Shown: positions 1 through 64,000 of the stretch, in pieces
Layout: every line of letters starts with the position of its first letter
How positions within the stretch are numbered: position 1 is the first letter of the stretch
DNA from: Salinibacterium sp. SWN248
GTDB lineage: Bacteria > Actinomycetota > Actinomycetes > Actinomycetales > Microbacteriaceae
DNA: 64,000 nt
Reading direction: 5' to 3'
Assembly: GCF_015864575.1 (NCBI RefSeq)
Contig: NZ_JADYWW010000001.1
Location: forward strand, 1,263,719 to 1,327,718
Program-made: the position numbers and the translations under genes
Notes under the pieces: generated by a model
Told to the model about the DNA's origin: nothing
Databases searched by the model: none
The model's input: only the letters and a program-made list of their open reading frames with translations

Positions 1-591
1 TTTGCGACAGACACATTCACTCTTGATGACTTTCTGCAGCAGATGCAGCAGCTCAAGAACATGGGCTCGATCAAGAGCATGCTTGGCATGCTTCCCGGTG
101 CGAAAGGCATGCGAGAGCAGCTCGACAACTTCGATGAGTCGGAGATCACGCGCACTGAGGCCATCATCCAGTCGATGACAAAGCAGGAGCGCACCACGCC
201 GAAGCTCCTCAACGGTTCGCGCCGCGTGCGTATTGCGCGTGGTTCGGGAACGACTGTCACCGAGGTGAACGCGCTCGTGAATCGCTTCGAGCAGGCCGCG
301 AAGATGATGAAGACGGTTGCTAAGGGTGGAACGCCTCAGATCCCGGGAATGGGCCCGATCCCTGGTGGCCACGGCGGCAAGTCCGCTAACGCCAAGAAGA
401 ACCAGAAGAAGAAGGGTTCCAAGTCTGGCAACCCCGCCAAGCGCGCTGCAGAAGAGGCAGCTCGCGCTCAGGGTGCTGTCGAAACCTCTGCACCCGCCGG
501 CTCTGGCTTTGGTCTTGGCGGTTCGAAGCCTGCCGCTGGGGGACCGTCACCAGAAGAACTCGAAAGCCTACAAAAGTTCCTCGGGCGCTAG
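1..591 (+). CDS. ffh: Signal recognition particle protein Ffh, C-terminal part
   Basis: This is the C-terminal end of the SRP GTPase Ffh, which binds 4.5S RNA and signal peptides and delivers nascent membrane proteins to FtsY. Its N and G domains lie upstream of base 1, and 196 residues are visible. The reading frame is already open at base 1. The visible part is the methionine-rich M domain: FTLDDFLQQMQQLKNMGS, then the finger loop MLGMLPGAKGM, then the RNA-binding SRRVRIARGSGTTVTEVN near residues 74-91. The last 90 residues or so are a Gly/Lys/Pro/Ala-rich low-complexity tail, a common feature of actinobacterial Ffh. It heads the ribosome and secretion cluster that continues with rpsP. Confidence 0.96.
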   Translation, partial: FATDTFTLDDFLQQMQQLKNMGSIKSMLGMLPGAKGMREQLDNFDESEITRTEAIIQSMTKQERTTPKLLNGSRRVRIARGSGTTVTEVNALVNRFEQAAKMMKTVAKGGTPQIPGMGPIPGGHGGKSANAKKNQKKKGSKSGNPAKRAAEEAARAQGAVETSAPAGSGFGLGGSKPAAGGPSPEELESLQKFLGR

Positions 592-671
592 CCGCTAGCA
601 CTTTTTGACCCTTCCGTCGCCGGTGCTGCACCACTCTTCGTGGTGTGTGCGGGAGGGGATATTGTGGAGCT

Positions 672-1454
672 ATGACACAGAGCCGCCCCGTTCGTATTGC
701 CGTTCAGCTTCAACCTCAGCACGCCGAATATTCGGTCATTCGTGACCGCGTAAAAGAGCTTGAACAGCTGGGTGTTGACGTTCTCTTCAACTGGGATCAC
801 TTCTTCCCGCTCTACGGCGAGCCCGACGGGCTGCACTTTGAAGCGTGGACCGAGCTGGCATCGTGGGCTGAGATGACGAGCCGCGTCGAATTCGGCACGC
901 TCGTGAACTGCAATAGCTACCGCAACCCCGATCTGCAGGCCGACATGGCTCGCACCCTTGACCACATCAGTGGTGGCCGCTTCATCTTCGGTACAGGCTC
1001 AGGCTGGTTCGAGCGCGACTACCAGGAGTACGGCTACGAGTTCGGCACGGCCGGCTCGCGGTTGGATGCTCTTGCTGAAGCACTGCCGCGCATCGAGTCG
1101 CGCTGGGAGAAGCTCAACCCGCCGCCCACGCGCAAGATCCCTGTTCTTATCGGTGGTGGGGGAGTGAAGAAGACTCTCAAGCTTGTCGCCAAGCACGCCG
1201 ACATCTGGCACAGCTTCGCCACGGGCGAGGAGTTGGTGCACAAGCTCGAGGTGCTTGCCGGTCACTGCGAAACCGTCGGCCGCGACATCAACGAGATTGA
1301 GCTCTCGAATGAGTTGCGCGAGAAGAGCGTTGAAGATGCTGACAGCATGCGCGAGCAGGGCATCACCCTCTTCACGCTCGGTATTACGGGGCCCGATTAC
1401 GACCTCACGACTACCAAGCAGTGGCTTGCGTGGCGGGACTCTCAGAACGGCTAA
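672..1454 (+). CDS. LLM class F420-dependent oxidoreductase
   Basis: This is a 260-residue luciferase-like monooxygenase-fold protein of the type usually annotated as an LLM class F420-dependent oxidoreductase. Family signatures are the N-terminal IAVQLQPQHAEYSVIRDRV, LFNWDHFFPLYGEPDG, the flavin-site segment GRFIFGTGSGWFERDYQEYG and IPVLIGGGGVKKTLKLVAKHAD. The ATG at 672 is preferred over an in-frame start at 645, because family members begin just before the IAVQLQP strand and a purine-rich stretch lies just upstream. The substrate cannot be read from sequence. It stands alone between ffh and rpsP. A second member of the superfamily lies at 62614-63540. Confidence 0.88.
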   Translation: MTQSRPVRIAVQLQPQHAEYSVIRDRVKELEQLGVDVLFNWDHFFPLYGEPDGLHFEAWTELASWAEMTSRVEFGTLVNCNSYRNPDLQADMARTLDHISGGRFIFGTGSGWFERDYQEYGYEFGTAGSRLDALAEALPRIESRWEKLNPPPTRKIPVLIGGGGVKKTLKLVAKHADIWHSFATGEELVHKLEVLAGHCETVGRDINEIELSNELREKSVEDADSMREQGITLFTLGITGPDYDLTTTKQWLAWRDSQNG

Positions 1455-1504
1455 AGGCACCTCTTTGGGGCTTTATTGGCGATCGGTTCCCCAAGCCGTC
1501 AAAA

Positions 1505-1520
1505 CTCTGGCAGAATAGGC
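1505..1520 (+). promoter_or_regulatory. Possible rpsP promoter motif (CTCTGGCAGAAT)
   Basis: The sequence CTCTGGCAGAAT sits about 130 bases upstream of the rpsP start. Almost the same string, CTGTGGCAGAAT, lies upstream of rplS at 6373-6384. TGG followed by CAGAAT resembles an extended -10 element, but no good -35 is obvious. A promoter role is inference from the sharing between two ribosomal protein genes. The rest of the 194-base gap (1455-1648) shows no gene. Confidence 0.4.
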
Positions 1521-1648
1521 GGTTGAGTCCTCCGTAGCCCGACCCTCTAATCAGGCCCGGATGGAATCCACTAGAGCTTTTCTGCCGAGTGTGCCCCCAC
1601 GCTCACGGCTAGCGGTTCGCCACCAATAACATTTAAATCAGGAGAATT

Positions 1649-2098
1649 GTGGCTGTAAAGATTCGTTTGAAGCGCATGGGCAAGATCCGTGCACCCTACT
1701 ACCGCATCGTCGTTGCCGACTCGCGCAAGAAGCGCGATGGCCGTGTCATCGAAGAAATCGGAAAGTACCACCCCACCGAGGAGCCCTCGTTCATCGAGGT
1801 CGAGTCCGAGCGTGCACAGTACTGGTTGAGCGTTGGCGCGCAGCCTAGCCCGCAGGTTGAGGCAATCCTCAAGCTGACCGGCGACTGGGGCCAGTTCAAG
1901 GGTGACAAGAACGCTGTAAGCACCGTCAAGGTCAAGGAAGCCAAGGCAGAGTTCCAGGCTGACGAGAAGAAGAAGCCTGTTCTCAAGCCCAAGGCTGAGA
2001 AGGCAGAGCCCAAGGCTGAAGAAGCACCTGCTGCAGAAGCTCCCGTCGCTGACGAGGCTGCTGCTGAAGCACCTGCCGCCGACGCAGACAAGGCTTAG
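1649..2098 (+). CDS. rpsP: 30S ribosomal protein bS16
   Basis: Small-subunit ribosomal protein S16 (bS16), 149 residues, needed for 30S assembly. The N-terminal 85 residues match the family: [20 protein letters not shown], then [19 protein letters not shown] and [23 protein letters not shown]. The remaining 60 residues are an acidic, Ala/Glu/Lys-rich tail typical of actinobacterial S16 and absent from the shorter E. coli protein. The start is GTG at 1649, preceded by GGAGA at 1641-1645. It is the first gene of a tight rpsP-khpA-rimM-trmD operon, with only 3 bases to khpA. Confidence 0.98.
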
Positions 2099-2101
2099 CA
2101 A

Positions 2102-2338
2102 TTGCTCGCTCCCGCGCTCGAACACCTCGTTAAAGGCATCGTCGATCACCCCGAAGACGTTCAGGTCGTTGCAAAGAACACGCAACGCGGCGAACTCCTC
2201 GAGGTTCGCGTGCACCCAGAAGATCTTGGCCGTGTAATCGGTCGCTCTGGTCGCACCGCGAAAGCACTGCGAACGCTGATCACGGCTCTGGCCGATGGTC
2301 GCAAGGTTCGTGTCGACGTCGTCGACACTGACTTCTAA
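2102..2338 (+). CDS. khpA: KH-domain RNA-binding protein KhpA (YlqC family)
   Basis: A 78-residue single KH-domain RNA-binding protein, the KhpA/YlqC family found between rpsP and rimM in many Gram-positive bacteria. In other species it partners with KhpB and affects cell division and RNA metabolism. The KH signature is visible as DLGRVIGRSGRTAKALRTLI around residues 40-59, containing a GxxG loop (GRSG). The start is a TTG at 2102, three bases after the rpsP stop. That spacing and the correct length of the family favour TTG over any internal start. It ends three bases before rimM, so all four genes are almost certainly cotranscribed. Confidence 0.94.
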   Translation: MLAPALEHLVKGIVDHPEDVQVVAKNTQRGELLEVRVHPEDLGRVIGRSGRTAKALRTLITALADGRKVRVDVVDTDF

Positions 2339-2341
2339 GCA

Positions 2342-2995
2342 GTGGGCGAAGTAAAGATTCCCCGAGAAGGTCGCACACAGCTGCGAGTGGGGCGTCTGAC
2401 GAAGGCTCACGGGCTTAAGGGAGCCGTCAAAGTAGAGATGTACACGGATGCCCCGGAACGTCGTTTCGTTCCGGGCGCCGTGTTTTCTCTGCAAGTGCCG
2501 ACAAGTTCGGCCTGGCATGGCAAGACACTAGAGCTCATTGAGCTCAAGTGGTTCAACGCACAACCGGTCGCGTTCTTTAAGGGCGTTCCTGACCGCAGTG
2601 CCGCTGAGAAGCTCGTCAAGGCAATTCTGTGGATCGATCACGATCCCAACGAAGCGCCAGAAGAAGACGCGTGGTTCAACCACCAGCTGATCGGCCTCAC
2701 CGTTATCCGTGACGGCAAAAAGGTCGGCACTCTCGCTCAGGTAGATCATTTCCCCGGGCAAGACCTGTTGACGGTCACGACCGACAACGGCGACGTTCTG
2801 GTTCCTTTCGTGAAATCGATTGTGGCCAGCGTCGACATCGAAGCGGGCGAGATGGTTGTTACTCCGCCTCCCGGACTCTTCGAGGAGATTGCGGAAGACG
2901 CATCCGAAGAGCCCACAGAAACGGTCGTAGAAACGGTCGAAAAAGAGACGCCGAGCGCAGCTTCTGACGAGGCTGACGCGCCCGAGTGCGACTAG
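2342..2995 (+). CDS. rimM: Ribosome maturation factor RimM
   Basis: RimM is a 30S maturation factor that binds ribosomal protein uS19 and helps 16S rRNA 3' domain folding. The protein is 217 residues. The N-terminal RimM barrel begins at [20 protein letters not shown] (about residues 11-30), and the PRC-barrel half follows near residue 100 ([20 protein letters not shown], then LVPFVKSIV). The last 40 residues are a Glu-rich tail with no known function. The start is GTG at 2342, three bases after khpA stops. trmD follows after 16 bases, the classic rimM-trmD pairing. Confidence 0.97.
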
Positions 2996-3011
2996 TAGCG
3001 AAGGTCACCGC

Positions 3012-3698
3012 GTGCGCATCGACATCGTGACGATCTTCCCTGATTTTTTCGGGGTGCTCGATATTTCCCTTCTGGGCAAGGCTCGCGAGCGGGGAATCAT
3101 CGATTTGGGCGTGCACGATTTGCGCGACTACACACACGATCGTCATCGCACCGTCGATGACACTCCCTATGGTGGTGGCGCTGGCATGGTCATGCGCCCC
3201 GAACCGTGGGGAGAAGCGCTGGATGCCGTTCTCACGCCCGAAACGGTAGTGATCGTTCCCACGCCTGCCGGAGTTCCGTTCACGCAGGCTGCAGCCCGCG
3301 AACTGGCTCTCGAGAAGCATCTCGTCTTTACGTGCGGCCGCTATGAGGGCATCGATCAGCGCGTGATCGACTACGCGGCATCCACTGTTCGGGTTCGTGA
3401 GATCAGCCTCGGCGATTACGTGCTCAATGGGGGAGAAGTTGCCACGATGGCGATGATCGAGGCGATTGGTCGTCTCGTGCCAGGTGTGATTGGCAACCCC
3501 GAAAGCCTCACGGAGGAGAGCCACGAACAGGGCCTTCTCGAATACCCCAGCTACACCAAGCCATCGACGTGGCGTGAGCGTACTGTGCCTCCGGTGCTGC
3601 TCAGTGGCAACCACAAGGCGATTGCCGATTGGCGTCATGCGCAGCAGGTCGAGCGCACCAAGCGCGTCCGCCCCGATCTCTTGCCCGACGCGGAGTAG
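3012..3698 (+). CDS. trmD: tRNA (guanine-N1-)-methyltransferase TrmD
   Basis: TrmD methylates G37 next to the anticodon of several tRNAs using S-adenosylmethionine, preventing +1 frameshifting. The product has 228 residues, close to the usual 230-250. SPOUT trefoil-knot motifs are clear: [17 protein letters not shown] (about residues 50-66), [13 protein letters not shown] (about 107-119) and [13 protein letters not shown] (about 132-144). The catalytic Asp equivalent lies in the C-terminal domain (PEVLLSG-type region, here [12 protein letters not shown]). The start is GTG at 3012. It closes the rpsP operon. Confidence 0.97.
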
Positions 3699-3742
3699 TA
3701 CAACTTTCTTCGCGTCTCAGCCCCCTGTGTAAGCATGGAGCC

Positions 3743-4354
3743 ATGACGATCAGAGTGACGCCCGGCTCCTTTTTCGCAGCGATTGCGGCAGTTGCGTTGC
3801 TGGCTGGCTGCACCGCGACTGATGCTGATTCTTCGGACTCGTCGTCGACGGATGCCGCGACGCCAGCGCCAGCATCAACGGCAAGCTCCGAAGGTGGAGC
3901 GGGTGAATCGAGCGACTCGACCCTCACCACTCGACGGATGACGGTCGACGATGTCACGTTCGCCGATTTCACCGCGAGCCCGCTCCCGGATGGTTACGCG
4001 CAGTCTGCGGTGTCGGTGGATGCGTGGCCGTCAGTTGACGTGCTCGTCGACGCCACTGACGCCGAAGTTGTGCAGGCTCGGGGAGAGTTGGCGGCGACGC
4101 TCGGCGGAGCGGACATGGTCATCACCGCTGAGGTGCCGTCGTGCGAGCTCATCGCCGTCTGGGTGCTTCCGCAGCCCGATAGTCTGCGCGTCGGCCACGA
4201 AACCAACCCGTCTGCGGTCGGATGCTCGGCGCCGACCACCTACGACGTGCTGTTTGCAATCCCGAAGGCAGGAACTAACAGCGAAGGCAGCTGGGACTAC
4301 ACCAGCGCGGTTGCGCCGATTCAGCTCGAGCGTCGCGTCGGCACCCAAAGTTAG
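3743..4354 (+). CDS. Putative lipoprotein
   Basis: A 203-residue predicted lipoprotein of unknown function. It starts MTIRVTPGSFFAAIAAVALLAGC. The last residues form a lipobox (L-A-G-C) with the lipidated Cys at residue 23. The signal is followed by a Ser/Thr/Ala/Asp-rich linker of about 45 residues typical of extracytoplasmic anchors. The mature domain shows no motif I recognise. The ATG at 3743 was chosen because it places the signal peptide correctly. GGAG lies just two bases upstream, so the ribosome binding site is atypically close. It stands alone between trmD and the oppositely oriented map gene. Confidence 0.8.
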   Translation: MTIRVTPGSFFAAIAAVALLAGCTATDADSSDSSSTDAATPAPASTASSEGGAGESSDSTLTTRRMTVDDVTFADFTASPLPDGYAQSAVSVDAWPSVDVLVDATDAEVVQARGELAATLGGADMVITAEVPSCELIAVWVLPQPDSLRVGHETNPSAVGCSAPTTYDVLFAIPKAGTNSEGSWDYTSAVAPIQLERRVGTQS

Positions 4355-4423
4355 AGCTGACCGCTTTCGAGAACGCTGGCGTGCGGTCTCGATACGTTGG
4401 AGTTAAGTGCGCGCGGACTGCTC

Positions 4424-5191
4424 CTACTTGCGAGCGGTAAGGACGAGCGGGCCATCCGGAGTCACGGCAACAGTGTGCTCGAAGTGAGCCGCGCGAGAAC
4501 CATCGACGCTGCGCAGGGTCCAACCATCGTCATCCGTGTAAATGTCATCGGTGCCGATCATGAGCCAGGGCTCGATCGCGAAGACCAGTCCCGGCTTGAG
4601 CGGCATTCCACGACGGGCTTTTCCATCGTTGGGGATGTGCGGGTCGCCGTGCATTTCGCGGCCAACGCCGTGCCCACCAAAGTCCAAGTTCACTTCGTAG
4701 CCGGCACCGTAGGCGACATCACCGATCGCGGCCGAGATGCCGCCGATGCGATTGCCAACGATAGCCGCGGCAATGCCAGCATCGAGGGCGCGAGAGGTGG
4801 CATCCATGAGCTTGAGGTCTTCGTCACGGGGAGTGCCCACGGCGAAGGTGATCGCAGAGTCGGCAACCCAACCATCGACCGCAACAGCGAAGTCGAGGCT
4901 CAGGAGGTCGCCATCTTTCAGCGTGTAGTCGTGGGGGAGGCCGTGCAGCGCCGCGTCGTTGACGGAGGTGCAGATGACCTTGCCGAACGGCGAAGCACCA
5001 AACGAGGGGTGGTAGTTGATGTAGCAGCTCTCCGCGCCACGCTCGCGAATCATGCTGTGGGCAAGCGCATCGATCTCGAGCAGGTTCACGCCCACTTTGG
5101 ATGCCGCTTCGGTAGCGGTGAGGACGCTGGCGACAAACTCGCCTGCCGCCTTCATCTCATTAATTTCGGCGGGGGTTCTCAACTCGATCAT
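4424..5191 (-). CDS. map: Methionine aminopeptidase, type I
   Basis: Type I methionine aminopeptidase, a cytoplasmic metalloenzyme that removes the initiator methionine. The 255 residues carry the full set of expected ligands: His83 (ALHGLP), Asp100 (LLSLDFA), Asp111 (VADSAI), His174 (FGGHGVG), Glu207 (FAIEPW) and Glu238 (FEHTV). The start ATG overlaps the stop of the upstream TetR gene by four bases (5188-5191), so the two are probably translationally coupled. It lacks an N-terminal zinc-finger extension. Actinobacteria often encode more than one Map, and whether a second copy exists is not visible here. Confidence 0.96.
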   Translation of the reverse strand: MIELRTPAEINEMKAAGEFVASVLTATEAASKVGVNLLEIDALAHSMIRERGAESCYINYHPSFGASPFGKVICTSVNDAALHGLPHDYTLKDGDLLSLDFAVAVDGWVADSAITFAVGTPRDEDLKLMDATSRALDAGIAAAIVGNRIGGISAAIGDVAYGAGYEVNLDFGGHGVGREMHGDPHIPNDGKARRGMPLKPGLVFAIEPWLMIGTDDIYTDDDGWTLRSVDGSRAAHFEHTVAVTPDGPLVLTARK

Positions 5192-5853
5192 GCGGTAGCT
5201 GCCTCTTTCGTGTGCGGTGCCAAGAGTTGCGCAATGAACTCTCGGAGCTTGTCGATAAACGGTTCTTCACCGCGCGGGTCATACAAGAATGCACGCTCCA
5301 ACAGCGAATCGGCGATTTCTACCGTCACTTCGATGTCGAAAGCGAGGGCATCCGAGGCGGGAACTTCGTAAGTGGTGACAAGAAGGTCGGTCAAGATCTC
5401 TGCCAGCGCCGTGTTGTTGCTTTTGCGATCAACGTTGAAGCGGCGGTCGATGATGTTGCCGAACGACAACACTCGAAAGCCTGGCTCGGTGCGGCAAAAC
5501 TCGACATAGAGGTCGATGGCGGTGTTGAGAGCCTCAAGGCCCGTTGTCGCACGCTTCGCGAGGGTTGCCGAAAGCCCGGCGCGATATTTATCGAAGTTGC
5601 GTGACGCGAGGCCGCGAAGAAGCGACTGGATGTTGGGGAAGTAGCGATAGATAACGCCAACCGAGGAGCGTGACCGCTTTGCGACTTCACTCGTGGTGAG
5701 GGCATCAATGCCTATTTCGTCGAGCAGTACAGCGGCCGCATCGAGGAGGACGTTGATTCGTTCTGCGCTTCGCTGCTGCACTGGTTCGGTGCGAACGATC
5801 GCGGTGTTGGGCACGGGGGACACCAAGTCTTTCGGTTCGATGCTTCTCAGCAT
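5188..5853 (-). CDS. TetR/AcrR family transcriptional regulator
   Basis: A 221-residue TetR-type repressor. The DNA-binding helix-turn-helix is at about residues 28-75: INVLLDAAAVLLDEIGIDAL, then TTSEVAKRSRSSVGVIYRYF with the typical YRYFPN ending. The C-terminal ligand domain is not diagnostic. It lies immediately upstream of map with a four-base overlap. Across a 31-base gap it is divergent from the membrane protein gene at 5885. Such a short divergent gap suggests it may regulate itself and that neighbour, but no clear palindrome was seen there, so this is inference. Confidence 0.9.
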   Translation of the reverse strand: MLRSIEPKDLVSPVPNTAIVRTEPVQQRSAERINVLLDAAAVLLDEIGIDALTTSEVAKRSRSSVGVIYRYFPNIQSLLRGLASRNFDKYRAGLSATLAKRATTGLEALNTAIDLYVEFCRTEPGFRVLSFGNIIDRRFNVDRKSNNTALAEILTDLLVTTYEVPASDALAFDIEVTVEIADSLLERAFLYDPRGEEPFIDKLREFIAQLLAPHTKEAATA

Positions 5854-5884
5854 TCCTGATCACATCGAAGATACCCTGAGAAGC

Positions 5885-6370
5885 ATGATGATCAGGCGTG
5901 CGTTTTATTACTGGCAGTTCATCGCGGTACTTGTCTTGCCCGTGTGGGTACTGATTGCGCGCGGAATTTACGGGTCGAGCGTGGGCTGGGACTTCGTTCT
6001 GTTTCTCATCCTGTGCCCCATCTTGGCTTTCGCGCTGCTCGCTATTGCCGGTCTCACCGTCGCCCGCAAGAGCGTTCGTGATTCGAAGAGCGTCTCGTGG
6101 ATCGATGCGGGGCTGCTTACTGTGTGGCATGCCGCGATCATCATTTACGGCTTTGTGGATGCGCCGTTCCCGGCCGCACTCATTGTGATCGTCGCCATTG
6201 CAGCGTTCTGGATCGCCCTCTGGCAGCTGGTTACCGAGACACGCAACCGTTTCACGAGCCTCGTTGAGGGCTTCGAGCGCGATGCCCAACGGCCAACCCA
6301 CCCGGGAGAGAAGCTCGACAATGGTCGTGTGATCATCCTCGAACCGGATGAGAATGGTAATTTCGACTAA
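5885..6370 (+). CDS. Membrane protein of unknown function
   Basis: A 161-residue integral membrane protein with four hydrophobic segments, at about residues 9-26, 35-57, 75-91 and 94-115. It ends in a 45-residue hydrophilic, probably cytoplasmic tail (DAQRPTHPGEKLDNGRVIIL). I do not recognise the family. The start is the first of two adjacent ATGs at 5885 and 5888. An upstream reading frame extends further but would overlap the divergent TetR gene. It sits between the TetR gene and rplS. The divergent TetR gene is a possible regulator. Confidence 0.72.
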   Translation: MMIRRAFYYWQFIAVLVLPVWVLIARGIYGSSVGWDFVLFLILCPILAFALLAIAGLTVARKSVRDSKSVSWIDAGLLTVWHAAIIIYGFVDAPFPAALIVIVAIAAFWIALWQLVTETRNRFTSLVEGFERDAQRPTHPGEKLDNGRVIILEPDENGNFD

Positions 6371-6372
6371 AT

Positions 6373-6414
6373 CTGTGGCAGAATTGTCGATTGTGCTCGC
6401 GCACGACTCTGCCA
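6373..6414 (+). promoter_or_regulatory. rplS upstream motif and nested hairpin
   Basis: CTGTGGCAGAAT at 6373-6384 nearly repeats the motif upstream of rpsP. TGGCAGA (6376-6382) is also the left arm of an inverted repeat whose right arm is TCTGCCA (6408-6414), enclosing a smaller hairpin GTGC-TCGC-GCAC (6393-6404). This may be a promoter or an RNA leader structure of the ribosomal protein operon. The two readings exclude each other, because a -10 at CAGAAT would start transcription inside the repeat. Confidence 0.4.
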
Positions 6415-6500
6415 TGAGGGCGTCGTAACCGCTTGAAGCACAAACTTTCTTATCTAACTAAGTGTGTTCGACTCATGGCGGGCGCAGAGAGCGATCACTA

Positions 6501-6848
6501 ATGCATATTCTCGATGGCGTCGACAAGGCGTCTCTCAAAGACAACATTCCTGACTTCCGTGCCGGCGATAACGTCAAGGTTCACGTAAACATCATCGAAG
6601 GTACGCGCTCGCGTATTCAGGTGTTCCAGGGCGTAGTTATCGGTCGCTCGGGCCACGGCGTTCGCGAGACCTTCACGGTCCGCAAGGTCAGCTTCCAGGT
6701 CGGCGTAGAGCGTACCTTCCCGGTTCACTCGCCCGTCATCGACCACATTGAGGTTGTATCGCGCGGACTCGTCCGTCGCGCCAAGCTGTACTACTTGCGC
6801 GATCTTCGCGGCAAGAAGGCAAAGATCAAAGAGAAGCGCGACAACTAA
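6501..6848 (+). CDS. rplS: 50S ribosomal protein bL19
   Basis: Large-subunit protein L19 (bL19), 115 residues, at the 30S-50S interface. The family sequence is unmistakable: [60 protein letters not shown] and the C-terminal [19 protein letters not shown]. The ATG at 6501 gives the family's normal N-terminus ([15 protein letters not shown]). An upstream in-frame GTG would add 13 atypical residues. A weak purine-rich site lies 9-14 bases upstream. It is followed, after a hairpin, by lepB. Confidence 0.98.
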
Positions 6849-6874
6849 CACGACTCGCAATTCACAAACCAACG

Positions 6875-6907
6875 GCTCCCAGCGGCATATGCTTGCTGGG
6901 AGCTTTG
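6875..6907 (+). terminator. Hairpin between rplS and lepB
   Basis: A perfect 9-base inverted repeat, GCTCCCAGC (6875-6883) and GCTGGGAGC (6895-6903), with an 11-base loop, followed by TTTGGGG. The T-run is too short for a strong intrinsic terminator. It ends only 11 bases before the lepB ATG, so partial termination, mRNA-end stabilisation or occlusion of lepB translation are all possible. Confidence 0.45.
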
Positions 6908-6914
6908 GGGTTAA

Positions 6915-7670
6915 ATGACAAACGAAACTGTTGAAAACACGCTGCCGGGCAGCCGTGGCGGTACTCGCCATGCAGCCAAGAAGACCGGCGGGTGGAAGCT
7001 TTTCCTTCGCGACTTAGTAATCATCTTTGTCGCGGCGATTCTGATCTCTTTCCTGATCAAGACTTATCTGGTGCGGTCGTTCTATATTCCGTCGTCGTCG
7101 ATGGAAAACACTCTCCAGATCGATGACCGCATTCTGGTCAATCAGCTCGAACCTGACCTCTTTGCCATTGAGCACGGCGATGTTGTCGTCTTCACCGATC
7201 CGGGTGGCTGGCTCCCTGCGATCTCTAGCGAACCGCAGAACTGGTTCGTCGGCACCGTGGACGGCGTGCTTGCTTTCGTCGGGCTCAGCGCTCCCGACAG
7301 CAGCAACCACCTCATCAAGCGCGTCATCGGGCTTCCGGGCGATAGCGTGGAATGCTGCAATGAATTCGGGCAAATTATTGTCAACGGCATCCCGCTGGAA
7401 GAGCCGTACATCAAGCTTCCCGACGCGGTCACCAAGGCCACTCAAGAAGATTTCTCTGTCACCGTTCCCGACGACTCCATCTGGGTGATGGGTGACAACC
7501 GCTACAACTCTGCTGACTCCGCCTTTCACAAAGACGATCCCACCGGCGGTTTCGTGAAGATCGATTCTGTCGTCGGCCGCGCCATGCTCATCAGCTGGCC
7601 AACCGAGCGCTGGAGCATCCTCGATAACTACTCCACGACGTTCCAGCGGGTCACGCAGAACGCCGAGTAG
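6915..7670 (+). CDS. lepB: Signal peptidase I
   Basis: Type I signal peptidase, a membrane-anchored serine protease that removes signal peptides of exported proteins. It has 251 residues: a basic cytoplasmic N-terminus, one membrane segment (LVIIFVAAILISFLIKTYLV, about residues 35-54), the catalytic serine region FYIPSSSMENTL (about 57-68), the catalytic lysine region HLIKRVIGLPGD (about 131-142) and the conserved box WVMGDNRYNSADS (about 190-202). An ATG at 6915 begins it. It sits between rplS and rnhB, the standard actinobacterial order, with only three bases to rnhB. Confidence 0.96.
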   Translation: MTNETVENTLPGSRGGTRHAAKKTGGWKLFLRDLVIIFVAAILISFLIKTYLVRSFYIPSSSMENTLQIDDRILVNQLEPDLFAIEHGDVVVFTDPGGWLPAISSEPQNWFVGTVDGVLAFVGLSAPDSSNHLIKRVIGLPGDSVECCNEFGQIIVNGIPLEEPYIKLPDAVTKATQEDFSVTVPDDSIWVMGDNRYNSADSAFHKDDPTGGFVKIDSVVGRAMLISWPTERWSILDNYSTTFQRVTQNAE

Positions 7671-7673
7671 ACG

Positions 7674-8309
7674 GTGGCAGTAGCAGACCCGAATAGCGAC
7701 GTTGAGCTCGAACTCTTTCGGGCGGGCGCGCTGGCAGTTATAGGGTGCGATGAGGTAGGGCGCGGCGCGATTGCGGGCCCCGTTGGTGTCGGCATGACGG
7801 CGATGACTCCGGCGCATGGTGACTGGCCGGTAGGCCTTCGCGATTCCAAGATGCTCAGTCAGAAACGTCGCGAACTCCTCGAGCCGCTCACTCTCGAGTG
7901 GGCGCCGCTTTCCGCTGTTGGATACGCGGATGCCACCGAAATCGACTCCATCGGAATCACCGCTGCCCTCGGGCTCGCCGGCAAGCGCGCGCTCATCCAA
8001 TTGCACGAAGCGGGGCTCGACATCATGTCGTCCATAGTGCTGTTGGACGGCAGCACCGACTGGCTCAGCGGTGCCCTAACCGTTGCGCCGCGAGTGCACA
8101 CCCGCGTCAAGGCCGACCGTGACTGCGTATCGGTGGCTGCGGCATCCGTGGTAGCCAAAGTGCAACGCGACAAGCTCATGATCGAAGCCGACGGGGAGTA
8201 CCCGGGCTATGGCTGGCCGAGTAACAAAGGCTACGGTTCGGCAGCTCATTTCGAGGCCGTGCGCAGTCTTGGTGCCACCGAACTTCATCGGCACACATGG
8301 TTGCGGTAG
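7674..8309 (+). CDS. rnhB: Ribonuclease HII
   Basis: RNase HII cleaves RNA in RNA-DNA hybrids and initiates removal of single ribonucleotides from DNA. The 211 residues contain the active-site signature GCDEVGRGAIAGPVGVGM (about residues 22-39, with the first Asp and Glu), then a third acidic residue in VLLDGSTDWL and a fourth in KADRDCVSVAAASVVAKV. The motif GYGWPSNKGYGSAAHF near the C-terminus is also typical. The start is GTG at 7674, three bases after lepB, indicating cotranscription. DUF2469 follows after 22 bases. Confidence 0.96.
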   Translation: MAVADPNSDVELELFRAGALAVIGCDEVGRGAIAGPVGVGMTAMTPAHGDWPVGLRDSKMLSQKRRELLEPLTLEWAPLSAVGYADATEIDSIGITAALGLAGKRALIQLHEAGLDIMSSIVLLDGSTDWLSGALTVAPRVHTRVKADRDCVSVAAASVVAKVQRDKLMIEADGEYPGYGWPSNKGYGSAAHFEAVRSLGATELHRHTWLR

Positions 8310-8331
8310 TGCGGCCTACAATAAGGGCAGC

Positions 8332-8655
8332 ATGGATGAAGACGAGTTTGAAGACTACGACCGTGAGGTCGAGCTTGCGCTGTATCGCGAATACCGCGAT
8401 GTAGTGAGCCAGTTCCGTTTTGTAATTGAGACGGAACGGCGGTTTTACCTCGCCAACGAGGTCGATTTGGTGCGCCGCGATACGGAGCACGACTTCTACT
8501 TCGAGCTCTCGATGACCGACGTGTGGGTGTGGGATGTGTACCGTTCCGACCGCTTCGTGAAGAGCGTGCGCGTGCTCACGTTCAAAGACGTCAACATCGA
8601 AGAACTCAGCGCCAAGGATCTCGAACTGCCGAAGGAGCTCGCGCTCGACGAATAG
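8332..8655 (+). CDS. DUF2469 family protein
   Basis: A 107-residue acidic protein of the actinobacterial DUF2469 family, function unknown. It starts MDEDEFEDYDREVELALYRE and contains the conserved blocks FRFVIETERRFYLANEVDL and FYFELSMTDVWVWDVYR. The family is strongly associated with rnhB and yraN in actinobacterial genomes, as here. The ATG at 8332 has a nearby AAGGG ribosome binding site. A longer in-frame reading would overlap rnhB. It ends convergently with the large oxidoreductase gene at 8728, and the 72-base gap holds no gene. Confidence 0.93.
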   Translation: MDEDEFEDYDREVELALYREYRDVVSQFRFVIETERRFYLANEVDLVRRDTEHDFYFELSMTDVWVWDVYRSDRFVKSVRVLTFKDVNIEELSAKDLELPKELALDE

Positions 8656-8727
8656 CGCGTGTCGCTGGTTGGCCTGCTGCAGTTGTTACGGGGTTGGGTC
8701 GGCGTCGGTTTGGTGAGGGTATGCCGC

Positions 8728-11655
8728 TTAGCGCTCGGGCAGTGCTGCGGCGAGAACTTCCGCGAGATGCTTGCCCTCGGTGTTCGCGAGTTGTGATGCC
8801 TGGGTGCGGCACGAGAAGCCGTCGGCGATCAGAGTGCTGTCGGATGCCGCTTCACGCAGAGCAGGCAGGATGCCGTTCTCGGCGACCGCGACCGACACGT
8901 CGTAGTGTCTTTTCTCCATGCCAAAGTTTCCGGCGAGCCCGCAGCATCCGCTGATCTCGGTGACGGTTGCTCCCGTGGCGGCGAGCAGCGCGCGGTCGGC
9001 GTCAAAACCCATGACGGCATGTTGGTGGCAGTGCGGTTGAACGACAAAGGTGTGGTTGCTGAGGGCGGGCGGGGTCCATGTTTGTGGTCCCAGCGGTGCC
9101 GGTGCGGTGAGCAGCTCGGAAAGCGTAAAAGTTGACCGGGCGACGGCTGCCGCTGCGGGGTCGTCGGGCAGAAGCTCAGTCAGATCTGAGCGCAACACGG
9201 CCGTGCACGACGGTTCGATGCCGATAATCGGGATGCCGCGGTCGACATAGCCGGAGAACTCGCTCACCAGGTCGGTGAGTTTCTGGCGCGCACCCGCCAA
9301 CTGCCCGGTGGTGATCCAGGTGAGGCCGCAACACACATCGCGTTCCGGAAGCAGGATCTCGTAGCCAGCCGCATCCAGCACACGAATCGTGGCGCGGGCG
9401 ATATCAGGCGAGAAGTTGTCGGTGAAGGAGTCAGCCCAGAGGAGGACTTGGGGGCGCGGGGCTGAGTGGCGGTCCGCGGTTTCGGCTGCTGAGGTGGCGG
9501 GGGTTGAGGTGCCGGGGGTTGCCCGTCCAGCGCTGGTTGCCGCGGCCGGGGGCGCCGCGCGCAGGGCGCGAGCCTCGGCGCTCGAGCGGAAGGGGTGACG
9601 GGCGAAGGCGGGGAACGTGCGCCGAGCATCCATGCCACCGGCCCAGAGGGCGATGCGGCGCACGAGCGGCACGCGCAGTAGGGAGTTCGCGAGCGGGGCG
9701 AGCGGCGAGATCAGGCGCGCCCAGCGTGGCAGTTGGCCGAGGAGGTAGTGGCTGCGCGGGCGGAGTTTTCCCTCGTAGCGGCGGTGCAGCACTTCGGCTT
9801 TGAGGGTGGCCATGTCGACGCCGGCGGGGCAGTCGCTCGCGCAGGCTTTGCAGGAGAGGCAGAGGTCGAGGGCGTCGCGCACTTCTGGCGAGTTCACGCC
9901 GCCCGAGACGAGCGAGCCGTTGGCCATTTCTTGCAGTACGCGGGCGCGGCCGCGAGTGGAATCCTTCTCGTCGCCGGTCTCCAAGAACGACGGGCACATG
10001 ACACCGTGGCTGGCCGAGTTATCGGCACGACACTTGCCGACGCCAACGCAGCGATGGCTGGCCGTTGTGAGGTCGCCGTCGTCGTCGCTCAACGCGAAAC
10101 CATTGACCTTGATGAGCGGCAGCGCGACCGGGCGGCGCAACGCGGCATCGACCGGCGCCGGGTCGACAACGATGCCCGGGTTCATCAGATTGTTCGGATC
10201 GAAAAGTCTCTTGAACTGCCCGAACAGCTCGATTGCGGCCGGCGAATACATGCGCGGCAGCAGCTCGCTGCGTGCGCGACCGTCGCCGTGTTCGCCCGAC
10301 AGCGACCCGCCATGGGACGCCACAAGGGTGGCGGCGTCATCCACGAAGGCTCGCAAAACTGCGCCATCCGTCGCGAGAGGAATATCGAGCCGAACATGAA
10401 CGCAACCGTCGCCGAAATGGCCGTACGGCATCCCCTCGATGTTGTAGTCGGCCAGCAGGGCGTCGAAGTCTCGAAGGTAGGCGCCGAGGCGCTCCGGAGG
10501 TACGGCGGCGTCTTCGAAACCGGGCCACGCTTGTTTTCCGGATGCCGTGCGACCGGCCAGCCCGGCACCGTCTTCTCTGATGCGCCACAGTTGTGTCGCG
10601 GCCGCCGAATCGGTGATGACGCGGGACTCGATTGCCTCAGCATCGGCGGCGAGACGGTTCGCGCGCTGGAGAGTCTCGGCGGGGTCGTCGCCCGTGACCT
10701 CGACGAGCAGCCAGCCGGCGCCCGCGGGCAGGGCGGCAACGGCGCGGGCTCCGCGCGTGCGGCTCACAGCATCCACGATTCGGGCGTCGAGTCCTTCAAT
10801 GGCGCTGGGATGGTGGGGGAGAAGCGCGGGCACGGAGTCGGCGGCGGTCGCCATATCGGGATAGCCGAGGGCGACGAGCAGCGGATGCTGGGGCTGGGCC
10901 ACGAGGTCAACGGTTGCCTCGAGCAGCGTCACGAGGCTGCCTTCGGTGCCCACGAGACTGCGGGCCAAGTTGTTACCGTGCTCGGGCAGGAGGTGTTCGA
11001 GACTGTAGCCCGACACCTGACGGCCGAAGCGCCCCAGCTCGGTGCGGATCGTCGCGAGGTTACTGCTGATAAGGGCAGGGAGACCATCAACGATGGTCGG
11101 GTCATTAGCCGCGGTGAAGCGTCGCCCGAGGCCATCGACCACATCGAGGCTCTTCACATTGTCGGCGGTTTTGCCGAACTGCAGGGAATGAGCTCCGCAG
11201 GCGTTGTTGCCGATCATGCCTCCGATGGTGCAGCGCGACCACGTAGAGGGATCGGGGCCGAAGCGCAGACCATGAGGCTGCGCGGCGGATTGGAGGGTGG
11301 CCAACACGGTGCCCGGCTGCACGCGGGCGGTTCGGGCATCCGCATCGACCTCAAGAACGTGGTTCAGATGGCGAGAGAAATCGAGCACGATGCCGCTGCC
11401 GATTGCGTTGCCCGCGACTGACGTTCCAGCACCGCGCGAGGTAAGGGGAGTGCCGCTGTCGCGAGAGACGGAAAGCGCGGCCAGCACGTCGTCGGTGTCG
11501 CGCGGAAACACGACCACGTGCGGCACAACCCGATAGTTCGAGGCATCGCTCGAGTATTCGGCACGGCGCCGCGTGGAGTCATCGACCTCGCCGCGCACCG
11601 CAGAAATCAGTGCGTGAACGAGGTCACGGTGCTCCGGCGATGGCGTGGTCGGCAT
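8728..11655 (-). CDS. FAD- and Fe-S-binding oxidoreductase (GlcD/GlpC-like fusion, YdiJ type)
   Basis: A 975-residue cytoplasmic fusion enzyme. Residues about 30-230 are a FAD-binding type 4 domain (PRDTDDVLAALSVSRDSGTP, then SRGAGTSVAGNAIGSGIVL and GGMIGNNACGAHS), followed by the matching FAD oxidase C-terminal domain. Two iron-sulfur motifs follow at about residue 535 (CVGVGKC...C) and 597 (CLSCKACASDCP). Two CCG cysteine-rich domains lie at about 773 (DVCCGL) and 905 (SGCCGLAGNFG). This architecture matches E. coli YdiJ, a D-2-hydroxyglutarate dehydrogenase, and related D-lactate dehydrogenases; the exact 2-hydroxyacid substrate is inference. A Pro/Ala/Thr-rich linker lies near residues 700-725. 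It is divergent from the LysE-family gene across 28 bases. Confidence 0.9.
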   Translation of the reverse strand: MPTTPSPEHRDLVHALISAVRGEVDDSTRRRAEYSSDASNYRVVPHVVVFPRDTDDVLAALSVSRDSGTPLTSRGAGTSVAGNAIGSGIVLDFSRHLNHVLEVDADARTARVQPGTVLATLQSAAQPHGLRFGPDPSTWSRCTIGGMIGNNACGAHSLQFGKTADNVKSLDVVDGLGRRFTAANDPTIVDGLPALISSNLATIRTELGRFGRQVSGYSLEHLLPEHGNNLARSLVGTEGSLVTLLEATVDLVAQPQHPLLVALGYPDMATAADSVPALLPHHPSAIEGLDARIVDAVSRTRGARAVAALPAGAGWLLVEVTGDDPAETLQRANRLAADAEAIESRVITDSAAATQLWRIREDGAGLAGRTASGKQAWPGFEDAAVPPERLGAYLRDFDALLADYNIEGMPYGHFGDGCVHVRLDIPLATDGAVLRAFVDDAATLVASHGGSLSGEHGDGRARSELLPRMYSPAAIELFGQFKRLFDPNNLMNPGIVVDPAPVDAALRRPVALPLIKVNGFALSDDDGDLTTASHRCVGVGKCRADNSASHGVMCPSFLETGDEKDSTRGRARVLQEMANGSLVSGGVNSPEVRDALDLCLSCKACASDCPAGVDMATLKAEVLHRRYEGKLRPRSHYLLGQLPRWARLISPLAPLANSLLRVPLVRRIALWAGGMDARRTFPAFARHPFRSSAEARALRAAPPAAATSAGRATPGTSTPATSAAETADRHSAPRPQVLLWADSFTDNFSPDIARATIRVLDAAGYEILLPERDVCCGLTWITTGQLAGARQKLTDLVSEFSGYVDRGIPIIGIEPSCTAVLRSDLTELLPDDPAAAAVARSTFTLSELLTAPAPLGPQTWTPPALSNHTFVVQPHCHQHAVMGFDADRALLAATGATVTEISGCCGLAGNFGMEKRHYDVSVAVAENGILPALREAASDSTLIADGFSCRTQASQLANTEGKHLAEVLAAALPER

Positions 11656-11683
11656 GCACCCATTCTGCCCCTAGAGTCATCTC

Positions 11684-12304
11684 ATGCTCTCGATCTTTGC
11701 CGTCGTCGTCGCCGGGCTCGGCTTTGGGCTCTCGCTGATTATTGCCATCGGCGCCCAAAACGCGTTCGTCCTGCGGCAAGGGCTGCGGCGGGAACACGTC
11801 ACCGCAGTGGTGCTCGTGTGCATGCTCTCCGACATCGTGTTGATTACCGCCGGTGTTGCTGGCCTCGGGGCGCTCATCGAGCAAGCGGGTTGGCTCTTGA
11901 TCGTCGCCCGCGTCGGCGGCGCACTCTTTTTACTCGTCTACGCGTTCTTGTCGCTTCGTCGGGCAACCCGTCCGCAAGCACTCACCGCAACAGCATCCGG
12001 AACGGGGATGACTCTCGCTGCAGCCCTCTCCACAGCGCTCGCGCTCACCTGGCTCAACCCGCACGTGTACATCGACACCGTGCTGTTGCTCGGCTCCATC
12101 GGCGGAACCTATGGCGACGACCGCTGGTGGTTCGCGCTCGGGGCGTGCCTCGGCAGCGTGATCTGGTTCACGGCGATCGGCTACGGCAGTCGCTATCTGC
12201 GACCCCTCTTCGCTAAGCCGATGGCGTGGCGGGTGCTCGACATCCTCATTGCGGCGGTCATGGTCGTGCTGGCGGGCAGCTTGATCGCCGGGTTATTCGC
12301 GTAG
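11684..12304 (+). CDS. LysE/ArgO family amino-acid exporter
   Basis: A 206-residue membrane protein of the LysE/ArgO family, which exports basic amino acids. Six hydrophobic stretches are visible. Family signatures are FGLSLIIAIGAQNAFVLRQG near the N-terminus and the very characteristic LTWLNPHVYIDTVLLLGSIG near residues 122-141. The ATG at 11684 lies 28 bases from the divergent oxidoreductase start. LysE is usually paired with a LysR-type activator (LysG/ArgP), and none is adjacent here. Substrate (lysine, arginine or both) cannot be decided. Confidence 0.92.
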   Translation: MLSIFAVVVAGLGFGLSLIIAIGAQNAFVLRQGLRREHVTAVVLVCMLSDIVLITAGVAGLGALIEQAGWLLIVARVGGALFLLVYAFLSLRRATRPQALTATASGTGMTLAAALSTALALTWLNPHVYIDTVLLLGSIGGTYGDDRWWFALGACLGSVIWFTAIGYGSRYLRPLFAKPMAWRVLDILIAAVMVVLAGSLIAGLFA

Positions 12305-12410
12305 CTGCGCCCCGCGGTCTGTGCTCTGCACCCTGTGCGCCCGAAAAAGGTTTCGTGACAATTCGTTAGATTCGCTAGGCGGATGCTCGGCTGAGTGTTA
12401 GAAATCGACT

Positions 12411-12899
12411 ATGCGTATTTGTGGAGTCGCTCTTGTCGGTGTCGCGGTTGTTCTCGGACTTTCCGGGTGCGTGTCGGCGGAGCCACAAGTATCGGAGTCT
12501 TCGGGGGCTTCGGGTGATGCAGGCGAATCGAGGATGTCGTTCTTGAGCGCGGACCCCGGCATGCAGCGATCAGGTTTCAGCGACGCAATTCTCTTTGAGC
12601 AGGTAGACGTGGGTGCCCACGAGTATTCGCTCCCGCCGCTCAGCGACTCGGTTGATCAGCTCTTTCTCGCCATCGGCTGCGACCGGACATCGGAGTTTGA
12701 ACTCTTTCTCGTGTCCGACGGAGAAGTTGTGGACGGAGTGCAGGCAAACGACTGTGCGAGCGAGCGCGGAACTGCGGCAGCAACCAGCATTACGGAGCCG
12801 TTCGACGTTGACCCGTCCACTCTGAAGCTCAGGGTTACCGTCGACGACGGTGTGTGGTTCAGCGTCTCGGTGTTTGAAGCGGGCGGTACGACCGGCTAG
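12411..12899 (+). CDS. Putative lipoprotein
   Basis: A 162-residue predicted lipoprotein of unknown function. The N-terminus MRICGVALVGVAVVLGLSGC ends in a lipobox (L-S-G-C) with lipidated Cys20, followed by an acidic Ser/Gly-rich linker. The mature part is acidic and contains two further Cys (IGCDRTSEFELFLVSDG and VQANDCASERG) that could form a disulfide outside the cell. No domain is recognised. It stands between the LysE-family gene and yraN in the same direction, 95 bases ahead of yraN. Confidence 0.8.
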   Translation: MRICGVALVGVAVVLGLSGCVSAEPQVSESSGASGDAGESRMSFLSADPGMQRSGFSDAILFEQVDVGAHEYSLPPLSDSVDQLFLAIGCDRTSEFELFLVSDGEVVDGVQANDCASERGTAAATSITEPFDVDPSTLKLRVTVDDGVWFSVSVFEAGGTTG

Positions 12900-12994
12900 A
12901 TCACTAGTCCTCCCCATCGGGGTGCGTGGGCGAGTCTTCTCCCACATCGTGCCGCGCCACGTTCTCAGTTGTGCCCAGGCGCGACTCTTGAGCC

Positions 12995-13351
12995 ATGGCA
13001 GCAAAAGACGAACTAGGCGCGCACGGCGAGACCCTCGCGGCCGACCACCTCATCAGGTCAGGGCTCGAGATCCTTGATCGCAATTGGCGGTGCTCACAGG
13101 GCGAACTCGACATTGTGGCGCGGGAGCGCGACGAGCTCGTGTTCGTCGAGGTCAAGACTCGTTCGAGCGTGCTGTTTGGGCATCCATTTGAGTCGATCAC
13201 TGCCACGAAACTTGCACGTTTGCGACGGCTCGCTGCGGCTTGGTGTGACGATCACCCCGGATCTGGTTCTTCCGTGCGCATTGATGCCGTTGCGGTAATT
13301 GTGCCCTCGCGTGGAACTGTCGAGATCGAGCACCTGAAGTGCATCTCATGA
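12995..13351 (+). CDS. yraN: YraN family (UPF0102) putative endonuclease
   Basis: A 118-residue UPF0102/YraN protein with a predicted PD-(D/E)XK nuclease-like fold. Conserved blocks are LGAHGETLAADHLI (about residues 6-19), ILDRNWRCSQGELDIVARE, and DELVFVEVKTRSSVLFGHP with the predicted catalytic E-V-K. Its biochemical role is unproven. The gene is strongly linked to comM and dprA in many bacteria, as here. Its TGA stop overlaps the comM start by four bases, so it belongs to a DNA-processing operon. Confidence 0.94.
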   Translation: MAAKDELGAHGETLAADHLIRSGLEILDRNWRCSQGELDIVARERDELVFVEVKTRSSVLFGHPFESITATKLARLRRLAAAWCDDHPGSGSSVRIDAVAVIVPSRGTVEIEHLKCIS

Positions 13352-14880
13352 TCGGCAGAACCTATGCCGTCTCCCTACTCGGCCTCGAAGGCGCCATCGT
13401 GGAGATCGAAGCCGACCTCTCCAACAACCTTCCCGGGTTCGTGCTCATCGGCTTGCCCGATACTGCGTTGGGCGAAGCGAAAGACCGCGTGCGGGCCGCA
13501 GCAACGAACTCCGGATGCGGGCTGCCGAACCGCAAAATCACCGTCAACTTGTCGCCAGCAGCGCTACCCAAACACGGCTCCGGTTTCGACCTAGGCATAG
13601 CCGTCGCGGCGCTCGCCGCGTCCGGAACCATCTCTGCAGAATCGATCGACCGGGTGCTCCATATCGGAGAGCTCGGGCTCGACGGGCGCTTGCGTCCGGT
13701 GAACGGTGTGCTTCCCGCAGTGCTCGCCGCATCGCGGGCCGGATTCACGACAGTGATGGTGCCGAGCGGCAACGCTGACGAGGCATCGCTCGTGCCCGAC
13801 ATGCGCGTGATCGCGGTGCCCTCACTGCGGGATGCCGCCATTTGGCATGGCGGAGAATTCGAGACTGAACCCGTTGAGGTGATCACGCGACCGGCCCCCG
13901 AGGCGGCCCCCGATACCGGTGGCGATCTTGCCGACATGATCGGCAGTAGCGATGCTATCGACGCAATGCTCGTCGCTGCAGCGGGTGGCCACCACGTGTT
14001 CTTGCTTGGCCCTCCCGGTGCGGGCAAAACAATGCTCGCGGCTCGACTTCCTGGGCTGCTGCCCGACCTCGATCCCCAAGCAGCTCTCGAAGTCTCCTCC
14101 ATTCGTTCGTTGGCCGGGTTGCCGGTGGGCAGCAGTCTCACCACCCGGCCACCCCTCGAAGCGCCCCATCACACGGCGACGGCCGCGGCGCTCGTGGGAG
14201 GCGGCAGCTCGCAGATACGTCCGGGTGCTGCCGCCCGAGCCTCCGACGGAGTGCTCTTTCTCGACGAAGCACCCGAGTTTGCGCCGGCAGCGCTGGACGC
14301 ACTTCGGCAACCGCTTGAATCGGGGGTTATCAGCATCCATCGGGCGAATGCGATTGCTCACTTTCCTGGCCGTTTTCAGCTCGTGATGGCGGCCAACCCC
14401 TGCCCCTGTGGGCAGTGGGGCGCCCGCGATAGTGAGTGCACCTGCCCGCCCAATAGTCGGCGGCGCTACCTCGCACGCCTGTCGGGTCCGCTACTCGATC
14501 GCATCGACATTCAATTTCGCGTCGAGCGCATCACGAGCGCTCAACTGCGGTTAGCGGGCGAGCGACCGTCTCTTTCGACGGCGGATGCCCGCGCCCGCGT
14601 CACAGCGGCCCGTCAGCGTGCGGCCGCTCGCCTTGAGACCACGCCGTGGCGGCTCAACTCTCACGTGCCGGGCTCGTATCTACGCGGTCGCGAGCTGCGG
14701 CTAGCGCCCAAGGTCACGGCGGGGCTTGACCGCGCTCTTGAACGCGGCGGCATCACGATGCGCGGGTATGACCGTGTGCTCCGCGTCGCCTGGTCGCTCG
14801 CTGACCTCGCCGACGATTCCCGGCCCGACGACACCCACGTCGGGCAAGCGCTCTATCTCAGAAAGGCCATGTCACAGTGA
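13348..14880 (+). CDS. comM: ComM/YifB family Mg-chelatase-like AAA+ ATPase
   Basis: A 510-residue ComM (YifB) ATPase, in other bacteria a helicase that promotes branch migration during natural transformation. The N-terminal domain includes LPGFVLIGLPDTALGEAKDR and KITVNLSPAALPKHGSGFDL. The Walker A motif is GPPGAGKTM near residue 224, and Walker B is LFLDEAPEF. A zinc-like cluster ANPCPCGQWG...CTCPP follows and the C-terminal lid ends SLADLADDSRPD. The ATG at 13348 overlaps the yraN stop (ATGA). The stop overlaps the dprA start by four bases. The frame could open nine bases earlier, but MIGRTYAVS is the usual N-terminus. Confidence 0.95.
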   Translation: MIGRTYAVSLLGLEGAIVEIEADLSNNLPGFVLIGLPDTALGEAKDRVRAAATNSGCGLPNRKITVNLSPAALPKHGSGFDLGIAVAALAASGTISAESIDRVLHIGELGLDGRLRPVNGVLPAVLAASRAGFTTVMVPSGNADEASLVPDMRVIAVPSLRDAAIWHGGEFETEPVEVITRPAPEAAPDTGGDLADMIGSSDAIDAMLVAAAGGHHVFLLGPPGAGKTMLAARLPGLLPDLDPQAALEVSSIRSLAGLPVGSSLTTRPPLEAPHHTATAAALVGGGSSQIRPGAAARASDGVLFLDEAPEFAPAALDALRQPLESGVISIHRANAIAHFPGRFQLVMAANPCPCGQWGARDSECTCPPNSRRRYLARLSGPLLDRIDIQFRVERITSAQLRLAGERPSLSTADARARVTAARQRAAARLETTPWRLNSHVPGSYLRGRELRLAPKVTAGLDRALERGGITMRGYDRVLRVAWSLADLADDSRPDDTHVGQALYLRKAMSQ

Positions 14881-16160
14881 GCATATTTGGACTCAAAGAA
14901 TCAGAAGTCGCCACCCTTGTGAAGGCAGTCAGCGTTGGCGGCGGTGATGATCTCGACCGCGACGCGATCGAAGAACGCTTCGCGCGTGCAACGTGGAGTG
15001 GCCTTGCGGAACCCGGCGATCGTCTTGCTGGTCGCGCCATTCAGCATCTCGGCGCCGTGCGAGCACTCGCCGGCGTTGTCGAACGCTGGGAACCAGAACG
15101 CTTCGCTGGCGCGCTGTCAACGGGCGGTGACGCGGTGGCTGATGGCGACATGGCTCAAGCAATCGAGCGCTGGATGCCGCGGCTCAAGTCCAACACCGCG
15201 CTCATCGCTCTGCGGCAGGCCGCCCGCTTTGGCGCACGCCTGCTCACGCCCCACGACCCCCTGTGGCCGTCGCGCCTCAACGATCTCGACTGGCACGCGC
15301 CCTCGGCGCTCTGGGTTCGCGGAACCGACGAAGCTCTTGCCGGAATCGATCGCGGCATCGCCCTCGTCGGCGCTCGTGCGGCAACCGGCTATGGCGAGCA
15401 CATCACGATGGAAGCTTCCGCCGGTCTCGTCGATCGTGGCTACACGATCGTGTCTGGTGCCGCCTACGGAATCGACGGCATGGCCCACCGCGCTGCTCTC
15501 GCCAGCCAAGGACTCACTGTCGCCTTCCTCGCTGGGGGAGTAGACCGTTTCTATCCGAGCGGCCACGACGCGCTCCTCGGTCGCATCGTCGAAAACGGCG
15601 TCGTCATCTCGGAGTTGCCGTGCGGCTCACCACCCACCAAGTGGAGATTCCTGCAGCGCAACAGATTAATCGCTGCGGCAAGCCTGGCGACGGTCGTTCT
15701 TGAGGCGGGCTGGCGTTCGGGGTCGCTCAACACGGCAGGTCACGCCGCTGCCCTCGGACGCCCGCTCGGTGCAGTGCCCGGCCCGGTGACCAGCGCTGCC
15801 TCAGCAGGCTGCCACCGCCTCATCCGTGACTACGACGCCGTGTGCGTCACCAACCCCGACCAGATGGCCGAGCTCGCACCCCTCGAGCAAGCGCTCCTGT
15901 CGGTCGACGAGGCGACAGACTCCGCGGGCACTACACAAATTCCGAGTGAGCATTCGGATGCTGGCAGCCCAGCCAACACTGAGACCACACGCCTTCTCGA
16001 CGCCCTCAGCGCTCGCAGCGCCCGCACCACCGATGACATTGCCGCGCGCAGCGGCCTCGCGATCTCCACGGTTCGCGCCCAACTCGGGTTGCTCGAACTC
16101 GACGGTCGCGTCGCCGAAACGGAGCGCGGGTGGAAGCGCGCAGCGAAGAACCGCGGCTAG
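14877..16160 (+). CDS. dprA: DNA processing protein DprA
   Basis: DprA loads RecA onto incoming single-stranded DNA in transformable bacteria. Its role in organisms without known competence is unclear. The 427 residues contain the Rossmann-like core: IALVGARAATGYGEHI, IVSGAAYGIDGMAHRAAL, TVAFLAGGVDRFYPSGH and RFLQRNRLIAAASLATVVLE. A C-terminal winged helix (LLDALSARSARTTDDIAARS, then WKR) follows. The GTG start at 14877 overlaps comM by four bases. The yraN-comM-dprA order is conserved, but xerC, which often comes next in this family, is displaced to 21647. Confidence 0.95.
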   Translation: MSIFGLKESEVATLVKAVSVGGGDDLDRDAIEERFARATWSGLAEPGDRLAGRAIQHLGAVRALAGVVERWEPERFAGALSTGGDAVADGDMAQAIERWMPRLKSNTALIALRQAARFGARLLTPHDPLWPSRLNDLDWHAPSALWVRGTDEALAGIDRGIALVGARAATGYGEHITMEASAGLVDRGYTIVSGAAYGIDGMAHRAALASQGLTVAFLAGGVDRFYPSGHDALLGRIVENGVVISELPCGSPPTKWRFLQRNRLIAAASLATVVLEAGWRSGSLNTAGHAAALGRPLGAVPGPVTSAASAGCHRLIRDYDAVCVTNPDQMAELAPLEQALLSVDEATDSAGTTQIPSEHSDAGSPANTETTRLLDALSARSARTTDDIAARSGLAISTVRAQLGLLELDGRVAETERGWKRAAKNRG

Positions 16161-16210
16161 CGGTGCTGAGTTACGCAGTAACCGCGCAGCCCAGCACCGA
16201 GCCAACTGTC

Positions 16211-16501
16211 TTACTGTGCCGGCGCTACAGCTCCCGTGGATTCCGCGGGCGCACGCCCCTCAAGGATGTCGACGAGCGTTGCATTCCATTCACTCCGGTT
16301 CTCGATGAAGGCGACGTGTCCGCTGTTTTCGAAATACGTCAAAGTCGAGGTGGGAATCAGGCGGTGAGCTTCTTCGCTCCACCGAGGATCCCCAATAGCG
16401 TCGTGCCGCCCCGAGAAAATATGCACCGGAGTCTGCACCGACGGGAGTACTCCACGCAGATCGTTGTCGATCAGCTGGGCCCGCTGATGGGCGGCACGTC
16501 T
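16211..16501 (-). pseudogene. Alpha/beta hydrolase, C-terminal remnant
   Basis: About 95 codons on the minus strand encode the last third of an alpha/beta hydrolase. Visible are PVHIFSGRHDAIGDPRWSEE, which contains the Asp-bearing strand, and YFENSGHVAFIENRSEWN, which contains the catalytic His. The frame is closed by a stop at 16517-16519, and no nucleophile elbow or oxyanion region is present, so two thirds of the gene are missing. A possible start at 16438 would give a 75-residue protein that cannot be a functional hydrolase. Its truncated end meets the truncated end of the PucR remnant, as if a deletion fused the two. Confidence 0.7.
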
Positions 16502-16709
16502 CGAGATCGGCGCTTGTTAGAAACCGCCCTGCGCTATCTCGACACTCAGGGTTCCGTATCCGGCGTTGCTTCGAGTCTTTCTATTCACGAAAACACCGTG
16601 CGCCAAAGGATGGCGAGACTCGATCAGTTGCTCCCCGGGTGGCGAAGGGCCTCGGAGTCTGGACGTGCACATCGCGTTGCGGACGCATGCGGTGTTGGAT
16701 GCCGGCTAA
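16460..16709 (+). pseudogene. PucR-type regulator, C-terminal remnant with frameshift
   Basis: The plus strand carries the C-terminal DNA-binding end of a PucR-family regulator: DQLGPLMGG, then LLETALRYLDTQGSVSGVAS and IHENTVRQRMARLDQLLP (helix-turn-helix). The match continues in another frame as GPRSLDVHIALRTHAVLDAG and a TAA at 16707-16709. The shift lies in the CCCCGGG run near 16631-16642. The sensory N-terminal part is absent. It therefore appears both truncated and frameshifted. PucR regulators often sit beside proline-degradation or transporter genes, and putP follows 300 bases downstream. Confidence 0.65.
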
Positions 16710-16922
16710 GAGGCTGTCTGCGAAAGAGAGCCGGGGTGTCGGCCGTCGCGATCACACCCGCCGGCCAGCTAAAGGTGCTGTCCGGCGAAAAATTAGCACG
16801 GTTTGCGCCGTGTGAGCGCAAGGGGTGAAAGCTGTGAATGTCGCGCACGTCACGCAAGACTCCTGTGCAAACATGAGAATTCTGCCACATCACTGCGTTT
16901 GAGGCAGTAATCATTAGATTTC

Positions 16923-16951
16923 TTTACGTTTCATGTCGGGCTTTTTAGATT
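16923..16951 (+). promoter_or_regulatory. Likely putP promoter
   Basis: TTTACG at 16923-16928 and TAGATT at 16946-16951 are separated by exactly 17 bases and lie about 70 bases before the putP ATG, a good sigma-70-type promoter match. The 311 bases between the PucR remnant and putP (16710-17020) contain no gene that I can support. They are noticeably richer in A and T than the flanking genes. Confidence 0.5.
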
Positions 16952-17020
16952 GTCACTAATCCTTATCTCTGCGAGGGTAGACAGGCTTAGCCCACGGATG
17001 TGTATAGGAAAGGCGACAAA

Positions 17021-18541
17021 ATGAACGATCAGTTCTTCCAAATTATCGCGATGGTCATTTATTTGGCCGCAATGCTTGGGATCGGTTGGTGGGCGTACAA
17101 GCGCACCAGCAACCTTGACGACTACATGCTCGCTGGCCGCAAGCTCAGCCCCGGAGTCGCGGCGCTGAGTGCTGGAGCATCCGACATGTCAGGTTGGCTC
17201 CTTCTCGGACTCCCCGGCGCCTTCTACCTTGGTGGCCTCTTCCAGGGCTGGATCGCCATCGGCCTCACCATCGGTGCATGGCTCAACTGGAAATTTGTCG
17301 CACCGCGACTGCGTGCGTACACCGAGGTTTCCAAAAACTCGATCACACTGCCGAGCTTCTTCGAGAACCGTCTCCGCGACAAGTCACGCGTTCTGCGCGT
17401 CACTGCTGGAATCATCATCCTCGTCTTCTTCACCTTCTACGTATCCTCCGGAATGGTCGCCGGTGGCGTCTTCTTCCAGAGCGCATTCGGCTCTGAATAC
17501 TGGATCGGAATGCTCGTTGTTGGTGGAGTAACCGTTCTCTACACCCTCTTCGGCGGATTCATCGGCGCCACCTACACCGACGTCGTGCAGGGCATCATGA
17601 TCTTCCTCGCCCTCATCGCAGTGCCCATTGTCGGCATCACGCAGACCGGTGGAGTCGCCAACACGATCGAATCGATCCGTGCAGCGAACACCGAAATTGA
17701 TATGTTCAGCCTCTTCACCGGCGGAACAGTGCTCGCCGCGATCTCCGCAGCAGCGTGGGGCCTCGGTTACTTCGGCCAGCCACACATCCTCGTACGCTTC
17801 ATGGCGCTTCGCTCTCCTGGAGACGCCGTAGCCGGTCGCCGCATCGGTATCAGCTGGATGATCATCTCCGTTATCGGCGCCATGGCATCCGCCCTCATCG
17901 GTGTTGCGTACTTCCAGCAGCACCCTGAGCTCACGCTCGATAATCCTGAGCGCGTGTTCCTCGAACTTGCACAGATCTTCTTCCACCCGCTGATCGCGGG
18001 CCTTGTCCTCGCAGCAGTACTCGCCGCCGTCATGAGCACGATTTCGTCGCAGCTCATCGTGTCGTCATCGGCACTGGTCGAGGACCTCTTCAAGATCGTC
18101 GCCAAGAAGGAAGCAACACCCAAGGCTCAGGTCATCCTGGGTCGTATGGGCGTACTGATCGTCTCGGTCGTCGCGATCATCCTCGCGTGGGACCCCGACT
18201 CGTCGATCCTGAGCCTCGTCGCTTACGCGTGGGCTGGCTTCGGTGCCGCCTTCGGACCGATCGTTATCCTGTCGCTCTTCTGGCGCAAGCTGACCAGCGT
18301 CGGAGCGATTGCTGGAATGATCGCTGGCGCAGTCACCGTCGTTATCTGGGGCAACGTTCCCGTATTGACGGGCGCGATGTACGAGATCGTTCCTGGCTTC
18401 GCGCTCAACATCATCGTTGCCGTAGTCGTGAGCCTGCTCACCTTCAAGAACAGCGACAAAATCACTGAAGAGTTCGATACCACTCTCGAAAGCGTGCGTA
18501 CCGGAACAGTTCAGCTGCCGGTAATCCCTAAGAACAACTAG
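17021..18541 (+). CDS. putP: Sodium/proline symporter PutP
   Basis: A 506-residue sodium:solute symporter (SSS family) best matching the PutP sodium/proline type, which imports proline as nutrient or osmoprotectant. About 13 hydrophobic segments are visible. Motifs include TSNLDDYMLAGRKLSPGVAA, the Na+-site region LSAGASDMSGWLLLGLPGAF, GYFGQPHILVRFMALRS and MSTISSQLIVSSSALVEDL. ATG at 17021 has AGGAAAGG about 7 bases upstream. An in-frame start 21 bases earlier adds residues not found in PutP. It stands next to a decayed PucR regulator and alpha/beta hydrolase, with no proline dehydrogenase gene in the window. Confidence 0.93.
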   Translation: MNDQFFQIIAMVIYLAAMLGIGWWAYKRTSNLDDYMLAGRKLSPGVAALSAGASDMSGWLLLGLPGAFYLGGLFQGWIAIGLTIGAWLNWKFVAPRLRAYTEVSKNSITLPSFFENRLRDKSRVLRVTAGIIILVFFTFYVSSGMVAGGVFFQSAFGSEYWIGMLVVGGVTVLYTLFGGFIGATYTDVVQGIMIFLALIAVPIVGITQTGGVANTIESIRAANTEIDMFSLFTGGTVLAAISAAAWGLGYFGQPHILVRFMALRSPGDAVAGRRIGISWMIISVIGAMASALIGVAYFQQHPELTLDNPERVFLELAQIFFHPLIAGLVLAAVLAAVMSTISSQLIVSSSALVEDLFKIVAKKEATPKAQVILGRMGVLIVSVVAIILAWDPDSSILSLVAYAWAGFGAAFGPIVILSLFWRKLTSVGAIAGMIAGAVTVVIWGNVPVLTGAMYEIVPGFALNIIVAVVVSLLTFKNSDKITEEFDTTLESVRTGTVQLPVIPKNN

Positions 18542-18581
18542 TTATCCACGTGCGCGCGTCTAGTTGAGCGCGACCGCGAAG

Positions 18582-18615
18582 AAATGCCCGCCCCACAGTT
18601 GTGGAGCGGGCATTT
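18582..18615 (+). terminator. Probable putP terminator
   Basis: An inverted repeat with 15-base arms, AAATGCCCGCCCCAC (18582-18596) and GTGGAGCGGGCATTT (18601-18615), has one mismatch and a four-base loop. It lies 40 bases after the putP stop. Only a few T residues follow (ATTTCT), so strength is uncertain. The arms read similarly in both directions. Confidence 0.55.
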
Positions 18616-18632
18616 CTAGTTGAGCGACGCGG

Positions 18633-18872
18633 CTACTTCTCCGTCCTCGGCGCGGGGTGTTGGAAGCGCACGCTGCCCTCATTGAGCCCCACGCGGCGAC
18701 AAATCGAGTACTTTTCGAACGGGTGCGGGTGCGGGTGCGGGTGTGGGATCGCTGAAGACTGCGGTAGCGAGATGCTCTGCACGATAGGCCCAGCGCTGGT
18801 GGCGTACCGCGCCTTCATGATCTCCTCCATCGACTCGGTGATCTTGCCTGCCGCGGGAGTGCGCCGCACCAC
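18633..18872 (-). CDS. Possible small protein with His-Pro repeat
   Basis: A 79-residue open frame on the minus strand lies in the otherwise empty 380-base gap between putP and the phosphodiesterase gene. The product is basic, with PHPHPHPHP in the middle encoded by a four-copy hexanucleotide repeat (18721-18744) and a Cys-containing basic segment FEKYSICRRVGLNEGSVRF. On the coding strand TATAGA lies directly before two GTG codons, which could be a -10 for a leaderless transcript. I do not recognise the sequence. It may be a chance frame, as high-GC DNA produces many. Confidence 0.3.
   Translation of the reverse strand: MVRRTPAAGKITESMEEIMKARYATSAGPIVQSISLPQSSAIPHPHPHPHPFEKYSICRRVGLNEGSVRFQHPAPRTEK
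18721..18744. repeat. Hexanucleotide tandem repeat (GGGTGC)x4
   Basis: Four tandem copies of GGGTGC, the last one reading GGGTGT, followed by another GGG. This is the only simple-sequence repeat of this kind that I noticed in the window. If the minus-strand small frame is real, copy-number change by whole hexamers would add or remove His-Pro pairs without shifting the frame. Confidence 0.8.
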
Positions 18873-18921
18873 AATCTATAAATTCGCGGTGGATGACAGC
18901 CGTGCGGCTTAGGCTTGCCGT

Positions 18922-19851
18922 GTGATTCAACTCGGCCAGTACCCAGCACCCAGCCACGTCATCGCGCATGTCAGTGATACTCATCTGCTCGCGGGCGGTC
19001 GACCGCTCTATGGTGCGGTCAACACGATTGATCACCTCGAGCAGGCGCTGGCCCAGCTTGAGCGTTCGACGGCGCACCCTCAAGCCATTGTGTTTACGGG
19101 AGACCTCGCCGACTTGGGCGAGCCCGATGCTTACGTGCGCTTGCGCGCCATCGTCGAACCCGCGGCCAAACGAATGAACGCCGAGATCATCTGGGTCATG
19201 GGCAACCACGACGAGCGCGCCCAGTACTCGTCACTCCTTTTTGGCGAAGAGTCGGATGCCCCGCAAGACTGCGTGTACATGATCGACGGGTTGCGCATCA
19301 TCTCGTTCGACACCACCGTGCCCGGCTACCACCACGGCGACATTAGCGACGAACAGCTGGAATGGCTGCGCGCGGAGCTCGCCACCCCGGCCCCGCATGG
19401 CACTCTTCTTGCGGTGCATCATCCGCCCATCCCAACTCCGATGTTGGAGGCGATGGGGATGCTCGAATTGCAGCGCCAAGAACGGCTTGCAGAGGTCCTT
19501 GAGGGCAGCGACGTTCGCGCGATTCTGGCAGGCCACTTGCACTATTCGACGCATTCGACGTTCGCTGGCATCCCCGTTTCAGTCGCGTCCGCAACGTGTT
19601 ACACCCTCGACCTCAGCGCCCACGAACGGCTGCTTTCCGGCGTCGACTATGGGCAGTCCGTTAACGTCGTTCATGTCTACGACAAGCAGACCGTGCACTC
19701 GATCATCCCGGTGGGTGACACCGCCGAGATTACCGGCCACTCGTCTGAAGCCTGGGCTCAGATCGAATCGATGACGCCCGAGCAGCGACTCGAAACTTTC
19801 TCGGCCAAGAACTCCACGTTCAATGCGGCTGAAGTGGCGGCATCCGACTAG
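18922..19851 (+). CDS. Metallophosphoesterase, CpdA-like cyclic nucleotide phosphodiesterase
   Basis: A 309-residue calcineurin-like metallophosphoesterase. The binuclear metal-site motifs are all present in order: HVSDTHLL (about residues 16-23), FTGDLADLG, WVMGNHDER, AVHHPPIPTP and AGHLHYSTHS. The closest well-known family is class III 3',5'-cAMP phosphodiesterase (CpdA/Rv0805). Cyclic nucleotide specificity is inference. The start is a GTG at 18922 directly before IQLGQYPAPSHVIAHVS. The gene is followed after 75 bases by a nitroreductase gene on the same strand. Confidence 0.88.
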   Translation: MIQLGQYPAPSHVIAHVSDTHLLAGGRPLYGAVNTIDHLEQALAQLERSTAHPQAIVFTGDLADLGEPDAYVRLRAIVEPAAKRMNAEIIWVMGNHDERAQYSSLLFGEESDAPQDCVYMIDGLRIISFDTTVPGYHHGDISDEQLEWLRAELATPAPHGTLLAVHHPPIPTPMLEAMGMLELQRQERLAEVLEGSDVRAILAGHLHYSTHSTFAGIPVSVASATCYTLDLSAHERLLSGVDYGQSVNVVHVYDKQTVHSIIPVGDTAEITGHSSEAWAQIESMTPEQRLETFSAKNSTFNAAEVAASD

Positions 19852-19926
19852 CTCGGGCGTGATGCGCGCTTCTCGCCCGCGTCGCGCGTGCACGAAGCAT
19901 CCAGTGCACCGTGAAATCATTGAGCT

Positions 19927-20799
19927 ATGACTTTGGGCTCGACACACACCGCACCGGCATCTCGAATCGAACAAGAGCGGCGGGAGATTTCGCCCGAGTT
20001 CATTACGGACACGATCCGGGTGCTCACGAGCCACGAGTCCATCCGTAGCTTTGAAGCGACCCCGATTGCGGCGGAAGCCCTTGATGCCATTGTGGTGTCG
20101 GCCCGCAGTGCTCCTACGTCGTCCAACTTGCAGGCATTCAGCATCATCGTCGTCGAGGATGCGGAGCGTCGTGCCCGGCTAGCTCACCTGGTCGGCGACC
20201 AGCGTTACGTTGCCGAAGCGCCCGTCATGCTCATATTCTGCGCTGACGTATCGCGCTTCCATTACCTCGCCGAGCGTCAGGGGCACAGCTTCGACGCCGA
20301 CAACCTCGAGATGTTCTTGACGGCATCCATCGATGCCACTCTCGCGTTAGAGAACGCACTGGTGGCGGCCGAGTCGCTCGGCCTGGGGGCTGTGCCGATT
20401 GGTTCTGTGCGCAACAACCCTACGGCCATTGCCGAAGAACTGGGCCTGCCGCAGGGAGTCTTTGCTGTTGCCGGTCTCACGCTCGGCTATCCGCGCGCGG
20501 GTGTGCGTCGGGGGAGCAAGCCCCGGTTGTCGAGTGACGCTGTCGTGCACCGTGAGCAGTATTCGGGTGCCGAAGTCGAGAAGCACGTCAGCGACTACGA
20601 CGACGTCATGATTGCCAATGGCCTCTATGCCGGGCGTCAGGTCGCGAGTGGGGGCGTGCAGATTCCGGATGCGGAATACGGCTGGGCTGAGCACACTGCC
20701 CGCCGCACTAGCAAGCCCGAGGGTGTCACCGGGCCTTCAGTTGCCATGCGCGATCATCTTAAAGACGAGGTCGAAGCGCGCGGTTTTAGAATCCGCTAG
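19927..20799 (+). CDS. Nitroreductase family NADPH-dependent FMN oxidoreductase
   Basis: A 290-residue nitroreductase-fold flavoprotein related to NfsA/FRP-type NADPH oxidoreductases. The FMN-binding N-terminal motif appears as SHESIRSFEATPIAAEAL (about residues 35-52), then ARSAPTSSNLQAFSIIVVED. Later come LALENALVAAESLGLGAVPI with GSVRNN and the glycine-rich AGLTLGYP. The C-terminal excursion (about residues 190-290) is long, as in NfsA-type enzymes. The physiological substrate is unknown. The stop overlaps the convergent SDR gene by four bases (20796-20799). Confidence 0.88.
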   Translation: MTLGSTHTAPASRIEQERREISPEFITDTIRVLTSHESIRSFEATPIAAEALDAIVVSARSAPTSSNLQAFSIIVVEDAERRARLAHLVGDQRYVAEAPVMLIFCADVSRFHYLAERQGHSFDADNLEMFLTASIDATLALENALVAAESLGLGAVPIGSVRNNPTAIAEELGLPQGVFAVAGLTLGYPRAGVRRGSKPRLSSDAVVHREQYSGAEVEKHVSDYDDVMIANGLYAGRQVASGGVQIPDAEYGWAEHTARRTSKPEGVTGPSVAMRDHLKDEVEARGFRIR

Positions 20800-21608
20800 C
20801 GCCCGAGGGTGCTGTCGTCGCTAGCGCGGCTTGCTCTCGCCACGAACACCATGATCACTGGTTGGGCCACTTTCATGAGGCCCCAGACCAGTTTGTAGCG
20901 CACGCTCGGCACCGACACGGCGCGACCGCGTGCTGCTGCACGCAGGGCGGAACGAACTACAAATCCAGCATCGAGCCACATCCATCGCGGCGCCATGTCG
21001 GCGCGCTCAATGCCAAGACGAGCGTGGAATTCGGTGCGCACGAATCCGGGCGCGACTGCGCTGAATGTCACCCCACGGTGGCGGTAGTGGGCATTTGCCC
21101 AGCGGCTGAAGCTCAGCGGCCACGATTTGGCGGCGCTATAGAGACCGAGCGGTGCTCCGCCGGCAATGCTCGCGACGGTGAGCACGGTGCCGCTACCGCG
21201 ACTCAGCATTCCACTGAGCACGGCATGGCTGAGGCGCAGCGGGACGGTCGCGAGAATCTCCAGCATGCGCGCCTCATCATCGATGGAGTTCGTTTCGAAT
21301 TCTTGCGGCAAGCCATAGCCGGCGTTGTTAACCAGGTAGCTGATGGGAGCATCCGACGCTTGCAGTCGCTGTTCCACGAGGGCACGGTCGTCGACGTTAG
21401 TGAGGTCGGCTCTGAGCACTTCGGTCGTGACGCCGTAGCGCGAGTGCAACTCGGTCGCGACAGAGTCGAGCCTGGAACGATCGCGAGCGACTAAGACAAT
21501 GTCGTACCCGGCTGCAGCAAGTTGGTGCGCGAACTCTGCCCCGAGGCCGGAGGTCGCTCCGGTGACGAGCGCAGTGCCAGCATGGGGTTGTGGGGCCTGA
21601 GTGGTCAT
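20796..21608 (-). CDS. Short-chain dehydrogenase/reductase
   Basis: A 270-residue SDR enzyme. The NAD(P)-binding glycine motif TGATSGLGAEFAHQLAAAGY lies at about residues 16-35. The strand-4 motif appears as LVNNAGYGLP, the catalytic Ser in LTVASIAGGAPLGLYSAAKS, and the Y-x-x-x-K pair is YSAAK within the same segment. The residues VARDR after strand 2 suggest NADP preference. The C-terminal third is hydrophobic (LVWGLMKVAQPVIMVFVARA) and may associate with membrane. It resembles DltE/YqjQ-like short SDRs. It is divergent from xerC. Confidence 0.88.
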   Translation of the reverse strand: MTTQAPQPHAGTALVTGATSGLGAEFAHQLAAAGYDIVLVARDRSRLDSVATELHSRYGVTTEVLRADLTNVDDRALVEQRLQASDAPISYLVNNAGYGLPQEFETNSIDDEARMLEILATVPLRLSHAVLSGMLSRGSGTVLTVASIAGGAPLGLYSAAKSWPLSFSRWANAHYRHRGVTFSAVAPGFVRTEFHARLGIERADMAPRWMWLDAGFVVRSALRAAARGRAVSVPSVRYKLVWGLMKVAQPVIMVFVARASRASDDSTLGR

Positions 21609-21646
21609 CCCGAAACGCTATCGTGCCGAGGCGTATTGTTCGAAGC

Positions 21647-22573
21647 ATGCCGCACGATAGAGGGGTGAGCCTGCCGCGTCGTGTTGATGAGTTCGTCGAG
21701 TACCTCTCGGCAGACCGCGGCTTCAGCGTGCACACGGTTCGTTCGTATCGCTCTGATCTCACCAACCTCGTCACATTCGCTGCCGAACGTCTGGCGACAG
21801 AGCCCGCTGATCTCGATCTCGAGCTCTTGCGCGAGTGGTTGTGGCAGTCATCCCAAGAGGGGCTCGCGAAAGCCACATTGGCGCGTCGGGCTGCTGCTTC
21901 GCGAGCGTTCAGCGCGTGGTTGGCTCAGAACAATGTCATCGAAGTGGATGTCGCGGCTCGCCTCAAGGCCCCCAAGGCCGAGCGGCACTTGCCCCGGGTT
22001 CTCAATCGCGACCAGATGGCTCAGATGTTGCAGAGTGTTGAGGCGCGGGCATCCACGGCGGATCCCGTCGCGTTGCGGGACAGGGCCATTGTCGAGCTCC
22101 TCTACGCGTCTGCGTTGCGGGTGAGCGAGCTTGTCGGGCTCAGTGCGAATGACGTGGATGATTCCCGACTAACGGTGCGCGTCATGGGTAAGGGCTCGAA
22201 GGAGCGGGTGGTGCCTTTTGGCATTCCAGCTCAGCACGCGATCGCTGATTATCTCAAGCGCGGACGACCTCAGCTCACCGCCGAAAACGGGGGAGCGGCA
22301 CCGCTATTCGTGGGCGCCCGCGGCAAGCGGGTCAGTGCGCGCACGGTGTATGAAGTGATCGCGCATTTGTTGGCGGACGTTCCTGGTTCGGGTGGGTCAG
22401 GGCCACATACGCTGAGACATACGGCCGCAACTCACTTGTTGGATGGCGGCGCTGATTTGCGCGCTGTTCAAGAACTTTTGGGGCATGCGAGCCTCGGCAC
22501 TACCCAGCTCTACACGCACGTGTCGACTGAGCGGTTGCGTGAAAGCTATCGCACGGCGCATCCGCGCGCTTAA
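21647..22573 (+). CDS. xerC: Tyrosine recombinase XerC
   Basis: A tyrosine recombinase of the Xer family, about 308 residues, that with XerD resolves chromosome dimers at dif. The N-terminal SAM-like core-binding domain begins VDEFVEYLSADRGFSVHTVR. The catalytic residues are visible in LYASALRVSELVGLSANDVD (first Arg), KGSKERVVPFG (Lys), HTLRHTAATHLLDGGADLRA (His-x-x-Arg), LGHASLGTTQLYTHV (His and Tyr). Position near dprA and upstream of rpsB matches actinobacterial xerC rather than xerD. The ATG at 21647 is proposed. A GTG at 21665 is an alternative, and a longer frame overlaps the divergent SDR start. Confidence 0.9.
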   Translation: MPHDRGVSLPRRVDEFVEYLSADRGFSVHTVRSYRSDLTNLVTFAAERLATEPADLDLELLREWLWQSSQEGLAKATLARRAAASRAFSAWLAQNNVIEVDVAARLKAPKAERHLPRVLNRDQMAQMLQSVEARASTADPVALRDRAIVELLYASALRVSELVGLSANDVDDSRLTVRVMGKGSKERVVPFGIPAQHAIADYLKRGRPQLTAENGGAAPLFVGARGKRVSARTVYEVIAHLLADVPGSGGSGPHTLRHTAATHLLDGGADLRAVQELLGHASLGTTQLYTHVSTERLRESYRTAHPRA

Positions 22574-22618
22574 CCATCACCAGCGGGCAGCGATCATCCG
22601 CGCGGTGTGTGCTGCTCG

Positions 22619-23197
22619 TTAGGGAAGAAGCGGCCCGTTGCTGATGTGATTCTCTGGCTTCCACGAGGTGCGACGGGGGCCGGGCAGGTCGATCTTGGGT
22701 GGTGCAACGGCCGGCTTGGGGGCGGGAACGTCGGCGGGCTCGGGCAACTGTGCGCGATAGATGGCGACGACCTGGTCGAGGTAGCGCTCAATGACGTCTT
22801 TCTCGTCGTCATCGAAATTGTCGAGAACACTATCGATGCCCATGATCATCGGCATGAGGGTTGCCATCGCGGTTTCCACGGAGCGCGGGTTGGGCACCAC
22901 AACGATGCTGCGGCGATCGGTCGGATGCTGGGCGCGCGTGACATGGCCGACTCCAATAAGGCGGTCGATGACGGCGGTGACGGCAGGTGTTGAGATGTTG
23001 AGGCGCCGAGAGAGTTCGGTGGGCGGCAGGGGGCCGCTCATGATCAGGTGTTCCATCGCTTCAAGGTCGGTGGCGTTCACCGAGAGCGTGCGGCCCACGT
23101 GTTGTTCGAACTCTTCACTCGTATCGAGGATGTCGCGCAACAGCTGGGTGGGGCGCCGCGCTTGAGGTCGCTCCATGGGGGGCTCGGTGGGTTGCAT
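22619..23197 (-). CDS. MarR family transcriptional regulator
   Basis: A 192-residue MarR-type winged-helix repressor. The wing region is clear: GPLPPTELSRRLNISTPAVT then VIDRLIGVGHVTRAQHPTDR with the typical D-x-R basic turn, and RSIVVVPNP. The C-terminal 45 residues are an unusual Pro/Ala-rich tail (PAPKPAVAPPKIDLPGP) not needed for the MarR fold. The gene is divergent from the MMPL transporter gene with a 77-base gap containing an inverted repeat, so it is a likely repressor of that transporter. Confidence 0.9.
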   Translation of the reverse strand: MQPTEPPMERPQARRPTQLLRDILDTSEEFEQHVGRTLSVNATDLEAMEHLIMSGPLPPTELSRRLNISTPAVTAVIDRLIGVGHVTRAQHPTDRRSIVVVPNPRSVETAMATLMPMIMGIDSVLDNFDDDEKDVIERYLDQVVAIYRAQLPEPADVPAPKPAVAPPKIDLPGPRRTSWKPENHISNGPLLP

Positions 23198-23222
23198 GGT
23201 CTCTACTTTACCGGTAGGTTTC

Positions 23223-23244
23223 TAACTTGTCTAATATCTAGTTA
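23223..23244. promoter_or_regulatory. Candidate MarR operator between marR-type gene and MMPL gene
   Basis: TAACT (23223-23227) and AGTTA (23240-23244) are the arms of an inverted repeat with a 12-base AT-rich centre (TTGTC...). The stretch 23215-23260 is markedly A+T-rich compared with the surroundings and lies between the two divergent starts, 31 bases before the MMPL ATG. The assignment as an operator is inference. Confidence 0.45.
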
Positions 23245-23274
23245 ATCGAAGTACTTTTCTTCAGAAGGAGAGCG

Positions 23275-25446
23275 ATGTCTCGCCTCAGGACGTTCATCAC
23301 CGCCCGCCGCACTTCGTGGATCGTATTGGTTGCCGCTTTTCTTGCGGCCGGAGCGATCTTCGCCGCGGGTTCGGGCAACGAGGAGGGCGCGCTTCCCGGC
23401 ATCGGCCTGCCGGATTCCGCCGAATCTGCCCAGGCTGCGGCAGCGGCAGAGGACTTGCCCGGCGCGGATTCCACCGTGGCGTTGCTCGTCTACACCCGTG
23501 ACGGTGCCGACCTCACCGACGACGACATCGCGGCGATCACGTCGGCGACAGCGTCGCTCAGCGACCTCTCTGCTGAAGGATTCGTTCCGCCGGCCTCGTT
23601 CTCCGACGACGGCACCACAGCGCTCGTCACCGTTCCGCTCGACACACTCTCCGAGGCCGGCGAACAAGCCGAGCGGGCAGACGAGATTCGCACCGAAGCC
23701 AACGCTGACCTTCCGAGCGGGCTTTCCGCTCTCCTGAGTGGTCCAGAAGGATTCGCAGTCGACATCGCCGCCGTCTTTGAAGGCGCAGACTTCACCCTTC
23801 TCATCACCACCGTGATTGTTGTCGCGGTGCTCCTGCTCGTGACGTACCGCAGCCCCTGGTTGTGGCTGGTGCCGCTCATCGTTGTTGGTACCGCTGACGG
23901 TCTTGCCGGAATCGTCGCGGCCCGGGTGGCCACGCTCGCCGGCATCCAGCTGGATGCCTCGGTCACTGGAATTCTCTCGGTACTGGTCTTCGGTGCCGGC
24001 ACCAACTACGCGCTGCTCTTGATCGCTCGATACCGCGACGAATTGCGCTTGGAAGAAGACCGTCGCGAGGCGATGTCGCGAGCACTGCGCGGAGCTGGCC
24101 CCGCCATCATCGCCAGTGGCAGCACAGTGGTGCTCGCCCTCCTCACTCTCGTATTCGCGGAGCTGCAGGGCAACCGTGCGCTCGGCATCGCGTGTGCCAC
24201 GGGAGTCGTTATTGCCATGATCTTCGCGCTCGTTGTCTTGCCGGCCGCTCTCGTCTTGTTCGGTCGTGGTCTCTTCTGGCCGTACATCCCCAAGTTCGGC
24301 ACGGAAGGCAGCGCCGAGCGCGGTGTCTGGCACAAGCTGGGCGTTCTCGTCTCCAAGAAGCCTGTTGCCGTAGCTATCTTGGGTGCGATCGTGCTGGGCG
24401 CTCTTTCCTTGGGTGTGCCGCAGATCAAGATCGGTCTCTCGCAGACCGAGAGTTTCACGCAGGTTCCCGAAGCGGTTCAAGGTCAGGAACTCATTGCTGA
24501 TGCCTTCCCCGCTGGTAGTGGTTCGCCGGCATCCGTCATCGTGAATTCTGACTACACCGAGGAAGCGGCCCAGGCTGCCGAGGGTGTTGACGGCGTCGAC
24601 GCTGTACGGATCGGTGAAAGCACCGACACCATCACGCAGATCAGCGTGGTGTTGGATGACGCGGCCGAAACTGAGGGCTCGTTCGCCGCTATTGAGGCTC
24701 TTCGCGCTGAACTCTCCACGATCGATGGTGCTGATGCGCTCGTCGGCGGGTTGGATGCGCAGGCTCTCGACGTGCAGCGTGCCCAGCAGCATGACCAAGA
24801 TCTGGTGATCCCGCTCATCCTGGGGCTCGTGTTCATCGTGCTGGTTCTCCTGCTGCGTTCGCTCGTGGCGCCCATTCTGTTGCTGCTCACGGTGCTTGCT
24901 TCGTTCTTTGCGAGCTTGGGTGCGAGCTGGTTGCTGTTCCAGTCGGTCTTCGGATTCCCGGCGATCGATACCAATGTGGTGCTGTTTAGCTTCCTCTTCC
25001 TCGTGGCCCTCGGTGTGGATTACAACATCTTCTTGGTCACGCGGGCTCGAGAAGAAGCGGTCGAGCACGGCACACGCCAGGGAATGATTCGCGCGCTCTC
25101 CTCGACCGGTGGCGTCATCACGAGCGCGGGTATTTTGCTCGCCGCGGTGTTCGCTGTGTTGGGTGTTCTGCCGCTCATCACGCTCACGCAGATCGGAATC
25201 ATCGTCTGCATTGGTGTGCTGCTCGACACTCTTCTTGTTCGCACGGTGATCGTGCCGTCGCTTGCGTTCATGCTTGGCGAGAAGTTCTGGTGGCCTGGGC
25301 GCGTTATCTCGGTCGGTGCAGAAGTGCGCACCCCGAAGCGTGCCGCAGCAGAGCACGTTCGCGAACACGCTCCGTCTCACTCTGAAGATCACGCTCCGAA
25401 GCACGCCGAGGGTGACCACTCGCCAAAACACAGCATCGACGCTTAG
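23275..25446 (+). CDS. MMPL family RND-type transporter
   Basis: A 723-residue MMPL-domain transporter. It has one N-terminal membrane helix (WIVLVAAFLAAGAIFAAG), a large extracytoplasmic loop (about residues 40-165), five or six helices, then a second copy of the same plan. Signatures include GAGTNYALLLIARYRDELRL in the first half and FLFLVALGVDYNIFLVTRAR in the second, where the Asp-Tyr pair belongs to the proton relay. The C-terminus is a His-rich tail (SHSEDHAPKHAEGDHSPKHS), unusual for the family. Substrates in this family include lipids and drugs, and the one here is unknown. AGAAGGAGAG precedes the ATG. Regulation by the divergent MarR gene is likely. Confidence 0.92.
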   Translation: MSRLRTFITARRTSWIVLVAAFLAAGAIFAAGSGNEEGALPGIGLPDSAESAQAAAAAEDLPGADSTVALLVYTRDGADLTDDDIAAITSATASLSDLSAEGFVPPASFSDDGTTALVTVPLDTLSEAGEQAERADEIRTEANADLPSGLSALLSGPEGFAVDIAAVFEGADFTLLITTVIVVAVLLLVTYRSPWLWLVPLIVVGTADGLAGIVAARVATLAGIQLDASVTGILSVLVFGAGTNYALLLIARYRDELRLEEDRREAMSRALRGAGPAIIASGSTVVLALLTLVFAELQGNRALGIACATGVVIAMIFALVVLPAALVLFGRGLFWPYIPKFGTEGSAERGVWHKLGVLVSKKPVAVAILGAIVLGALSLGVPQIKIGLSQTESFTQVPEAVQGQELIADAFPAGSGSPASVIVNSDYTEEAAQAAEGVDGVDAVRIGESTDTITQISVVLDDAAETEGSFAAIEALRAELSTIDGADALVGGLDAQALDVQRAQQHDQDLVIPLILGLVFIVLVLLLRSLVAPILLLLTVLASFFASLGASWLLFQSVFGFPAIDTNVVLFSFLFLVALGVDYNIFLVTRAREEAVEHGTRQGMIRALSSTGGVITSAGILLAAVFAVLGVLPLITLTQIGIIVCIGVLLDTLLVRTVIVPSLAFMLGEKFWWPGRVISVGAEVRTPKRAAAEHVREHAPSHSEDHAPKHAEGDHSPKHSIDA

Positions 25447-25468
25447 GCAACGCACAACTCGGATGCTC

Positions 25469-25515
25469 GCCCTAGTCGGGCCCGTAGGCGCTATGCGCTC
25501 GGGCTCGGCTAGGGC
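25469..25515. terminator. Possible bidirectional terminator
   Basis: Arms GCCCTAG (25469-25475) and CTAGGGC (25509-25515) flank smaller complementary segments (CGGGCCCG and CGGGCTCGG) between the convergent MMPL and M23 peptidase genes. The right arm overlaps the peptidase stop codon. There is no clear T-run, so confidence is low. Confidence 0.35.
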
Positions 25516-26000
25516 TTTCGTGTCGGCAGCAGTATCGCGCGAGGGATTGCGCCGAGGTAATTCAGCGGCGACACATATTCGCCATCGAGGCGCACCCCAA
25601 AGTGGATGCACGTGACCGAGCAGTGTCCGGGCTGCAGCTCGCCAATCACCTCTCCCTGCTGCACGGAGTCACCGCGGGCCAGCGTGGTGGTGACGGGCTC
25701 GTAGCTCGTGATGAGCCCGCCAGAGTGCCGCAATGACAGCACGGGGCGATCTACAACGACTCCCGCGAAGTGCACGACACCCGCGGAGGGAGCTCGCACC
25801 TCAGTCGTGGTGCCAGCGCCAATGTCGATTCCACGATGTCCCGCCGAATACTCCGTCTCCGGCGCGATATAGGGGCGGATGATCGGATGCGGTATCGCCA
25901 CTGGCCAATCCCACTCGGTGGTCGTGGTCGCGCGCGCGCTCGCGCCGGTGACCGCCACCACGAGGAGCGCAAGAATCATGGATGCAGGGGTTCGAAACAT
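25509..26000 (-). CDS. M23 family metallopeptidase, secreted
   Basis: A 163-residue secreted M23 (LytM-like) peptidase domain protein, predicted to cut peptidoglycan cross-bridges or to act as a regulator. A signal peptide is present (MILALLVVAVTGASARAT). The zinc-site motifs are HRGIDIG (about residues 55-61) and the C-terminal IHFGVRLDGEYVSPLNYL, where the usual HxH appears as CIHFG. Since the first His of HxH is replaced by Cys-Ile, activity should be checked. Such a gene between xerC and rpsB is usual in actinobacteria. It is divergent from rpsB. Confidence 0.88.
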   Translation of the reverse strand: MFRTPASMILALLVVAVTGASARATTTTEWDWPVAIPHPIIRPYIAPETEYSAGHRGIDIGAGTTTEVRAPSAGVVHFAGVVVDRPVLSLRHSGGLITSYEPVTTTLARGDSVQQGEVIGELQPGHCSVTCIHFGVRLDGEYVSPLNYLGAIPRAILLPTRKP

Positions 26001-26094
26001 CCATTCAGAGTGCTCGTCTGACCTTCCTTATAGCGGCCGAAATAGACATCAGTGGAAACCTGTCCCCTGTGATGCTGTTGTGGGGGAGCGATGG

Positions 26095-26128
26095 TATGAT
26101 TTTGGCAGCACCGCGTGTATTCGCGGTG
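26095..26128 (+). promoter_or_regulatory. rpsB promoter and leader hairpin
   Basis: TATGAT at 26095-26100 is a good -10 candidate, although no clear -35 is seen. Just downstream CACCGCG (26109-26115) and CGCGGTG (26122-26128) form a perfect 7-base stem with a 6-base loop at what would be the 5' end of a roughly 215-base rpsB leader. The leader to 26321 contains no gene. A regulatory role in S2 autocontrol is possible but unproven. Confidence 0.4.
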
Positions 26129-26321
26129 ACTACGCGTGCCCCGTTGCAGTACAACTACCGCAGCACACGGCCGCTATCTCCACTCAGTCCCCTCTCGTGC
26201 ACCATTGCGTTGGGGGCGGAGGTATGCCCGGGCACTAGGATTCGCGCCAACCGGTCGCGAGTATTAACTGAGAAGGCCATTGCCGCCACGTGCGCCAGTG
26301 AGCCAGAAAAGGAGAACGGCC

Positions 26322-27284
26322 ATGGCCGTCGTAACCATCCGCCAGCTGCTCGACAGCGGCGTACACTTCGGACACCAGACTCGTCGTTGGAACCCGAAAA
26401 TGAAGCGCTTTATTCTGACCGAGCGCTCGGGCAGCCACATCATCGACTTGCAGCAGTCGCTTGGTTACATCGACGCTGTCTATGACTACGTCAAGGAGAC
26501 GGTCGCCCACGGCGGAACCATCCTCTTCGTCGGTACCAAGAAGCAGGCACAGGGAACCATCGCTGAGCAGGCACTGCGCGTAGGCCAGCCCTACGTCAAC
26601 CAGCGCTGGCTCGGTGGACTCCTCACCAACTTCCAGACGGTTTCCAAGCGTCTTGCACGCATGAAGGAACTTGAAGAGGTCGACTTCGACGACACCACTC
26701 GTGGTTTCACCAAGAAGGAACTGCTCATTCAGAAGCGCGAGCTTGTGAAACTGCAGAAGAGCCTCGGTGGTATCCGTAACCTCACGAAGACCCCTTCGGC
26801 GATCTGGATCGTTGACACCAAGAAGGAGCACCTCGCTATTGACGAGGCTCACAAGCTTGGTATCCCCGTTATCGCCATCCTCGACACCAACTGCGACCCC
26901 GACGACGTTGCGTACCCGATCCCGGGTAACGACGACGCCATCCGCTCGGTTGGTCTGCTCACGCGCATCGTTGCTGACGCTGCTGCTGAGGGCCTCATCC
27001 AGCGTCACCAGAAGCCAGAAGAGGGCAAAGAAGTAGAGCCCATGGCTGCTTGGGAAGCTGAGCTTCTTGGTCAGGCTGACGCCGATGCTGCTGCAGCAAA
27101 GACCGAAGAGCCCAAGGCCGAAGAAGCCAAGGCTGAGGAAGCTAAGGCTGAAGAGCCCAAGGCTGAAGAAGCTAAGGCCGAAGAGCCCGCCAAGGCAGAG
27201 GAAAAGGCTGAAAAGGCCGCCGCTAAGCCCGCAGCAAAGAAGACCCCCGCGAAGGCTGCAGACGCAGCTGACGACAAGAAGTAA
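26322..27284 (+). CDS. rpsB: 30S ribosomal protein uS2
   Basis: Small-subunit protein S2, 320 residues. The core is textbook: [54 protein letters not shown] and [20 protein letters not shown]. The core ends near residue 250. The remaining 70 residues are a repetitive Lys/Ala/Glu extension built on KAEE units ([20 protein letters not shown]). ATG at 26322 has AAAAGGAGAA ahead of it. A reading 42 bases longer has no family support. tsf follows after 11 bases. Confidence 0.98.
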
Positions 27285-27295
27285 GGATTCGAACA

Positions 27296-28123
27296 ATGGC
27301 AGACTTCAGCCTCGAAGACCTCAAGACCCTGCGCGAGCGCCTCGGCACCGGCATGGTTGAAACCAAGAACGCTCTCGTTGAGGCAGGCGGTGACCTCGAA
27401 AAGGCCACCGAACTCCTGCGTCTGCGCGGTGCCAAGAGCAACGCAAAGCGTTCTGACCGTTCCACCAGCGAAGGCCTCATCGCCGCGAAAGCCGCTGGCG
27501 GATCAACCACCATCATCGAGCTCGCCTGCGAGACCGACTTCGTTGCCAAGGGTGACAAGTTCGTTGCTCTCGGCGAGGCCGTTGCTACTGCAGTTGCTGA
27601 GTCCGGCGCGTCGACCGTAGAAGAGGGCCTCGCAGCCCCCGCTGGGTCGTCGACTGTCGAACAGCTCATCAACGATGAGGCTGCGATTCTCGGTGAGAAG
27701 TTCGAACTGCGTCGCCTGACCAAGGTCGAGGGTGACTCGTTCGAGGTCTACATGCACCGCACCAACAAGGACTTGCCTCCGCAGGTCGGCGTTGTTGTCG
27801 CGTACACGGGTGACGATGCAGAGACCGCTCGCGGAATCGCGCAGCACATCTCGTTCGCTGCTCCGACCTACCTTTCGCGTGAAGACGTTCCGGCAGATGA
27901 TGTCGAGAACGAGCGTCGTATCGTTGAAGAAATCAGCCGCGGAGAGGGCAAGCCTGACGCTGCGCTCCCCAAGATCGTTGAAGGTCGTCTCGGTGCGTTC
28001 TTCAAGCAGGTTGCCCTGCTTGACCAGGACTACGCTCGCGACAACAAGGTTTCGGTCGCCAAGGTTGCCGCTGACGCGGGCATCACCATCACTGGTTTTG
28101 CACGCTTCAAGGTAGGCGCCTAA
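27296..28123 (+). CDS. tsf: Translation elongation factor Ts
   Basis: Elongation factor Ts, the nucleotide exchange factor for EF-Tu, 275 residues. Signatures are LKTLRERLGTGMVETKNALV with the N-terminal UBA-like domain, IIELACETDFVAKGDKF, and IAQHISFAAPTYLSREDVPA. The C-terminal part KQVALLDQDYARDNKVSVAK is typical. The ATG at 27296 lies 11 bases after rpsB, forming the universal rpsB-tsf operon. A strong hairpin terminator follows at 28138. Confidence 0.98.
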   Translation: MADFSLEDLKTLRERLGTGMVETKNALVEAGGDLEKATELLRLRGAKSNAKRSDRSTSEGLIAAKAAGGSTTIIELACETDFVAKGDKFVALGEAVATAVAESGASTVEEGLAAPAGSSTVEQLINDEAAILGEKFELRRLTKVEGDSFEVYMHRTNKDLPPQVGVVVAYTGDDAETARGIAQHISFAAPTYLSREDVPADDVENERRIVEEISRGEGKPDAALPKIVEGRLGAFFKQVALLDQDYARDNKVSVAKVAADAGITITGFARFKVGA

Positions 28124-28137
28124 CACGCATATCGATG

Positions 28138-28172
28138 AAGGCCCGAGGCGCTAGTGCCTCGGGCCTTTGTTG
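28138..28172 (+). terminator. Intrinsic terminator after tsf
   Basis: A perfect 12-base inverted repeat, AAGGCCCGAGGC (28138-28149) and GCCTCGGGCCTT (28156-28167), with a 6-base loop, followed by TGTTGTG. It lies 14 bases after the tsf stop and is one of the two best terminators in the window. pyrH, about 120 bases further on, therefore probably has its own promoter. Confidence 0.8.
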
Positions 28173-28290
28173 TGTGCCGCCGCGGATCAGGCGGCCCATC
28201 ACGGTGTTTGCGGCGAATGTGCTGTGCGCCCGTGCTGAACTCTCCGCAACGCAATACCCTGTAATAGAGAACCGCTAGGGAAAGAAGACG

Positions 28291-29004
28291 ATGACAATTC
28301 AACGCAAACGCCGAGTGCTGCTAAAACTGTCGGGAGAAGCATTCGGTGGCGGACAGTTGGGTGTTAACCCCGACGTTGTCTCGGCCCTGGCCAAAGAGAT
28401 TGCTGCGGCTGCCGCTGACGTAGAGATCGCCATCGTCGTCGGTGGTGGCAACTTCTTCCGTGGTGCGGAGCTCAGCCAGCGAGGAATGGACCGCGGTCGC
28501 GCTGACTACATGGGCATGTTGGGCACCGTTATGAACGCCCTCGCCCTCCAAGACTTCCTCGAGCAAGCGGGTACCGCTACCCGCGTTCAGTCGGCCATCG
28601 CGATGACTCAGGTCGCCGAACCGTACATTCCGTTGCGCGCCGAACGCCACCTTGAGAAGGGCCGCGTCGTCATTTTCGGTGCCGGTGCAGGCTTGCCGTA
28701 CTTCTCCACCGATACTGTCGCCGCTCAACGCGCTCTCGAGATTGGTGCTGAAGAAGTGCTCGTTGCTAAGAACGGTGTCGACGGCGTCTACGATTCTGAC
28801 CCCCGTAGCAACCCGGATGCCCGCAAGCTTGAATCAATCAGCTTCCAGGACGCTCTCGTGCAGGGCCTCAAGGTCGTCGACTCGACCGCCTTCAGCCTGT
28901 GCATGGACAATGCGATGCCTATGCTCGTATTCGGCATGGAGCCTGCCGGCAACCTCACGCGCGCCATTGTGGGAGAGCAAATCGGCACTCGCGTGCACGG
29001 ATAG
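28291..29004 (+). CDS. pyrH: UMP kinase
   Basis: Uridylate kinase, converting UMP to UDP in pyrimidine synthesis, 237 residues. It belongs to the amino-acid-kinase fold: [20 protein letters not shown] at the N-terminus, [18 protein letters not shown] near residues 46-63, [19 protein letters not shown] and [20 protein letters not shown] near residues 148-167. The ATG at 28291 follows a GAAAG ribosome binding site. The gene precedes frr in the universal tsf-pyrH-frr order. Confidence 0.97.
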
Positions 29005-29111
29005 CGCTTAGCGCCCCCCACACCACCCAAGCTAAACGATTTCCGAGTGCCGCACCGCAGTTGTTCACCCCTCTGCACGCTAAACTTGGATGAGACCCAG
29101 AGGAGTGCCCC

Positions 29112-29663
29112 GTGATCAGTGATGTTCTAGCCGAGGCTAGCGAAAAGATGAACAAGGCAGTAGAAGCTGCCAAAGATGACTTCGGCACGGTTCGTACCGG
29201 CCGCGCTAACCCGGCGTTGTTCCAGAAGGTCCTCGTGGACTACTACGGAACCCCCACACCGTTACAGCAGCTTGCGTCCATGGTGAACCAAGAGGCTCGT
29301 ACTCTCCTGATCACCCCGTTCGACAAGTCCGCGCTCAAAGACATTGAGAAGGCAATCGCAGGCGCTCACCACCTCGGTGCAAGCGTCGGAAACGATGGCA
29401 ATGTCATCCGCGCCACTTTGCCGGAACTGACGGAAGACCGCCGTAAAGAGTTCGTCAAGGTTGTACGTGACAAGGCTGAGCAGGCTCGTGTCTCGCTTCG
29501 CAACGTGCGCCGCAAGGCGAAAGACGACCTTGAGGCGCTCACCGAGGTTGGCGAAGATGAGGTCGCGCGCGCCGAGAAAGAACTAGAAGCGAGCACGAAG
29601 GCTCACGTCGACACCATCGACGACGCTCTCAAGCGCAAAGAAGCTGAACTGCTCGAGGTCTAA
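29112..29663 (+). CDS. frr: Ribosome recycling factor
   Basis: Ribosome recycling factor, 183 residues, which with EF-G splits post-termination ribosomes. Visible motifs: [58 protein letters not shown] and [19 protein letters not shown]. The start is GTG at 29112 with AGAGGAG eight bases upstream. The TAA stop shares its last base with the cdsA ATG (TAATG), so cdsA is translationally coupled to frr. This arrangement is common in actinobacteria. Confidence 0.98.
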
Positions 29664-30541
29664 TGGTCTCCGAATTCGAAGCTCACGTTCGAGCTACAAA
29701 CGACAAGATTAACGCCCGCACAGGGCGTCCTTTGGCGATGGCTCTCACCGTGGGGCTGGGGCTGGGTCTTGCGTTGTTGTTCAGTCTGATCTTTGTCAAA
29801 GAGCTATACATGCTCTTTGCCGGCGTGCTGGTTGCCTTCACGGCATTCGAGCTCGCCAGTGCGCTTCGTTTTGCAGGCCTCAAGATTCCGCGAGTGGCAG
29901 CTGTCATCGCGGCAGTCGCGGTTGTTCCGGCGTCGTTCTATTGGCAGGCTGAAGGCCAGTGGTTCGTCACGCTCGGTGGCATTGTGTTCGTGTGGCTGTG
30001 GCGACTCGTTGAAGTAGTCGTGATGCCGAGTCACCGTGGCTCCGTGCGGTCGATCATGCGCGACCTCGGCGCCGGCGTCTTCGTGATGTTATACGTCGCG
30101 TTCTTGGCAAGCTTCACGGTGCTGCTCACTGCTCAAGACGGTGGTCAGTGGTGGACGCTTGCAATGTTGATCGTGGTTGTTGTCAGTGACATCGGGGCGT
30201 ATGCGAGCGGGCTTTCGTTTGGCAAACATAAGATGGCTCCCACCATCAGCCCCGGCAAAACCTGGGAAGGGTTTGCCGGAGCAGCGCTTGCGGCGATCAC
30301 TGCAGGCATTCTGCTTGCCCTCTTCATGATCGATCAGCCCTGGTGGGTTGGACTCATCTTTGGTCTCGTCATCTTGGGTACCGCCACCATGGGAGATCTA
30401 GCGGAGTCACTTATCAAACGTGACCTCGGGATCAAAGACATTAGTACGTGGCTTCCGGGCCACGGTGGCTTCTTGGATCGCGTAGATTCGTCGCTTTTGT
30501 CAGCCGCAGCGGGCTATGCACTCTTTCTTATCTTCTCGTAA
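29663..30541 (+). CDS. cdsA: Phosphatidate cytidylyltransferase
   Basis: CDP-diacylglycerol synthase, a 292-residue integral membrane enzyme that makes CDP-diacylglycerol, the precursor of all phospholipids. Seven or eight hydrophobic segments are visible. The C-terminal signature is intact: LAESLIKRDLGIKDISTWLP followed by GHGGFLDRVDSSL, where the Asp residues bind Mg2+. APTISPGKTWEGFAGA is a second conserved block. The start overlaps the frr stop by one base. The 14 bases after it lead into a DivIVA-domain gene. Confidence 0.96.
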   Translation: MVSEFEAHVRATNDKINARTGRPLAMALTVGLGLGLALLFSLIFVKELYMLFAGVLVAFTAFELASALRFAGLKIPRVAAVIAAVAVVPASFYWQAEGQWFVTLGGIVFVWLWRLVEVVVMPSHRGSVRSIMRDLGAGVFVMLYVAFLASFTVLLTAQDGGQWWTLAMLIVVVVSDIGAYASGLSFGKHKMAPTISPGKTWEGFAGAALAAITAGILLALFMIDQPWWVGLIFGLVILGTATMGDLAESLIKRDLGIKDISTWLPGHGGFLDRVDSSLLSAAAGYALFLIFS

Positions 30542-30555
30542 GGCACAATAGAACC

Positions 30556-31107
30556 GTGAGCACCACATTTCCCCGTAGCCGAAAGTCAAAGCTCGGGTAC
30601 AACGTCGACCAGGTCGAGGACTTCCTCGAGGAGGCGCGTCGTGCCTACACCGCCGATCGCGGCGACTCGTCAGTCGTGTCGTCTCGCACCATCCGCAAGC
30701 TGGCTTTTGCCATGCAGAAGGGTGGATATTCGCCGGTACACGTCGACTCCGCGTTGGAGCGCCTTGAAGACGCATTCGCCGCTCGTGAGCGTGATCGTGC
30801 GATTGCGGATCTGGGGGAGACCGCCTGGTACGCCAACGCTCGCTCCGAAGCGCAAGAGATTCTCAACCGTCTGGCACGACGCGATGGCAAGAAATTCGCG
30901 CGCACGAGTTCTTTCACCATCGGATACTCGATCAAAGACGTTGATGCGTTTGCTCAGGAGCTTTCCGACTACTTCCAGCACGGTGCCCCGCTCACGATCG
31001 ATCGCGTGCGCACGGCGGCTTTCCGCAGCGCCAAGGGTGGCTATCGCGAAGCGCAGGTCGATTACCTCATCGACTCTGTCATCGACGTCATGCTTGCCGT
31101 TCGCTAA
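30556..31107 (+). CDS. DivIVA domain-containing protein with internal duplication
   Basis: A 183-residue protein of the actinobacterial DivIVA-domain type. Two copies of the short DivIVA-like unit are visible: residues about 6-32 (RSRKSKLGYNVDQVEDFLEE) and about 120-145 (IGYSIKDVDAFAQELSDYF). Each is followed by a segment with KGGY (FAMQKGGYSPVHVDSAL and FRSAKGGYREAQVDYLI). Canonical DivIVA has one such unit followed by long coiled coils; here the coiled coil is short. The role is unknown, possibly linked to pole or septum geometry. GTG at 30556 is the start. The cdsA gene precedes it by 14 bases, so they are probably cotranscribed. Confidence 0.82.
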   Translation: MSTTFPRSRKSKLGYNVDQVEDFLEEARRAYTADRGDSSVVSSRTIRKLAFAMQKGGYSPVHVDSALERLEDAFAARERDRAIADLGETAWYANARSEAQEILNRLARRDGKKFARTSSFTIGYSIKDVDAFAQELSDYFQHGAPLTIDRVRTAAFRSAKGGYREAQVDYLIDSVIDVMLAVR

Positions 31108-31150
31108 TTCCCTCTGTTTTTTCAGGTCTGTCCGTTAGCATCGTCGTACT

Positions 31151-31798
31151 TTGTTTATTAAATCTCATGCGGCAATCCTCCGCGCTCAGGCCAAGAGTCA
31201 GAGCGCGGATCTTTCTGGGCGGCACAAACGCGTCTCGTGGAGCTTGCCTGCTTTCGCTTCGACAGTGAGCTTGGGATTCATCGCTACGTTGATGATGGCT
31301 GCTCCGACGCCGGCGAGCACTGTTTCGGCCGCTCCGGCGCCGTTGAGTACCGTACAGCGTGCAGAAGTGCAATCGATCACTGTTGCCGAAGGCTTCGTTA
31401 ATGAAGTCGAGCGCGACAAACTCACGATCAAGGAGCTCGTCGTTGAGCCTGTCGTGGTCGCCGCTCCCGCAGCGCCGGCAGTGGGAACGCCTGACCCAGG
31501 AACCGCGCAGGCTGTTGCCTTGTCCATGCTGACAGCCCGTGGTTTGGGCTCGGGGGAGTACAACTGCCTCGTCAGCCTGTGGAACCGCGAATCTGGGTGG
31601 AACGTGTATGCCCAGAACGCGTCGAGTGGTGCCTACGGCATCCCGCAGGCGCTTCCCGGCAGCAAGATGGCTACTGCGGGTGCGGACTGGGCTACTAACC
31701 CCGCAACTCAGATTGCGTGGGGCTTGAGCTACATCGAGGGCCGTTACGGAACTCCGTGTGGCGCGTGGGCTTATTCAGAGTCCAACGGCTGGTACTAG
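31151..31798 (+). CDS. Secreted transglycosylase-like (lysozyme-fold) protein
   Basis: A 215-residue exported protein. A signal-like segment lies at about residues 35-55 (LPAFASTVSLGFIATLMMAA) after a long basic N-terminus. The C-terminal 75 residues are the transglycosylase SLT-like domain common in actinobacteria: NCLVSLWNRESGWNVYAQNA, which holds the catalytic Glu, then SGAYGIPQALPGSKM, then IAWGLSYIEGRYGTPCGAWA. It should cleave peptidoglycan. A TTG at 31151 is taken as the start, with no clear ribosome binding site. The start is therefore the least certain point. Confidence 0.82.
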   Translation: MFIKSHAAILRAQAKSQSADLSGRHKRVSWSLPAFASTVSLGFIATLMMAAPTPASTVSAAPAPLSTVQRAEVQSITVAEGFVNEVERDKLTIKELVVEPVVVAAPAAPAVGTPDPGTAQAVALSMLTARGLGSGEYNCLVSLWNRESGWNVYAQNASSGAYGIPQALPGSKMATAGADWATNPATQIAWGLSYIEGRYGTPCGAWAYSESNGWY

Positions 31799-31829
31799 AC
31801 CGTCTCGCGTCACCGCATAAGCTTGAGCT

Positions 31830-32129
31830 ATGCCTCGTTCTAATCGCCCCCGCGGGCGGCGTCGTCCCGACGATGACGACAACGGTGACCTCCGGCAGGC
31901 ACTGTTTGGCTCGCGGCGCACCGAAATGAAGCGTGACGGCGAATGGAACGTTCAGCCTGTCTCGCCCGCTAACGCCGTAAAGAACTACACGTGCCCCGGA
32001 TGCTCGCAAACGATTACTTCGGGCACTGCGCATACCGTTACGTGGCGTGCTGACGGCATCATGGGGTCCGCAGACGACCTCGCCGCCCGGCGCCACTGGC
32101 ATCAGCACTGCTGGAAGATCAGATTGTGA
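31830..32129 (+). CDS. Small zinc-ribbon-like protein
   Basis: A 99-residue basic protein of unknown function, widespread among actinobacteria and sometimes annotated ATP/GTP-binding without evidence. It starts with an Arg/Asp-rich segment (PRSNRPRGRRRPDDDDN). It then carries one CxxC motif (NYTCPGCSQTI) and a distal RHWHQHCW cluster. Together these could bind one zinc ion. ATG at 31830 has a weak upstream site. It is followed by an alpha/beta hydrolase gene. Confidence 0.78.
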   Translation: MPRSNRPRGRRRPDDDDNGDLRQALFGSRRTEMKRDGEWNVQPVSPANAVKNYTCPGCSQTITSGTAHTVTWRADGIMGSADDLAARRHWHQHCWKIRL

Positions 32130-32139
32130 GCCGTACCCT

Positions 32140-32904
32140 GTGAACGAAACTGCTGTGAACGACACTCCCGCAAGCGAACCCATTCGGGGTGCTACCGAGC
32201 TCCCGGCGGTGCGCGAGAATATCGAGCTGCACACCGACGACGGCTTCACCCTGGTGGGGGAGTTGTCGCTTCCGGAGTCCGGCCACATCGCAGCGACGCT
32301 CGTCACGCTTCACCCCTTGCCGACGGCTGGCGGATTTATGGACTCGCACATCATCCGCAAAGCTGCCGCTCGACTGCCGGCACTCGCCGACATCGCTGTG
32401 CTGCGCTTCAACTTCCGTGGGGTTACCTCTCCTCGCGGAACATCAGAGGGCTCGTTCGGTGAGGGCGAGCTTGAAGCGCACGACCTCGCGGCGGCAATGG
32501 ACTTCGTGCGTGAACGCGGGCTTCCCAACGTGTGGTTGCTTGGGTGGTCATTTGGCACAGAGGTCACACTCAAGTACGGCTTGCAGCATCCGATCACGGG
32601 CGCAATTTTGCTTTCGCCGCCGCTGCATCGTGCGACCGCGGATGACGTAGCCGCGTGGGCAGCAAATGAGCGCCGCTTGGTTGCGGTGATTCCCGAGCTC
32701 GATGATTACTTACGGCCTGAAGAAGCCGCGCAGCGTTTTGCCTCGGTGCCTGAACTGGAATTCGTCGCCGTCGAGGGTGGCAAGCACCTGTGGGTGGGGG
32801 AGACGCAAACCTATCGCGTGCTTACCGAGGTCGTAGCACGGCTCAACCCTGTGGTGCTGCCGTTGCCGCGCACGTGGCCGCCCGAGGCCACACCGGCCCT
32901 GTGA
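32140..32904 (+). CDS. Alpha/beta hydrolase
   Basis: A 254-residue alpha/beta hydrolase of the dienelactone hydrolase / YkfD-like group. After LHTDDGFTLVGELSLPES come TLVTLHPLPTAGGFMDSHII, the oxyanion region LRFNFRGVTSPRGTSEGSF, the nucleophile elbow LLGWSFGTEV (Ser near residue 137) and the C-terminal VAVEGGKHLW with the catalytic His. The acid is probably an Asp in VIPELDDYLRPEEA. GTG at 32140 or 32155 are alternative starts. Substrate unknown. Confidence 0.85.
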   Translation: MNETAVNDTPASEPIRGATELPAVRENIELHTDDGFTLVGELSLPESGHIAATLVTLHPLPTAGGFMDSHIIRKAAARLPALADIAVLRFNFRGVTSPRGTSEGSFGEGELEAHDLAAAMDFVRERGLPNVWLLGWSFGTEVTLKYGLQHPITGAILLSPPLHRATADDVAAWAANERRLVAVIPELDDYLRPEEAAQRFASVPELEFVAVEGGKHLWVGETQTYRVLTEVVARLNPVVLPLPRTWPPEATPAL

Positions 32905-32914
32905 CGCCTCGTCG

Positions 32915-33976
32915 CTAGAGGTCTGCTTGGCGCGGCACGACAACTTGCTGAACAATCAGCAGGATCGCTGCGGCAACGGGGATTGCGATAAGCGCCCCCA
33001 GAATACCCAGTAACGTTCCCCCCGCGAGGGCGGCAATCACCACGAGCGCGCCGGGAATCTTGACGGCTTTGTTCATGATGCGCGGGTTGAGCAGGTAAGC
33101 CTCAACTTGCATGTAGATCAGGTAGTAGATTCCTACGGCGATCACGCTGGGTGGGCCGTTGAACAGCAGCACGAGCAGGGTGATCACGATGGAGCCGCTC
33201 AGTGTTCCGACGAGTGGGATGAGTGACCCGACGAAGGCGATGAAGGCCAGCAGTGCTGAGTACTTCACGGGGAGCCCGAATGCCGGGAAGATCAGAGTCA
33301 GGACCAGGAACGACAGCACACCGTTGACGAGCGCGAGTGAGCCCTGACCGATGACGTAGCGACCAACTGCTGCGCTGACTTGTTCGGCGAGGTCGATGAA
33401 CTTCGCGCGCTTGGTCGCAGGCACGAGTTGGTAGAGGCCACCCTTGATGTTGTTGAGCGACGATACGAAGTAAATCGTGAGGATAAGCACGATGATGGCG
33501 CCGGTAATCCCGGTGGCGATACCGATGCCGACGGCGAACACTCCGCCACCGATCGTGGTGAAGTCGAGGTCTGCGATCCAGACGTTGAAGCCGTCGAGCA
33601 GATCTTGCACGTTGAGCCACGGGAATGCTGTCTCGACGCTCTCGCGAACGGTTCCATCGAAGAAGGCTGTAACGAGTCGCGGAATGGCTTCGGACGCGTT
33701 TCTGACCTGCTCGGCGATAACGGGAACGATCGCAAAAATGAGCCCGGTGAAAACCCCAAGCACGCCAGCCAGCACGGTAAGAATCGCGGTCCATCGCGGG
33801 AACTTCTTGGTCTCGAGCCACGTGACGACAGGGTCGAGGCCGAGCGCGAGGAAGAGCGCTGCTCCCACGTACGTCAGGATCGTCGCGAGCGAAATCACCG
33901 TCTGGCCGATTCCGACCGCGACAAGAACCCCTAGACCGCCGAGTAGTCCGAGGCGGAATGGATTGAGGATCTTCAT
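32915..33976 (-). CDS. AI-2E transporter family permease
   Basis: A 353-residue membrane protein of the AI-2E transporter (UPF0118/TqsA, YdbI) family, which includes exporters of varied solutes and Na+/H+ antiporters. Eight hydrophobic segments are visible in the family pattern: ILTYVGAALFLALGLDPVVT near the N-terminus, FSSLLTIYFVSSLNNIKGG-like region (ILTIYFVSSLNNIKGGLYQL), and the C-terminal IPGALVVIAALAGGTLLGIL then GALIAIPVAAAILLIVQQVV. Function as an autoinducer transporter cannot be assumed. It lies convergent to the hydrolase gene, 10 bases apart, and upstream of nothing obviously related. Confidence 0.9.
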   Translation of the reverse strand: MKILNPFRLGLLGGLGVLVAVGIGQTVISLATILTYVGAALFLALGLDPVVTWLETKKFPRWTAILTVLAGVLGVFTGLIFAIVPVIAEQVRNASEAIPRLVTAFFDGTVRESVETAFPWLNVQDLLDGFNVWIADLDFTTIGGGVFAVGIGIATGITGAIIVLILTIYFVSSLNNIKGGLYQLVPATKRAKFIDLAEQVSAAVGRYVIGQGSLALVNGVLSFLVLTLIFPAFGLPVKYSALLAFIAFVGSLIPLVGTLSGSIVITLLVLLFNGPPSVIAVGIYYLIYMQVEAYLLNPRIMNKAVKIPGALVVIAALAGGTLLGILGALIAIPVAAAILLIVQQVVVPRQADL

Positions 33977-34047
33977 TGCATGGCTCCGTTCGGCCTAACG
34001 CAACTGTGTCGGGCTGAGCGCAATTCTAGGTGCCGTGCGGGCTGTTA

Positions 34048-36387
34048 CTAGCTAACTTCCTCGGCTTGGTTCAGAACTCCGCGAAGGTTTTCGAAGTATC
34101 CGGCAACTGTCTCGCGTTCCGCCTTGATCTTCGCGAGGCGGTCTTCGGCCTCGCTGACGAGATCGTGGGAGCGCTTCTCGGCGTCGTCGAGCATCGCCTT
34201 GGCGCGCTGTTCGGCATCCGCGACTTCGTCGGTAGCCCGACCAGAGGCGTCGGCGAGCAACGTTTTGGCTTCGGCTTGCGAGCTCTTGGTGAGCTCCTCT
34301 GCTTCGTTACGTTTAGCGTTAGCCTCACGCACAGCTTCGGCCAGTTGGGCTTGGGCTTCCTCGAGGTAGTTCTGCGTTTGAGCTGTTGCCTCTTTGTGCT
34401 GCGCCAGGAATTCTTTTTCGGCGTCATCGCGGCGTGCCGCAATTTCCTGCTCAAGTGAGATTCGGGCTGCTTCGGCCTCGCGCTCGATCGTGGTGCGGGT
34501 CTCCTCAAGCTGATGCTTGATGGTGGCCCGTGTCGACTCAACCTCGTTGGCTAGTTCTGCGCGCTGGCGTGCGATGTCGCGCTCAAGGTCGGTGGTCTGC
34601 TTCTCGACATCGTGAGCGAGCGTGGACCGTGTCTCTGACGCGTAGCTTTCGAGTTCGGTGCGCTTGCTGTCGATTTCAGCATCCAGCTCTGCGTGGCGGC
34701 GTGCCATTTCTTCTTCGAGGCCCGCCGTTGCCGAGGCGATTTCTGCTTCGAGCTCGTTGCGACGGGTGCTCGTCTCGGCGTCGAACTCGGCACGAGCGGT
34801 GGTGCTCTCCTGTTCGAAGGCGGCGCGAGCACTCGTGATTTCGGCTTCGAGACCGGCCTGCGTGGTCTCCACATCGCTTTCCAAAGCCGCCCGTGTTGTC
34901 GAGACTTCCTTGGCCAGTGCCTTCTTGGTGGAAGTAACTTCCTTGTCGAGCGCCTTCTTCTGAGCGGCGACATCGGCGGCAAGCTCTTTTCGGGTGGTCT
35001 TGACGTGAGCATCAAGCTCAGCCCGCGTCGTGGTGACCTCGTCGTCGAGGGCAGCCTTTGCGGTGGCAACCTCTGTTTCGAGTTCGGAGCGAGTGGTCGT
35101 AACCTCTTGTTCAAGTGAGGCTTGGGTCACCTTCACTTCTTGCTCGAGTGCCGTCTTGGTGCTGGAAACTTCCTGTTCGAGCGCTGCCTTGGTGCTCGTT
35201 ACCTCATGTTCAAGAGCAGCCTTCGTGGTGGACACCTCGTCTTCGAGTCCCGCACGGGTTGTGGTGACGTCGCTCTCGAGTTGCTGACGGGCTTCGCGCT
35301 CTTCGTGCTCCCACAGCTCGCGGGCCTCAGAGAGTTCGGCTTCGAGGGATGACTGCGTCGCGAGAACGGTCTTTTCAAGTTCAGTGAGCGTGTTCGCTGC
35401 TTCGGTCGCGGCGGCAGTGCGCGTGGCTTCTGCTTCCGCTTCGAGTGCAGCGTAGGCGGCATCGAGCTCAGCCTGATGCTTGGCCTTGGCCGCTTTTGTT
35501 TCGTTGGCGAGCTTGGTATGGGCCGCTTTTGTTTCGTTGGCGAGCTTGGTGTGAGCTGCCTTTGTTTCATTGGTGAGCGTTTCGCGCGCTGTGGCTGTTT
35601 CAGCCTCGAGCTCGGCGCGTGCCGTCTCGATCTCGCGAGCAAGATCAGTGCGTGCTTGTTCGATGTCGCGGTGGAGGTCTTCTCGCTGCTTGGTGTTTTC
35701 AGCCTCAAAGGTTGCACGGCCGAGCTCAGCGTCGCGAGCCAAGGACTCTGCGGCTTCGCGGGCTTCAGCCACTTCGCTTGCGGTGCTGGCACGCAGCTCC
35801 GTCATGGCGCGTTCGGTTTCGGCACGCAGCGCTGCAGATTCTCGCTTGGCTGAGGTGCGAGCATCCGCGGCCTCTGTCGCTACAGCACCGCGAATAGTGG
35901 CGGCTTCGCGCGCAGCGTCGGTAACGAGCTGAGAGGCTTCGTCTTTCGCCCGACTGATGAGAGCGTCAGCTTCGGCACGAGAGGATTTGGCGAGGGCGGC
36001 AGCTTCACTCTTCGCATCGTTGAGGATGCGTTCGGATTCAGTCGCCGTGTCGGCACGCAGCGTAGCGGTTTCTGACTGCACGGCCTTGCGCATTTTTTCG
36101 GCGTCGATGTCAGCTTGGCTGATCAGCTGAGTGGAGTGCTCTTCAGCAACGCGCAGCATGCTTTCGAGCTTGGAGCCGAGTCCGCTGTAGGTGGGGCTTC
36201 CCGATTCGTCGAGCTCAGCCTGAAGATCCTCGTTGACGGCCAGGAGTCGCTTTACCTCTTTAGTGGAGGAAGTGCGATCTGCTTTGGCGGCTACAAGCTC
36301 ACGACGAAGCTCGCCGATCAGTTTGTCGACGTCGTCCCTCTTGTAACCGCGCATCTCTGTGCCGAAATCGGTATCGTTCGCGGCCAA
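34048..36387 (-). CDS. Large hendecad-repeat coiled-coil protein with DivIVA-like N-terminus
   Basis: A 779-residue, very hydrophilic coiled-coil protein. The N-terminus MRGYKRDDVDKLIGELRREL resembles the DivIVA membrane-targeting segment. From about residue 116 to the end the sequence runs in 11-residue units almost without a break: for example EDEVSTTKAAL, EHEVTSTKAAL, EQEVSSTKTAL, each ending in Leu after Lys/Arg. Around 60 units are visible, and DNA shows the matching 33-base periodicity. Hendecads give a slightly right-handed or straight coiled coil and differ from heptads. Large Asp/Glu/Ala-rich actinobacterial coiled-coil proteins such as Scy organise polar growth; a similar role is inference. 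The start is TTG with AGGAG upstream. Confidence 0.85.
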   Translation of the reverse strand: MAANDTDFGTEMRGYKRDDVDKLIGELRRELVAAKADRTSSTKEVKRLLAVNEDLQAELDESGSPTYSGLGSKLESMLRVAEEHSTQLISQADIDAEKMRKAVQSETATLRADTATESERILNDAKSEAAALAKSSRAEADALISRAKDEASQLVTDAAREAATIRGAVATEAADARTSAKRESAALRAETERAMTELRASTASEVAEAREAAESLARDAELGRATFEAENTKQREDLHRDIEQARTDLAREIETARAELEAETATARETLTNETKAAHTKLANETKAAHTKLANETKAAKAKHQAELDAAYAALEAEAEATRTAAATEAANTLTELEKTVLATQSSLEAELSEARELWEHEEREARQQLESDVTTTRAGLEDEVSTTKAALEHEVTSTKAALEQEVSSTKTALEQEVKVTQASLEQEVTTTRSELETEVATAKAALDDEVTTTRAELDAHVKTTRKELAADVAAQKKALDKEVTSTKKALAKEVSTTRAALESDVETTQAGLEAEITSARAAFEQESTTARAEFDAETSTRRNELEAEIASATAGLEEEMARRHAELDAEIDSKRTELESYASETRSTLAHDVEKQTTDLERDIARQRAELANEVESTRATIKHQLEETRTTIEREAEAARISLEQEIAARRDDAEKEFLAQHKEATAQTQNYLEEAQAQLAEAVREANAKRNEAEELTKSSQAEAKTLLADASGRATDEVADAEQRAKAMLDDAEKRSHDLVSEAEDRLAKIKAERETVAGYFENLRGVLNQAEEVS

Positions 36388-36669
36388 GATTTCTCCTCGA
36401 TGTCAGCGGAATGAACCCTCTGAGTTTAGTGGGGTGAGGGGGCCTCCTGTCATTCTGGTCTCATCCCCAATCTGGGGCGTTCACTGATCTCGCAGAAACT
36501 TCCCAGAAGAGTAACTAGTTCGCACGAAGACGATCGGCTATTCTTGAACGTCTTTGTTGTTGCCTACCCGCGTGGATGGGGCCCTTACCTCCAGTCCGAC
36601 CGAGGTTCAGCCAGTGTGGCTAGGGCCCTCGCACGGCGAGTAATCCTGGGCAACACGAAAGGAGAGATA

Positions 36670-38418
36670 GTGAGATTCGTTCTCGCCATAGTTAGCTTCA
36701 TGCTCGCAGCCGGACTCATCGGCTACGGCATTGCACAGCAGACCATTCTTGCGACCCCAGATCAAATCTCGGTTTCCGCAGAAACCAGCGGCGCCGCGCC
36801 TCTCACCGTGGTCAGTGGTGAAGCATTCAATGAGTACTCGGGCAACCAGACGATCCGCATCGAAGGCGATCGTCGCATCGTCGCTGCCTACGGTCGCACC
36901 ACCGACGTGCTCGCGTGGGTAGGTGAGGCCAGCTACAACATGGTCACTCTCGACGCCGAAACGGGAGACCTCGCCACTGAGAGCATCAGCGGCACAGAAC
37001 AAGAGGTTCCCGACCCCTACACCTCTGACCTATGGCTCGAGAGCTACGAGGCTGAGGACGAGCTCGCTCTCACCGTGAAGATTCCGAGCGATGTGTCATT
37101 CATCGTGGCCGCTGATGGCATCGAGCCCGCACCAAACGCGGTATCGATCTCGTGGCCGCTCGACAACACCACACCCTGGGCTGGTCCGCTCATCCTCGGT
37201 GGTGCTGCCGTGTTGCTGCTCGGCCTGATCTTCTTGATGTGGGCTGTGCACCACATGCGTCGTGCTGGCGGCCCTCGTCGCAAGCCGCAAAAGATGCCTA
37301 AGGTTCCCAAAAAGGCTCGCTACAAGCCTTCTAAGCGTGGTTCCAAGACGAGCGAAAGCACCACTTTGCGCACGAGCGTTCGCTTCGCAGTGCCGACCGT
37401 TCTGGTGAGCGTTCTCGTGTTGAGCGGATGCACGACCTCGAGCACGCCGAACTCCGCAGCCGATGAGAGCGTCCCGAGTCCTACTGCGACCTCCACCTCT
37501 GCGGCAGGAACCGCGGCAACTCCCGCGGTATCCGTGCGTCAGATTGAGAAGATCGTTGCGCAGATCAGCGCGGTCTCCCAAGAGGCCGATGAAGAGCGCG
37601 ACACGGATCTCATCGAGACACGCTTCGCGGAAGCTGCGCTGGAATATCGTCTTGCGAACTACAAGATGCGCAAAGCAGACGATTCGATTGCGCTCCCGGT
37701 CGCGATTCCGGATGGCCCCGTGCAGCTGACGTTGCCGCAACAGACTGAGTCCTGGCCGCGCACGGTCTTCACGATCATCCTCGATGAGACTGATTCAACG
37801 GTCGCTCCGATTGCATTGTTCTTGGAGCAGGAAACCCCTCGCGACAATTACAAGGTCAGCTACGCCATGAACCTTGAACCCTCCGTGGTGTTCCCGGATG
37901 TCGCGGCAGCCAGCGTGGGTACCTCGCGCCTGCCCGCCGATAGCGGTCTTTTGCGTTCTTCACCCACCGAGGTTGCTCTCAACTATGCAGAGATTCTTGA
38001 GCAGGATGTCGAAAGCGACTCCTACCTCGACTTCGAAGCTGAGGGCGACAGCCTTCGTGTGAGCGTCGGTCTTGCCGTGAAGAAAAAGGAGAAGGCCGCC
38101 CTTTCCAGCACGGCCACTCTGACCTATGGTCACGAGCTTGGTTCGGCGGATCCGATCGCGATGGCGACGATCGATGCGGGCGCAATTGTTGCCGTGCATC
38201 TTTATGAGACCAAGGTCGCAGCGCCCAAGGAAGAAGGGTCTGCTGTGACCTTTAGCGGTCAGACGAAGGCTCTCTCCGGCATCTCGATTACCGAAGAGGG
38301 AATCAAATCTACCTACGGGGATCAGTTACTCTTTTATGTCCCAGCAGCGGGCAGCGATGAGAAGATCATCCTGCTTGGCTACACCCAAGGACTTGTTGCA
38401 GCATCGGAGTTGAAATGA
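36670..38418 (+). CDS. Membrane protein of unknown function with three hydrophobic segments
   Basis: A 582-residue protein I do not recognise by family. Visible layout: an N-terminal membrane helix (about residues 3-21), an extracytoplasmic domain (about 22-165), a second helix (AGPLILGGAAVLLLGLIFLM, about 168-187), a strongly basic cytoplasmic stretch rich in Arg/Lys (about 193-235), a third hydrophobic segment ending VLVLSGC (about 239-254), and then a 330-residue domain that starts in a Ser/Thr-rich linker and is presumably outside the cell. The LSGC looks like a lipobox but is internal. GTG at 36670 follows AAAGGAGAGA. Its stop overlaps the next gene by four bases (ATGA), so the two are translationally coupled. 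Confidence 0.75.
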   Translation: MRFVLAIVSFMLAAGLIGYGIAQQTILATPDQISVSAETSGAAPLTVVSGEAFNEYSGNQTIRIEGDRRIVAAYGRTTDVLAWVGEASYNMVTLDAETGDLATESISGTEQEVPDPYTSDLWLESYEAEDELALTVKIPSDVSFIVAADGIEPAPNAVSISWPLDNTTPWAGPLILGGAAVLLLGLIFLMWAVHHMRRAGGPRRKPQKMPKVPKKARYKPSKRGSKTSESTTLRTSVRFAVPTVLVSVLVLSGCTTSSTPNSAADESVPSPTATSTSAAGTAATPAVSVRQIEKIVAQISAVSQEADEERDTDLIETRFAEAALEYRLANYKMRKADDSIALPVAIPDGPVQLTLPQQTESWPRTVFTIILDETDSTVAPIALFLEQETPRDNYKVSYAMNLEPSVVFPDVAAASVGTSRLPADSGLLRSSPTEVALNYAEILEQDVESDSYLDFEAEGDSLRVSVGLAVKKKEKAALSSTATLTYGHELGSADPIAMATIDAGAIVAVHLYETKVAAPKEEGSAVTFSGQTKALSGISITEEGIKSTYGDQLLFYVPAAGSDEKIILLGYTQGLVAASELK

Positions 38419-39359
38419 CTAACGCCCCCCTGAATGCCGCTAGCCTTCGCGGCGCAGTGGATCTCTCATCCCTCGTTCGCCAGCACAACACGCCCGCCCC
38501 CGCGGCCGGCGAGGGTGCCGGCGCCACGACGGCGGGAGAAGCGCCACAGCCCAGTGGTTTTGCCACCAGCGCGAACGACGCTTCGTTCACGCAAGTCCTT
38601 GAGCTGTCAAACACGGTTCCCGTGATCGTCGAGTTCTATGGGCAGGGCATCGAGCCAGCTCTTGAGCCCGCAATCGCGCAGTACAAGGGCCGTTTCGCGC
38701 TAGTTGTGGTGGATGCCACGAGCAACCCGCAACTGGTGCAGGCCTTCCAAGTGCAAGAGGTTCCCACGGTAGCCGCGGTTATCGGGGGGCGTCCTGTGCA
38801 ACTCTTCAGCGGCATCATGCCCGAGAACGACCTCAAAGAGGTGCTCGAGCAGGTGTTGCAGTTGGCAGCAGAGAACAAGGTGACCGGCACGTTGCCGGCC
38901 CCCGAGGAGTCTGGCGCAGCTGAAGAGGAACCAGTGGAAGAGCCGCTGCCGCCGCTTCATCAGGAAGCGTTTGATGCCATTTCGGCTGGCGACTATCCCG
39001 CAGCGATTGCCGCGTACCAGTCAGCCATTACTCAGAACCCGCGCGATCAGCAAGCAGTCGCTGGGCTTGCTCAGGTGTCATTGTTGTTGCGCCTTGACGG
39101 GCACACGGTTGACTCTGTGCGCAGCGCAGCAGCCCAAGATCCCCTCAATGTTGACGCTCAGTTGGCGGTTGCCGACCTCGATGTCTCTGGCGGCCACCTC
39201 GGTGATGCCTTCGATCGTTTGCTCGAACTCTTTCCTTCGGCTGACGCCGACGGCAAGAGCGCTATCCGCACTCGAATGCTCGACTACTTCGAAATTGCGG
39301 GCGCTGAAGATCCTCGTGTGGCCGATGCGCGTCGCCGTTTGACACTGCTGCTCTACTAG
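38415..39359 (+). CDS. Thioredoxin-fold plus TPR protein (YbbN-like)
   Basis: A 314-residue protein with a YbbN/CnoX-like plan: Ala/Pro-rich N-terminus, a thioredoxin-like domain at about residues 55-155 (TVPVIVEFYGQGIEPALEPA, VVVDATSNPQLVQAFQVQEV, PTVAAVIGGRPV) and TPR-like helices (about 185-314: AAIAAYQSAITQNPRDQQAV, LNVDAQLAVADLDVSGGHLG). The usual CxxC is replaced by GQGIEP, so it cannot do thiol-disulfide chemistry. Some YbbN-type co-chaperones also lack it. A holdase or scaffold role is likely. The ATG overlaps the upstream membrane protein stop, suggesting the two work together. Confidence 0.82.
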   Translation: MTNAPLNAASLRGAVDLSSLVRQHNTPAPAAGEGAGATTAGEAPQPSGFATSANDASFTQVLELSNTVPVIVEFYGQGIEPALEPAIAQYKGRFALVVVDATSNPQLVQAFQVQEVPTVAAVIGGRPVQLFSGIMPENDLKEVLEQVLQLAAENKVTGTLPAPEESGAAEEEPVEEPLPPLHQEAFDAISAGDYPAAIAAYQSAITQNPRDQQAVAGLAQVSLLLRLDGHTVDSVRSAAAQDPLNVDAQLAVADLDVSGGHLGDAFDRLLELFPSADADGKSAIRTRMLDYFEIAGAEDPRVADARRRLTLLLY

Positions 39360-39406
39360 GGCGGGTGGCGTTCAGTCGGGGCGCCTAGTTGCTGCGCGAA
39401 ACACGC

Positions 39407-39476
39407 TAATCGCGCACGCGGCGCGACAATCGCACGCGGCGCGTCAATTCCGCACGCTGTGTGTTAGCCGCGTGCG
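39407..39476. repeat. Three imperfect direct repeats with palindrome
   Basis: Between convergent genes, a unit beginning AATCGC and containing ACGCGGCGCG occurs at 39408-39427 and 39428-39445, with a degenerate third copy beginning at about 39446 (AATTCCGCACGC). CGCACGCGGC (39431-39440) is the exact reverse complement of GCCGCGTGCG (39467-39476), and the latter overlaps the end of the ybaK-like gene. This could form a bidirectional terminator. The short direct copies are not explained by that. Confidence 0.55.
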
Positions 39477-39940
39477 ATGGGAGCGGTAATTGCCGCAGCA
39501 GCGCGGATGAGGTCACTCGGCGCGAGTTCAATGTCACAACCGCGCGTACCGCCGCTGACAAAAACGGTGTCGAAGAGTTCAACGGTTTCGTCAATCACCG
39601 TGCGGTGCGTTATTCGCTGGCCAAGCGGACTGATTCCTCCGAGTACGTAACCAGTGCGGCGTTGCGCGACCGTGGGATCAGCCATGCTGGCCTTCTTTCC
39701 GCCCACAACGGTGGCGAGTGCTTTGAGGTCCAATTTTCCGGAGACAGGCACTACAGCTACGACCATCTCGTCATCCACCATCGTCATCAATGTCTTGAAC
39801 ACTTGCTCGGGGTCAACGCCGAGTACCGTGGCCGCTTCTACACCGTATTCAGTCGTGCCCGCATCGTGCGCATAGGGGTGCGAGGTGAAGGAGATGCCGA
39901 GCGCGTCGAGCGCCACGGTTGCCGGAGTACCGAGCGCCAT
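39464..39940 (-). CDS. ybaK: Cys-tRNA(Pro)/Cys-tRNA(Cys) deacylase YbaK-like
   Basis: A 158-residue YbaK/EbsC-type editing protein that hydrolyses misacylated Cys-tRNA(Pro). Family blocks are TPATVALDALGISFTSHPYA, YGVEAATVLGVDPEQVFKTL, VVPVSGKLDLKALATVVGGK, GYVLGGISPLG and FVSGGTRGCDIELAPSDLI. The conserved Lys needed for catalysis is the K in VFKTL. The ATG at 39940 was chosen over an in-frame start 81 bases earlier. The chosen start has AGGAG at a good distance and the normal family N-terminus. The convergent TPR gene lies 105 bases beyond its stop. Confidence 0.92.
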   Translation of the reverse strand: MALGTPATVALDALGISFTSHPYAHDAGTTEYGVEAATVLGVDPEQVFKTLMTMVDDEMVVAVVPVSGKLDLKALATVVGGKKASMADPTVAQRRTGYVLGGISPLGQRITHRTVIDETVELFDTVFVSGGTRGCDIELAPSDLIRAAAAITAPIARG

Positions 39941-40056
39941 TAGCGGGCTCCTGCGTTCAGGCGAGTAGAAGCGGGGTCGAAGCGAGAGTGCATGCAATCT
40001 AGAGTAATGACACACAGACATCCGGATGGATTCTGTGGGGGAGTAGCGGAGTTACG

Positions 40057-41235
40057 GTGACGATCTATCTTGACTATGCGGCGACAACGCCCATGCGCCC
40101 GGCTGTGGTTCAGGCGTTTGCGCACGCATTGCCGGTCGTCGGTAACCCTTCGTCAATTCACTCCCAGGGGCAAGCGGCCAAACGCATGCTCGAAGAGGCG
40201 CGCGAGGCCGTGGCCGCGAGTGTGAGCGCAGACTCGGTTGAAATCACCTTTACTTCTGGCGGAACAGAAGCAATTAACCTTGGCATCAAGGGGCTGTACT
40301 GGGCCCGTAATTCTGGTGGCGTCCAACGCCGCCGAATCTTGGTTGCCCAGGCCGAACATCACGCCACTATCGATGCTGTGGAGTGGATGAGCGCTCACGA
40401 GGGCGCAGTACTCGACTGGATTCCCGTCGACGCTGTCGGTCGCATCGACGTGGGCTATGTGCGCGAGGCGCTCGCCGACGACGTTGCTCTTGTCTCGATG
40501 CTCTGGGCCAACAACGAAGTCGGTACCCTCCAGCCGGTTGCCGAAATTGCAGCGCTTGCCAAGGCCCATGGGGTTCCCGTGCACGTCGACGCGGTATCCG
40601 CGCTCGGTTACGTTCCGATCGACTTTCATGCTGCTGGTGTTGCTGCGCTCAGCGTTTCGGCACACAAGATCGGGGGACCGGTCGGCGTCGGCGCGCTCGT
40701 GATCGCTCGTTCGGCATCCGTGACTCCGCTCATTCATGGCGGAAGTCAGCAGCGCGCACGCTCCGGCACGATGGATGCTCCGGGGGCGGTTGCTTTTGCG
40801 GCAGCAGCGCGGGAGGCCACAGCCGATCTGGCAGAGCAGGCAACTCGGCTCACGGCGCTGCGCGATTCTCTTATCGCCGGAGTTTGCTCAGCAGTGCCCG
40901 AGGCTGTGCTGCGGGGCGATCCGCACGATCGGCTCCCTGGCAATGCGCACTTCACGTTCCCGGGTTGCGAGGGGGACTCTCTCTTGTTCCTATTGGATGT
41001 CGCAGGTTTCAGCGTTTCGACGGGTTCCGCTTGTCAGGCAGGGGTGCCAGAAGCGAGTCATGTTTTGCTCGCGATGGGTCTCGACGAGCCCACTGCTCGC
41101 GGTGCTTTGAGGATCTCGCTCGGAGAGTCCACGACGGCTGACGAGGTTGCTCAGTTCGTTGCGGCTTTGCCGCACGCGGTGGAGCGGGCGCGAGGTGCCG
41201 GCTATTCGGACCGCCTGACTGTGCTCGGTCGTTAG
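40057..41235 (+). CDS. Cysteine desulfurase (NifS/IscS family)
   Basis: A 392-residue PLP-dependent cysteine desulfurase that moves sulfur from cysteine to acceptor proteins. It begins TIYLDYAATTPMRPAVVQAF. The aldehyde-binding Lys is in LSVSAHKIGGPVGVGALVIA and the mobile active-site Cys in VSTGSACQAGVPEASHVLLA. VHVDAVSALGYVPIDFHAAG is the cofactor region. The position upstream of mnmA (41988), separated by an ArsR gene and a small membrane protein, is typical of actinobacteria, where this desulfurase supplies sulfur for tRNA 2-thiouridine. GTG at 40057 is the start. Confidence 0.94.
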   Translation: MTIYLDYAATTPMRPAVVQAFAHALPVVGNPSSIHSQGQAAKRMLEEAREAVAASVSADSVEITFTSGGTEAINLGIKGLYWARNSGGVQRRRILVAQAEHHATIDAVEWMSAHEGAVLDWIPVDAVGRIDVGYVREALADDVALVSMLWANNEVGTLQPVAEIAALAKAHGVPVHVDAVSALGYVPIDFHAAGVAALSVSAHKIGGPVGVGALVIARSASVTPLIHGGSQQRARSGTMDAPGAVAFAAAAREATADLAEQATRLTALRDSLIAGVCSAVPEAVLRGDPHDRLPGNAHFTFPGCEGDSLLFLLDVAGFSVSTGSACQAGVPEASHVLLAMGLDEPTARGALRISLGESTTADEVAQFVAALPHAVERARGAGYSDRLTVLGR

Positions 41236-41274
41236 GGCAACTTTCTGCTCGTGCGGTGCCGCGCACCGTCAGTC

Positions 41275-41313
41275 TTGACCTCGCCATCATCTATGTGTAA
41301 GTTTTTTATTACA
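41275..41313 (+). promoter_or_regulatory. Promoter and operator of the ArsR gene
   Basis: TTGACC (41275-41280) and TAAGTT (41298-41303), 17 bases apart, form a plausible promoter just upstream of the ArsR-type gene. An inverted repeat TGTAA (41296-41300) with TTACA (41309-41313) overlaps the -10. Such placement fits autorepression by the ArsR protein. Operator identity is inference. Confidence 0.5.
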
Positions 41314-41328
41314 GGTGAAAGGATTCTT

Positions 41329-41697
41329 GTGAATTCTGAAGAGCTCGGAGCGTGGTTGGCCGCGGTGGCTAATCCGCAACGCATGCGCATTCTGGCCGAG
41401 CTGTCGAGCGGCCAGAAGCACGTGAGCGAGCTCGCTCGTCGCGTCGGAATGTCCCGCCCCTTGCTTTACATGCACCTCGCCAAGCTTGAGGAAGCGGGTT
41501 TTGTCGCCGGCCATCACGAGCTGAGCGACGACGGCAAAGCGCTGAAGCTCTTCGAAGTGGTTCCCTTTCGCGTCACCGTTACGCCGGCTCTGCTCGCGAG
41601 GGCAGTGGCGAAAACTGCGGCGACGAGTGCGGCACCTGACATCGCCGTCGACGATGCAACTCCATCCGACAACAGCAATTCTCACGAAGGAACATAA
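41329..41697 (+). CDS. ArsR family winged-helix regulator
   Basis: A 122-residue ArsR-type winged-helix protein: ELGAWLAAVANPQRMRILAE, LSSGQKHVSELARRVGMSRP, LLYMHLAKLEEAGFVAGHHE, LSDDGKALKLFEVVPFRVTV. No Cys pair like that of metal-sensing ArsR proteins is present. A 40-residue Ala/Thr/Asp-rich tail follows. The GTG at 41329 has GAAAGG six bases ahead and gives the family N-terminus. Its stop TAA overlaps the ATG of the next gene, so it is cotranscribed with a small membrane protein. ArsR-like regulators paired with small membrane proteins occur widely in actinobacteria, with unknown purpose. Confidence 0.86.
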   Translation: MNSEELGAWLAAVANPQRMRILAELSSGQKHVSELARRVGMSRPLLYMHLAKLEEAGFVAGHHELSDDGKALKLFEVVPFRVTVTPALLARAVAKTAATSAAPDIAVDDATPSDNSNSHEGT

Positions 41698-41951
41698 TGG
41701 AAATCTTCTATAGCCTCTGGTTTTGGATCGCAATCATTGCCGTCACGGGAATCATCGCGGGCGTGATCACCAACGCGGTCAACAAGAGGGCCGAAACGGC
41801 CAAATACGTCGCAGATGCGCACGCGGGCGGCGATTATCGGGCGCTCGCCGAGCAGACGCTCGAAGCCAATCAGGTGCTCATTCAGCGCCTGGATGCCGTT
41901 GAACAGCGCCTCGCTGGCGTCGAAAAGACACTCACCGACATCCCGCAGTAA
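41697..41951 (+). CDS. Small membrane protein with coiled coil
   Basis: An 84-residue protein: one N-terminal transmembrane helix (FYSLWFWIAIIAVTGIIAGV, about residues 4-23) followed by a charged, coiled-coil-like tail that repeats a heptad (LIQRLDAVEQRLAGVEKTL, about 61-79). No Cys, no enzymatic motif. Its start overlaps the ArsR gene stop by one base (TAATG), so it is coupled to that regulator. It may be the target or the sensor partner of the ArsR protein. mnmA starts 36 bases further. Confidence 0.82.
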   Translation: MEIFYSLWFWIAIIAVTGIIAGVITNAVNKRAETAKYVADAHAGGDYRALAEQTLEANQVLIQRLDAVEQRLAGVEKTLTDIPQ

Positions 41952-41987
41952 GAACTTGCCCAGCAACTCGTCTCGTACACTTGATGT

Positions 41988-43151
41988 ATGAAGGTTTTAG
42001 CGGCGATGAGTGGCGGAGTGGACTCCGCGGTTGCTGCCGCGCGTGCAGTCGAGGCAGGGCATGAGGTTGTTGGGGTGCATTTGGCGCTGAGCCGGCAGCC
42101 AGGAACCCTGCGCACCGGTGCCCGCGGTTGCTGCACGATTGAAGATTCCATGGATGCCCAGCGGGCCGCCAACATGATTGGCATCCCGTATTACGTCTGG
42201 GACTTCTCCGAGCGCTTCAAGCTCGATGTCGTCGATGACTTCATCGCCGAGTATTCGGCCGGACGCACTCCGAACCCCTGCATGCGCTGCAACGAGCGCA
42301 TCAAGTTCGCGGCTCTCCTCGAGAAGGCTGTCGCCCTAGGGTTTGACGCTGTCGCTACCGGCCATTACGCCAACATCGTTGAAGATGACAACGGCAACCG
42401 TGAGCTTCACCGCGCTGCGGCCTGGGCGAAAGACCAGTCCTACGTTCTTGGTGTGCTCACGACCGAGCAGCTCGCGCACAGCATGTTCCCGCTCGGGTCT
42501 ACGCCGTCGAAGGCAGAGATTCGTGCTGAGGCCGCAGAGCGTGGTTTCTCGGTAGCGAACAAGCCTGATTCTCACGACATTTGCTTTATCCCTGATGGCA
42601 ACACTCGCGGCTGGTTGGCCGACAAGGTTGGCGCAGAGCAGGGCGAAATTCTCGACCGCAATGGCGAGGTTCTCGGCAAGCACGAGGGCGCTGTCGCGTT
42701 CACGATCGGCCAGCGCAAGGGCCTCAACGTCGGTTATCCCACGGATGACGGCAAGCCCCGTTTCGTGTTGGAGATCCGTCCCAAGACCAACGAGGTCGTT
42801 GTCGGGCCCCGCGAAGCTCTTGCCCTCTCCGAAGTCGCCGGCACCAAGTTTTCGTGGGCTGGGCTTGATCCGCTCGCCTCGGGTTTCATCGGCGAACCCG
42901 GTGCAAGCTTTGAGTGCCATGTTCAAGTGCGCGCACACTCCGACCCGATGCCGGCCACCGCTCGGATTGCCCCGGCAACCGAGGGCGTCGACAACGTCGG
43001 CGATGCGAAGGGTCCCGAGCTCATCGTGCGGCCCCACGAGCCGCTCATTGGTGTCTCGCCCGGCCAGACTGCGGTTCTTTACGTTGGCACGCGAGTGCTG
43101 GGCCAGTGCACAATCGCACGCACCGTTTCTGCGGTTCCGGTCGGGGTCTAA
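41988..43151 (+). CDS. mnmA: tRNA-specific 2-thiouridylase MnmA
   Basis: MnmA thiolates U34 of tRNA(Lys/Glu/Gln) using ATP and sulfur relayed from a cysteine desulfurase. The 387 residues contain the PP-loop [20 protein letters not shown] at the N-terminus, the first catalytic Cys in [20 protein letters not shown], the second in [20 protein letters not shown], and the tRNA-binding C-terminal domain ([20 protein letters not shown]). The linked cysteine desulfurase gene at 40057 probably feeds it. ATG at 41988 lies 36 bases after the small membrane protein gene. Confidence 0.96.
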
Positions 43152-43237
43152 CACTCCTCGATTGGCCCCTCGGTCGGCTCTCCTGCGGAGTCGGCATGGT
43201 TGCACACTCAGAAGTCAGTGCCGCTGTTTACACTTGA

Positions 43238-45562
<2,325 letters not shown>

Positions 45563-45690
45563 AACTATGCAAAACGACAGTAATGCCTTTGGTTTACCCC
45601 CGAACAGGGCGCGATTGCCTTAGGATTGCCTGAACGTGTTCGTGTGCGGGGATGGCACATGGTCAATGTTCCTGAGGGGAATACCCGTCG

Positions 45691-47058
45691 TTGCTGATTG
45701 AAATTGCATTCGTTCTAGCTACCTCGGTCGTCGGCTTACCCGCCACCGAGGTCTCTGGCGTGCCCGAAGTGCACTTCAGCTCGATTGTCACCAGCGATGC
45801 ACCGGCCCCCTTTGTGGGTCCCGTCGTCGACACCACTGGGGCGTTGAGCGGCTCCGCGGTAGGAACATCCACGTTCAGCGGTCGTACTCTGACAGCCCTC
45901 GCGAGCATTCCCACTAGCGGCATTGCGGAGTATCTTGCAGCCCGCCCGGGTACCGTGGAACAGATCCTTTCAGCGCAGCCGCCCGCGCAAGAAGTGGCTC
46001 TCTGGTGGGGCGACCTCGCGATTGACCGCCAAGAAGCGTTAGAAGTAGCGAGTCCCCAACTCCTCGGCAACCTTGAGGGCGTGCCGTACACGATTCGCGA
46101 TGTCAGCAATCGCACGGTGCTTGACGAGACAATCGCCGAGCTCAATTCGGTTGCGAATTCGGATGCCGGTCGTGCCGTGCAGCAGAGCGCACGTCAACAA
46201 CTCAGCATGTTGTCCTCCATTTCGGAGGCTCTGGTCTTTGATAGTTCTAACCCCGAACGCACTCTGGTCACCTTGGATGTCACGGGGCAGGGTCGGGCTG
46301 CCATTGTGCTTGGCGACCTGAACGACGCCGACTACGTGAGTTTCTTGGTGCCGGGCATGTTCTTCACCATTGAGGGGCAGATGTCGTTTTGGGCGGATGC
46401 CGCCAACACTCTGTACACCGAGCAACAGGCGTGGCTTGAGCTCTTTGATTCTCAGTCGGTCTTCACGAGCAACGAAACGGTCGCCACCGTGGCGTGGATT
46501 GGCTACGACACCCCTAACCTCACCAATGTGGGGGCGATCGATAACGCCGTACAGGGGCGTGACACTCTGGCGAACGCCATTCTCGGTTTGCAGGCGCAAC
46601 GTGGTGCCGATCAGCCCTACATCTCGGTAGTCGCACACTCGTACGGAACGACGGCGGCGATGATGGCGTTGTCGGAATATGACTTCGATATTGATGCCTT
46701 AGCAATGGTGGGTTCGCCCGGAAGCCCCGCAGAGTCCGTCGCTGATTTGAATGTGCGCGATGGCAACGTGTTTGTCGGCGAGGCCGCGTGGGATCCGATT
46801 CCCAACAGCTCCTACTTCGGGGCCGACCCTGGCACGGCAACTTTCGGCGCTCATTCTCTCGGCGTGAATGGCGGCTTCGATGTGCTGCAGAAGCAAGAAC
46901 TGGCTGGCTCTGTTGGCCATAATGAGTACTTCACTCCCGGCTCTGAAGCGATGCGTAATTTTGCGTTGATGTGTATCGGTCGCGGTGACCTAGTCATCCC
47001 CGAAGACGCTTCCGTCGTAGCGCGAGCAATCGGCTCAACGGCTCACGATCAGAGCTGA
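45691..47058 (+). CDS. Secreted alpha/beta hydrolase, DUF1023 type
   Basis: A 455-residue exported protein of the actinobacterial DUF1023 alpha/beta hydrolase family. An N-terminal signal-like segment (IEIAFVLATSVVGLPATEVS) is followed by a 110-residue helical region, then the DUF1023 core with RTLVTLDVTGQGRAAIVLGD, VATVAWIGYDTPNLTNVG and the nucleophile elbow ISVVAHSYGTTAAMMALSEY (Ser near residue 314). The catalytic His is probably GFGAHSLGV (ATFGAHSLG) or the later VGHNEYFTP. The start is a TTG at 45691 with GAGGGGA about 10 bases upstream. Substrate unknown. The 128-base gap before it contains no gene. Confidence 0.85.
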   Translation: MLIEIAFVLATSVVGLPATEVSGVPEVHFSSIVTSDAPAPFVGPVVDTTGALSGSAVGTSTFSGRTLTALASIPTSGIAEYLAARPGTVEQILSAQPPAQEVALWWGDLAIDRQEALEVASPQLLGNLEGVPYTIRDVSNRTVLDETIAELNSVANSDAGRAVQQSARQQLSMLSSISEALVFDSSNPERTLVTLDVTGQGRAAIVLGDLNDADYVSFLVPGMFFTIEGQMSFWADAANTLYTEQQAWLELFDSQSVFTSNETVATVAWIGYDTPNLTNVGAIDNAVQGRDTLANAILGLQAQRGADQPYISVVAHSYGTTAAMMALSEYDFDIDALAMVGSPGSPAESVADLNVRDGNVFVGEAAWDPIPNSSYFGADPGTATFGAHSLGVNGGFDVLQKQELAGSVGHNEYFTPGSEAMRNFALMCIGRGDLVIPEDASVVARAIGSTAHDQS

Positions 47059-47140
47059 TTCGAGCCTTGTCGCTCCTCGCTACGCGCTAAGCCGAATACA
47101 CTTATACGGTTCCCTGTCTGTTTCCCATCTTCGGAGCTCC

Positions 47141-47455
47141 ATGACTGACACCAATCCTGGTGCGATCACCAGCGAGGTCGTTTCGCACCTCGCCTCGCTC
47201 GCCCGTATCGCCCTCACCGCCGACGAAATCGAGAAGCTCACTGGCGAGCTCGGCGCAATTGTCGATTCTGTGGCCAAGGTCAGCGAAGTCGCTACCGACG
47301 ATGTTCCCGCAACAAGCCACCCGATTCCGCTGAGCAATGTTTTCCGTGCCGATGTTCCCGGTGTCACGCTCACGACAGAGCAGGCCCTGGCCGGAGCACC
47401 CGAGCACGATGGTTCACGTTTTGCGGTTAGCGCGATTCTGGGAGAAGAGCAGTAA
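47141..47455 (+). CDS. gatC: Asp/Glu-tRNA amidotransferase subunit C
   Basis: GatC stabilises the GatA-GatB complex that amidates Asp-tRNA(Asn) and Glu-tRNA(Gln). It has 104 residues, the usual length. Characteristic sequence: [40 protein letters not shown] and [16 protein letters not shown]. The stop overlaps the gatA start by one base (TAATG), which couples the two genes. The ATG is at 47141. Confidence 0.96.
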
Positions 47456-48969
47456 TGGCAGATCTGAACGACCTCACCCGCATGTCGGCATCCGACTTGG
47501 CAACAAAGCTGAGCTCGGGCGATGTGTCGTCGGTTGAAGCAACCCAGGCGCACCTCGACCGCATTGCTGCCGTCGATGACAAGGTCCACGCGTTCTTGCA
47601 TGTGTCGGCGGATGCTCTGGCCAACGCCAAGCGCATCGACGAGCGTCGCGCGGCAGGGGAGTCGCTTGGCGAGCTCGCCGGTGTTCCCGTTGCGGTCAAA
47701 GACGTGTTGTGCACGATCGATATGCCCACCACTGCTGGGTCCAAAATTCTTGAGGGCTGGGTTCCGCCGTACGACGCGACGCCTGTTGCGAAGCTGCGTG
47801 CGGCCGGTCTGATTCCGCTCGGCAAGACCAACATGGATGAGTTCGCCATGGGGTCGTCAACCGAGCACTCGGCGTATGGTCCGACTCACAACCCGTGGGA
47901 TCTCGACCGCATCCCCGGTGGCTCCGGTGGAGGTTCGGCCGCGGCAGTGTCTGCGTTTGAAGCTCCGCTTGCTCTCGGTTCTGACACTGGTGGATCGATC
48001 CGTCAGCCGGCATCCGTGACGGGTTCTGTTGGCGTCAAGCCCACCTACGGTGGAGTATCGCGCTACGGTGCGATCGCGTTGGCGTCGTCGCTCGATCAGG
48101 TTGGCCCCGTCTCGCGCACCGTTCTCGACTCGGCGTTGCTGCACGACGTCATTGGTGGCTGGGACCCGCGCGACTCCACGTCGCTCAACGAGCAGTGGCC
48201 GTCGTTTGCTGCTGCCGCTCGTGCCGGTGCCACCGCCGAAAGCCTCAAGGGCGTTCGTGTTGGTGTTATCAAGCAGCTCGACAGCCCCGGCTTCCAAGCC
48301 GGCGTCTCGCAGCGCTTCCACGAGGCACTGCAGTTGCTCACTGATTTCGGTGCCGAGATCGTTGAAGTGGATGCTCCGCACTTTGAGTACGCCGTCGAGG
48401 CGTACTACCTCATCCTCCCCGCCGAGGCCTCGAGCAACCTCGCCAAGTTTGACTCGGTGCGCTTCGGCCTCCGTGTCACGCCCGAGGGTGGCGGAACCGT
48501 CGAAGACGTGATGGCAGCGACCCGCGAAGCCGGTTTCGGTGACGAAGTCAAGCGCCGCATCATCCTCGGTACCTATGCCCTCAGCGCTGGTTACTACGAC
48601 GCGTACTACGGCAGTGCACAGAAGGTTCGCACACTCATCCAGCGCGACTTCGCTGCGGCCTTCGAGAAGGCTGACGTTCTCGTCTCGCCCTCAGCGCCCA
48701 CCACCGCGTTCAAGCTCGGTGAGAAGCTCGAAGACCCGATGGCGATGTACCTCAACGATGTGACGACCATTCCGGCGAACCTTGCCGGCATCCCAGGAAT
48801 GGGGCTCCCGATGGGGCTCGCTCCTGAGGATGGTCTGCCGACCGGCTTCCAGATTATGGCTCCGGCTCGCGGCGATGCTCGACTCTACGAAGTCGGCGCG
48901 ACACTTGAGCGTTTGCTTGAGCAGCAGTGGGGTCACACCCTGCCGAGTCAGGTTCCGTCGCTCGGCTAG
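47455..48969 (+). CDS. gatA: Asp/Glu-tRNA amidotransferase subunit A
   Basis: GatA is the amidase subunit supplying ammonia from glutamine, 504 residues. The amidase-signature triad is intact: Lys in [20 protein letters not shown], the cis-Ser in [13 protein letters not shown] and the nucleophile Ser in [20 protein letters not shown]. Downstream are [20 protein letters not shown] and the C-terminal [20 protein letters not shown]. The gene starts at the gatC stop. Its stop overlaps the convergent CGNR gene by four bases (48966-48969). gatB, usually next, is displaced to 50628. Confidence 0.97.
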
Positions 48970-49520
48970 TTGCCTGCGGCTTGCCGCTCGCGGTAGGCGA
49001 TTTGATTCATCCGGTTTCCACAACGGATGCTGCAGAACCGGCGTGAGCCGTTGCGCGACAGATCGGCCATGAGGCCTTCGCAATCGGGGGCTTGGCAGCG
49101 CCGTAAGCGCCACATGGCGTCGGAGCGCACAACGTCGACGAGCGCAAGGCCGACTTCGGCCTGAATGCGCTCGGCGAGGGGCGCTTCGGGGTCGTTGGCG
49201 TGTAGGTGCCAATCAAAGTCGCCGTGCCGCGCTAGGAAGGGCAGCGCCTTTGCTTCGGCGAGCATCGCGTTGATTTCGACGGCGGCATCGTCGCGGGTCA
49301 ACTTCCAGACCTCACGGATGCGGTCGCGAACGGCGCGCACTTCGGTGACTTCGTTGGTGTCGCGGTCGATGCGCCCGCTGAACCGGAACTGCATGATGAG
49401 AGCGTGCACGTGATCGGCCGTCGAGAGCTCGTCGGCGCCCGATCTGCTCGCGAGTTCGTGTGTATTTCCGAGCAGAACGGCAAACTCGAGACTCTCCACG
49501 GTGTCAGGGGCAAAATGCAA
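48966..49520 (-). CDS. CGNR zinc-finger regulator
   Basis: A 184-residue CGNR zinc-finger protein, predicted DNA-binding regulator. The zinc finger sits at the C-terminus: [20 protein letters not shown], then [20 protein letters not shown], with four Cys and the C-G-N-R motif that names the family. The N-terminal ABATE domain ([20 protein letters not shown], about residues 13-32, onwards to 120) is a possible stress-sensing part. The gene is divergent from the EamA exporter across 71 bases and lies between gatA and gatB. Adjacency suggests it regulates the exporter. Confidence 0.9.
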
Positions 49521-49591
49521 TTTGACTCCTTATTTGTTTCGAGACTAGCGTCAGCAGAAATACTCGTCAATCTCGTTCAAAGTAGTCGCCC

Positions 49592-50635
49592 ATGAAACGC
49601 TCATCCACAACTCTCGGTTTGCTTATTGCCCTTGTTGCCGCCGCTAGTTTTGGGCTCTCCGGAGCGCTCGTAAAACCAGTCCTCGAAGCCGGGTGGAGCC
49701 CAGCTGCCGCCGTAACGCTTCGCGTGCTTATCGGTGGCGCAGTGCTCGCTCCGTTCGCGATCCTGGCGCTCAAAGGTCGCTGGATCGCCCTGTGGTACGC
49801 CCGCAGTCGCATCCTCCTGATGGCCATCATTGGCGTTTCAGGAACCCAGTTGGTCTACTTTGCGGCGATCGAACGCATCCCAGTCGGCATTGCGATTCTT
49901 CTCGAATACATGGCGCCGTTGCTGCTGGTTGCCTTTTCGTGGGTCACGTCGCGGCGCACGCCTAAGGCCGTTGTGCTCATCGGTTCCGTCGTCGCCCTCG
50001 GCGGGCTCATCCTCGTGGTCTCCCCAGAGGGTTCCGGGGCCCTTGATCCACTCGGAATCATGTTCGGTGCCTGCGCTGCTATCGGCGCCGCCGTGTATTA
50101 CGTCGTTGCCGCGCGCACGAGCGAAGGGCTTCCCGCGGTGGCGCTGGCCTCAGCTGGCCTGCTCATCGGAGGCATCATTCTCGGGCTTGTCGGCCTCGTC
50201 GGCATTGTGCCGTTCGATATGCCGATGGTGGATGTCACGGTGCTGGGCGTTGTGGCTCCGTGGTGGGTTCCGCTGCTCATCGTGGGTATCGTCGCGACCG
50301 GTATCGCGTATTCGACGAGCATTATGGCGAGCGAAATGCTCGGTTCCCGCCTCGCGTCTTTCGTCGGATTGCTCGAGGTTGTCACGGCAGCGATCTACGC
50401 GTGGTTGCTGATCGGCGAGAACCTGTCGATCATGCAGTTCATCGGGGGAGCACTCATTTTGGCGGGAATCGCCTTCGTTCGCTCCGAGAAATCCGAGGAG
50501 TTCAGCGACTTCACGATTGAGGCCGAAGCTATTCCGAGCGACGACGATGAACCAATTTTGGCGCCAGCATCCGCGCCGCTCGAACCGGGTACCGATACGG
50601 TGCCGTTGCGCCACGTACAATCATCTGGTGGCTAA
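49592..50635 (+). CDS. EamA family (RhaT/DMT) exporter
   Basis: A 347-residue drug/metabolite transporter superfamily protein with two EamA units, about ten hydrophobic segments. Examples: [60 protein letters not shown] and the second half [20 protein letters not shown] with [20 protein letters not shown]. The last 60 residues are an acidic tail ([20 protein letters not shown]) not typical of the family. The stop lies inside gatB: they overlap by eight bases. The divergent CGNR gene may control it. Substrate unknown. Confidence 0.92.
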
Positions 50636-52145
50636 AGCTGAATTGATGGACTACGACAAAGCACTCGAACTATTTGAGCCGACGCTCGGTTTCGAGGTGC
50701 ACGTCGAGTTGAATACCCAGACCAAGATGTTCTCGGATGCTCCGAACCCGGCAGCATCCGGTGCTGAGCACGGCGAACCGAACACCATGATCACTCCGGT
50801 GGATCTCGGCTTGCCCGGCAGCTTGCCTGTCGTCAACGAAGAGGCGATCAAGTATTCGATCTCTCTAGGCCTTGCGCTCGGCTGCCAGATTGCGCCGAGT
50901 TCGCGCTTTGCCCGCAAGAACTATTTCTACCCCGACCTGGCGAAGAACTACCAGATCAGCCAGTTCGATGAGCCGATCGCGTTCGAGGGTTCTGTCGACA
51001 TTGAGCTCGAGAGCGGCCGCACGATCACGATTCCGATCGAGCGCGCGCACATGGAAGAAGACGCCGGCAAGCTCACGCACGTGGGTGGCGCAACTGGTCG
51101 CATCCAGGGTGCCGAGTATTCGCTCGTCGATTACAACCGTGCTGGCGTTCCCCTCGTCGAGATCGTCACGCACATGATCACGGGCACCGAAGCGGATGCT
51201 CCCGAGGTCGGCAAGGCCTACGTTTCGGCTATTCGTGACATCGTTCGTTCGCTCGGCATCTCCGAGGCGCGCATGGAGCGCGGCAACTTGCGCTGTGACG
51301 CGAACATTTCGTTGAGCCCGCGCGGCTCCGGAAAGCTCGGAACGCGCACCGAAACCAAGAACGTGAACTCGATGCGCAGCGTCGAGCGCGCGGTTCGTTA
51401 CGAAATCCAGCGTCAGGCGGCCATTCTTCAGAAGGGTGGCACGATCACTCAGGAGACGCGCCACTGGCACGAGGACACCGGCGTCACGAGCGCTGGTCGC
51501 CCGAAGAGCGATGCTGATGACTACCGTTACTTCCCGGAGCCTGACCTTTTACCGGTTGAGCCGTCGCTCGCACTGATCGAAGAGCTGCGCGCGGCACTTC
51601 CTGAGCCTCCGGCAGAGCGTCGTCGTCGACTTCAGGCGGCCTGGGGCTTCACCGATCTTGAGTTCCGCGATGTTAATAACGCGGGCCTCTTCAGCGAAAT
51701 CGAAGCGACTATCGAGGCTGGCACGACGGCGGCTCAGGCTCGCAAGTGGTGGACAGGCGAGATTGCTCGACTGGCCAACATCCAGAGTGCAGACCCGAGC
51801 TCGTTGATTACCCCCGCGGATGTCGCGGCTCTCGTCACGCTCATCAACGATGGTGTTCTCAACGACAGTCTGGCCCGCCAGGTTCTCGAGGGTGTCATTG
51901 CGGGCGAAGGTGCTCCTGCCGAGGTTGTCGAGAGTCGTGGACTCAAGCTCGTCTCGGATGACGGCCCGCTCATCGCGGCGATCGATGAGGCACTTGCTGC
52001 TCAGCCTGATGTTCTTGCGAAGATTCGCGATGGCAAGGTTCAGGCTGCCGGCGCAGTTATCGGCGCAGTCATGAAGGCAATGAAGGGTCAGGCTGACGCC
52101 GCTCGCGTGCGTGAACTTGTCTTGGAGCGCGCTTCCGCCGAATAA
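50628..52145 (+). CDS. gatB: Asp/Glu-tRNA amidotransferase subunit B
   Basis: GatB is the kinase and tRNA-binding subunit of the amidotransferase, 505 residues. Family blocks: [100 protein letters not shown] and [17 protein letters not shown]. The YqeY-like tail domain closes the protein ([19 protein letters not shown]). The GTG at 50628 gives [14 protein letters not shown], overlapping the EamA gene by eight bases. An ATG at 50646 is an alternative. Confidence 0.96.
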
Positions 52146-52187
52146 CGCGAGCAGCGCTTGTCGGCTGCAGGCAGTACCGTTGTGGTC

Positions 52188-52520
52188 ATGTCTGATTCTG
52201 CTGAACTCGTTGTCGAAATCCACGTACCGCTTACCCCCGACGCCAATGCGGCCGAGGGCGAGTCGCGGTTCCCGTGGATCGAATCGCTCGTGGAATTCAC
52301 GAACGAGCTCGAAGAGGGTGGCGAGATTTTCGTTGTCGAAGAGGGCGACGTGTTCAACGACGCTTATGTCATCGTGATCACGGGTGCCGACGAGTCGACG
52401 CTCACCGGTGTGGCCAATCGTGTGGCGAACCTTCCCGGCATCCCGACCGGTGTTTTTGCGGTTGTCACGGATGCCGATGCTGACGAGTTGGGGCAGGGCA
52501 CGGTCGTCGAGATTTCTTAG
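52188..52520 (+). CDS. Conserved small acidic protein, unknown function
   Basis: A 110-residue acidic protein of unknown function. Sequence landmarks: SDSAELVVEIHVPLTPDANA, FPWIESLVEFTNELEEGGEI, and IVITGADESTLTGVANRVAN, then IPTGVFAVVTDADADELGQG. No enzymatic motif, membrane segment or Cys is visible, and the alternating hydrophobic/charged pattern suggests an alpha-beta fold like that of ferredoxin-like or ACT-type domains. ATG at 52188 is the start. It follows gatB by 42 bases. A large stem-loop begins 16 bases after its stop. Confidence 0.72.
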   Translation: MSDSAELVVEIHVPLTPDANAAEGESRFPWIESLVEFTNELEEGGEIFVVEEGDVFNDAYVIVITGADESTLTGVANRVANLPGIPTGVFAVVTDADADELGQGTVVEIS

Positions 52521-52535
52521 TCGCATGCACAGTCG

Positions 52536-52592
52536 CGCCCGCATCCAAACTTAGTCAAATTTGTTTGATTTGGAGCGCGGGCGGCATACACT
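52536..52592 (+). promoter_or_regulatory. Nested palindromes and MFS-gene promoter
   Basis: Three nested inverted repeats share one centre: CGCCCGC/GCGGGCG (52536-52542, 52577-52583), TCCAAA/TTTGGA (52544-52549, 52569-52574) and TCAAA/TTTGA (52555-52559, 52564-52568). TTTGAT (52564-52569) and TACACT (52587-52592) are 17 bases apart and could be the promoter of the downstream MFS gene. The inner palindrome overlaps the -35. The whole might alternatively end transcription of the preceding gene. Confidence 0.5.
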
Positions 52593-52699
52593 GGAATGGC
52601 ACCGCAGCCGCCAGTGTGAGCGCGTGATTATCCGCCGCACCGACGAGGAACCATCCGTTCCGTCTGCAGTAGCTTCGTACTACTGAAGAGCTCAACACC

Positions 52700-54085
52700 A
52701 TGACACGCAACATCCCCGTGGGCGCAACCACTGGCCCCATTTCTGTACCCACGAGCATTTTTTCTGCGCACCTGCGATGGACAACGATCGGGGCGTTCGC
52801 CCTGATCTTCTTGGGCGCTTTTGAAACGCTCGCGGTTACTACGATCATGCCGACGATCAGTCGTGATCTGAATGGCCAAGCGCTCTATTCGGTCGCGTTT
52901 TCCAGCACGCTGGCAGCGAGCGTGATCGGAATGGTGCTTGCTGGTCAATGGTCTGATCGCACGGGGCCAGCCAAGCCGTTGATCGCCGCAATGGTGGTTT
53001 TCACCCTGGGGCTGCTGGCGGCAGGCTTCGCCGGAACGATGGGCATTTTCATCGCCGGGCGCTTTCTGCAGGGCCTCGGCTCCGGAGCCCTCATCGTTTC
53101 GCTCTATGTGGTTGTCGCACGGTTATATCCGGCGGCGCTGCATCCGAAAATCTTTGGGCTCTTCGCTTCCGCGTGGGTGTTGCCCTCGTTGATCGGCCCA
53201 CCTCTTGCGGGTGTCGTTGCTGAGCAGATCAGTTGGCACTGGGTGTTCTTTGGTGTCGTGTTTCTGGTGCTGGCGGCGGCATCCGCGATTTTGCCTGCGA
53301 TTCGCATCCTGATGAGTCAGCCGGTGGTGCCCGCCGAGAAGTCGTCGGGCGGCCGCGCTGTGGTGTGGGCGATCGTTGCGGCCCTGGCGGTGATGGGCAT
53401 CAGTCTCGGTGGTGAACGCGACGGGGCGCTCGCGTGGCCGCTGGCCGGGGGAGCGTTCGTGATCGTCATCATTGCGCTGCGGCCATTGCTGCCGACAGGT
53501 TCGTTGAGCTTCCGCCGCGGACTGCCCGCCACGATCGTGTTGCGCGGCTTCTTCGCTGCTGCCTTCTTCTCGACCGAGGTCTACCTGCCTTACCTGCTGA
53601 ACGAACGTTACGGTCTGCCCGCCTGGGCGGCCGGTCTCATCCTCACCGTCGGCGCGGTCTCGTGGGCGGTGGGCTCAGCGCTGCAGGGGCGACTTCCCGA
53701 ATCCATTTCTCACGGCCAGGTCGTTGTTGCGGGCGCGCTCTTGCTCAGCGTCGGCATCGCTACCCAGTTCATCACTGCCTATTTCATGCTCTCGCTGTGG
53801 GTGGCTGCAGTGGGGTGGCTCGTCGCGGGCGCCGGTATGGGCATCACGTTCCCGCGGCTCTCCACCCTCGTGCTCAGCCATTCCAGCGCTCGAGACCAGG
53901 GTTTCAATAGTGCTGCGCTGTCGATTTCGGATGCCGCTGGTGGCGCCATTGCGATCGCCTTCAGCGGTCTCGTCTTCGCTGCCGTCGGCGGGCTCGTGGA
54001 CGGGGCGGGCTTCGTCGCTGCGCTCGGTCTCGCCGCAGTCGTGGCTATTGCTTCCGTGCCGGTCGCACTGCGCGTTCGCACGTAA
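52700..54085 (+). CDS. MFS transporter (drug exporter-like)
   Basis: A 461-residue major facilitator superfamily protein with about 12-14 hydrophobic segments, closest in plan to drug:H+ antiporters. Motif A-like VLAGQWSDRTGPAKPLIAAM follows helix 2, and helix 4-5 carries IFIAGRFLQGLGSGALIVSL and YPAALHPKIFGLFASAWVLP (motif C region LPSLIGPPLAGVVAEQISWH). The first 25 residues are a polar extension. Substrate unknown. The gene has its own upstream promoter region at 52564-52592 and no recognisable regulator gene beside it. Confidence 0.9.
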   Translation: MTRNIPVGATTGPISVPTSIFSAHLRWTTIGAFALIFLGAFETLAVTTIMPTISRDLNGQALYSVAFSSTLAASVIGMVLAGQWSDRTGPAKPLIAAMVVFTLGLLAAGFAGTMGIFIAGRFLQGLGSGALIVSLYVVVARLYPAALHPKIFGLFASAWVLPSLIGPPLAGVVAEQISWHWVFFGVVFLVLAAASAILPAIRILMSQPVVPAEKSSGGRAVVWAIVAALAVMGISLGGERDGALAWPLAGGAFVIVIIALRPLLPTGSLSFRRGLPATIVLRGFFAAAFFSTEVYLPYLLNERYGLPAWAAGLILTVGAVSWAVGSALQGRLPESISHGQVVVAGALLLSVGIATQFITAYFMLSLWVAAVGWLVAGAGMGITFPRLSTLVLSHSSARDQGFNSAALSISDAAGGAIAIAFSGLVFAAVGGLVDGAGFVAALGLAAVVAIASVPVALRVRT

Positions 54086-54165
54086 TAAATCTCTTTGTTA
54101 AGCACTGTTTCGGTCTGTTACGGCGTGCTCTCGCGACCGCCGCGGATTGCGATTACCGTCGCCGC

Positions 54166-54717
54166 ATGACACTTCTCACGAATGAAACCACGACCATTGA
54201 TCTCGCTGCCGACCGTGCAGCCCGACTCACCGCTGCCGGCGCTGCCTGGAACTCGCGAATTGCTGCCAAGCCAGCCGCAGCCGAACTCACGTACGCCGTC
54301 ACCGGCAAGGGGGTCGGCTCTGTCGGCACCGTACTCAAGGCAGGAAAGCATGTCTTCCACATCGACGAGCCCGAGGGACTCGCCGGGGATGATGTTGCCG
54401 CCAGCCCCGTTGAGATTGCTCTTGGCGCGCTGATCGCCTGTCAGGTAGTCGTCTTCCGTCTCTACGCTCAGGCGCTAGACATCCAAGTAGATGACATCTC
54501 GGTCAAGGCTGAGGGTGACCTCGATGTTCGCGGCCTCTTCGGAATCGACGAGAACGTGCGCAACGGCTTCGGCGCCATCCGTCTCTTCGCGACCATCACC
54601 GGTCCAGAGTCGCAGGAACGTTACGACGAGTTGCGTGACGCAGTCGACGCCCACTGCCCCGTACTCGACCTGTTCGCGAACCCCACCTCAATCACCACTC
54701 AGGTGGTCAAAGGCTAA
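54166..54717 (+). CDS. OsmC family protein
   Basis: A 183-residue OsmC/Ohr-fold protein. Members reduce organic peroxides or have unassigned roles. The two family cysteines are visible: ALGALIACQVVVFRLYAQAL (about residue 90) and VDAHCPVLDLFANPTSIT (about residue 166). The N-terminal strand block ELTYAVTGKGVGSVG is also typical. ATG at 54166. A strong intrinsic terminator follows at 54748. Peroxidase activity is inference from the Cys pair. Confidence 0.87.
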   Translation: MTLLTNETTTIDLAADRAARLTAAGAAWNSRIAAKPAAAELTYAVTGKGVGSVGTVLKAGKHVFHIDEPEGLAGDDVAASPVEIALGALIACQVVVFRLYAQALDIQVDDISVKAEGDLDVRGLFGIDENVRNGFGAIRLFATITGPESQERYDELRDAVDAHCPVLDLFANPTSITTQVVKG

Positions 54718-54747
54718 GGGCACCCCATGATGATGCCCTCTGACATG

Positions 54748-54784
54748 CTCGACCGGTAGCTCAGGCTACCGGTCGAGTTTTTTA
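54748..54784 (+). terminator. Intrinsic terminator after OsmC gene
   Basis: Perfect 13-base stem, CTCGACCGGTAGC (54748-54760) and GCTACCGGTCGAG (54765-54777), with a TCAG loop and a run of six T at 54778-54783. This is the most convincing terminator in the window. It lies 30 bases after the OsmC stop. The 115 bases that follow, up to the esterase gene, contain no gene. Confidence 0.9.
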
Positions 54785-54898
54785 ACTCCCGTGCCGGTTG
54801 AGGCCCGCACTGCCAGCCAGCACAACCGCACAATCCCGCCCCGAACGGGGTAGACCGTTTCGCGCCGCCAGCTTCAGCACGCCCCCTACGCTGGAGAT

Positions 54899-55927
54899 AT
54901 GAGCCGCACAACCGAGCCACGTCCCTGGATTAAACGTCGCTCGAGTCAGATCGGCTTAGTCGCTTTGTCTCTCGGTATTGCTGCTGCTCTCGTCTGGACG
55001 CTGAGCCCCTGGCCCGCAGCACTGCTCATCCGGGCGATGTTCGAGGCCGATGCCTCCAAGGTTGTCGCCGAGATGGAAGGCCACGCCACGACTGTTCCCC
55101 TCACCGCGACGCTGGATGAGGTGTACGGCGATGCGGGCGCGGAGACCTCGCTCGATGTCTATTCTCCCGCCGCGTCATCCGGCCCCCTCGCGACTGTCGT
55201 CTGGATTCACGGTGGTGCCTGGATCTCGGGCGACAAGTCGAACATCACCCCCTACGCCCGCAATCTGGCCGCCGAGGGATTCACTGTTGTCGCGGTGAAC
55301 TACACGGTGGCGCCCGATGCGATCTACCCCACTGCGCTCACTCAGCTGAACGAGGCGATGGGCTATCTCGTTGACAATGCTGAGCGCCTGCAGATCGATC
55401 CCGACAACATTGTGTTCGCGGGAGACTCTGCTGGTTCTCAACTCAGCGCCCAACTCGCCACGGCCATCACGAACCCCAGCTATGCGACGACGCTCGGGCT
55501 CACACCAACCCTGAGCGCTGACCAACTGAGCGGAGTCATTCTCAATTGCGGCATCTATGACGTCAGCGGCATCCCTAATGCTCCGGGGCTTGGCGGTTGG
55601 GGTTTCCGCATCGCGTTGTGGGCGTACATCGGCGACAAGGACTGGTCTGATCAGCCCGGTGGCGACGAGATGTCGGTCATTGACGATGTAACGGCTGACT
55701 TTCCGAGCACGTGGATCTCCGGTGGCAACGCTGATCCGCTCACCCCCTCGCAGTCGGTGGCCTTCGCTGACGCCCTCGACACTCTCGGGGTCGACACCAC
55801 ACGTGTGTTTTACGCGGACGATCACGCCGCGCAGTTGCCGCACGAGTACCAGTTCCACCTTGATTTTGAGGATGCTCGCTCTGCATTCGACTCGACGGTC
55901 GCCTTTGTGAAGTCCGTCGAGCAGTAA
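54899..55927 (+). CDS. Membrane-anchored alpha/beta hydrolase (esterase/lipase)
   Basis: A 342-residue esterase of the HSL/BD-FAE-like alpha/beta hydrolase group. It has an N-terminal membrane helix (IGLVALSLGIAAALVWTLSP, about residues 17-36), so the enzyme is probably outside the cytoplasm. The oxyanion motif is VVWIHGGAWISGDKSNITPY (HGGAW), the nucleophile elbow is VFAGDSAGSQLSAQLATAI (Ser near residue 180) and the C-terminal ADDHAAQLPHEYQFHLD contains the catalytic His. The acid is probably in GNADPLTPSQ. Start ATG 54899 with GGAG six bases upstream. Confidence 0.88.
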   Translation: MSRTTEPRPWIKRRSSQIGLVALSLGIAAALVWTLSPWPAALLIRAMFEADASKVVAEMEGHATTVPLTATLDEVYGDAGAETSLDVYSPAASSGPLATVVWIHGGAWISGDKSNITPYARNLAAEGFTVVAVNYTVAPDAIYPTALTQLNEAMGYLVDNAERLQIDPDNIVFAGDSAGSQLSAQLATAITNPSYATTLGLTPTLSADQLSGVILNCGIYDVSGIPNAPGLGGWGFRIALWAYIGDKDWSDQPGGDEMSVIDDVTADFPSTWISGGNADPLTPSQSVAFADALDTLGVDTTRVFYADDHAAQLPHEYQFHLDFEDARSAFDSTVAFVKSVEQ

Positions 55928-55981
55928 CTCGCCAGTAGCTCGTCAATATCGCGACTGCAGACTGTCGAGTACGCTCAAAGT

Positions 55982-56278
55982 ATGAAGCCCGAGTTCGAGT
56001 TCACGTCTGAGATCACGCCGTGGTCGTCGAAGCCGAGCGTCTATTTTGTGCAGGTGCCGCCGGATGTCGGAGCCGACGTTAAAGAGATCCCGTCACCGCC
56101 GCGGGGGTTCGGTGCCGTCGCGGTAGAGGTCACTATTGGCTCCACCACGTGGACGACGTCGATCTTTCCCAACAGCAGCGTGGAAGACAGCTTCTTCCTC
56201 CCCGCGAAAGCCGCTGTGCGCCGCGCTGAGGGTCTAGAGCTCGGTGACACGGTTCAGGTGGCTATTCAGCTGATTTAG
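55982..56278 (+). CDS. DUF1905 domain protein
   Basis: A 98-residue single-domain DUF1905 protein of unknown function. Landmarks: FTSEITPWSSKPSVYFVQVP, RGFGAVAVEVTIGSTTWTTS, FPNSSVEDSFFLPAKAAVRR and GLELGDTVQVAIQLI. The family is predicted to be a small beta barrel, sometimes fused to a YdeI-like domain that is absent here. ATG at 55982. The gene ends 43 bases before a convergent DUF1761 gene. Confidence 0.88.
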   Translation: MKPEFEFTSEITPWSSKPSVYFVQVPPDVGADVKEIPSPPRGFGAVAVEVTIGSTTWTTSIFPNSSVEDSFFLPAKAAVRRAEGLELGDTVQVAIQLI

Positions 56279-56321
56279 CGGGCTGCAGCGCGCGTGGTAG
56301 CCGCTGCGGTGTGGGCAAGGG

Positions 56322-56741
56322 CTACGCCGGCCACACCCCGATGATGATCGCCATAACCACAATCGTCACGAACTCGTGGCTCACATTCAACACGGTGAGG
56401 CCGTTGGGGCGCCCATCGAACTGGTCGTGAGTGATGAAACGTGCCGCGGTGAATCCGCCCCACAACACGATGCTGGTCAAGACCGTGTTGAGAAAGAAGC
56501 TTCCGCCGTAGAAGTCAGAGGCGATGAACGCGGCGCCGGCAAGAATCCAGGCCGTAAAGAAACTCACGATGACCGTGACCACAATTGGTCGAACGGCATC
56601 CGCGGTGTTGCCGCTGGGGGTGACGTTGGCCGCTTTCATCCAGTAGTTACCAAATACGCGCGGGGAATACCAGATGGTGCCGACGATCATGCTCGATAGC
56701 GTCGCAAGAATGACGGCGATGTAGTTAATTTCGGGAACCAT
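56322..56741 (-). CDS. DUF1761 family membrane protein
   Basis: A 139-residue protein with four hydrophobic segments, matching DUF1761: INYIAVILATLSSMIVGTIW, then YSPRVFGNYWMKAANVT, IVVTVIVSFFTAWILAGAAF, TVLTSIVLWGGFTAARF and FVTIVVMAIIIGVWP. Function unknown. The ATG at 56741 with GGAGG upstream is clearly the start. A much longer in-frame reading on the same strand is only the antisense of other genes. It lies 47 bases after the ccdA gene and in the same direction, so it may share its transcript. Confidence 0.85.
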   Translation of the reverse strand: MVPEINYIAVILATLSSMIVGTIWYSPRVFGNYWMKAANVTPSGNTADAVRPIVVTVIVSFFTAWILAGAAFIASDFYGGSFFLNTVLTSIVLWGGFTAARFITHDQFDGRPNGLTVLNVSHEFVTIVVMAIIIGVWPA

Positions 56742-56788
56742 GACAACCTCCGGTCGATAACGGTCACCGAAGCCTACTCTCCGAGCGA

Positions 56789-57538
56789 CTAGCCGGTAAT
56801 GCTCTCTTCGAACCGTTGAATCGGGTCGTACCAGCCCTGCTCGAGCACGTAGCTCTGGAACTGCTTGTCGAGGCCCAGAATTACCGCGAGACCAACCACT
56901 AGCAGAATGATGCCGATCACGCGCTTGAAGACACCGTTGGGGTTGGCGAGCCAGCCGAGTTTGCGAGCGAATGCCTGACCGAGAAACGCGATCATGAGCA
57001 GTGCGACGGCGAGGCCGATGGCATACACCACGATGTAGAGCAGGCCCTCTGCGAACGAGACCGGCAACACTGTGGCCAAGATGAGCGCATAGGTGGGGGA
57101 GCAGCTGCTGAAGGTCGGGCCGAGTGCTGCACCGAGCATCACATCTCCGCCAAGACCGCCGCGCGAATACGAGCGGTTCATGACAGCGTTCGCCCGGTTC
57201 TGGATGCCGGTGGCGAGCATGAATCGTTCCCACAGCGCCGGGAACACCAGCGTGAGTCCGAAGATGATGAGGATGCCGCCGGCAATGATCTGCCACACCA
57301 GCTGCGGGATTCCCAGCAGAGCTGTCGTTGCTTTGAGCAGCAGGGTGAAGATGATCACCGACCCTGCGAGGCTCACCGCGATAACCACAGGGCGGAACCA
57401 CTGGCGTTCAGCCACCGTGGAGTCACTACTGGTGCGCGCGATCGAGCCACCCACGATGACCGGCAACAGTGGCAGCACGCAGGGCGCAGCAACCGTCAGA
57501 ACTCCCGCCACAAACGAGAGCAGAATCAGGCTGAGCAT
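56789..57538 (-). CDS. CcdA-type thiol-disulfide transmembrane protein
   Basis: A 249-residue membrane protein of the CcdA/DsbD transmembrane family, which moves reducing equivalents from the cytoplasm to extracytoplasmic thiol proteins. The first conserved Cys lies in LTVAAPCVLPLLPVIVGGSI (about residue 20) and the second in GPTFSSCSPTYALILATVLP (about residue 140). About six helices are visible. The gene follows the anchored thioredoxin gene by six bases, so the two form a functional pair: the thioredoxin is probably the receiver of electrons. Confidence 0.92.
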   Translation of the reverse strand: MLSLILLSFVAGVLTVAAPCVLPLLPVIVGGSIARTSSDSTVAERQWFRPVVIAVSLAGSVIIFTLLLKATTALLGIPQLVWQIIAGGILIIFGLTLVFPALWERFMLATGIQNRANAVMNRSYSRGGLGGDVMLGAALGPTFSSCSPTYALILATVLPVSFAEGLLYIVVYAIGLAVALLMIAFLGQAFARKLGWLANPNGVFKRVIGIILLVVGLAVILGLDKQFQSYVLEQGWYDPIQRFEESITG

Positions 57539-57544
57539 CGGGGC

Positions 57545-58045
57545 CTAGCCGAGGGCGGTGAGAACCGCGTTCAACGTGGGTTCGACGGTCGCAACAAAGT
57601 TGTCTTGTACCTTTTCGCCGTTGGCATCGACCTCAACGAACGTGGTCTGCTGGGTAACGCCGTATTCGGCGCGGAGATCCTGGTTGGTGTCGTAGTCGAC
57701 CTTCACGATCGTGATTCCAGAGGGAACGCCCGAAGCCTTGATGTCGCCGTCGGCGGAGACGCACTGGGGGCACCACGTGGCGTGGAAGAACAGGATGACG
57801 CGACCATCGGCATCCGCAATGGCCGAGGGGCTGTAGTCGACGTAGTCACCGCCGCCATCGTTCTCGATGGCAACAGCGTCGTCGGTCTCGGCGCCGGAGT
57901 CGCTTGAGCTCTCCGAACTTTGAGCTGCGCTGTTAGCGGCAGGCGACTCGCTAGAGTCGTTCGAGTTCTGGGCTGAGACGATCCAGACTGCTGCAATAAC
58001 AACGACGGCAAGAGCAACAATGACCGCGACAATTCGCTTGTTCAT
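57545..58045 (-). CDS. Membrane-anchored thioredoxin-like protein
   Basis: A 166-residue protein with an N-terminal anchor (IVAVIVALAVVVIAAVWIVS, about residues 5-24), a 45-residue Ser/Asp/Ala-rich linker, and a thioredoxin domain whose active site is HATWCPQC (CxxC, about residues 89-95). The C-terminal half includes YDTNQDLRAEYGVTQQTTFV, where the cis-Pro expected before the beta strand is replaced by Gln-Thr, which is unusual. It sits six bases upstream of ccdA on the same strand. Role: extracytoplasmic disulfide reduction, perhaps of cytochrome c or other cell-wall proteins. Confidence 0.88.
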   Translation of the reverse strand: MNKRIVAVIVALAVVVIAAVWIVSAQNSNDSSESPAANSAAQSSESSSDSGAETDDAVAIENDGGGDYVDYSPSAIADADGRVILFFHATWCPQCVSADGDIKASGVPSGITIVKVDYDTNQDLRAEYGVTQQTTFVEVDANGEKVQDNFVATVEPTLNAVLTALG

Positions 58046-58102
58046 GCCTCTAGTAACGCACGCGGCCTCAAAATACTTCCGCGGCTGGCGAAATTTCTCT
58101 GG

Positions 58103-58543
58103 TTATACCCAGACTTCAGCGGTGTGCGAATACAGCTTGAGATCGCCGAAAGTCAGGGCACCTGTGAATCTGGCTCGCGTATACGGGAGCAAAACCATGA
58201 GCGCTGCGCCCGCTTTGTGCTCGACTCTCACTTCAATGGCGTCAGACTTGAGCGACGCAATTCTCGTGTTCGAGACGATGGCGCTGCAGCGAGAAATGGC
58301 CGCCATCTGGCGCAACTGAGTCACGGTTTGCGCAATCAGTTTCTCGGCATCTAGGTGCTTCTTCTTCAATGCTTCGTCAGCAGTCATTTCAAGCACCCGG
58401 CCGCTGCCATCCGTCATCAGCGCGAACGTCATGAACTCACTCGCATGGCCCAAATGGCTTCGTGCCACATTGAGCGCAGAGTCGAGAATTCGATCAACGT
58501 CAGCCTGCTGCTCGGCGTTGAGCGCGTCCCTCCACGATTTCAT
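58103..58543 (-). CDS. Hypothetical protein
   Basis: A 146-residue protein I do not recognise. It starts MKSWRDALNAEQQADVDRIL, continues through ALNVARSHLGHASEFMTFAL and LDAEKLIAQTVTQLRQMAAI, and ends LKLYSHTAEVWV. No membrane segment or catalytic motif is seen. Alternating helices and strands suggest a small alpha-beta fold. The first of two in-frame starts (GTG, 8 codons upstream) is less likely because the ATG gives a better N-terminus. The gene is on the minus strand upstream of the thioredoxin gene. Confidence 0.6.
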   Translation of the reverse strand: MKSWRDALNAEQQADVDRILDSALNVARSHLGHASEFMTFALMTDGSGRVLEMTADEALKKKHLDAEKLIAQTVTQLRQMAAISRCSAIVSNTRIASLKSDAIEVRVEHKAGAALMVLLPYTRARFTGALTFGDLKLYSHTAEVWV

Positions 58544-58689
58544 ATTCCAAACCGTAGCGACTCTCACACCCGCTTGTCCTGCGAAGCGCCCAAATCACCC
58601 GCGTTTTGGTGTCAAGACTGATTCTCACGTTGTGCACTCGATTGCGCCGATTTTCCACGTTCGTCGCACCGCTGCGCTAACGTCGAACC

Positions 58690-59313
58690 ATGCAAAAAGC
58701 GCAGCTAACCAGTGCACAGCGGGGCCATTCTCTTGTTGCGGGAGCGGTTGCCCACGCCTTCTTCGCTGTGGGTTGGCTCATGCTCGGCTTCGTCGCCCTC
58801 GGCGGGGGACTCACTCTGCTCGTCGGTGGCACAGCAGCGGGAGTGAGCGGTCTCTTTGGCGATGTGCCGGCGGTGCGTGACGTGGTGAGCGGTGCGGGCA
58901 GTGTGATCGGCACCGTGATTATCGTGGTCGCCATCGTCGCGCTTCTCTTGGTGGCGCTCGCTGCATTTGCGAGCATGTTCTTGCTCAAGCGCGGCGGCGT
59001 TCGCAAACCGTGGCAGGTCACCTTCCAGTCCCTCGGCATTGTTGCGCTGCTCGATGTCCCCCTCTTTGTGGCCTATCTCACGATCGCGGCGAATGTCACC
59101 GACTCTGCTGTTGGCGGCACGGTTCTTCTCGGCCCCGTCGTCGGTATCCTCGGCTCCGCCATTGTCGGCGCCCTGGTCTGGTGGTGGATGGCATGGTCGC
59201 GTCGTGGATCAGCATCCACATTTGCTGGTGTCACAGCTACGGCATCCGCGACCGCCGTTCCGACTCAGCAAGCACCGAGCGTCGATGGGGATACTGGCAG
59301 CCACGAAAAGTAG
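58690..59313 (+). CDS. Membrane protein of unknown function
   Basis: A 207-residue integral membrane protein with four hydrophobic segments at about residues 23-46, 77-100, 113-132 and 142-163, followed by a Ser/Thr/Ala-rich hydrophilic tail of 40 residues. Segments: FAVGWLMLGFVALGGGLTLL, VIGTVIIVVAIVALLLVALA and SLGIVALLDVPLFVAYLTIA. I do not recognise the family. ATG at 58690. It precedes the glucose-6-phosphate dehydrogenase gene by 35 bases on the same strand. Confidence 0.68.
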   Translation: MQKAQLTSAQRGHSLVAGAVAHAFFAVGWLMLGFVALGGGLTLLVGGTAAGVSGLFGDVPAVRDVVSGAGSVIGTVIIVVAIVALLLVALAAFASMFLLKRGGVRKPWQVTFQSLGIVALLDVPLFVAYLTIAANVTDSAVGGTVLLGPVVGILGSAIVGALVWWWMAWSRRGSASTFAGVTATASATAVPTQQAPSVDGDTGSHEK

Positions 59314-59348
59314 TCGTTCGAGTTTCAGCAGTATCGAGCAGAGAGTGC

Positions 59349-60716
59349 ATGATGACGGCACGGATTGAAACACTGATCATCCTCGGAGCAGGCGGAGACC
59401 TCACGTCGCGCTTACTCTTGCCCGGCCTTGCGTCATATCTGGGCGGTGGCGAAGCGCAAAAACTCACTCTCATCGGCGTGGATCGTCAAGAAATGGATGA
59501 CGCGGCCTGGCAGAAGCGCGTCGCGACATCGTTTGCGGCTCAGGCTTCGCCCGCTGCTGACGCCGTGGCCAGTGCAGCGCACTACGTGCAGGCCGACGTC
59601 ACTGACGCGCAACAAGTGCGCGACGTGATCGAGTCGGCTACCGGCCGTGTGGCGTTGTATTTCGCCTTGCCTCCGGCGGTCGCCCATCAGGTTGTTTCGG
59701 TGTTGGCGACCATTGATTTGCCCGAGGGGATTGTGCTTGCCCTTGAGAAGCCCTTCGGAAGCGATGAGGCCAGCGCTCGTGATCTGAACCGCGTGTTGCA
59801 GACGATCGTGCCAGAACAGCAGGTCTTCCGGGTTGATCATTTCTTGGGCAAGTCGACGGTGCTGAACCTTATCGGTTTGCGGTTCGCTAACCGTGTCTTC
59901 GAGCCGCTCTTGGCCGCACCTAATGTGGCAAAGGTCGAGCTAATTTTTGATGAGGCGCTCGCGCTCGAAGGTCGGGCTGGCTATTACGACCGCGCCGGCG
60001 CTGTGGTCGACATGATCCAAAGCCACTTGCTGTTGGTGATGGCGCTTACTGCGATGGAACCACCGGCGAGCGTGAGCTCAGAAGACTTGCGGGGGTCGAT
60101 GGCTCAGGTGCTGCGAGCAACGCGCGTGCAGAGTATCGACGGCACGTGCGCTCGCCGTGCGCGCTACACCGCGGGCACGATCGGCGACCGCAGCCTTCCC
60201 TCGTACGGTGACGAGAAGGGCGTGAACCCTGATTTCGGCACGGAGACTCTGGCTGAGGTCACGTTTGAGATCGATAACTGGCGTTGGGCTGGTGTGCCGT
60301 TTGTGTTGCGCTCGGGCAAGGCCATCGGCAATGCCCGTCAAGATATCGTGATTACCTTCGCGCCGGTTCCGCACCTTCCCTACGGCCTCACGGGCAGCGA
60401 AGATCCCGCGAAGCTCACTATTTCAATCAAGCCGGCAACTCTCGAACTCGATCTCATCGTGAATGGCGCTGGCGATCCGTTCACGCTCGACCGCACGCAA
60501 CTCACGACCACCCTCGGCGCCCCGGCCATGAGTGCCTACGGCGAAGTGATTGCATCTCTCGTTGAGGGGGATCCAGTGTTGTCGGTGCGCGGAGATGTCG
60601 CTGAACAGTGCTGGCGAATTGTCGCTCCCGTGCTCGAGGCATTCCGCACTAATCAGGTTCCTTTGGAGGAGTACGAGGCGGGTTCGTCCGGCCCGGGATC
60701 GTGGGAGTCAGCATGA
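59349..60716 (+). CDS. Glucose-6-phosphate dehydrogenase (actinobacterial short type)
   Basis: A 455-residue glucose-6-phosphate dehydrogenase homologue. The NADP-binding motif is ILGAGGDLTSRLLLPGLAS (about residues 11-29). The substrate-binding site FRVDHFLGKSTVLNLIGLRF (about residues 161-180) matches the consensus RIDHYLGKE only approximately, since the final Glu is replaced by Ser. FGSDEASARDLNRVLQ, ETLAEVTFEIDNWRWAGVPF and VLRSGKA are other family blocks. No opcA, tal or tkt lies beside it, so it is not the pentose-phosphate operon copy. A separate Zwf elsewhere in the genome is possible. The start is one of two adjacent ATGs. Its stop overlaps the SRPBCC gene by four bases. Confidence 0.88.
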   Translation: MMTARIETLIILGAGGDLTSRLLLPGLASYLGGGEAQKLTLIGVDRQEMDDAAWQKRVATSFAAQASPAADAVASAAHYVQADVTDAQQVRDVIESATGRVALYFALPPAVAHQVVSVLATIDLPEGIVLALEKPFGSDEASARDLNRVLQTIVPEQQVFRVDHFLGKSTVLNLIGLRFANRVFEPLLAAPNVAKVELIFDEALALEGRAGYYDRAGAVVDMIQSHLLLVMALTAMEPPASVSSEDLRGSMAQVLRATRVQSIDGTCARRARYTAGTIGDRSLPSYGDEKGVNPDFGTETLAEVTFEIDNWRWAGVPFVLRSGKAIGNARQDIVITFAPVPHLPYGLTGSEDPAKLTISIKPATLELDLIVNGAGDPFTLDRTQLTTTLGAPAMSAYGEVIASLVEGDPVLSVRGDVAEQCWRIVAPVLEAFRTNQVPLEEYEAGSSGPGSWESA

Positions 60717-61207
60717 CCAGCACCGGCCGTCGTGGGGTGACCGCAACCGCGCAGGCCCGCACACGAGCGAGCGCCCGCCAGGCCTACGACTACTCGGGAC
60801 CGCTTGACCCTGCGCAGTTCTATCCTCGCTTCGGCCCCTTGCCGGCGGTCGTCACTGTGCTCGAGCAGTCCGGAACGTGGGATGCTGTCGGTCACACCCG
60901 ACGATTAGTGCTCTCGGATGGTGGTCACGTGGTTGAGACGATTACCAACGCGGATTCTCCCGAACTTTTTGCTTACGAACTCAGCGACTTCCAGAAGCTT
61001 TTTGGCCTGCTCGTTTCGGGGGCGCGAGCAGAATGGCGGTTCGATGACCGTTCGACCGGTTCGCGCATCCGCTGGTGCTATACCTTCTTCGCGAAGCCGG
61101 GGCGAAGCTGGATCGTGTGGCTGATCATTCGCCTGTGGTGGGGGCGTTACATGCGTCGGGTGTTGCCGCCAATTGCGCGTGAAGTGGAGCGGCTCGCGGC
61201 TCGCTAG
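60713..61207 (+). CDS. SRPBCC family protein
   Basis: A 164-residue protein of the SRPBCC/START-like ligand-binding superfamily. After a 25-residue Ala/Arg/Thr N-terminus the fold is suggested by LDPAQFYPRFGPLPAVVTVL, TRRLVLSDGGHVVETI and WRFDDRSTGSRIRWCYTFFA, with C-terminal WLIIRLWWGRYMRRVLPPIA, an amphipathic helix. Proteins of this type bind small hydrophobic molecules. The ATG overlaps the glucose-6-phosphate dehydrogenase stop by four bases (60713-60716), implying translational coupling. Function unknown. Confidence 0.75.
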   Translation: MTSTGRRGVTATAQARTRASARQAYDYSGPLDPAQFYPRFGPLPAVVTVLEQSGTWDAVGHTRRLVLSDGGHVVETITNADSPELFAYELSDFQKLFGLLVSGARAEWRFDDRSTGSRIRWCYTFFAKPGRSWIVWLIIRLWWGRYMRRVLPPIAREVERLAAR

Positions 61208-61300
61208 GGGAGCGCAGTTACCGAATCGTTGCCATAAATGGCGCTGTTCACATCCTGCTTCCACCCTTCTCACAACTGGCGCAAAGATGCGCTTGTGACA

Positions 61301-61753
61301 ATGGCTGGTATGTTCCGATCGAGATTTGCCGTTGCGTTAGCCGCAGCGCTCTACTTCGCCGCCCTGGCGAGTCTCGCTTTCGTGATCGCTCCGGGCAGTA
61401 ACGGTCGCTTCTGGATCTGGACCACCGTTGCGTTTATCCCCGTTGGTATTTTCTTGGTTGGAATGTTCGGTCGTCGCCGTTGGTGGGCAGCACTCGCCTT
61501 CAGCATCGTTGCCGCAGCGTGGCTCGAAGCCGCCCAGACGGTGTGGATGCCCGTCGGCTACGCGGATGTCGTTGACATTCTGCTCGCGGCTATCGGTTCC
61601 GGAATCGGTGTTTCTTCCGCCGTGGGCATCGCGCTCTGGCGAGAGCATGCCCAACGCCCGGCAGCCACCTTCGCGCAACCGTCGACGAACCTTGCGAGCT
61701 CCCGTCGCGCCTCCGCCAGCAACTCGGCGGCACCGCTTAACCTCGATCGGTGA
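61301..61753 (+). CDS. VanZ family membrane protein
   Basis: A 150-residue protein with about four hydrophobic segments in the VanZ pattern: LYFAALASLAFVIAPGSNGR, WIWTTVAFIPVGIFLVGMFG, AFSIVAAAWLEAAQTVW and VVDILLAAIGSGIGVSSAVG. VanZ-like proteins are diverse, and the glycopeptide-resistance role should not be assumed. ATG at 61301 is proposed. An in-frame start exists 63 bases upstream without better support. The C-terminal 40 residues are Ser/Ala/Arg-rich. The stop overlaps the next gene by four bases. Confidence 0.7.
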   Translation: MAGMFRSRFAVALAAALYFAALASLAFVIAPGSNGRFWIWTTVAFIPVGIFLVGMFGRRRWWAALAFSIVAAAWLEAAQTVWMPVGYADVVDILLAAIGSGIGVSSAVGIALWREHAQRPAATFAQPSTNLASSRRASASNSAAPLNLDR

Positions 61754-62595
61754 CTGACGACCGCTATTCCCACGACGTTCTCGCTGACTTCTCGATCAAA
61801 CGCGGGCCAGCAGTGCTCCCGAAGGTTCCGATCGAATCCGGGATGGTCGTCGAGGTAATCGCTGACGGTTACGTGGGTGCCCTCGTTGGTTTTGCGAACG
61901 GGCTCATGGAACTCGAAGACCGTCGCGGCAGTGCGCGAGCGTTTCCTCTCGGCAGCGGCTACCTCATCGACGGCGTGGCGGTAGAGCTCGTCAAGCCCGC
62001 GCCGAAGGCTCCCGCCGCCCGCAAAACAGCCTCAGGGTCGTTTGCGGCCCCCGAGCAGCGTGCCCGCACCGCGCTCGCGAGTCGCATCTATGTCGAAGGC
62101 CGCCACGATGCGGAACTCGTCGAAAAAGTGTGGGGTGATGACCTGCGCGCCGAAGGCGTTGTCGTCGAATTCTTGGGCGGTATCAACGACCTCGAGAAGA
62201 TCGTCGCCGACTTTGCACCCACCTCCGACCGCAAGTTGGGAATCTTGGTCGATCACCTTGTTCCTGGCTCGAAGGAGAGTCGAATTGCGGATGCCGTGGG
62301 GCGCGGCAAGTACGGCCAGTACGCGCTCGTGGTCGGGCATCCATTCGTCGATGTGTGGCAGGCCGTGAAGCCACAAAGCCTCGGAATTGCTGCCTGGCCA
62401 TCGGTGCCGCGCACGATCGAGTGGAAGCACGGCATCTGCGAAGCATTCGGCTGGCCGCACGAAGACCAAGCCGACATTGCTCGGGCGTGGCAGTTCATTC
62501 TGTCGAAGGTCACCAACTTCGGTGACCTTGAGCCAGCGCTCTTGGGGTGCGTTGAACACCTCATCGACTTTGTCACGGTCGATCAGGACTCCTAA
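61750..62595 (+). CDS. DUF3097 family protein
   Basis: A 281-residue protein of the actinobacterial DUF3097 family, function unknown. It has a small N-terminal barrel-like part (VPIESGMVVEVIADGYVGAL) and a toprim-like core: SRIYVEGRHDAELVEKVWGD (VEGxxDA, about residues 111-130), VEFLGGINDLEKIVADF, LGILVDHLVPGSKESRIADA. The Glu and Asp residues resemble toprim metal ligands. The start is GTG at 61750, overlapping the VanZ gene stop (GTGA). The gene is confined largely to actinobacteria. Confidence 0.92.
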   Translation: MTDDRYSHDVLADFSIKRGPAVLPKVPIESGMVVEVIADGYVGALVGFANGLMELEDRRGSARAFPLGSGYLIDGVAVELVKPAPKAPAARKTASGSFAAPEQRARTALASRIYVEGRHDAELVEKVWGDDLRAEGVVVEFLGGINDLEKIVADFAPTSDRKLGILVDHLVPGSKESRIADAVGRGKYGQYALVVGHPFVDVWQAVKPQSLGIAAWPSVPRTIEWKHGICEAFGWPHEDQADIARAWQFILSKVTNFGDLEPALLGCVEHLIDFVTVDQDS

Positions 62596-62613
62596 AGCGG
62601 CCCCGCAGCACTA

Positions 62614-63540
62614 TCAGTCGAGCTGGGGAATCACTTCGCGGGCGAGGAAGTCGAGCTGGTCGAGATCGTGGAAGTCCATGATTTGGAAGTACACGCGTGT
62701 GAACCCGAGTGCCTGCAGCTCTGAAATTTTGTCGACGACTTCGCTGGCAGTTCCCGCGAAGCCGCCAAGACGCAGGTCGGCGGGAGTTGCGTTGGCTGCG
62801 GTAGCGCGCGTCTCGACCTGAGCTTCGGTGGCGCCGACAGCGGTCGTGCCGGCAATGGAAAGCACGAGCGTGGCGGGGTCGCGGTCGAAGTGCTCGCACG
62901 CGGCACGCACGCGGTTGATGCGCTCCTTCAGCGGTGCGATGGTTGCAAAGCCCGCGTTGTATTCGGCGGCAAACTGAGCGGTGAGCGCCGGCGTACGGCT
63001 TGGACCACTGCCGCCGATGATGATCGGCAATGGGTTCTGCACGGGCTTCGGCAGCGCGGGCGACTGGCTCAGCTGGTAGTGCTTGCCCTCATACGAGAAG
63101 GTCTTTCCGGGCTCCGTTGCCCAGATGCCGGTGATCACGTCGAGCTGCTCCTCGAGCATCCCGAATCGCTTCGCCGGGAACGGGATGCCGTACGCAGCAT
63201 GTTCGCGCTCGAACCAGCCGGTGCCGAGCCCCAGCTCCACGCGGCCGCCCGACATGTCGTCGACCTGAGCCACCTGAACGGCCAAGATTCCCGGATGCCG
63301 AAAGGTCGCCGAGGAGACGAGCGTGCCCAAACGAATCGTCGAGGTTTCGCGCGCCAGCCCTGCAAGAGTCGTCCAGGAGTCCGTTGGACCAGGCAGCCCG
63401 CCGTTGCGGTCATCCATCGTCACGTAGTGGTCAGAACGGAAGTAGCCGTTGAAACCGAGCTTCTCTGCGGCTTGCGCGAGAAGAAGCTGATTGGTGTAGC
63501 TGGCGCCGTTCTGAGGTTCAGTGAAGATGCGGAAGTCCAT
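62614..63540 (-). CDS. LLM class F420-dependent oxidoreductase
   Basis: A 308-residue luciferase-like monooxygenase-family protein. FRIFTEPQNGASYTNQLLLA begins it, followed by ETSTIRLGTLVSSATFRHPG, VEDMSGGRVELGLGTGWFER-like block (VDDMSGGRVELGLGTGWFER) and LPIIIGGSGPSRTPALTAQF. These features suggest F420 or FMN as cofactor, and the substrate is unknown. The gene ends 18 bases from the convergent DUF3097 gene. On its other side a TPP riboswitch lies on the opposite strand. Confidence 0.9.
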   Translation of the reverse strand: MDFRIFTEPQNGASYTNQLLLAQAAEKLGFNGYFRSDHYVTMDDRNGGLPGPTDSWTTLAGLARETSTIRLGTLVSSATFRHPGILAVQVAQVDDMSGGRVELGLGTGWFEREHAAYGIPFPAKRFGMLEEQLDVITGIWATEPGKTFSYEGKHYQLSQSPALPKPVQNPLPIIIGGSGPSRTPALTAQFAAEYNAGFATIAPLKERINRVRAACEHFDRDPATLVLSIAGTTAVGATEAQVETRATAANATPADLRLGGFAGTASEVVDKISELQALGFTRVYFQIMDFHDLDQLDFLAREVIPQLD

Positions 63541-63574
63541 ACGCCGAGCCTATTGATGATTAGACTGGGTGGCG

Positions 63575-63671
63575 AACACGGGAGTCCGGTGAGCCGGGCT
63601 GAGAGGGAGCTTCTCCAAGCTTCGACCGTCGAACCTGATCTGGATCATGCCAGCGCAGGGAGCAGACACTC
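63575..63671 (+). promoter_or_regulatory. TPP riboswitch (THI element)
   Basis: A thiamine pyrophosphate riboswitch precedes an ykoE-like gene. The conserved core strings appear in order: CGGGAGTCCGG, CTGAGAGGGAG, and GACCGTCGAACCTGATCTGG ending CCAGCGCAGGGA. TTGATGATTAGACT upstream may hold the -10 (TAGACT at 63561). Binding of TPP should reduce expression of the downstream thiamine-transport gene. Mode is unclear, because no strong terminator hairpin was seen in the 40 bases before the gene start. Confidence 0.92.
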
Positions 63672-63708
63672 TTGAAACCCGTGCCATTCACTAGTGAAAG
63701 GCACGAAA

Positions 63709-64000
63709 GTGACCACAACAGCACCATCCTCATCCACGTCCACCCCGACGAAGCCCGGATCGCGTTTTCAGTGGCGGGTGATCGACATCGTCGTGGCGAG
63801 CGTTATTGGCGTCGCAAGCGGTTTGATCTTCGTCGTCTGGAATGTCGCCTCCACGCCGGCTCTCGCTCCCTTCGCGGCGCTCCTTCCTGGCCTGCAGGCC
63901 GTTGGCGGTGGTTTCTGGCTCTTCGCCGGCGTGCTCACCGCACTCGTCATCCGCAAGCCGGGTGCCGCGATTTACGGAGAGATGGTCGCCGCCTCCGTGT
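63709..64000 (+). CDS. ykoE: YkoE-like thiamine-precursor ECF transporter subunit, N-terminal part
   Basis: The first 97 residues of a membrane protein that runs past the end of the window. The sequence FQWRVIDIVVASVIGVASGL (about residues 20-39), PGLQAVGGGFWLFAGVLTAL and VIRKPGAAIYGEMVAASV matches the YkoE substrate-binding subunit for hydroxymethylpyrimidine in the YkoEDC ECF system. GTG at 63709 has GAAAGG at a good distance. The TPP riboswitch just upstream supports a thiamine role. ykoD and ykoC would be expected beyond base 64000. Confidence 0.88.
   Translation, partial: MTTTAPSSSTSTPTKPGSRFQWRVIDIVVASVIGVASGLIFVVWNVASTPALAPFAALLPGLQAVGGGFWLFAGVLTALVIRKPGAAIYGEMVAASV

Follow-up and report, generated by a model that had tools for sequence, protein, structure and literature searches.

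A probable FilP/Scy-type protein of the Microbacteriaceae with a hendecad rod whose length nearly always changes by whole 11-residue units

The stretch of DNA analysed here (the window) comprises 64,000 nucleotides of Salinibacterium sp. SWN248. An earlier note, made from the letters of the window, had claimed an open reading frame at positions 34048 to 36387; the frame is present there, on the minus strand and with a TTG start. The gene, the parts of its product and two neighbouring genes are listed below, with positions counted from the first letter of the window.

32915..33976, minus strand: AI-2E family transporter gene, downstream of the rod gene and on the same strand
34048..36387, minus strand: coding sequence of the rod gene, 779 residues, TTG start, single open frame
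34078..34107, minus strand: conserved C-terminal motif VAGYFENLRG, residues 761-770, used as the far anchor for rod length
34108..34425, minus strand: C-terminal part of the rod, residues 655-760, mixed heptad/hendecad periodicity
34426..35679, minus strand: second part of the hendecad rod, residues 237-654, 38 units, core L2 / V,I6 / T,A9
35144..35247, strand not applicable: DNA-level 33-bp tandem array, 3.2 copies, 73% matches
35488..35578, strand not applicable: DNA-level 33-bp tandem array, 2.8 copies, 89% matches
35746..36042, minus strand: first part of the hendecad rod, residues 116-214, alanine-rich core A3/L6/A10
36175..36201, minus strand: hinge GSPTYSGLG, residues 63-71, with a GLG that is invariant in 55 family heads and a stretch (62-66) that AlphaFold2 models as non-helical
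36205..36366, minus strand: DivIVA-like head, residues 8-61, a loop followed by a helix at 17-61 (Pfam, PDB profile, AlphaFold2)
36325..36351, minus strand: motif RGYKRDDVD, residues 13-21 (consensus RGYDxxEVD from PMC9858780)
36393..36398, minus strand: GAGGAG, putative ribosome-binding site read by eye, five bases 5' of the TTG
36544..38418, plus strand: divergent lipoprotein-like gene

The two 33-bp arrays were those detected in a search of window positions 33900-36500. The 779-residue product is largely helical, with one proline (residue 65, in the hinge), no cysteine and 20% alanine, and in its own 3.05-Mb genome it is the sole match to itself (E <= 0.001). Its nearest named relatives are in Salinibacterium sp. 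SWN167 and NG253 (97% over the 110-residue head). The neighbours scanned include genes for the AI-2E transporter, the lipoprotein-like protein, a thioredoxin-TPR protein, a hydrolase, cysteine desulfurase, MnmA and LigA, among others. The AI-2E gene is found in 66 of the 80 named loci, the divergent gene in all 80 and the thioredoxin-TPR gene in 73, some of these loci being too short to show all genes. A further frame of the window (31151-31798, plus strand), present in 69 of the 80, encodes an aggregation-promoting-factor C-terminal domain (NF052397, 5.5e-37). The divergent gene weakly matches an SCO2278-family lipoprotein and carries a lipobox-like LVLSGC in mid-frame, not at its start.

We found that the hendecad repeat proposed in the earlier note is borne out by autocorrelation of the protein and by its hydrophobic period. 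Identity at lag 11 is 0.32 for the whole protein and 0.41 for residues 216-655, and the highest identity among 300 shuffles over lags 1-60 is 0.156 and 0.18, respectively. A lag-7 signal stronger than that at lag 11, which had been named as evidence to the contrary, was not seen (0.10 for the whole protein, 0.085 for residues 216-655). The hydrophobic pattern has a Fourier power of 61.0 at 3.66 residues versus 0.4 at 3.5. The hendecad rod is real and strongly supported. The proposal that units run from residue 116 to the end holds for residues 116-654, which are regular (49 units), but not for the last 125 or so residues, which are mixed; in segments 661-704 and 727-770, power at 3.5 exceeds power at 3.667.

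Near residues 200-235 the core pattern shifts from unit positions 3, 6 and 10 (A/L/A) to positions 2, 6 and 9 (L/V,I/T,A). Among the 38 units of residues 237-654, position 2 is L in 31, position 6 is V or I in 23 and position 9 is T or A in 31; position 3 is D or E in 26, position 5 is E or D in 34, and position 10 is R or K in 28. This part of the rod is net acidic (94 D+E versus 55 K+R). Its core spacing is the 3-4-4 of hendecad coils, and one layer of the core holds a small residue, which is described as a requirement of dimeric hendecads (PMC9858780). Hendecad coils of such length had been thought uncommon, but within this family they are ordinary: rods reach 1067 residues between anchors, and the best identity lag among 139 homologues is 11 in 127, 22 in 11 and 51 in one.

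The suggestion of a DivIVA-like N-terminus was supported by profile search. All 55 family heads gave a match to Pfam DivIVA (PF05103) at E <= 0.01 (best 5.5e-13), and 54 of the 55 gave one to TIGR03544; the window protein's own scores are 23.9 bits, below the cut-off of 28, and 19.0, below the cut-off of 22, respectively. When the family profile was compared with the PDB, the best match was DivIVA 2wuj (E 7.6e-5), and GpsB and Wag31 6lfa (0.013) were also recovered. The window motif RGYKRDDVD follows the published RGYDxxEVD with two substitutions, D4 to K and E7 to D; R, G, Y and V of the motif are invariant in the 55 family heads, and RGYDKDEVD is present in many relatives. The fourth residue, in the consensus a D that caps the N-terminus of the coil, is K in the window protein, which counts against placing it in the FilP/Scy group. 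After the motif, residues 23-66 show the heptad period (power 3.2 at 3.5 versus 0.9 at 3.667), and residues 1-44 give 0.2 at 3.5 versus 3.2 at 3.667. AlphaFold2 models residues 1-150 as a monomer with a helix at 17-61, a break at 62-66 and a helix at 67-149 (mean pLDDT 85.6, pTM 0.40, residues 1-9 under 50). Foldseek returned no match in the PDB for this 150-residue monomer model, which is unsurprising for two bare helices.

With residues 1-215 as the query, 197 of 249 sampled genomes of the family match at 1e-5, representing 65 of 78 genera, and the head profile at 1e-8 matches 110 of 149 sampled genomes of the order (45 of 63 genera). Ten non-matching family genomes that were searched again with the profile (E <= 0.01) yielded four weak matches. 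In one genus of the family that lacks a clear relative, the frames concerned (472-599 residues; L383/L387 in G145, L384/L389 in G242 and L385/L388 in G281) each contain two matches to the head profile. These double matches are possibly a PolyDIV-type protein, or a slipped match to the coil.

We measured rod length as the ungapped distance from the head anchor to the C-terminal anchor. In a first set of 30 loci, 26 were measurable, and all 26 rods are exact multiples of 11 (550 to 748); one locus missed in that count (L019) later proved to be 7 modulo 11. The set was enlarged to 150 loci by adding 120 hand-picked from the listed matches, and 143 of these were measurable. Two of the remaining seven (L021, L114) are open at contig ends and five (L198, L200, L201, L203, L204) have a weak C-terminal anchor, their raw residues modulo 11 being 0, 6, 10, 0 and 6, with the anchors of L200 and L201 spurious. 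The 143 rods take 57 different lengths between 325 and 1067 residues. Modulo 11, 101 of them are 0 and 38 are 7, and the other four are 6, 6, 4 and 2. The offset-7 class consists chiefly of sequences with an FTQVFRGYD head, together with L019/L207 (the window's own genus, one genome), L123, L180, L186, L196 and L202. In the window genome and the ten closest relatives (L001-L011), the distance between anchors is exactly 748 residues throughout, at 77-100% identity, and rod length is therefore stable over shorter times.

Relatives share ancestry, and rod lengths were therefore compared in 69 non-overlapping pairs drawn from a tree of the conserved ends. Four genomes were counted twice among the 143, and the duplicates (L019, L028, L029, L030) were left out, so that 139 sequences entered this test. 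The pairs contain 40 phylogenetically independent changes in rod length, and 36 of these are multiples of 11 (P = 2e-33, binomial test against 1/11); the exceptions are 7, 24, 40 and 73. As a control, the tail that follows the C-terminal anchor in the same genes differs in 27 cases, of which 4 are multiples of 11. Rod length is thus quantised: changes within lineages nearly always comprise whole 11-residue units.

For the order's remaining families, measurement covered 77 of 85 loci and left eight out (an earlier count with a stricter head score had retained 41 of the 85). Their 38 pairs show 14 rod changes, 10 of them multiples of 11 (exceptions 2, 14, 173 and 223), against 2 of 36 for the tail. 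With both sets on one tree, 108 pairs contain 55 rod changes, of which 45 are multiples of 11 and ten are exceptions; the tail control gives 4 of 65. The offsets of the 77 loci outside Microbacteriaceae vary (4 in 46, 3 in 10, 0 in six, 10 in six, 8 in five, 6 in three and 5 in one), so there is no single order-wide constant and the rule applies to changes within lineages. Rods of one genus outside the family (L347, L348, L353-L355, L357-L361) span 762-1128 residues and fall into classes 3 and 6 modulo 11; two heptads (14) would bridge these classes. We also measured the named loci between other anchors, from GLG to VAGYFE. This was possible in 71 of the 80 (nine unmeasured; some genomes overlap the first set) and gave 29 lengths, with 69 of the 71 in one class modulo 11 and two in another. 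The spacing from RGY to GLG is 56 residues in 70 of these 71 loci.

Lengths in steps are also found in unrelated coiled-coil proteins. The arms of SMC proteins vary in steps of about 100 residues (PMC5344682), and PadC linkers differ by multiples of 7 in 54% of cases, with 38% at -4 (PMC9587094); the present family differs from both in its step of 11 and its 57 lengths in 143 sequences. Rod length is not correlated with genome size across 116 genomes (Spearman -0.008, without kinship correction and with sizes entered by hand), and among genomes of at least 2.3 Mb the coefficient is -0.19 (P = 0.047, kinship ignored). In the eight genomes under 2.3 Mb, the rods measure 325, 325, 330, 332, 381, 381, 495 and 682 residues. 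The shortest rods (325-381; L186, L196, L198, L199, L204, L205) occur mostly in genomes of 1.3-2.2 Mb, and L118 and L184, from 2.1-Mb genomes, have longer rods than this group.

Either the protein or the mutational behaviour of its gene could impose the 11-residue step. On the first reading, which we judge to be evenly poised between right and wrong, the FilP-type rod is a phase-locked ruler: selection would let its length drift over a three-fold range almost solely by whole hendecads, with an occasional step of 7, because the rotation of head relative to tail in the dimer would have to stay fixed. On the second, which we consider unlikely, the steps are purely mutational, unequal recombination or slippage in a 33-bp array shifting whole units in a protein that tolerates anything. 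Two short 33-bp arrays are indeed visible at the DNA level, of four inserts examined, one shares 94% identity with the unit on its left and resembles a recent tandem copy, and the three closest differing pairs have gaps of 99, 66 + 33, and 33 bp. However, in the window gene, where DNA-level homogenisation of the repeat was looked for and not found, identity at lag 33 is 0.535 versus 0.525 (SD 0.007) once synonymous codons are shuffled, and of 37 adjacent 33-bp units one is at least 80% identical. As the DNA hardly preserves the 33-bp repeat more closely than the protein sequence requires, selection on helical phase is favoured. Moreover, three of the four exceptions in the family (7, 40 and 73) equal 7 modulo 11, or two helical turns, a step that a 33-bp array alone would not supply and that is more readily explained by phase selection than by mutation in units of 33 bp. 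In the rod, changes other than multiples of 11 occur at 1.1e-4 per pair and residue, about 250 times more rarely than in the tail (0.028), although this contrast overstates selection because the tail is probably unconstrained.

Six pairs were aligned at the DNA level, and three alignments were clean. In the other three, more distant pairs, the gaps in the rod add up to a multiple of 33 bp, but individual gaps sometimes deviate (for example 7 and 65, or 29 and 103 bp), an irregularity that we put down to the alignment of repeats. The evidence as a whole favours selection on helical phase behind the 11-residue steps, and part of the 33-bp bias may come from recombination between diverged units.

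FilP and Scy are described as hendecad-containing members of one DivIVA-like superfamily, built from a DivIVA-like head with a heptad coil, a hinge and a hendecad rod (PMC9858780). Hendecad expansion is noted in this superfamily, lengths range from below 200 to above 1000 residues, and the central FilP cluster is described with three orders, Micrococcales among them (PMC9858780). Since both proteins are published as containing hendecads, a match to FilP explains the present finding without refuting it. Like FilP, the window protein is actinobacterial and has an RGY DivIVA-like head, a heptad coil, a hinge and a hendecad-rich rod, and its relatives, like the FilP cluster, span Micrococcales. 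Unlike FilP, with which it was compared by published description, it has a much longer and more purely hendecad rod; the whole protein has 779 residues versus about 310 for S. coelicolor FilP (a length inferred from a construct name, PMC6599971).

The earlier note had set Scy apart as mostly using a different repeat. Scy does have a 51-residue repeat (PMC3718342), and in the one Scy locus compared (L290) the period is 3.642, or 51/14; yet lag 11 is the strongest in that locus as well (0.272, versus 0.192 at lag 51), so that the repeat of the window protein (lag 11 0.359, lag 51 0.121, period 3.66), which shows no comparable 51-residue signal, differs from that of Scy in degree. Orthology with Streptomyces Scy, a polarity organiser that binds ParA, instead of with FilP would accord with the size of the window protein and with its short canonical N-terminal coil, hinge and very long non-canonical rod, all of which fit the description of Scy (PMC3718342), and six of the 55 family heads weakly match the Scy model (best 0.00096). 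We nevertheless regard it as improbable. The window protein itself has no match to the Scy model NF041483 at E <= 0.1, and at 1e-10 that model has no match in its genome and matches 2 of 119 genomes of the phylum; the period and lag-51 identity depart from those of L290, and Scy is reported for Streptomycetales only (PMC9858780). Genes for crotonyl-CoA reductase and methylmalonyl-CoA epimerase lie near Scy and some FilP clusters, and neither was found among the neighbour ORFs scanned here.

The window protein shares its head motif and domain family with DivIVA/Wag31, but on the Wag31 model NF050102 it scores 24.1 bits against a curated score of 260, and a separate DivIVA in the same genome scores 51.5 bits, above the Pfam cut-off. 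Weak matches of the full-length protein to Mu Gam, FliH, GpsB and ZorA were attributed to coiled-coil composition or to the head. Apolipoproteins and synuclein also use 11-mers. That the rod is, like them, a long amphipathic helix that binds membranes or lipids, and not a coiled coil, is most improbable, for although Pfam Apolipoprotein (A1/A4/E) gives the best full-length Pfam match, its 79 bits lie below the gathering cut-off of 90, the non-polar face of residues 237-654 is narrow (three of 11 positions, flanked by D/E at 3 and 5 and R/K at 10), the acidic excess there speaks against lipid binding, and a DivIVA-type dimerisation head precedes the rod.

We therefore think it likely that the window protein is the Microbacteriaceae member of the FilP/Scy group of DivIVA-like cytoskeletal proteins, with a FilP-like rod of adjustable length and locked phase and a function to be read from its relatives. 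By analogy with DivIVA, GpsB and FilP, the RGY head would dimerise the chain and dock it to the machinery of the pole or septum, and the hinge would be followed by a hendecad coiled-coil rod, parallel and almost straight, that ends at VAGYFENLRG. The head of such a dimeric rod should hold it close to DivIVA at the poles or the septum. At 0.15 nm per residue, about 690 residues give by arithmetic a predicted rod of about 100 nm. FilP rods measure 37-40 nm and its filaments repeat at 60 nm (PMC6599971); because the predicted rod is far longer than that of FilP, a larger filament repeat is expected. Close to the septum or the growing pole, the rods would be expected to form filaments or a mesh. 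FilP-family proteins of three genera (FilP itself and relatives from Janibacter and M. bovis) form filaments in vitro (PMC2680258), and the suggestion of a filament- or spacer-forming protein of cell shape or division is for this reason retained as the best inference. In Streptomyces, hyphae of a filP mutant are less rigid (PMC2680258). Our literature search found no localisation, interaction or filament data for any Microbacteriaceae relative. Evolution alters the length of the rod almost solely by whole hendecads, or three helical turns, with an occasional extra step of 7. Length is in this way free to vary, and the hydrophobic stripe is preserved together with the rotational phase from head to tail, presumably for a functional reason.

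The FilP/Scy-type family and its plan are known, and what is new is the length-quantised rod. The 11-residue step rule was not met in the literature searched, including the main sections of PMC9858780, and an earlier mention is possible. What DivIVA-like proteins do at the poles of streptomycetes, and how they are built, is said to 'remain elusive' (PMC11571769), and the length rule offers a clean quantitative handle on this known family. If the ruler reading is true, the filaments of each species would have an axial repeat of their own, in steps of about 1.6 nm. Dozens of natural rod lengths in fixed steps provide material with which to ask whether length sets filament spacing, and the same series could be used to ask whether helical phase matters.
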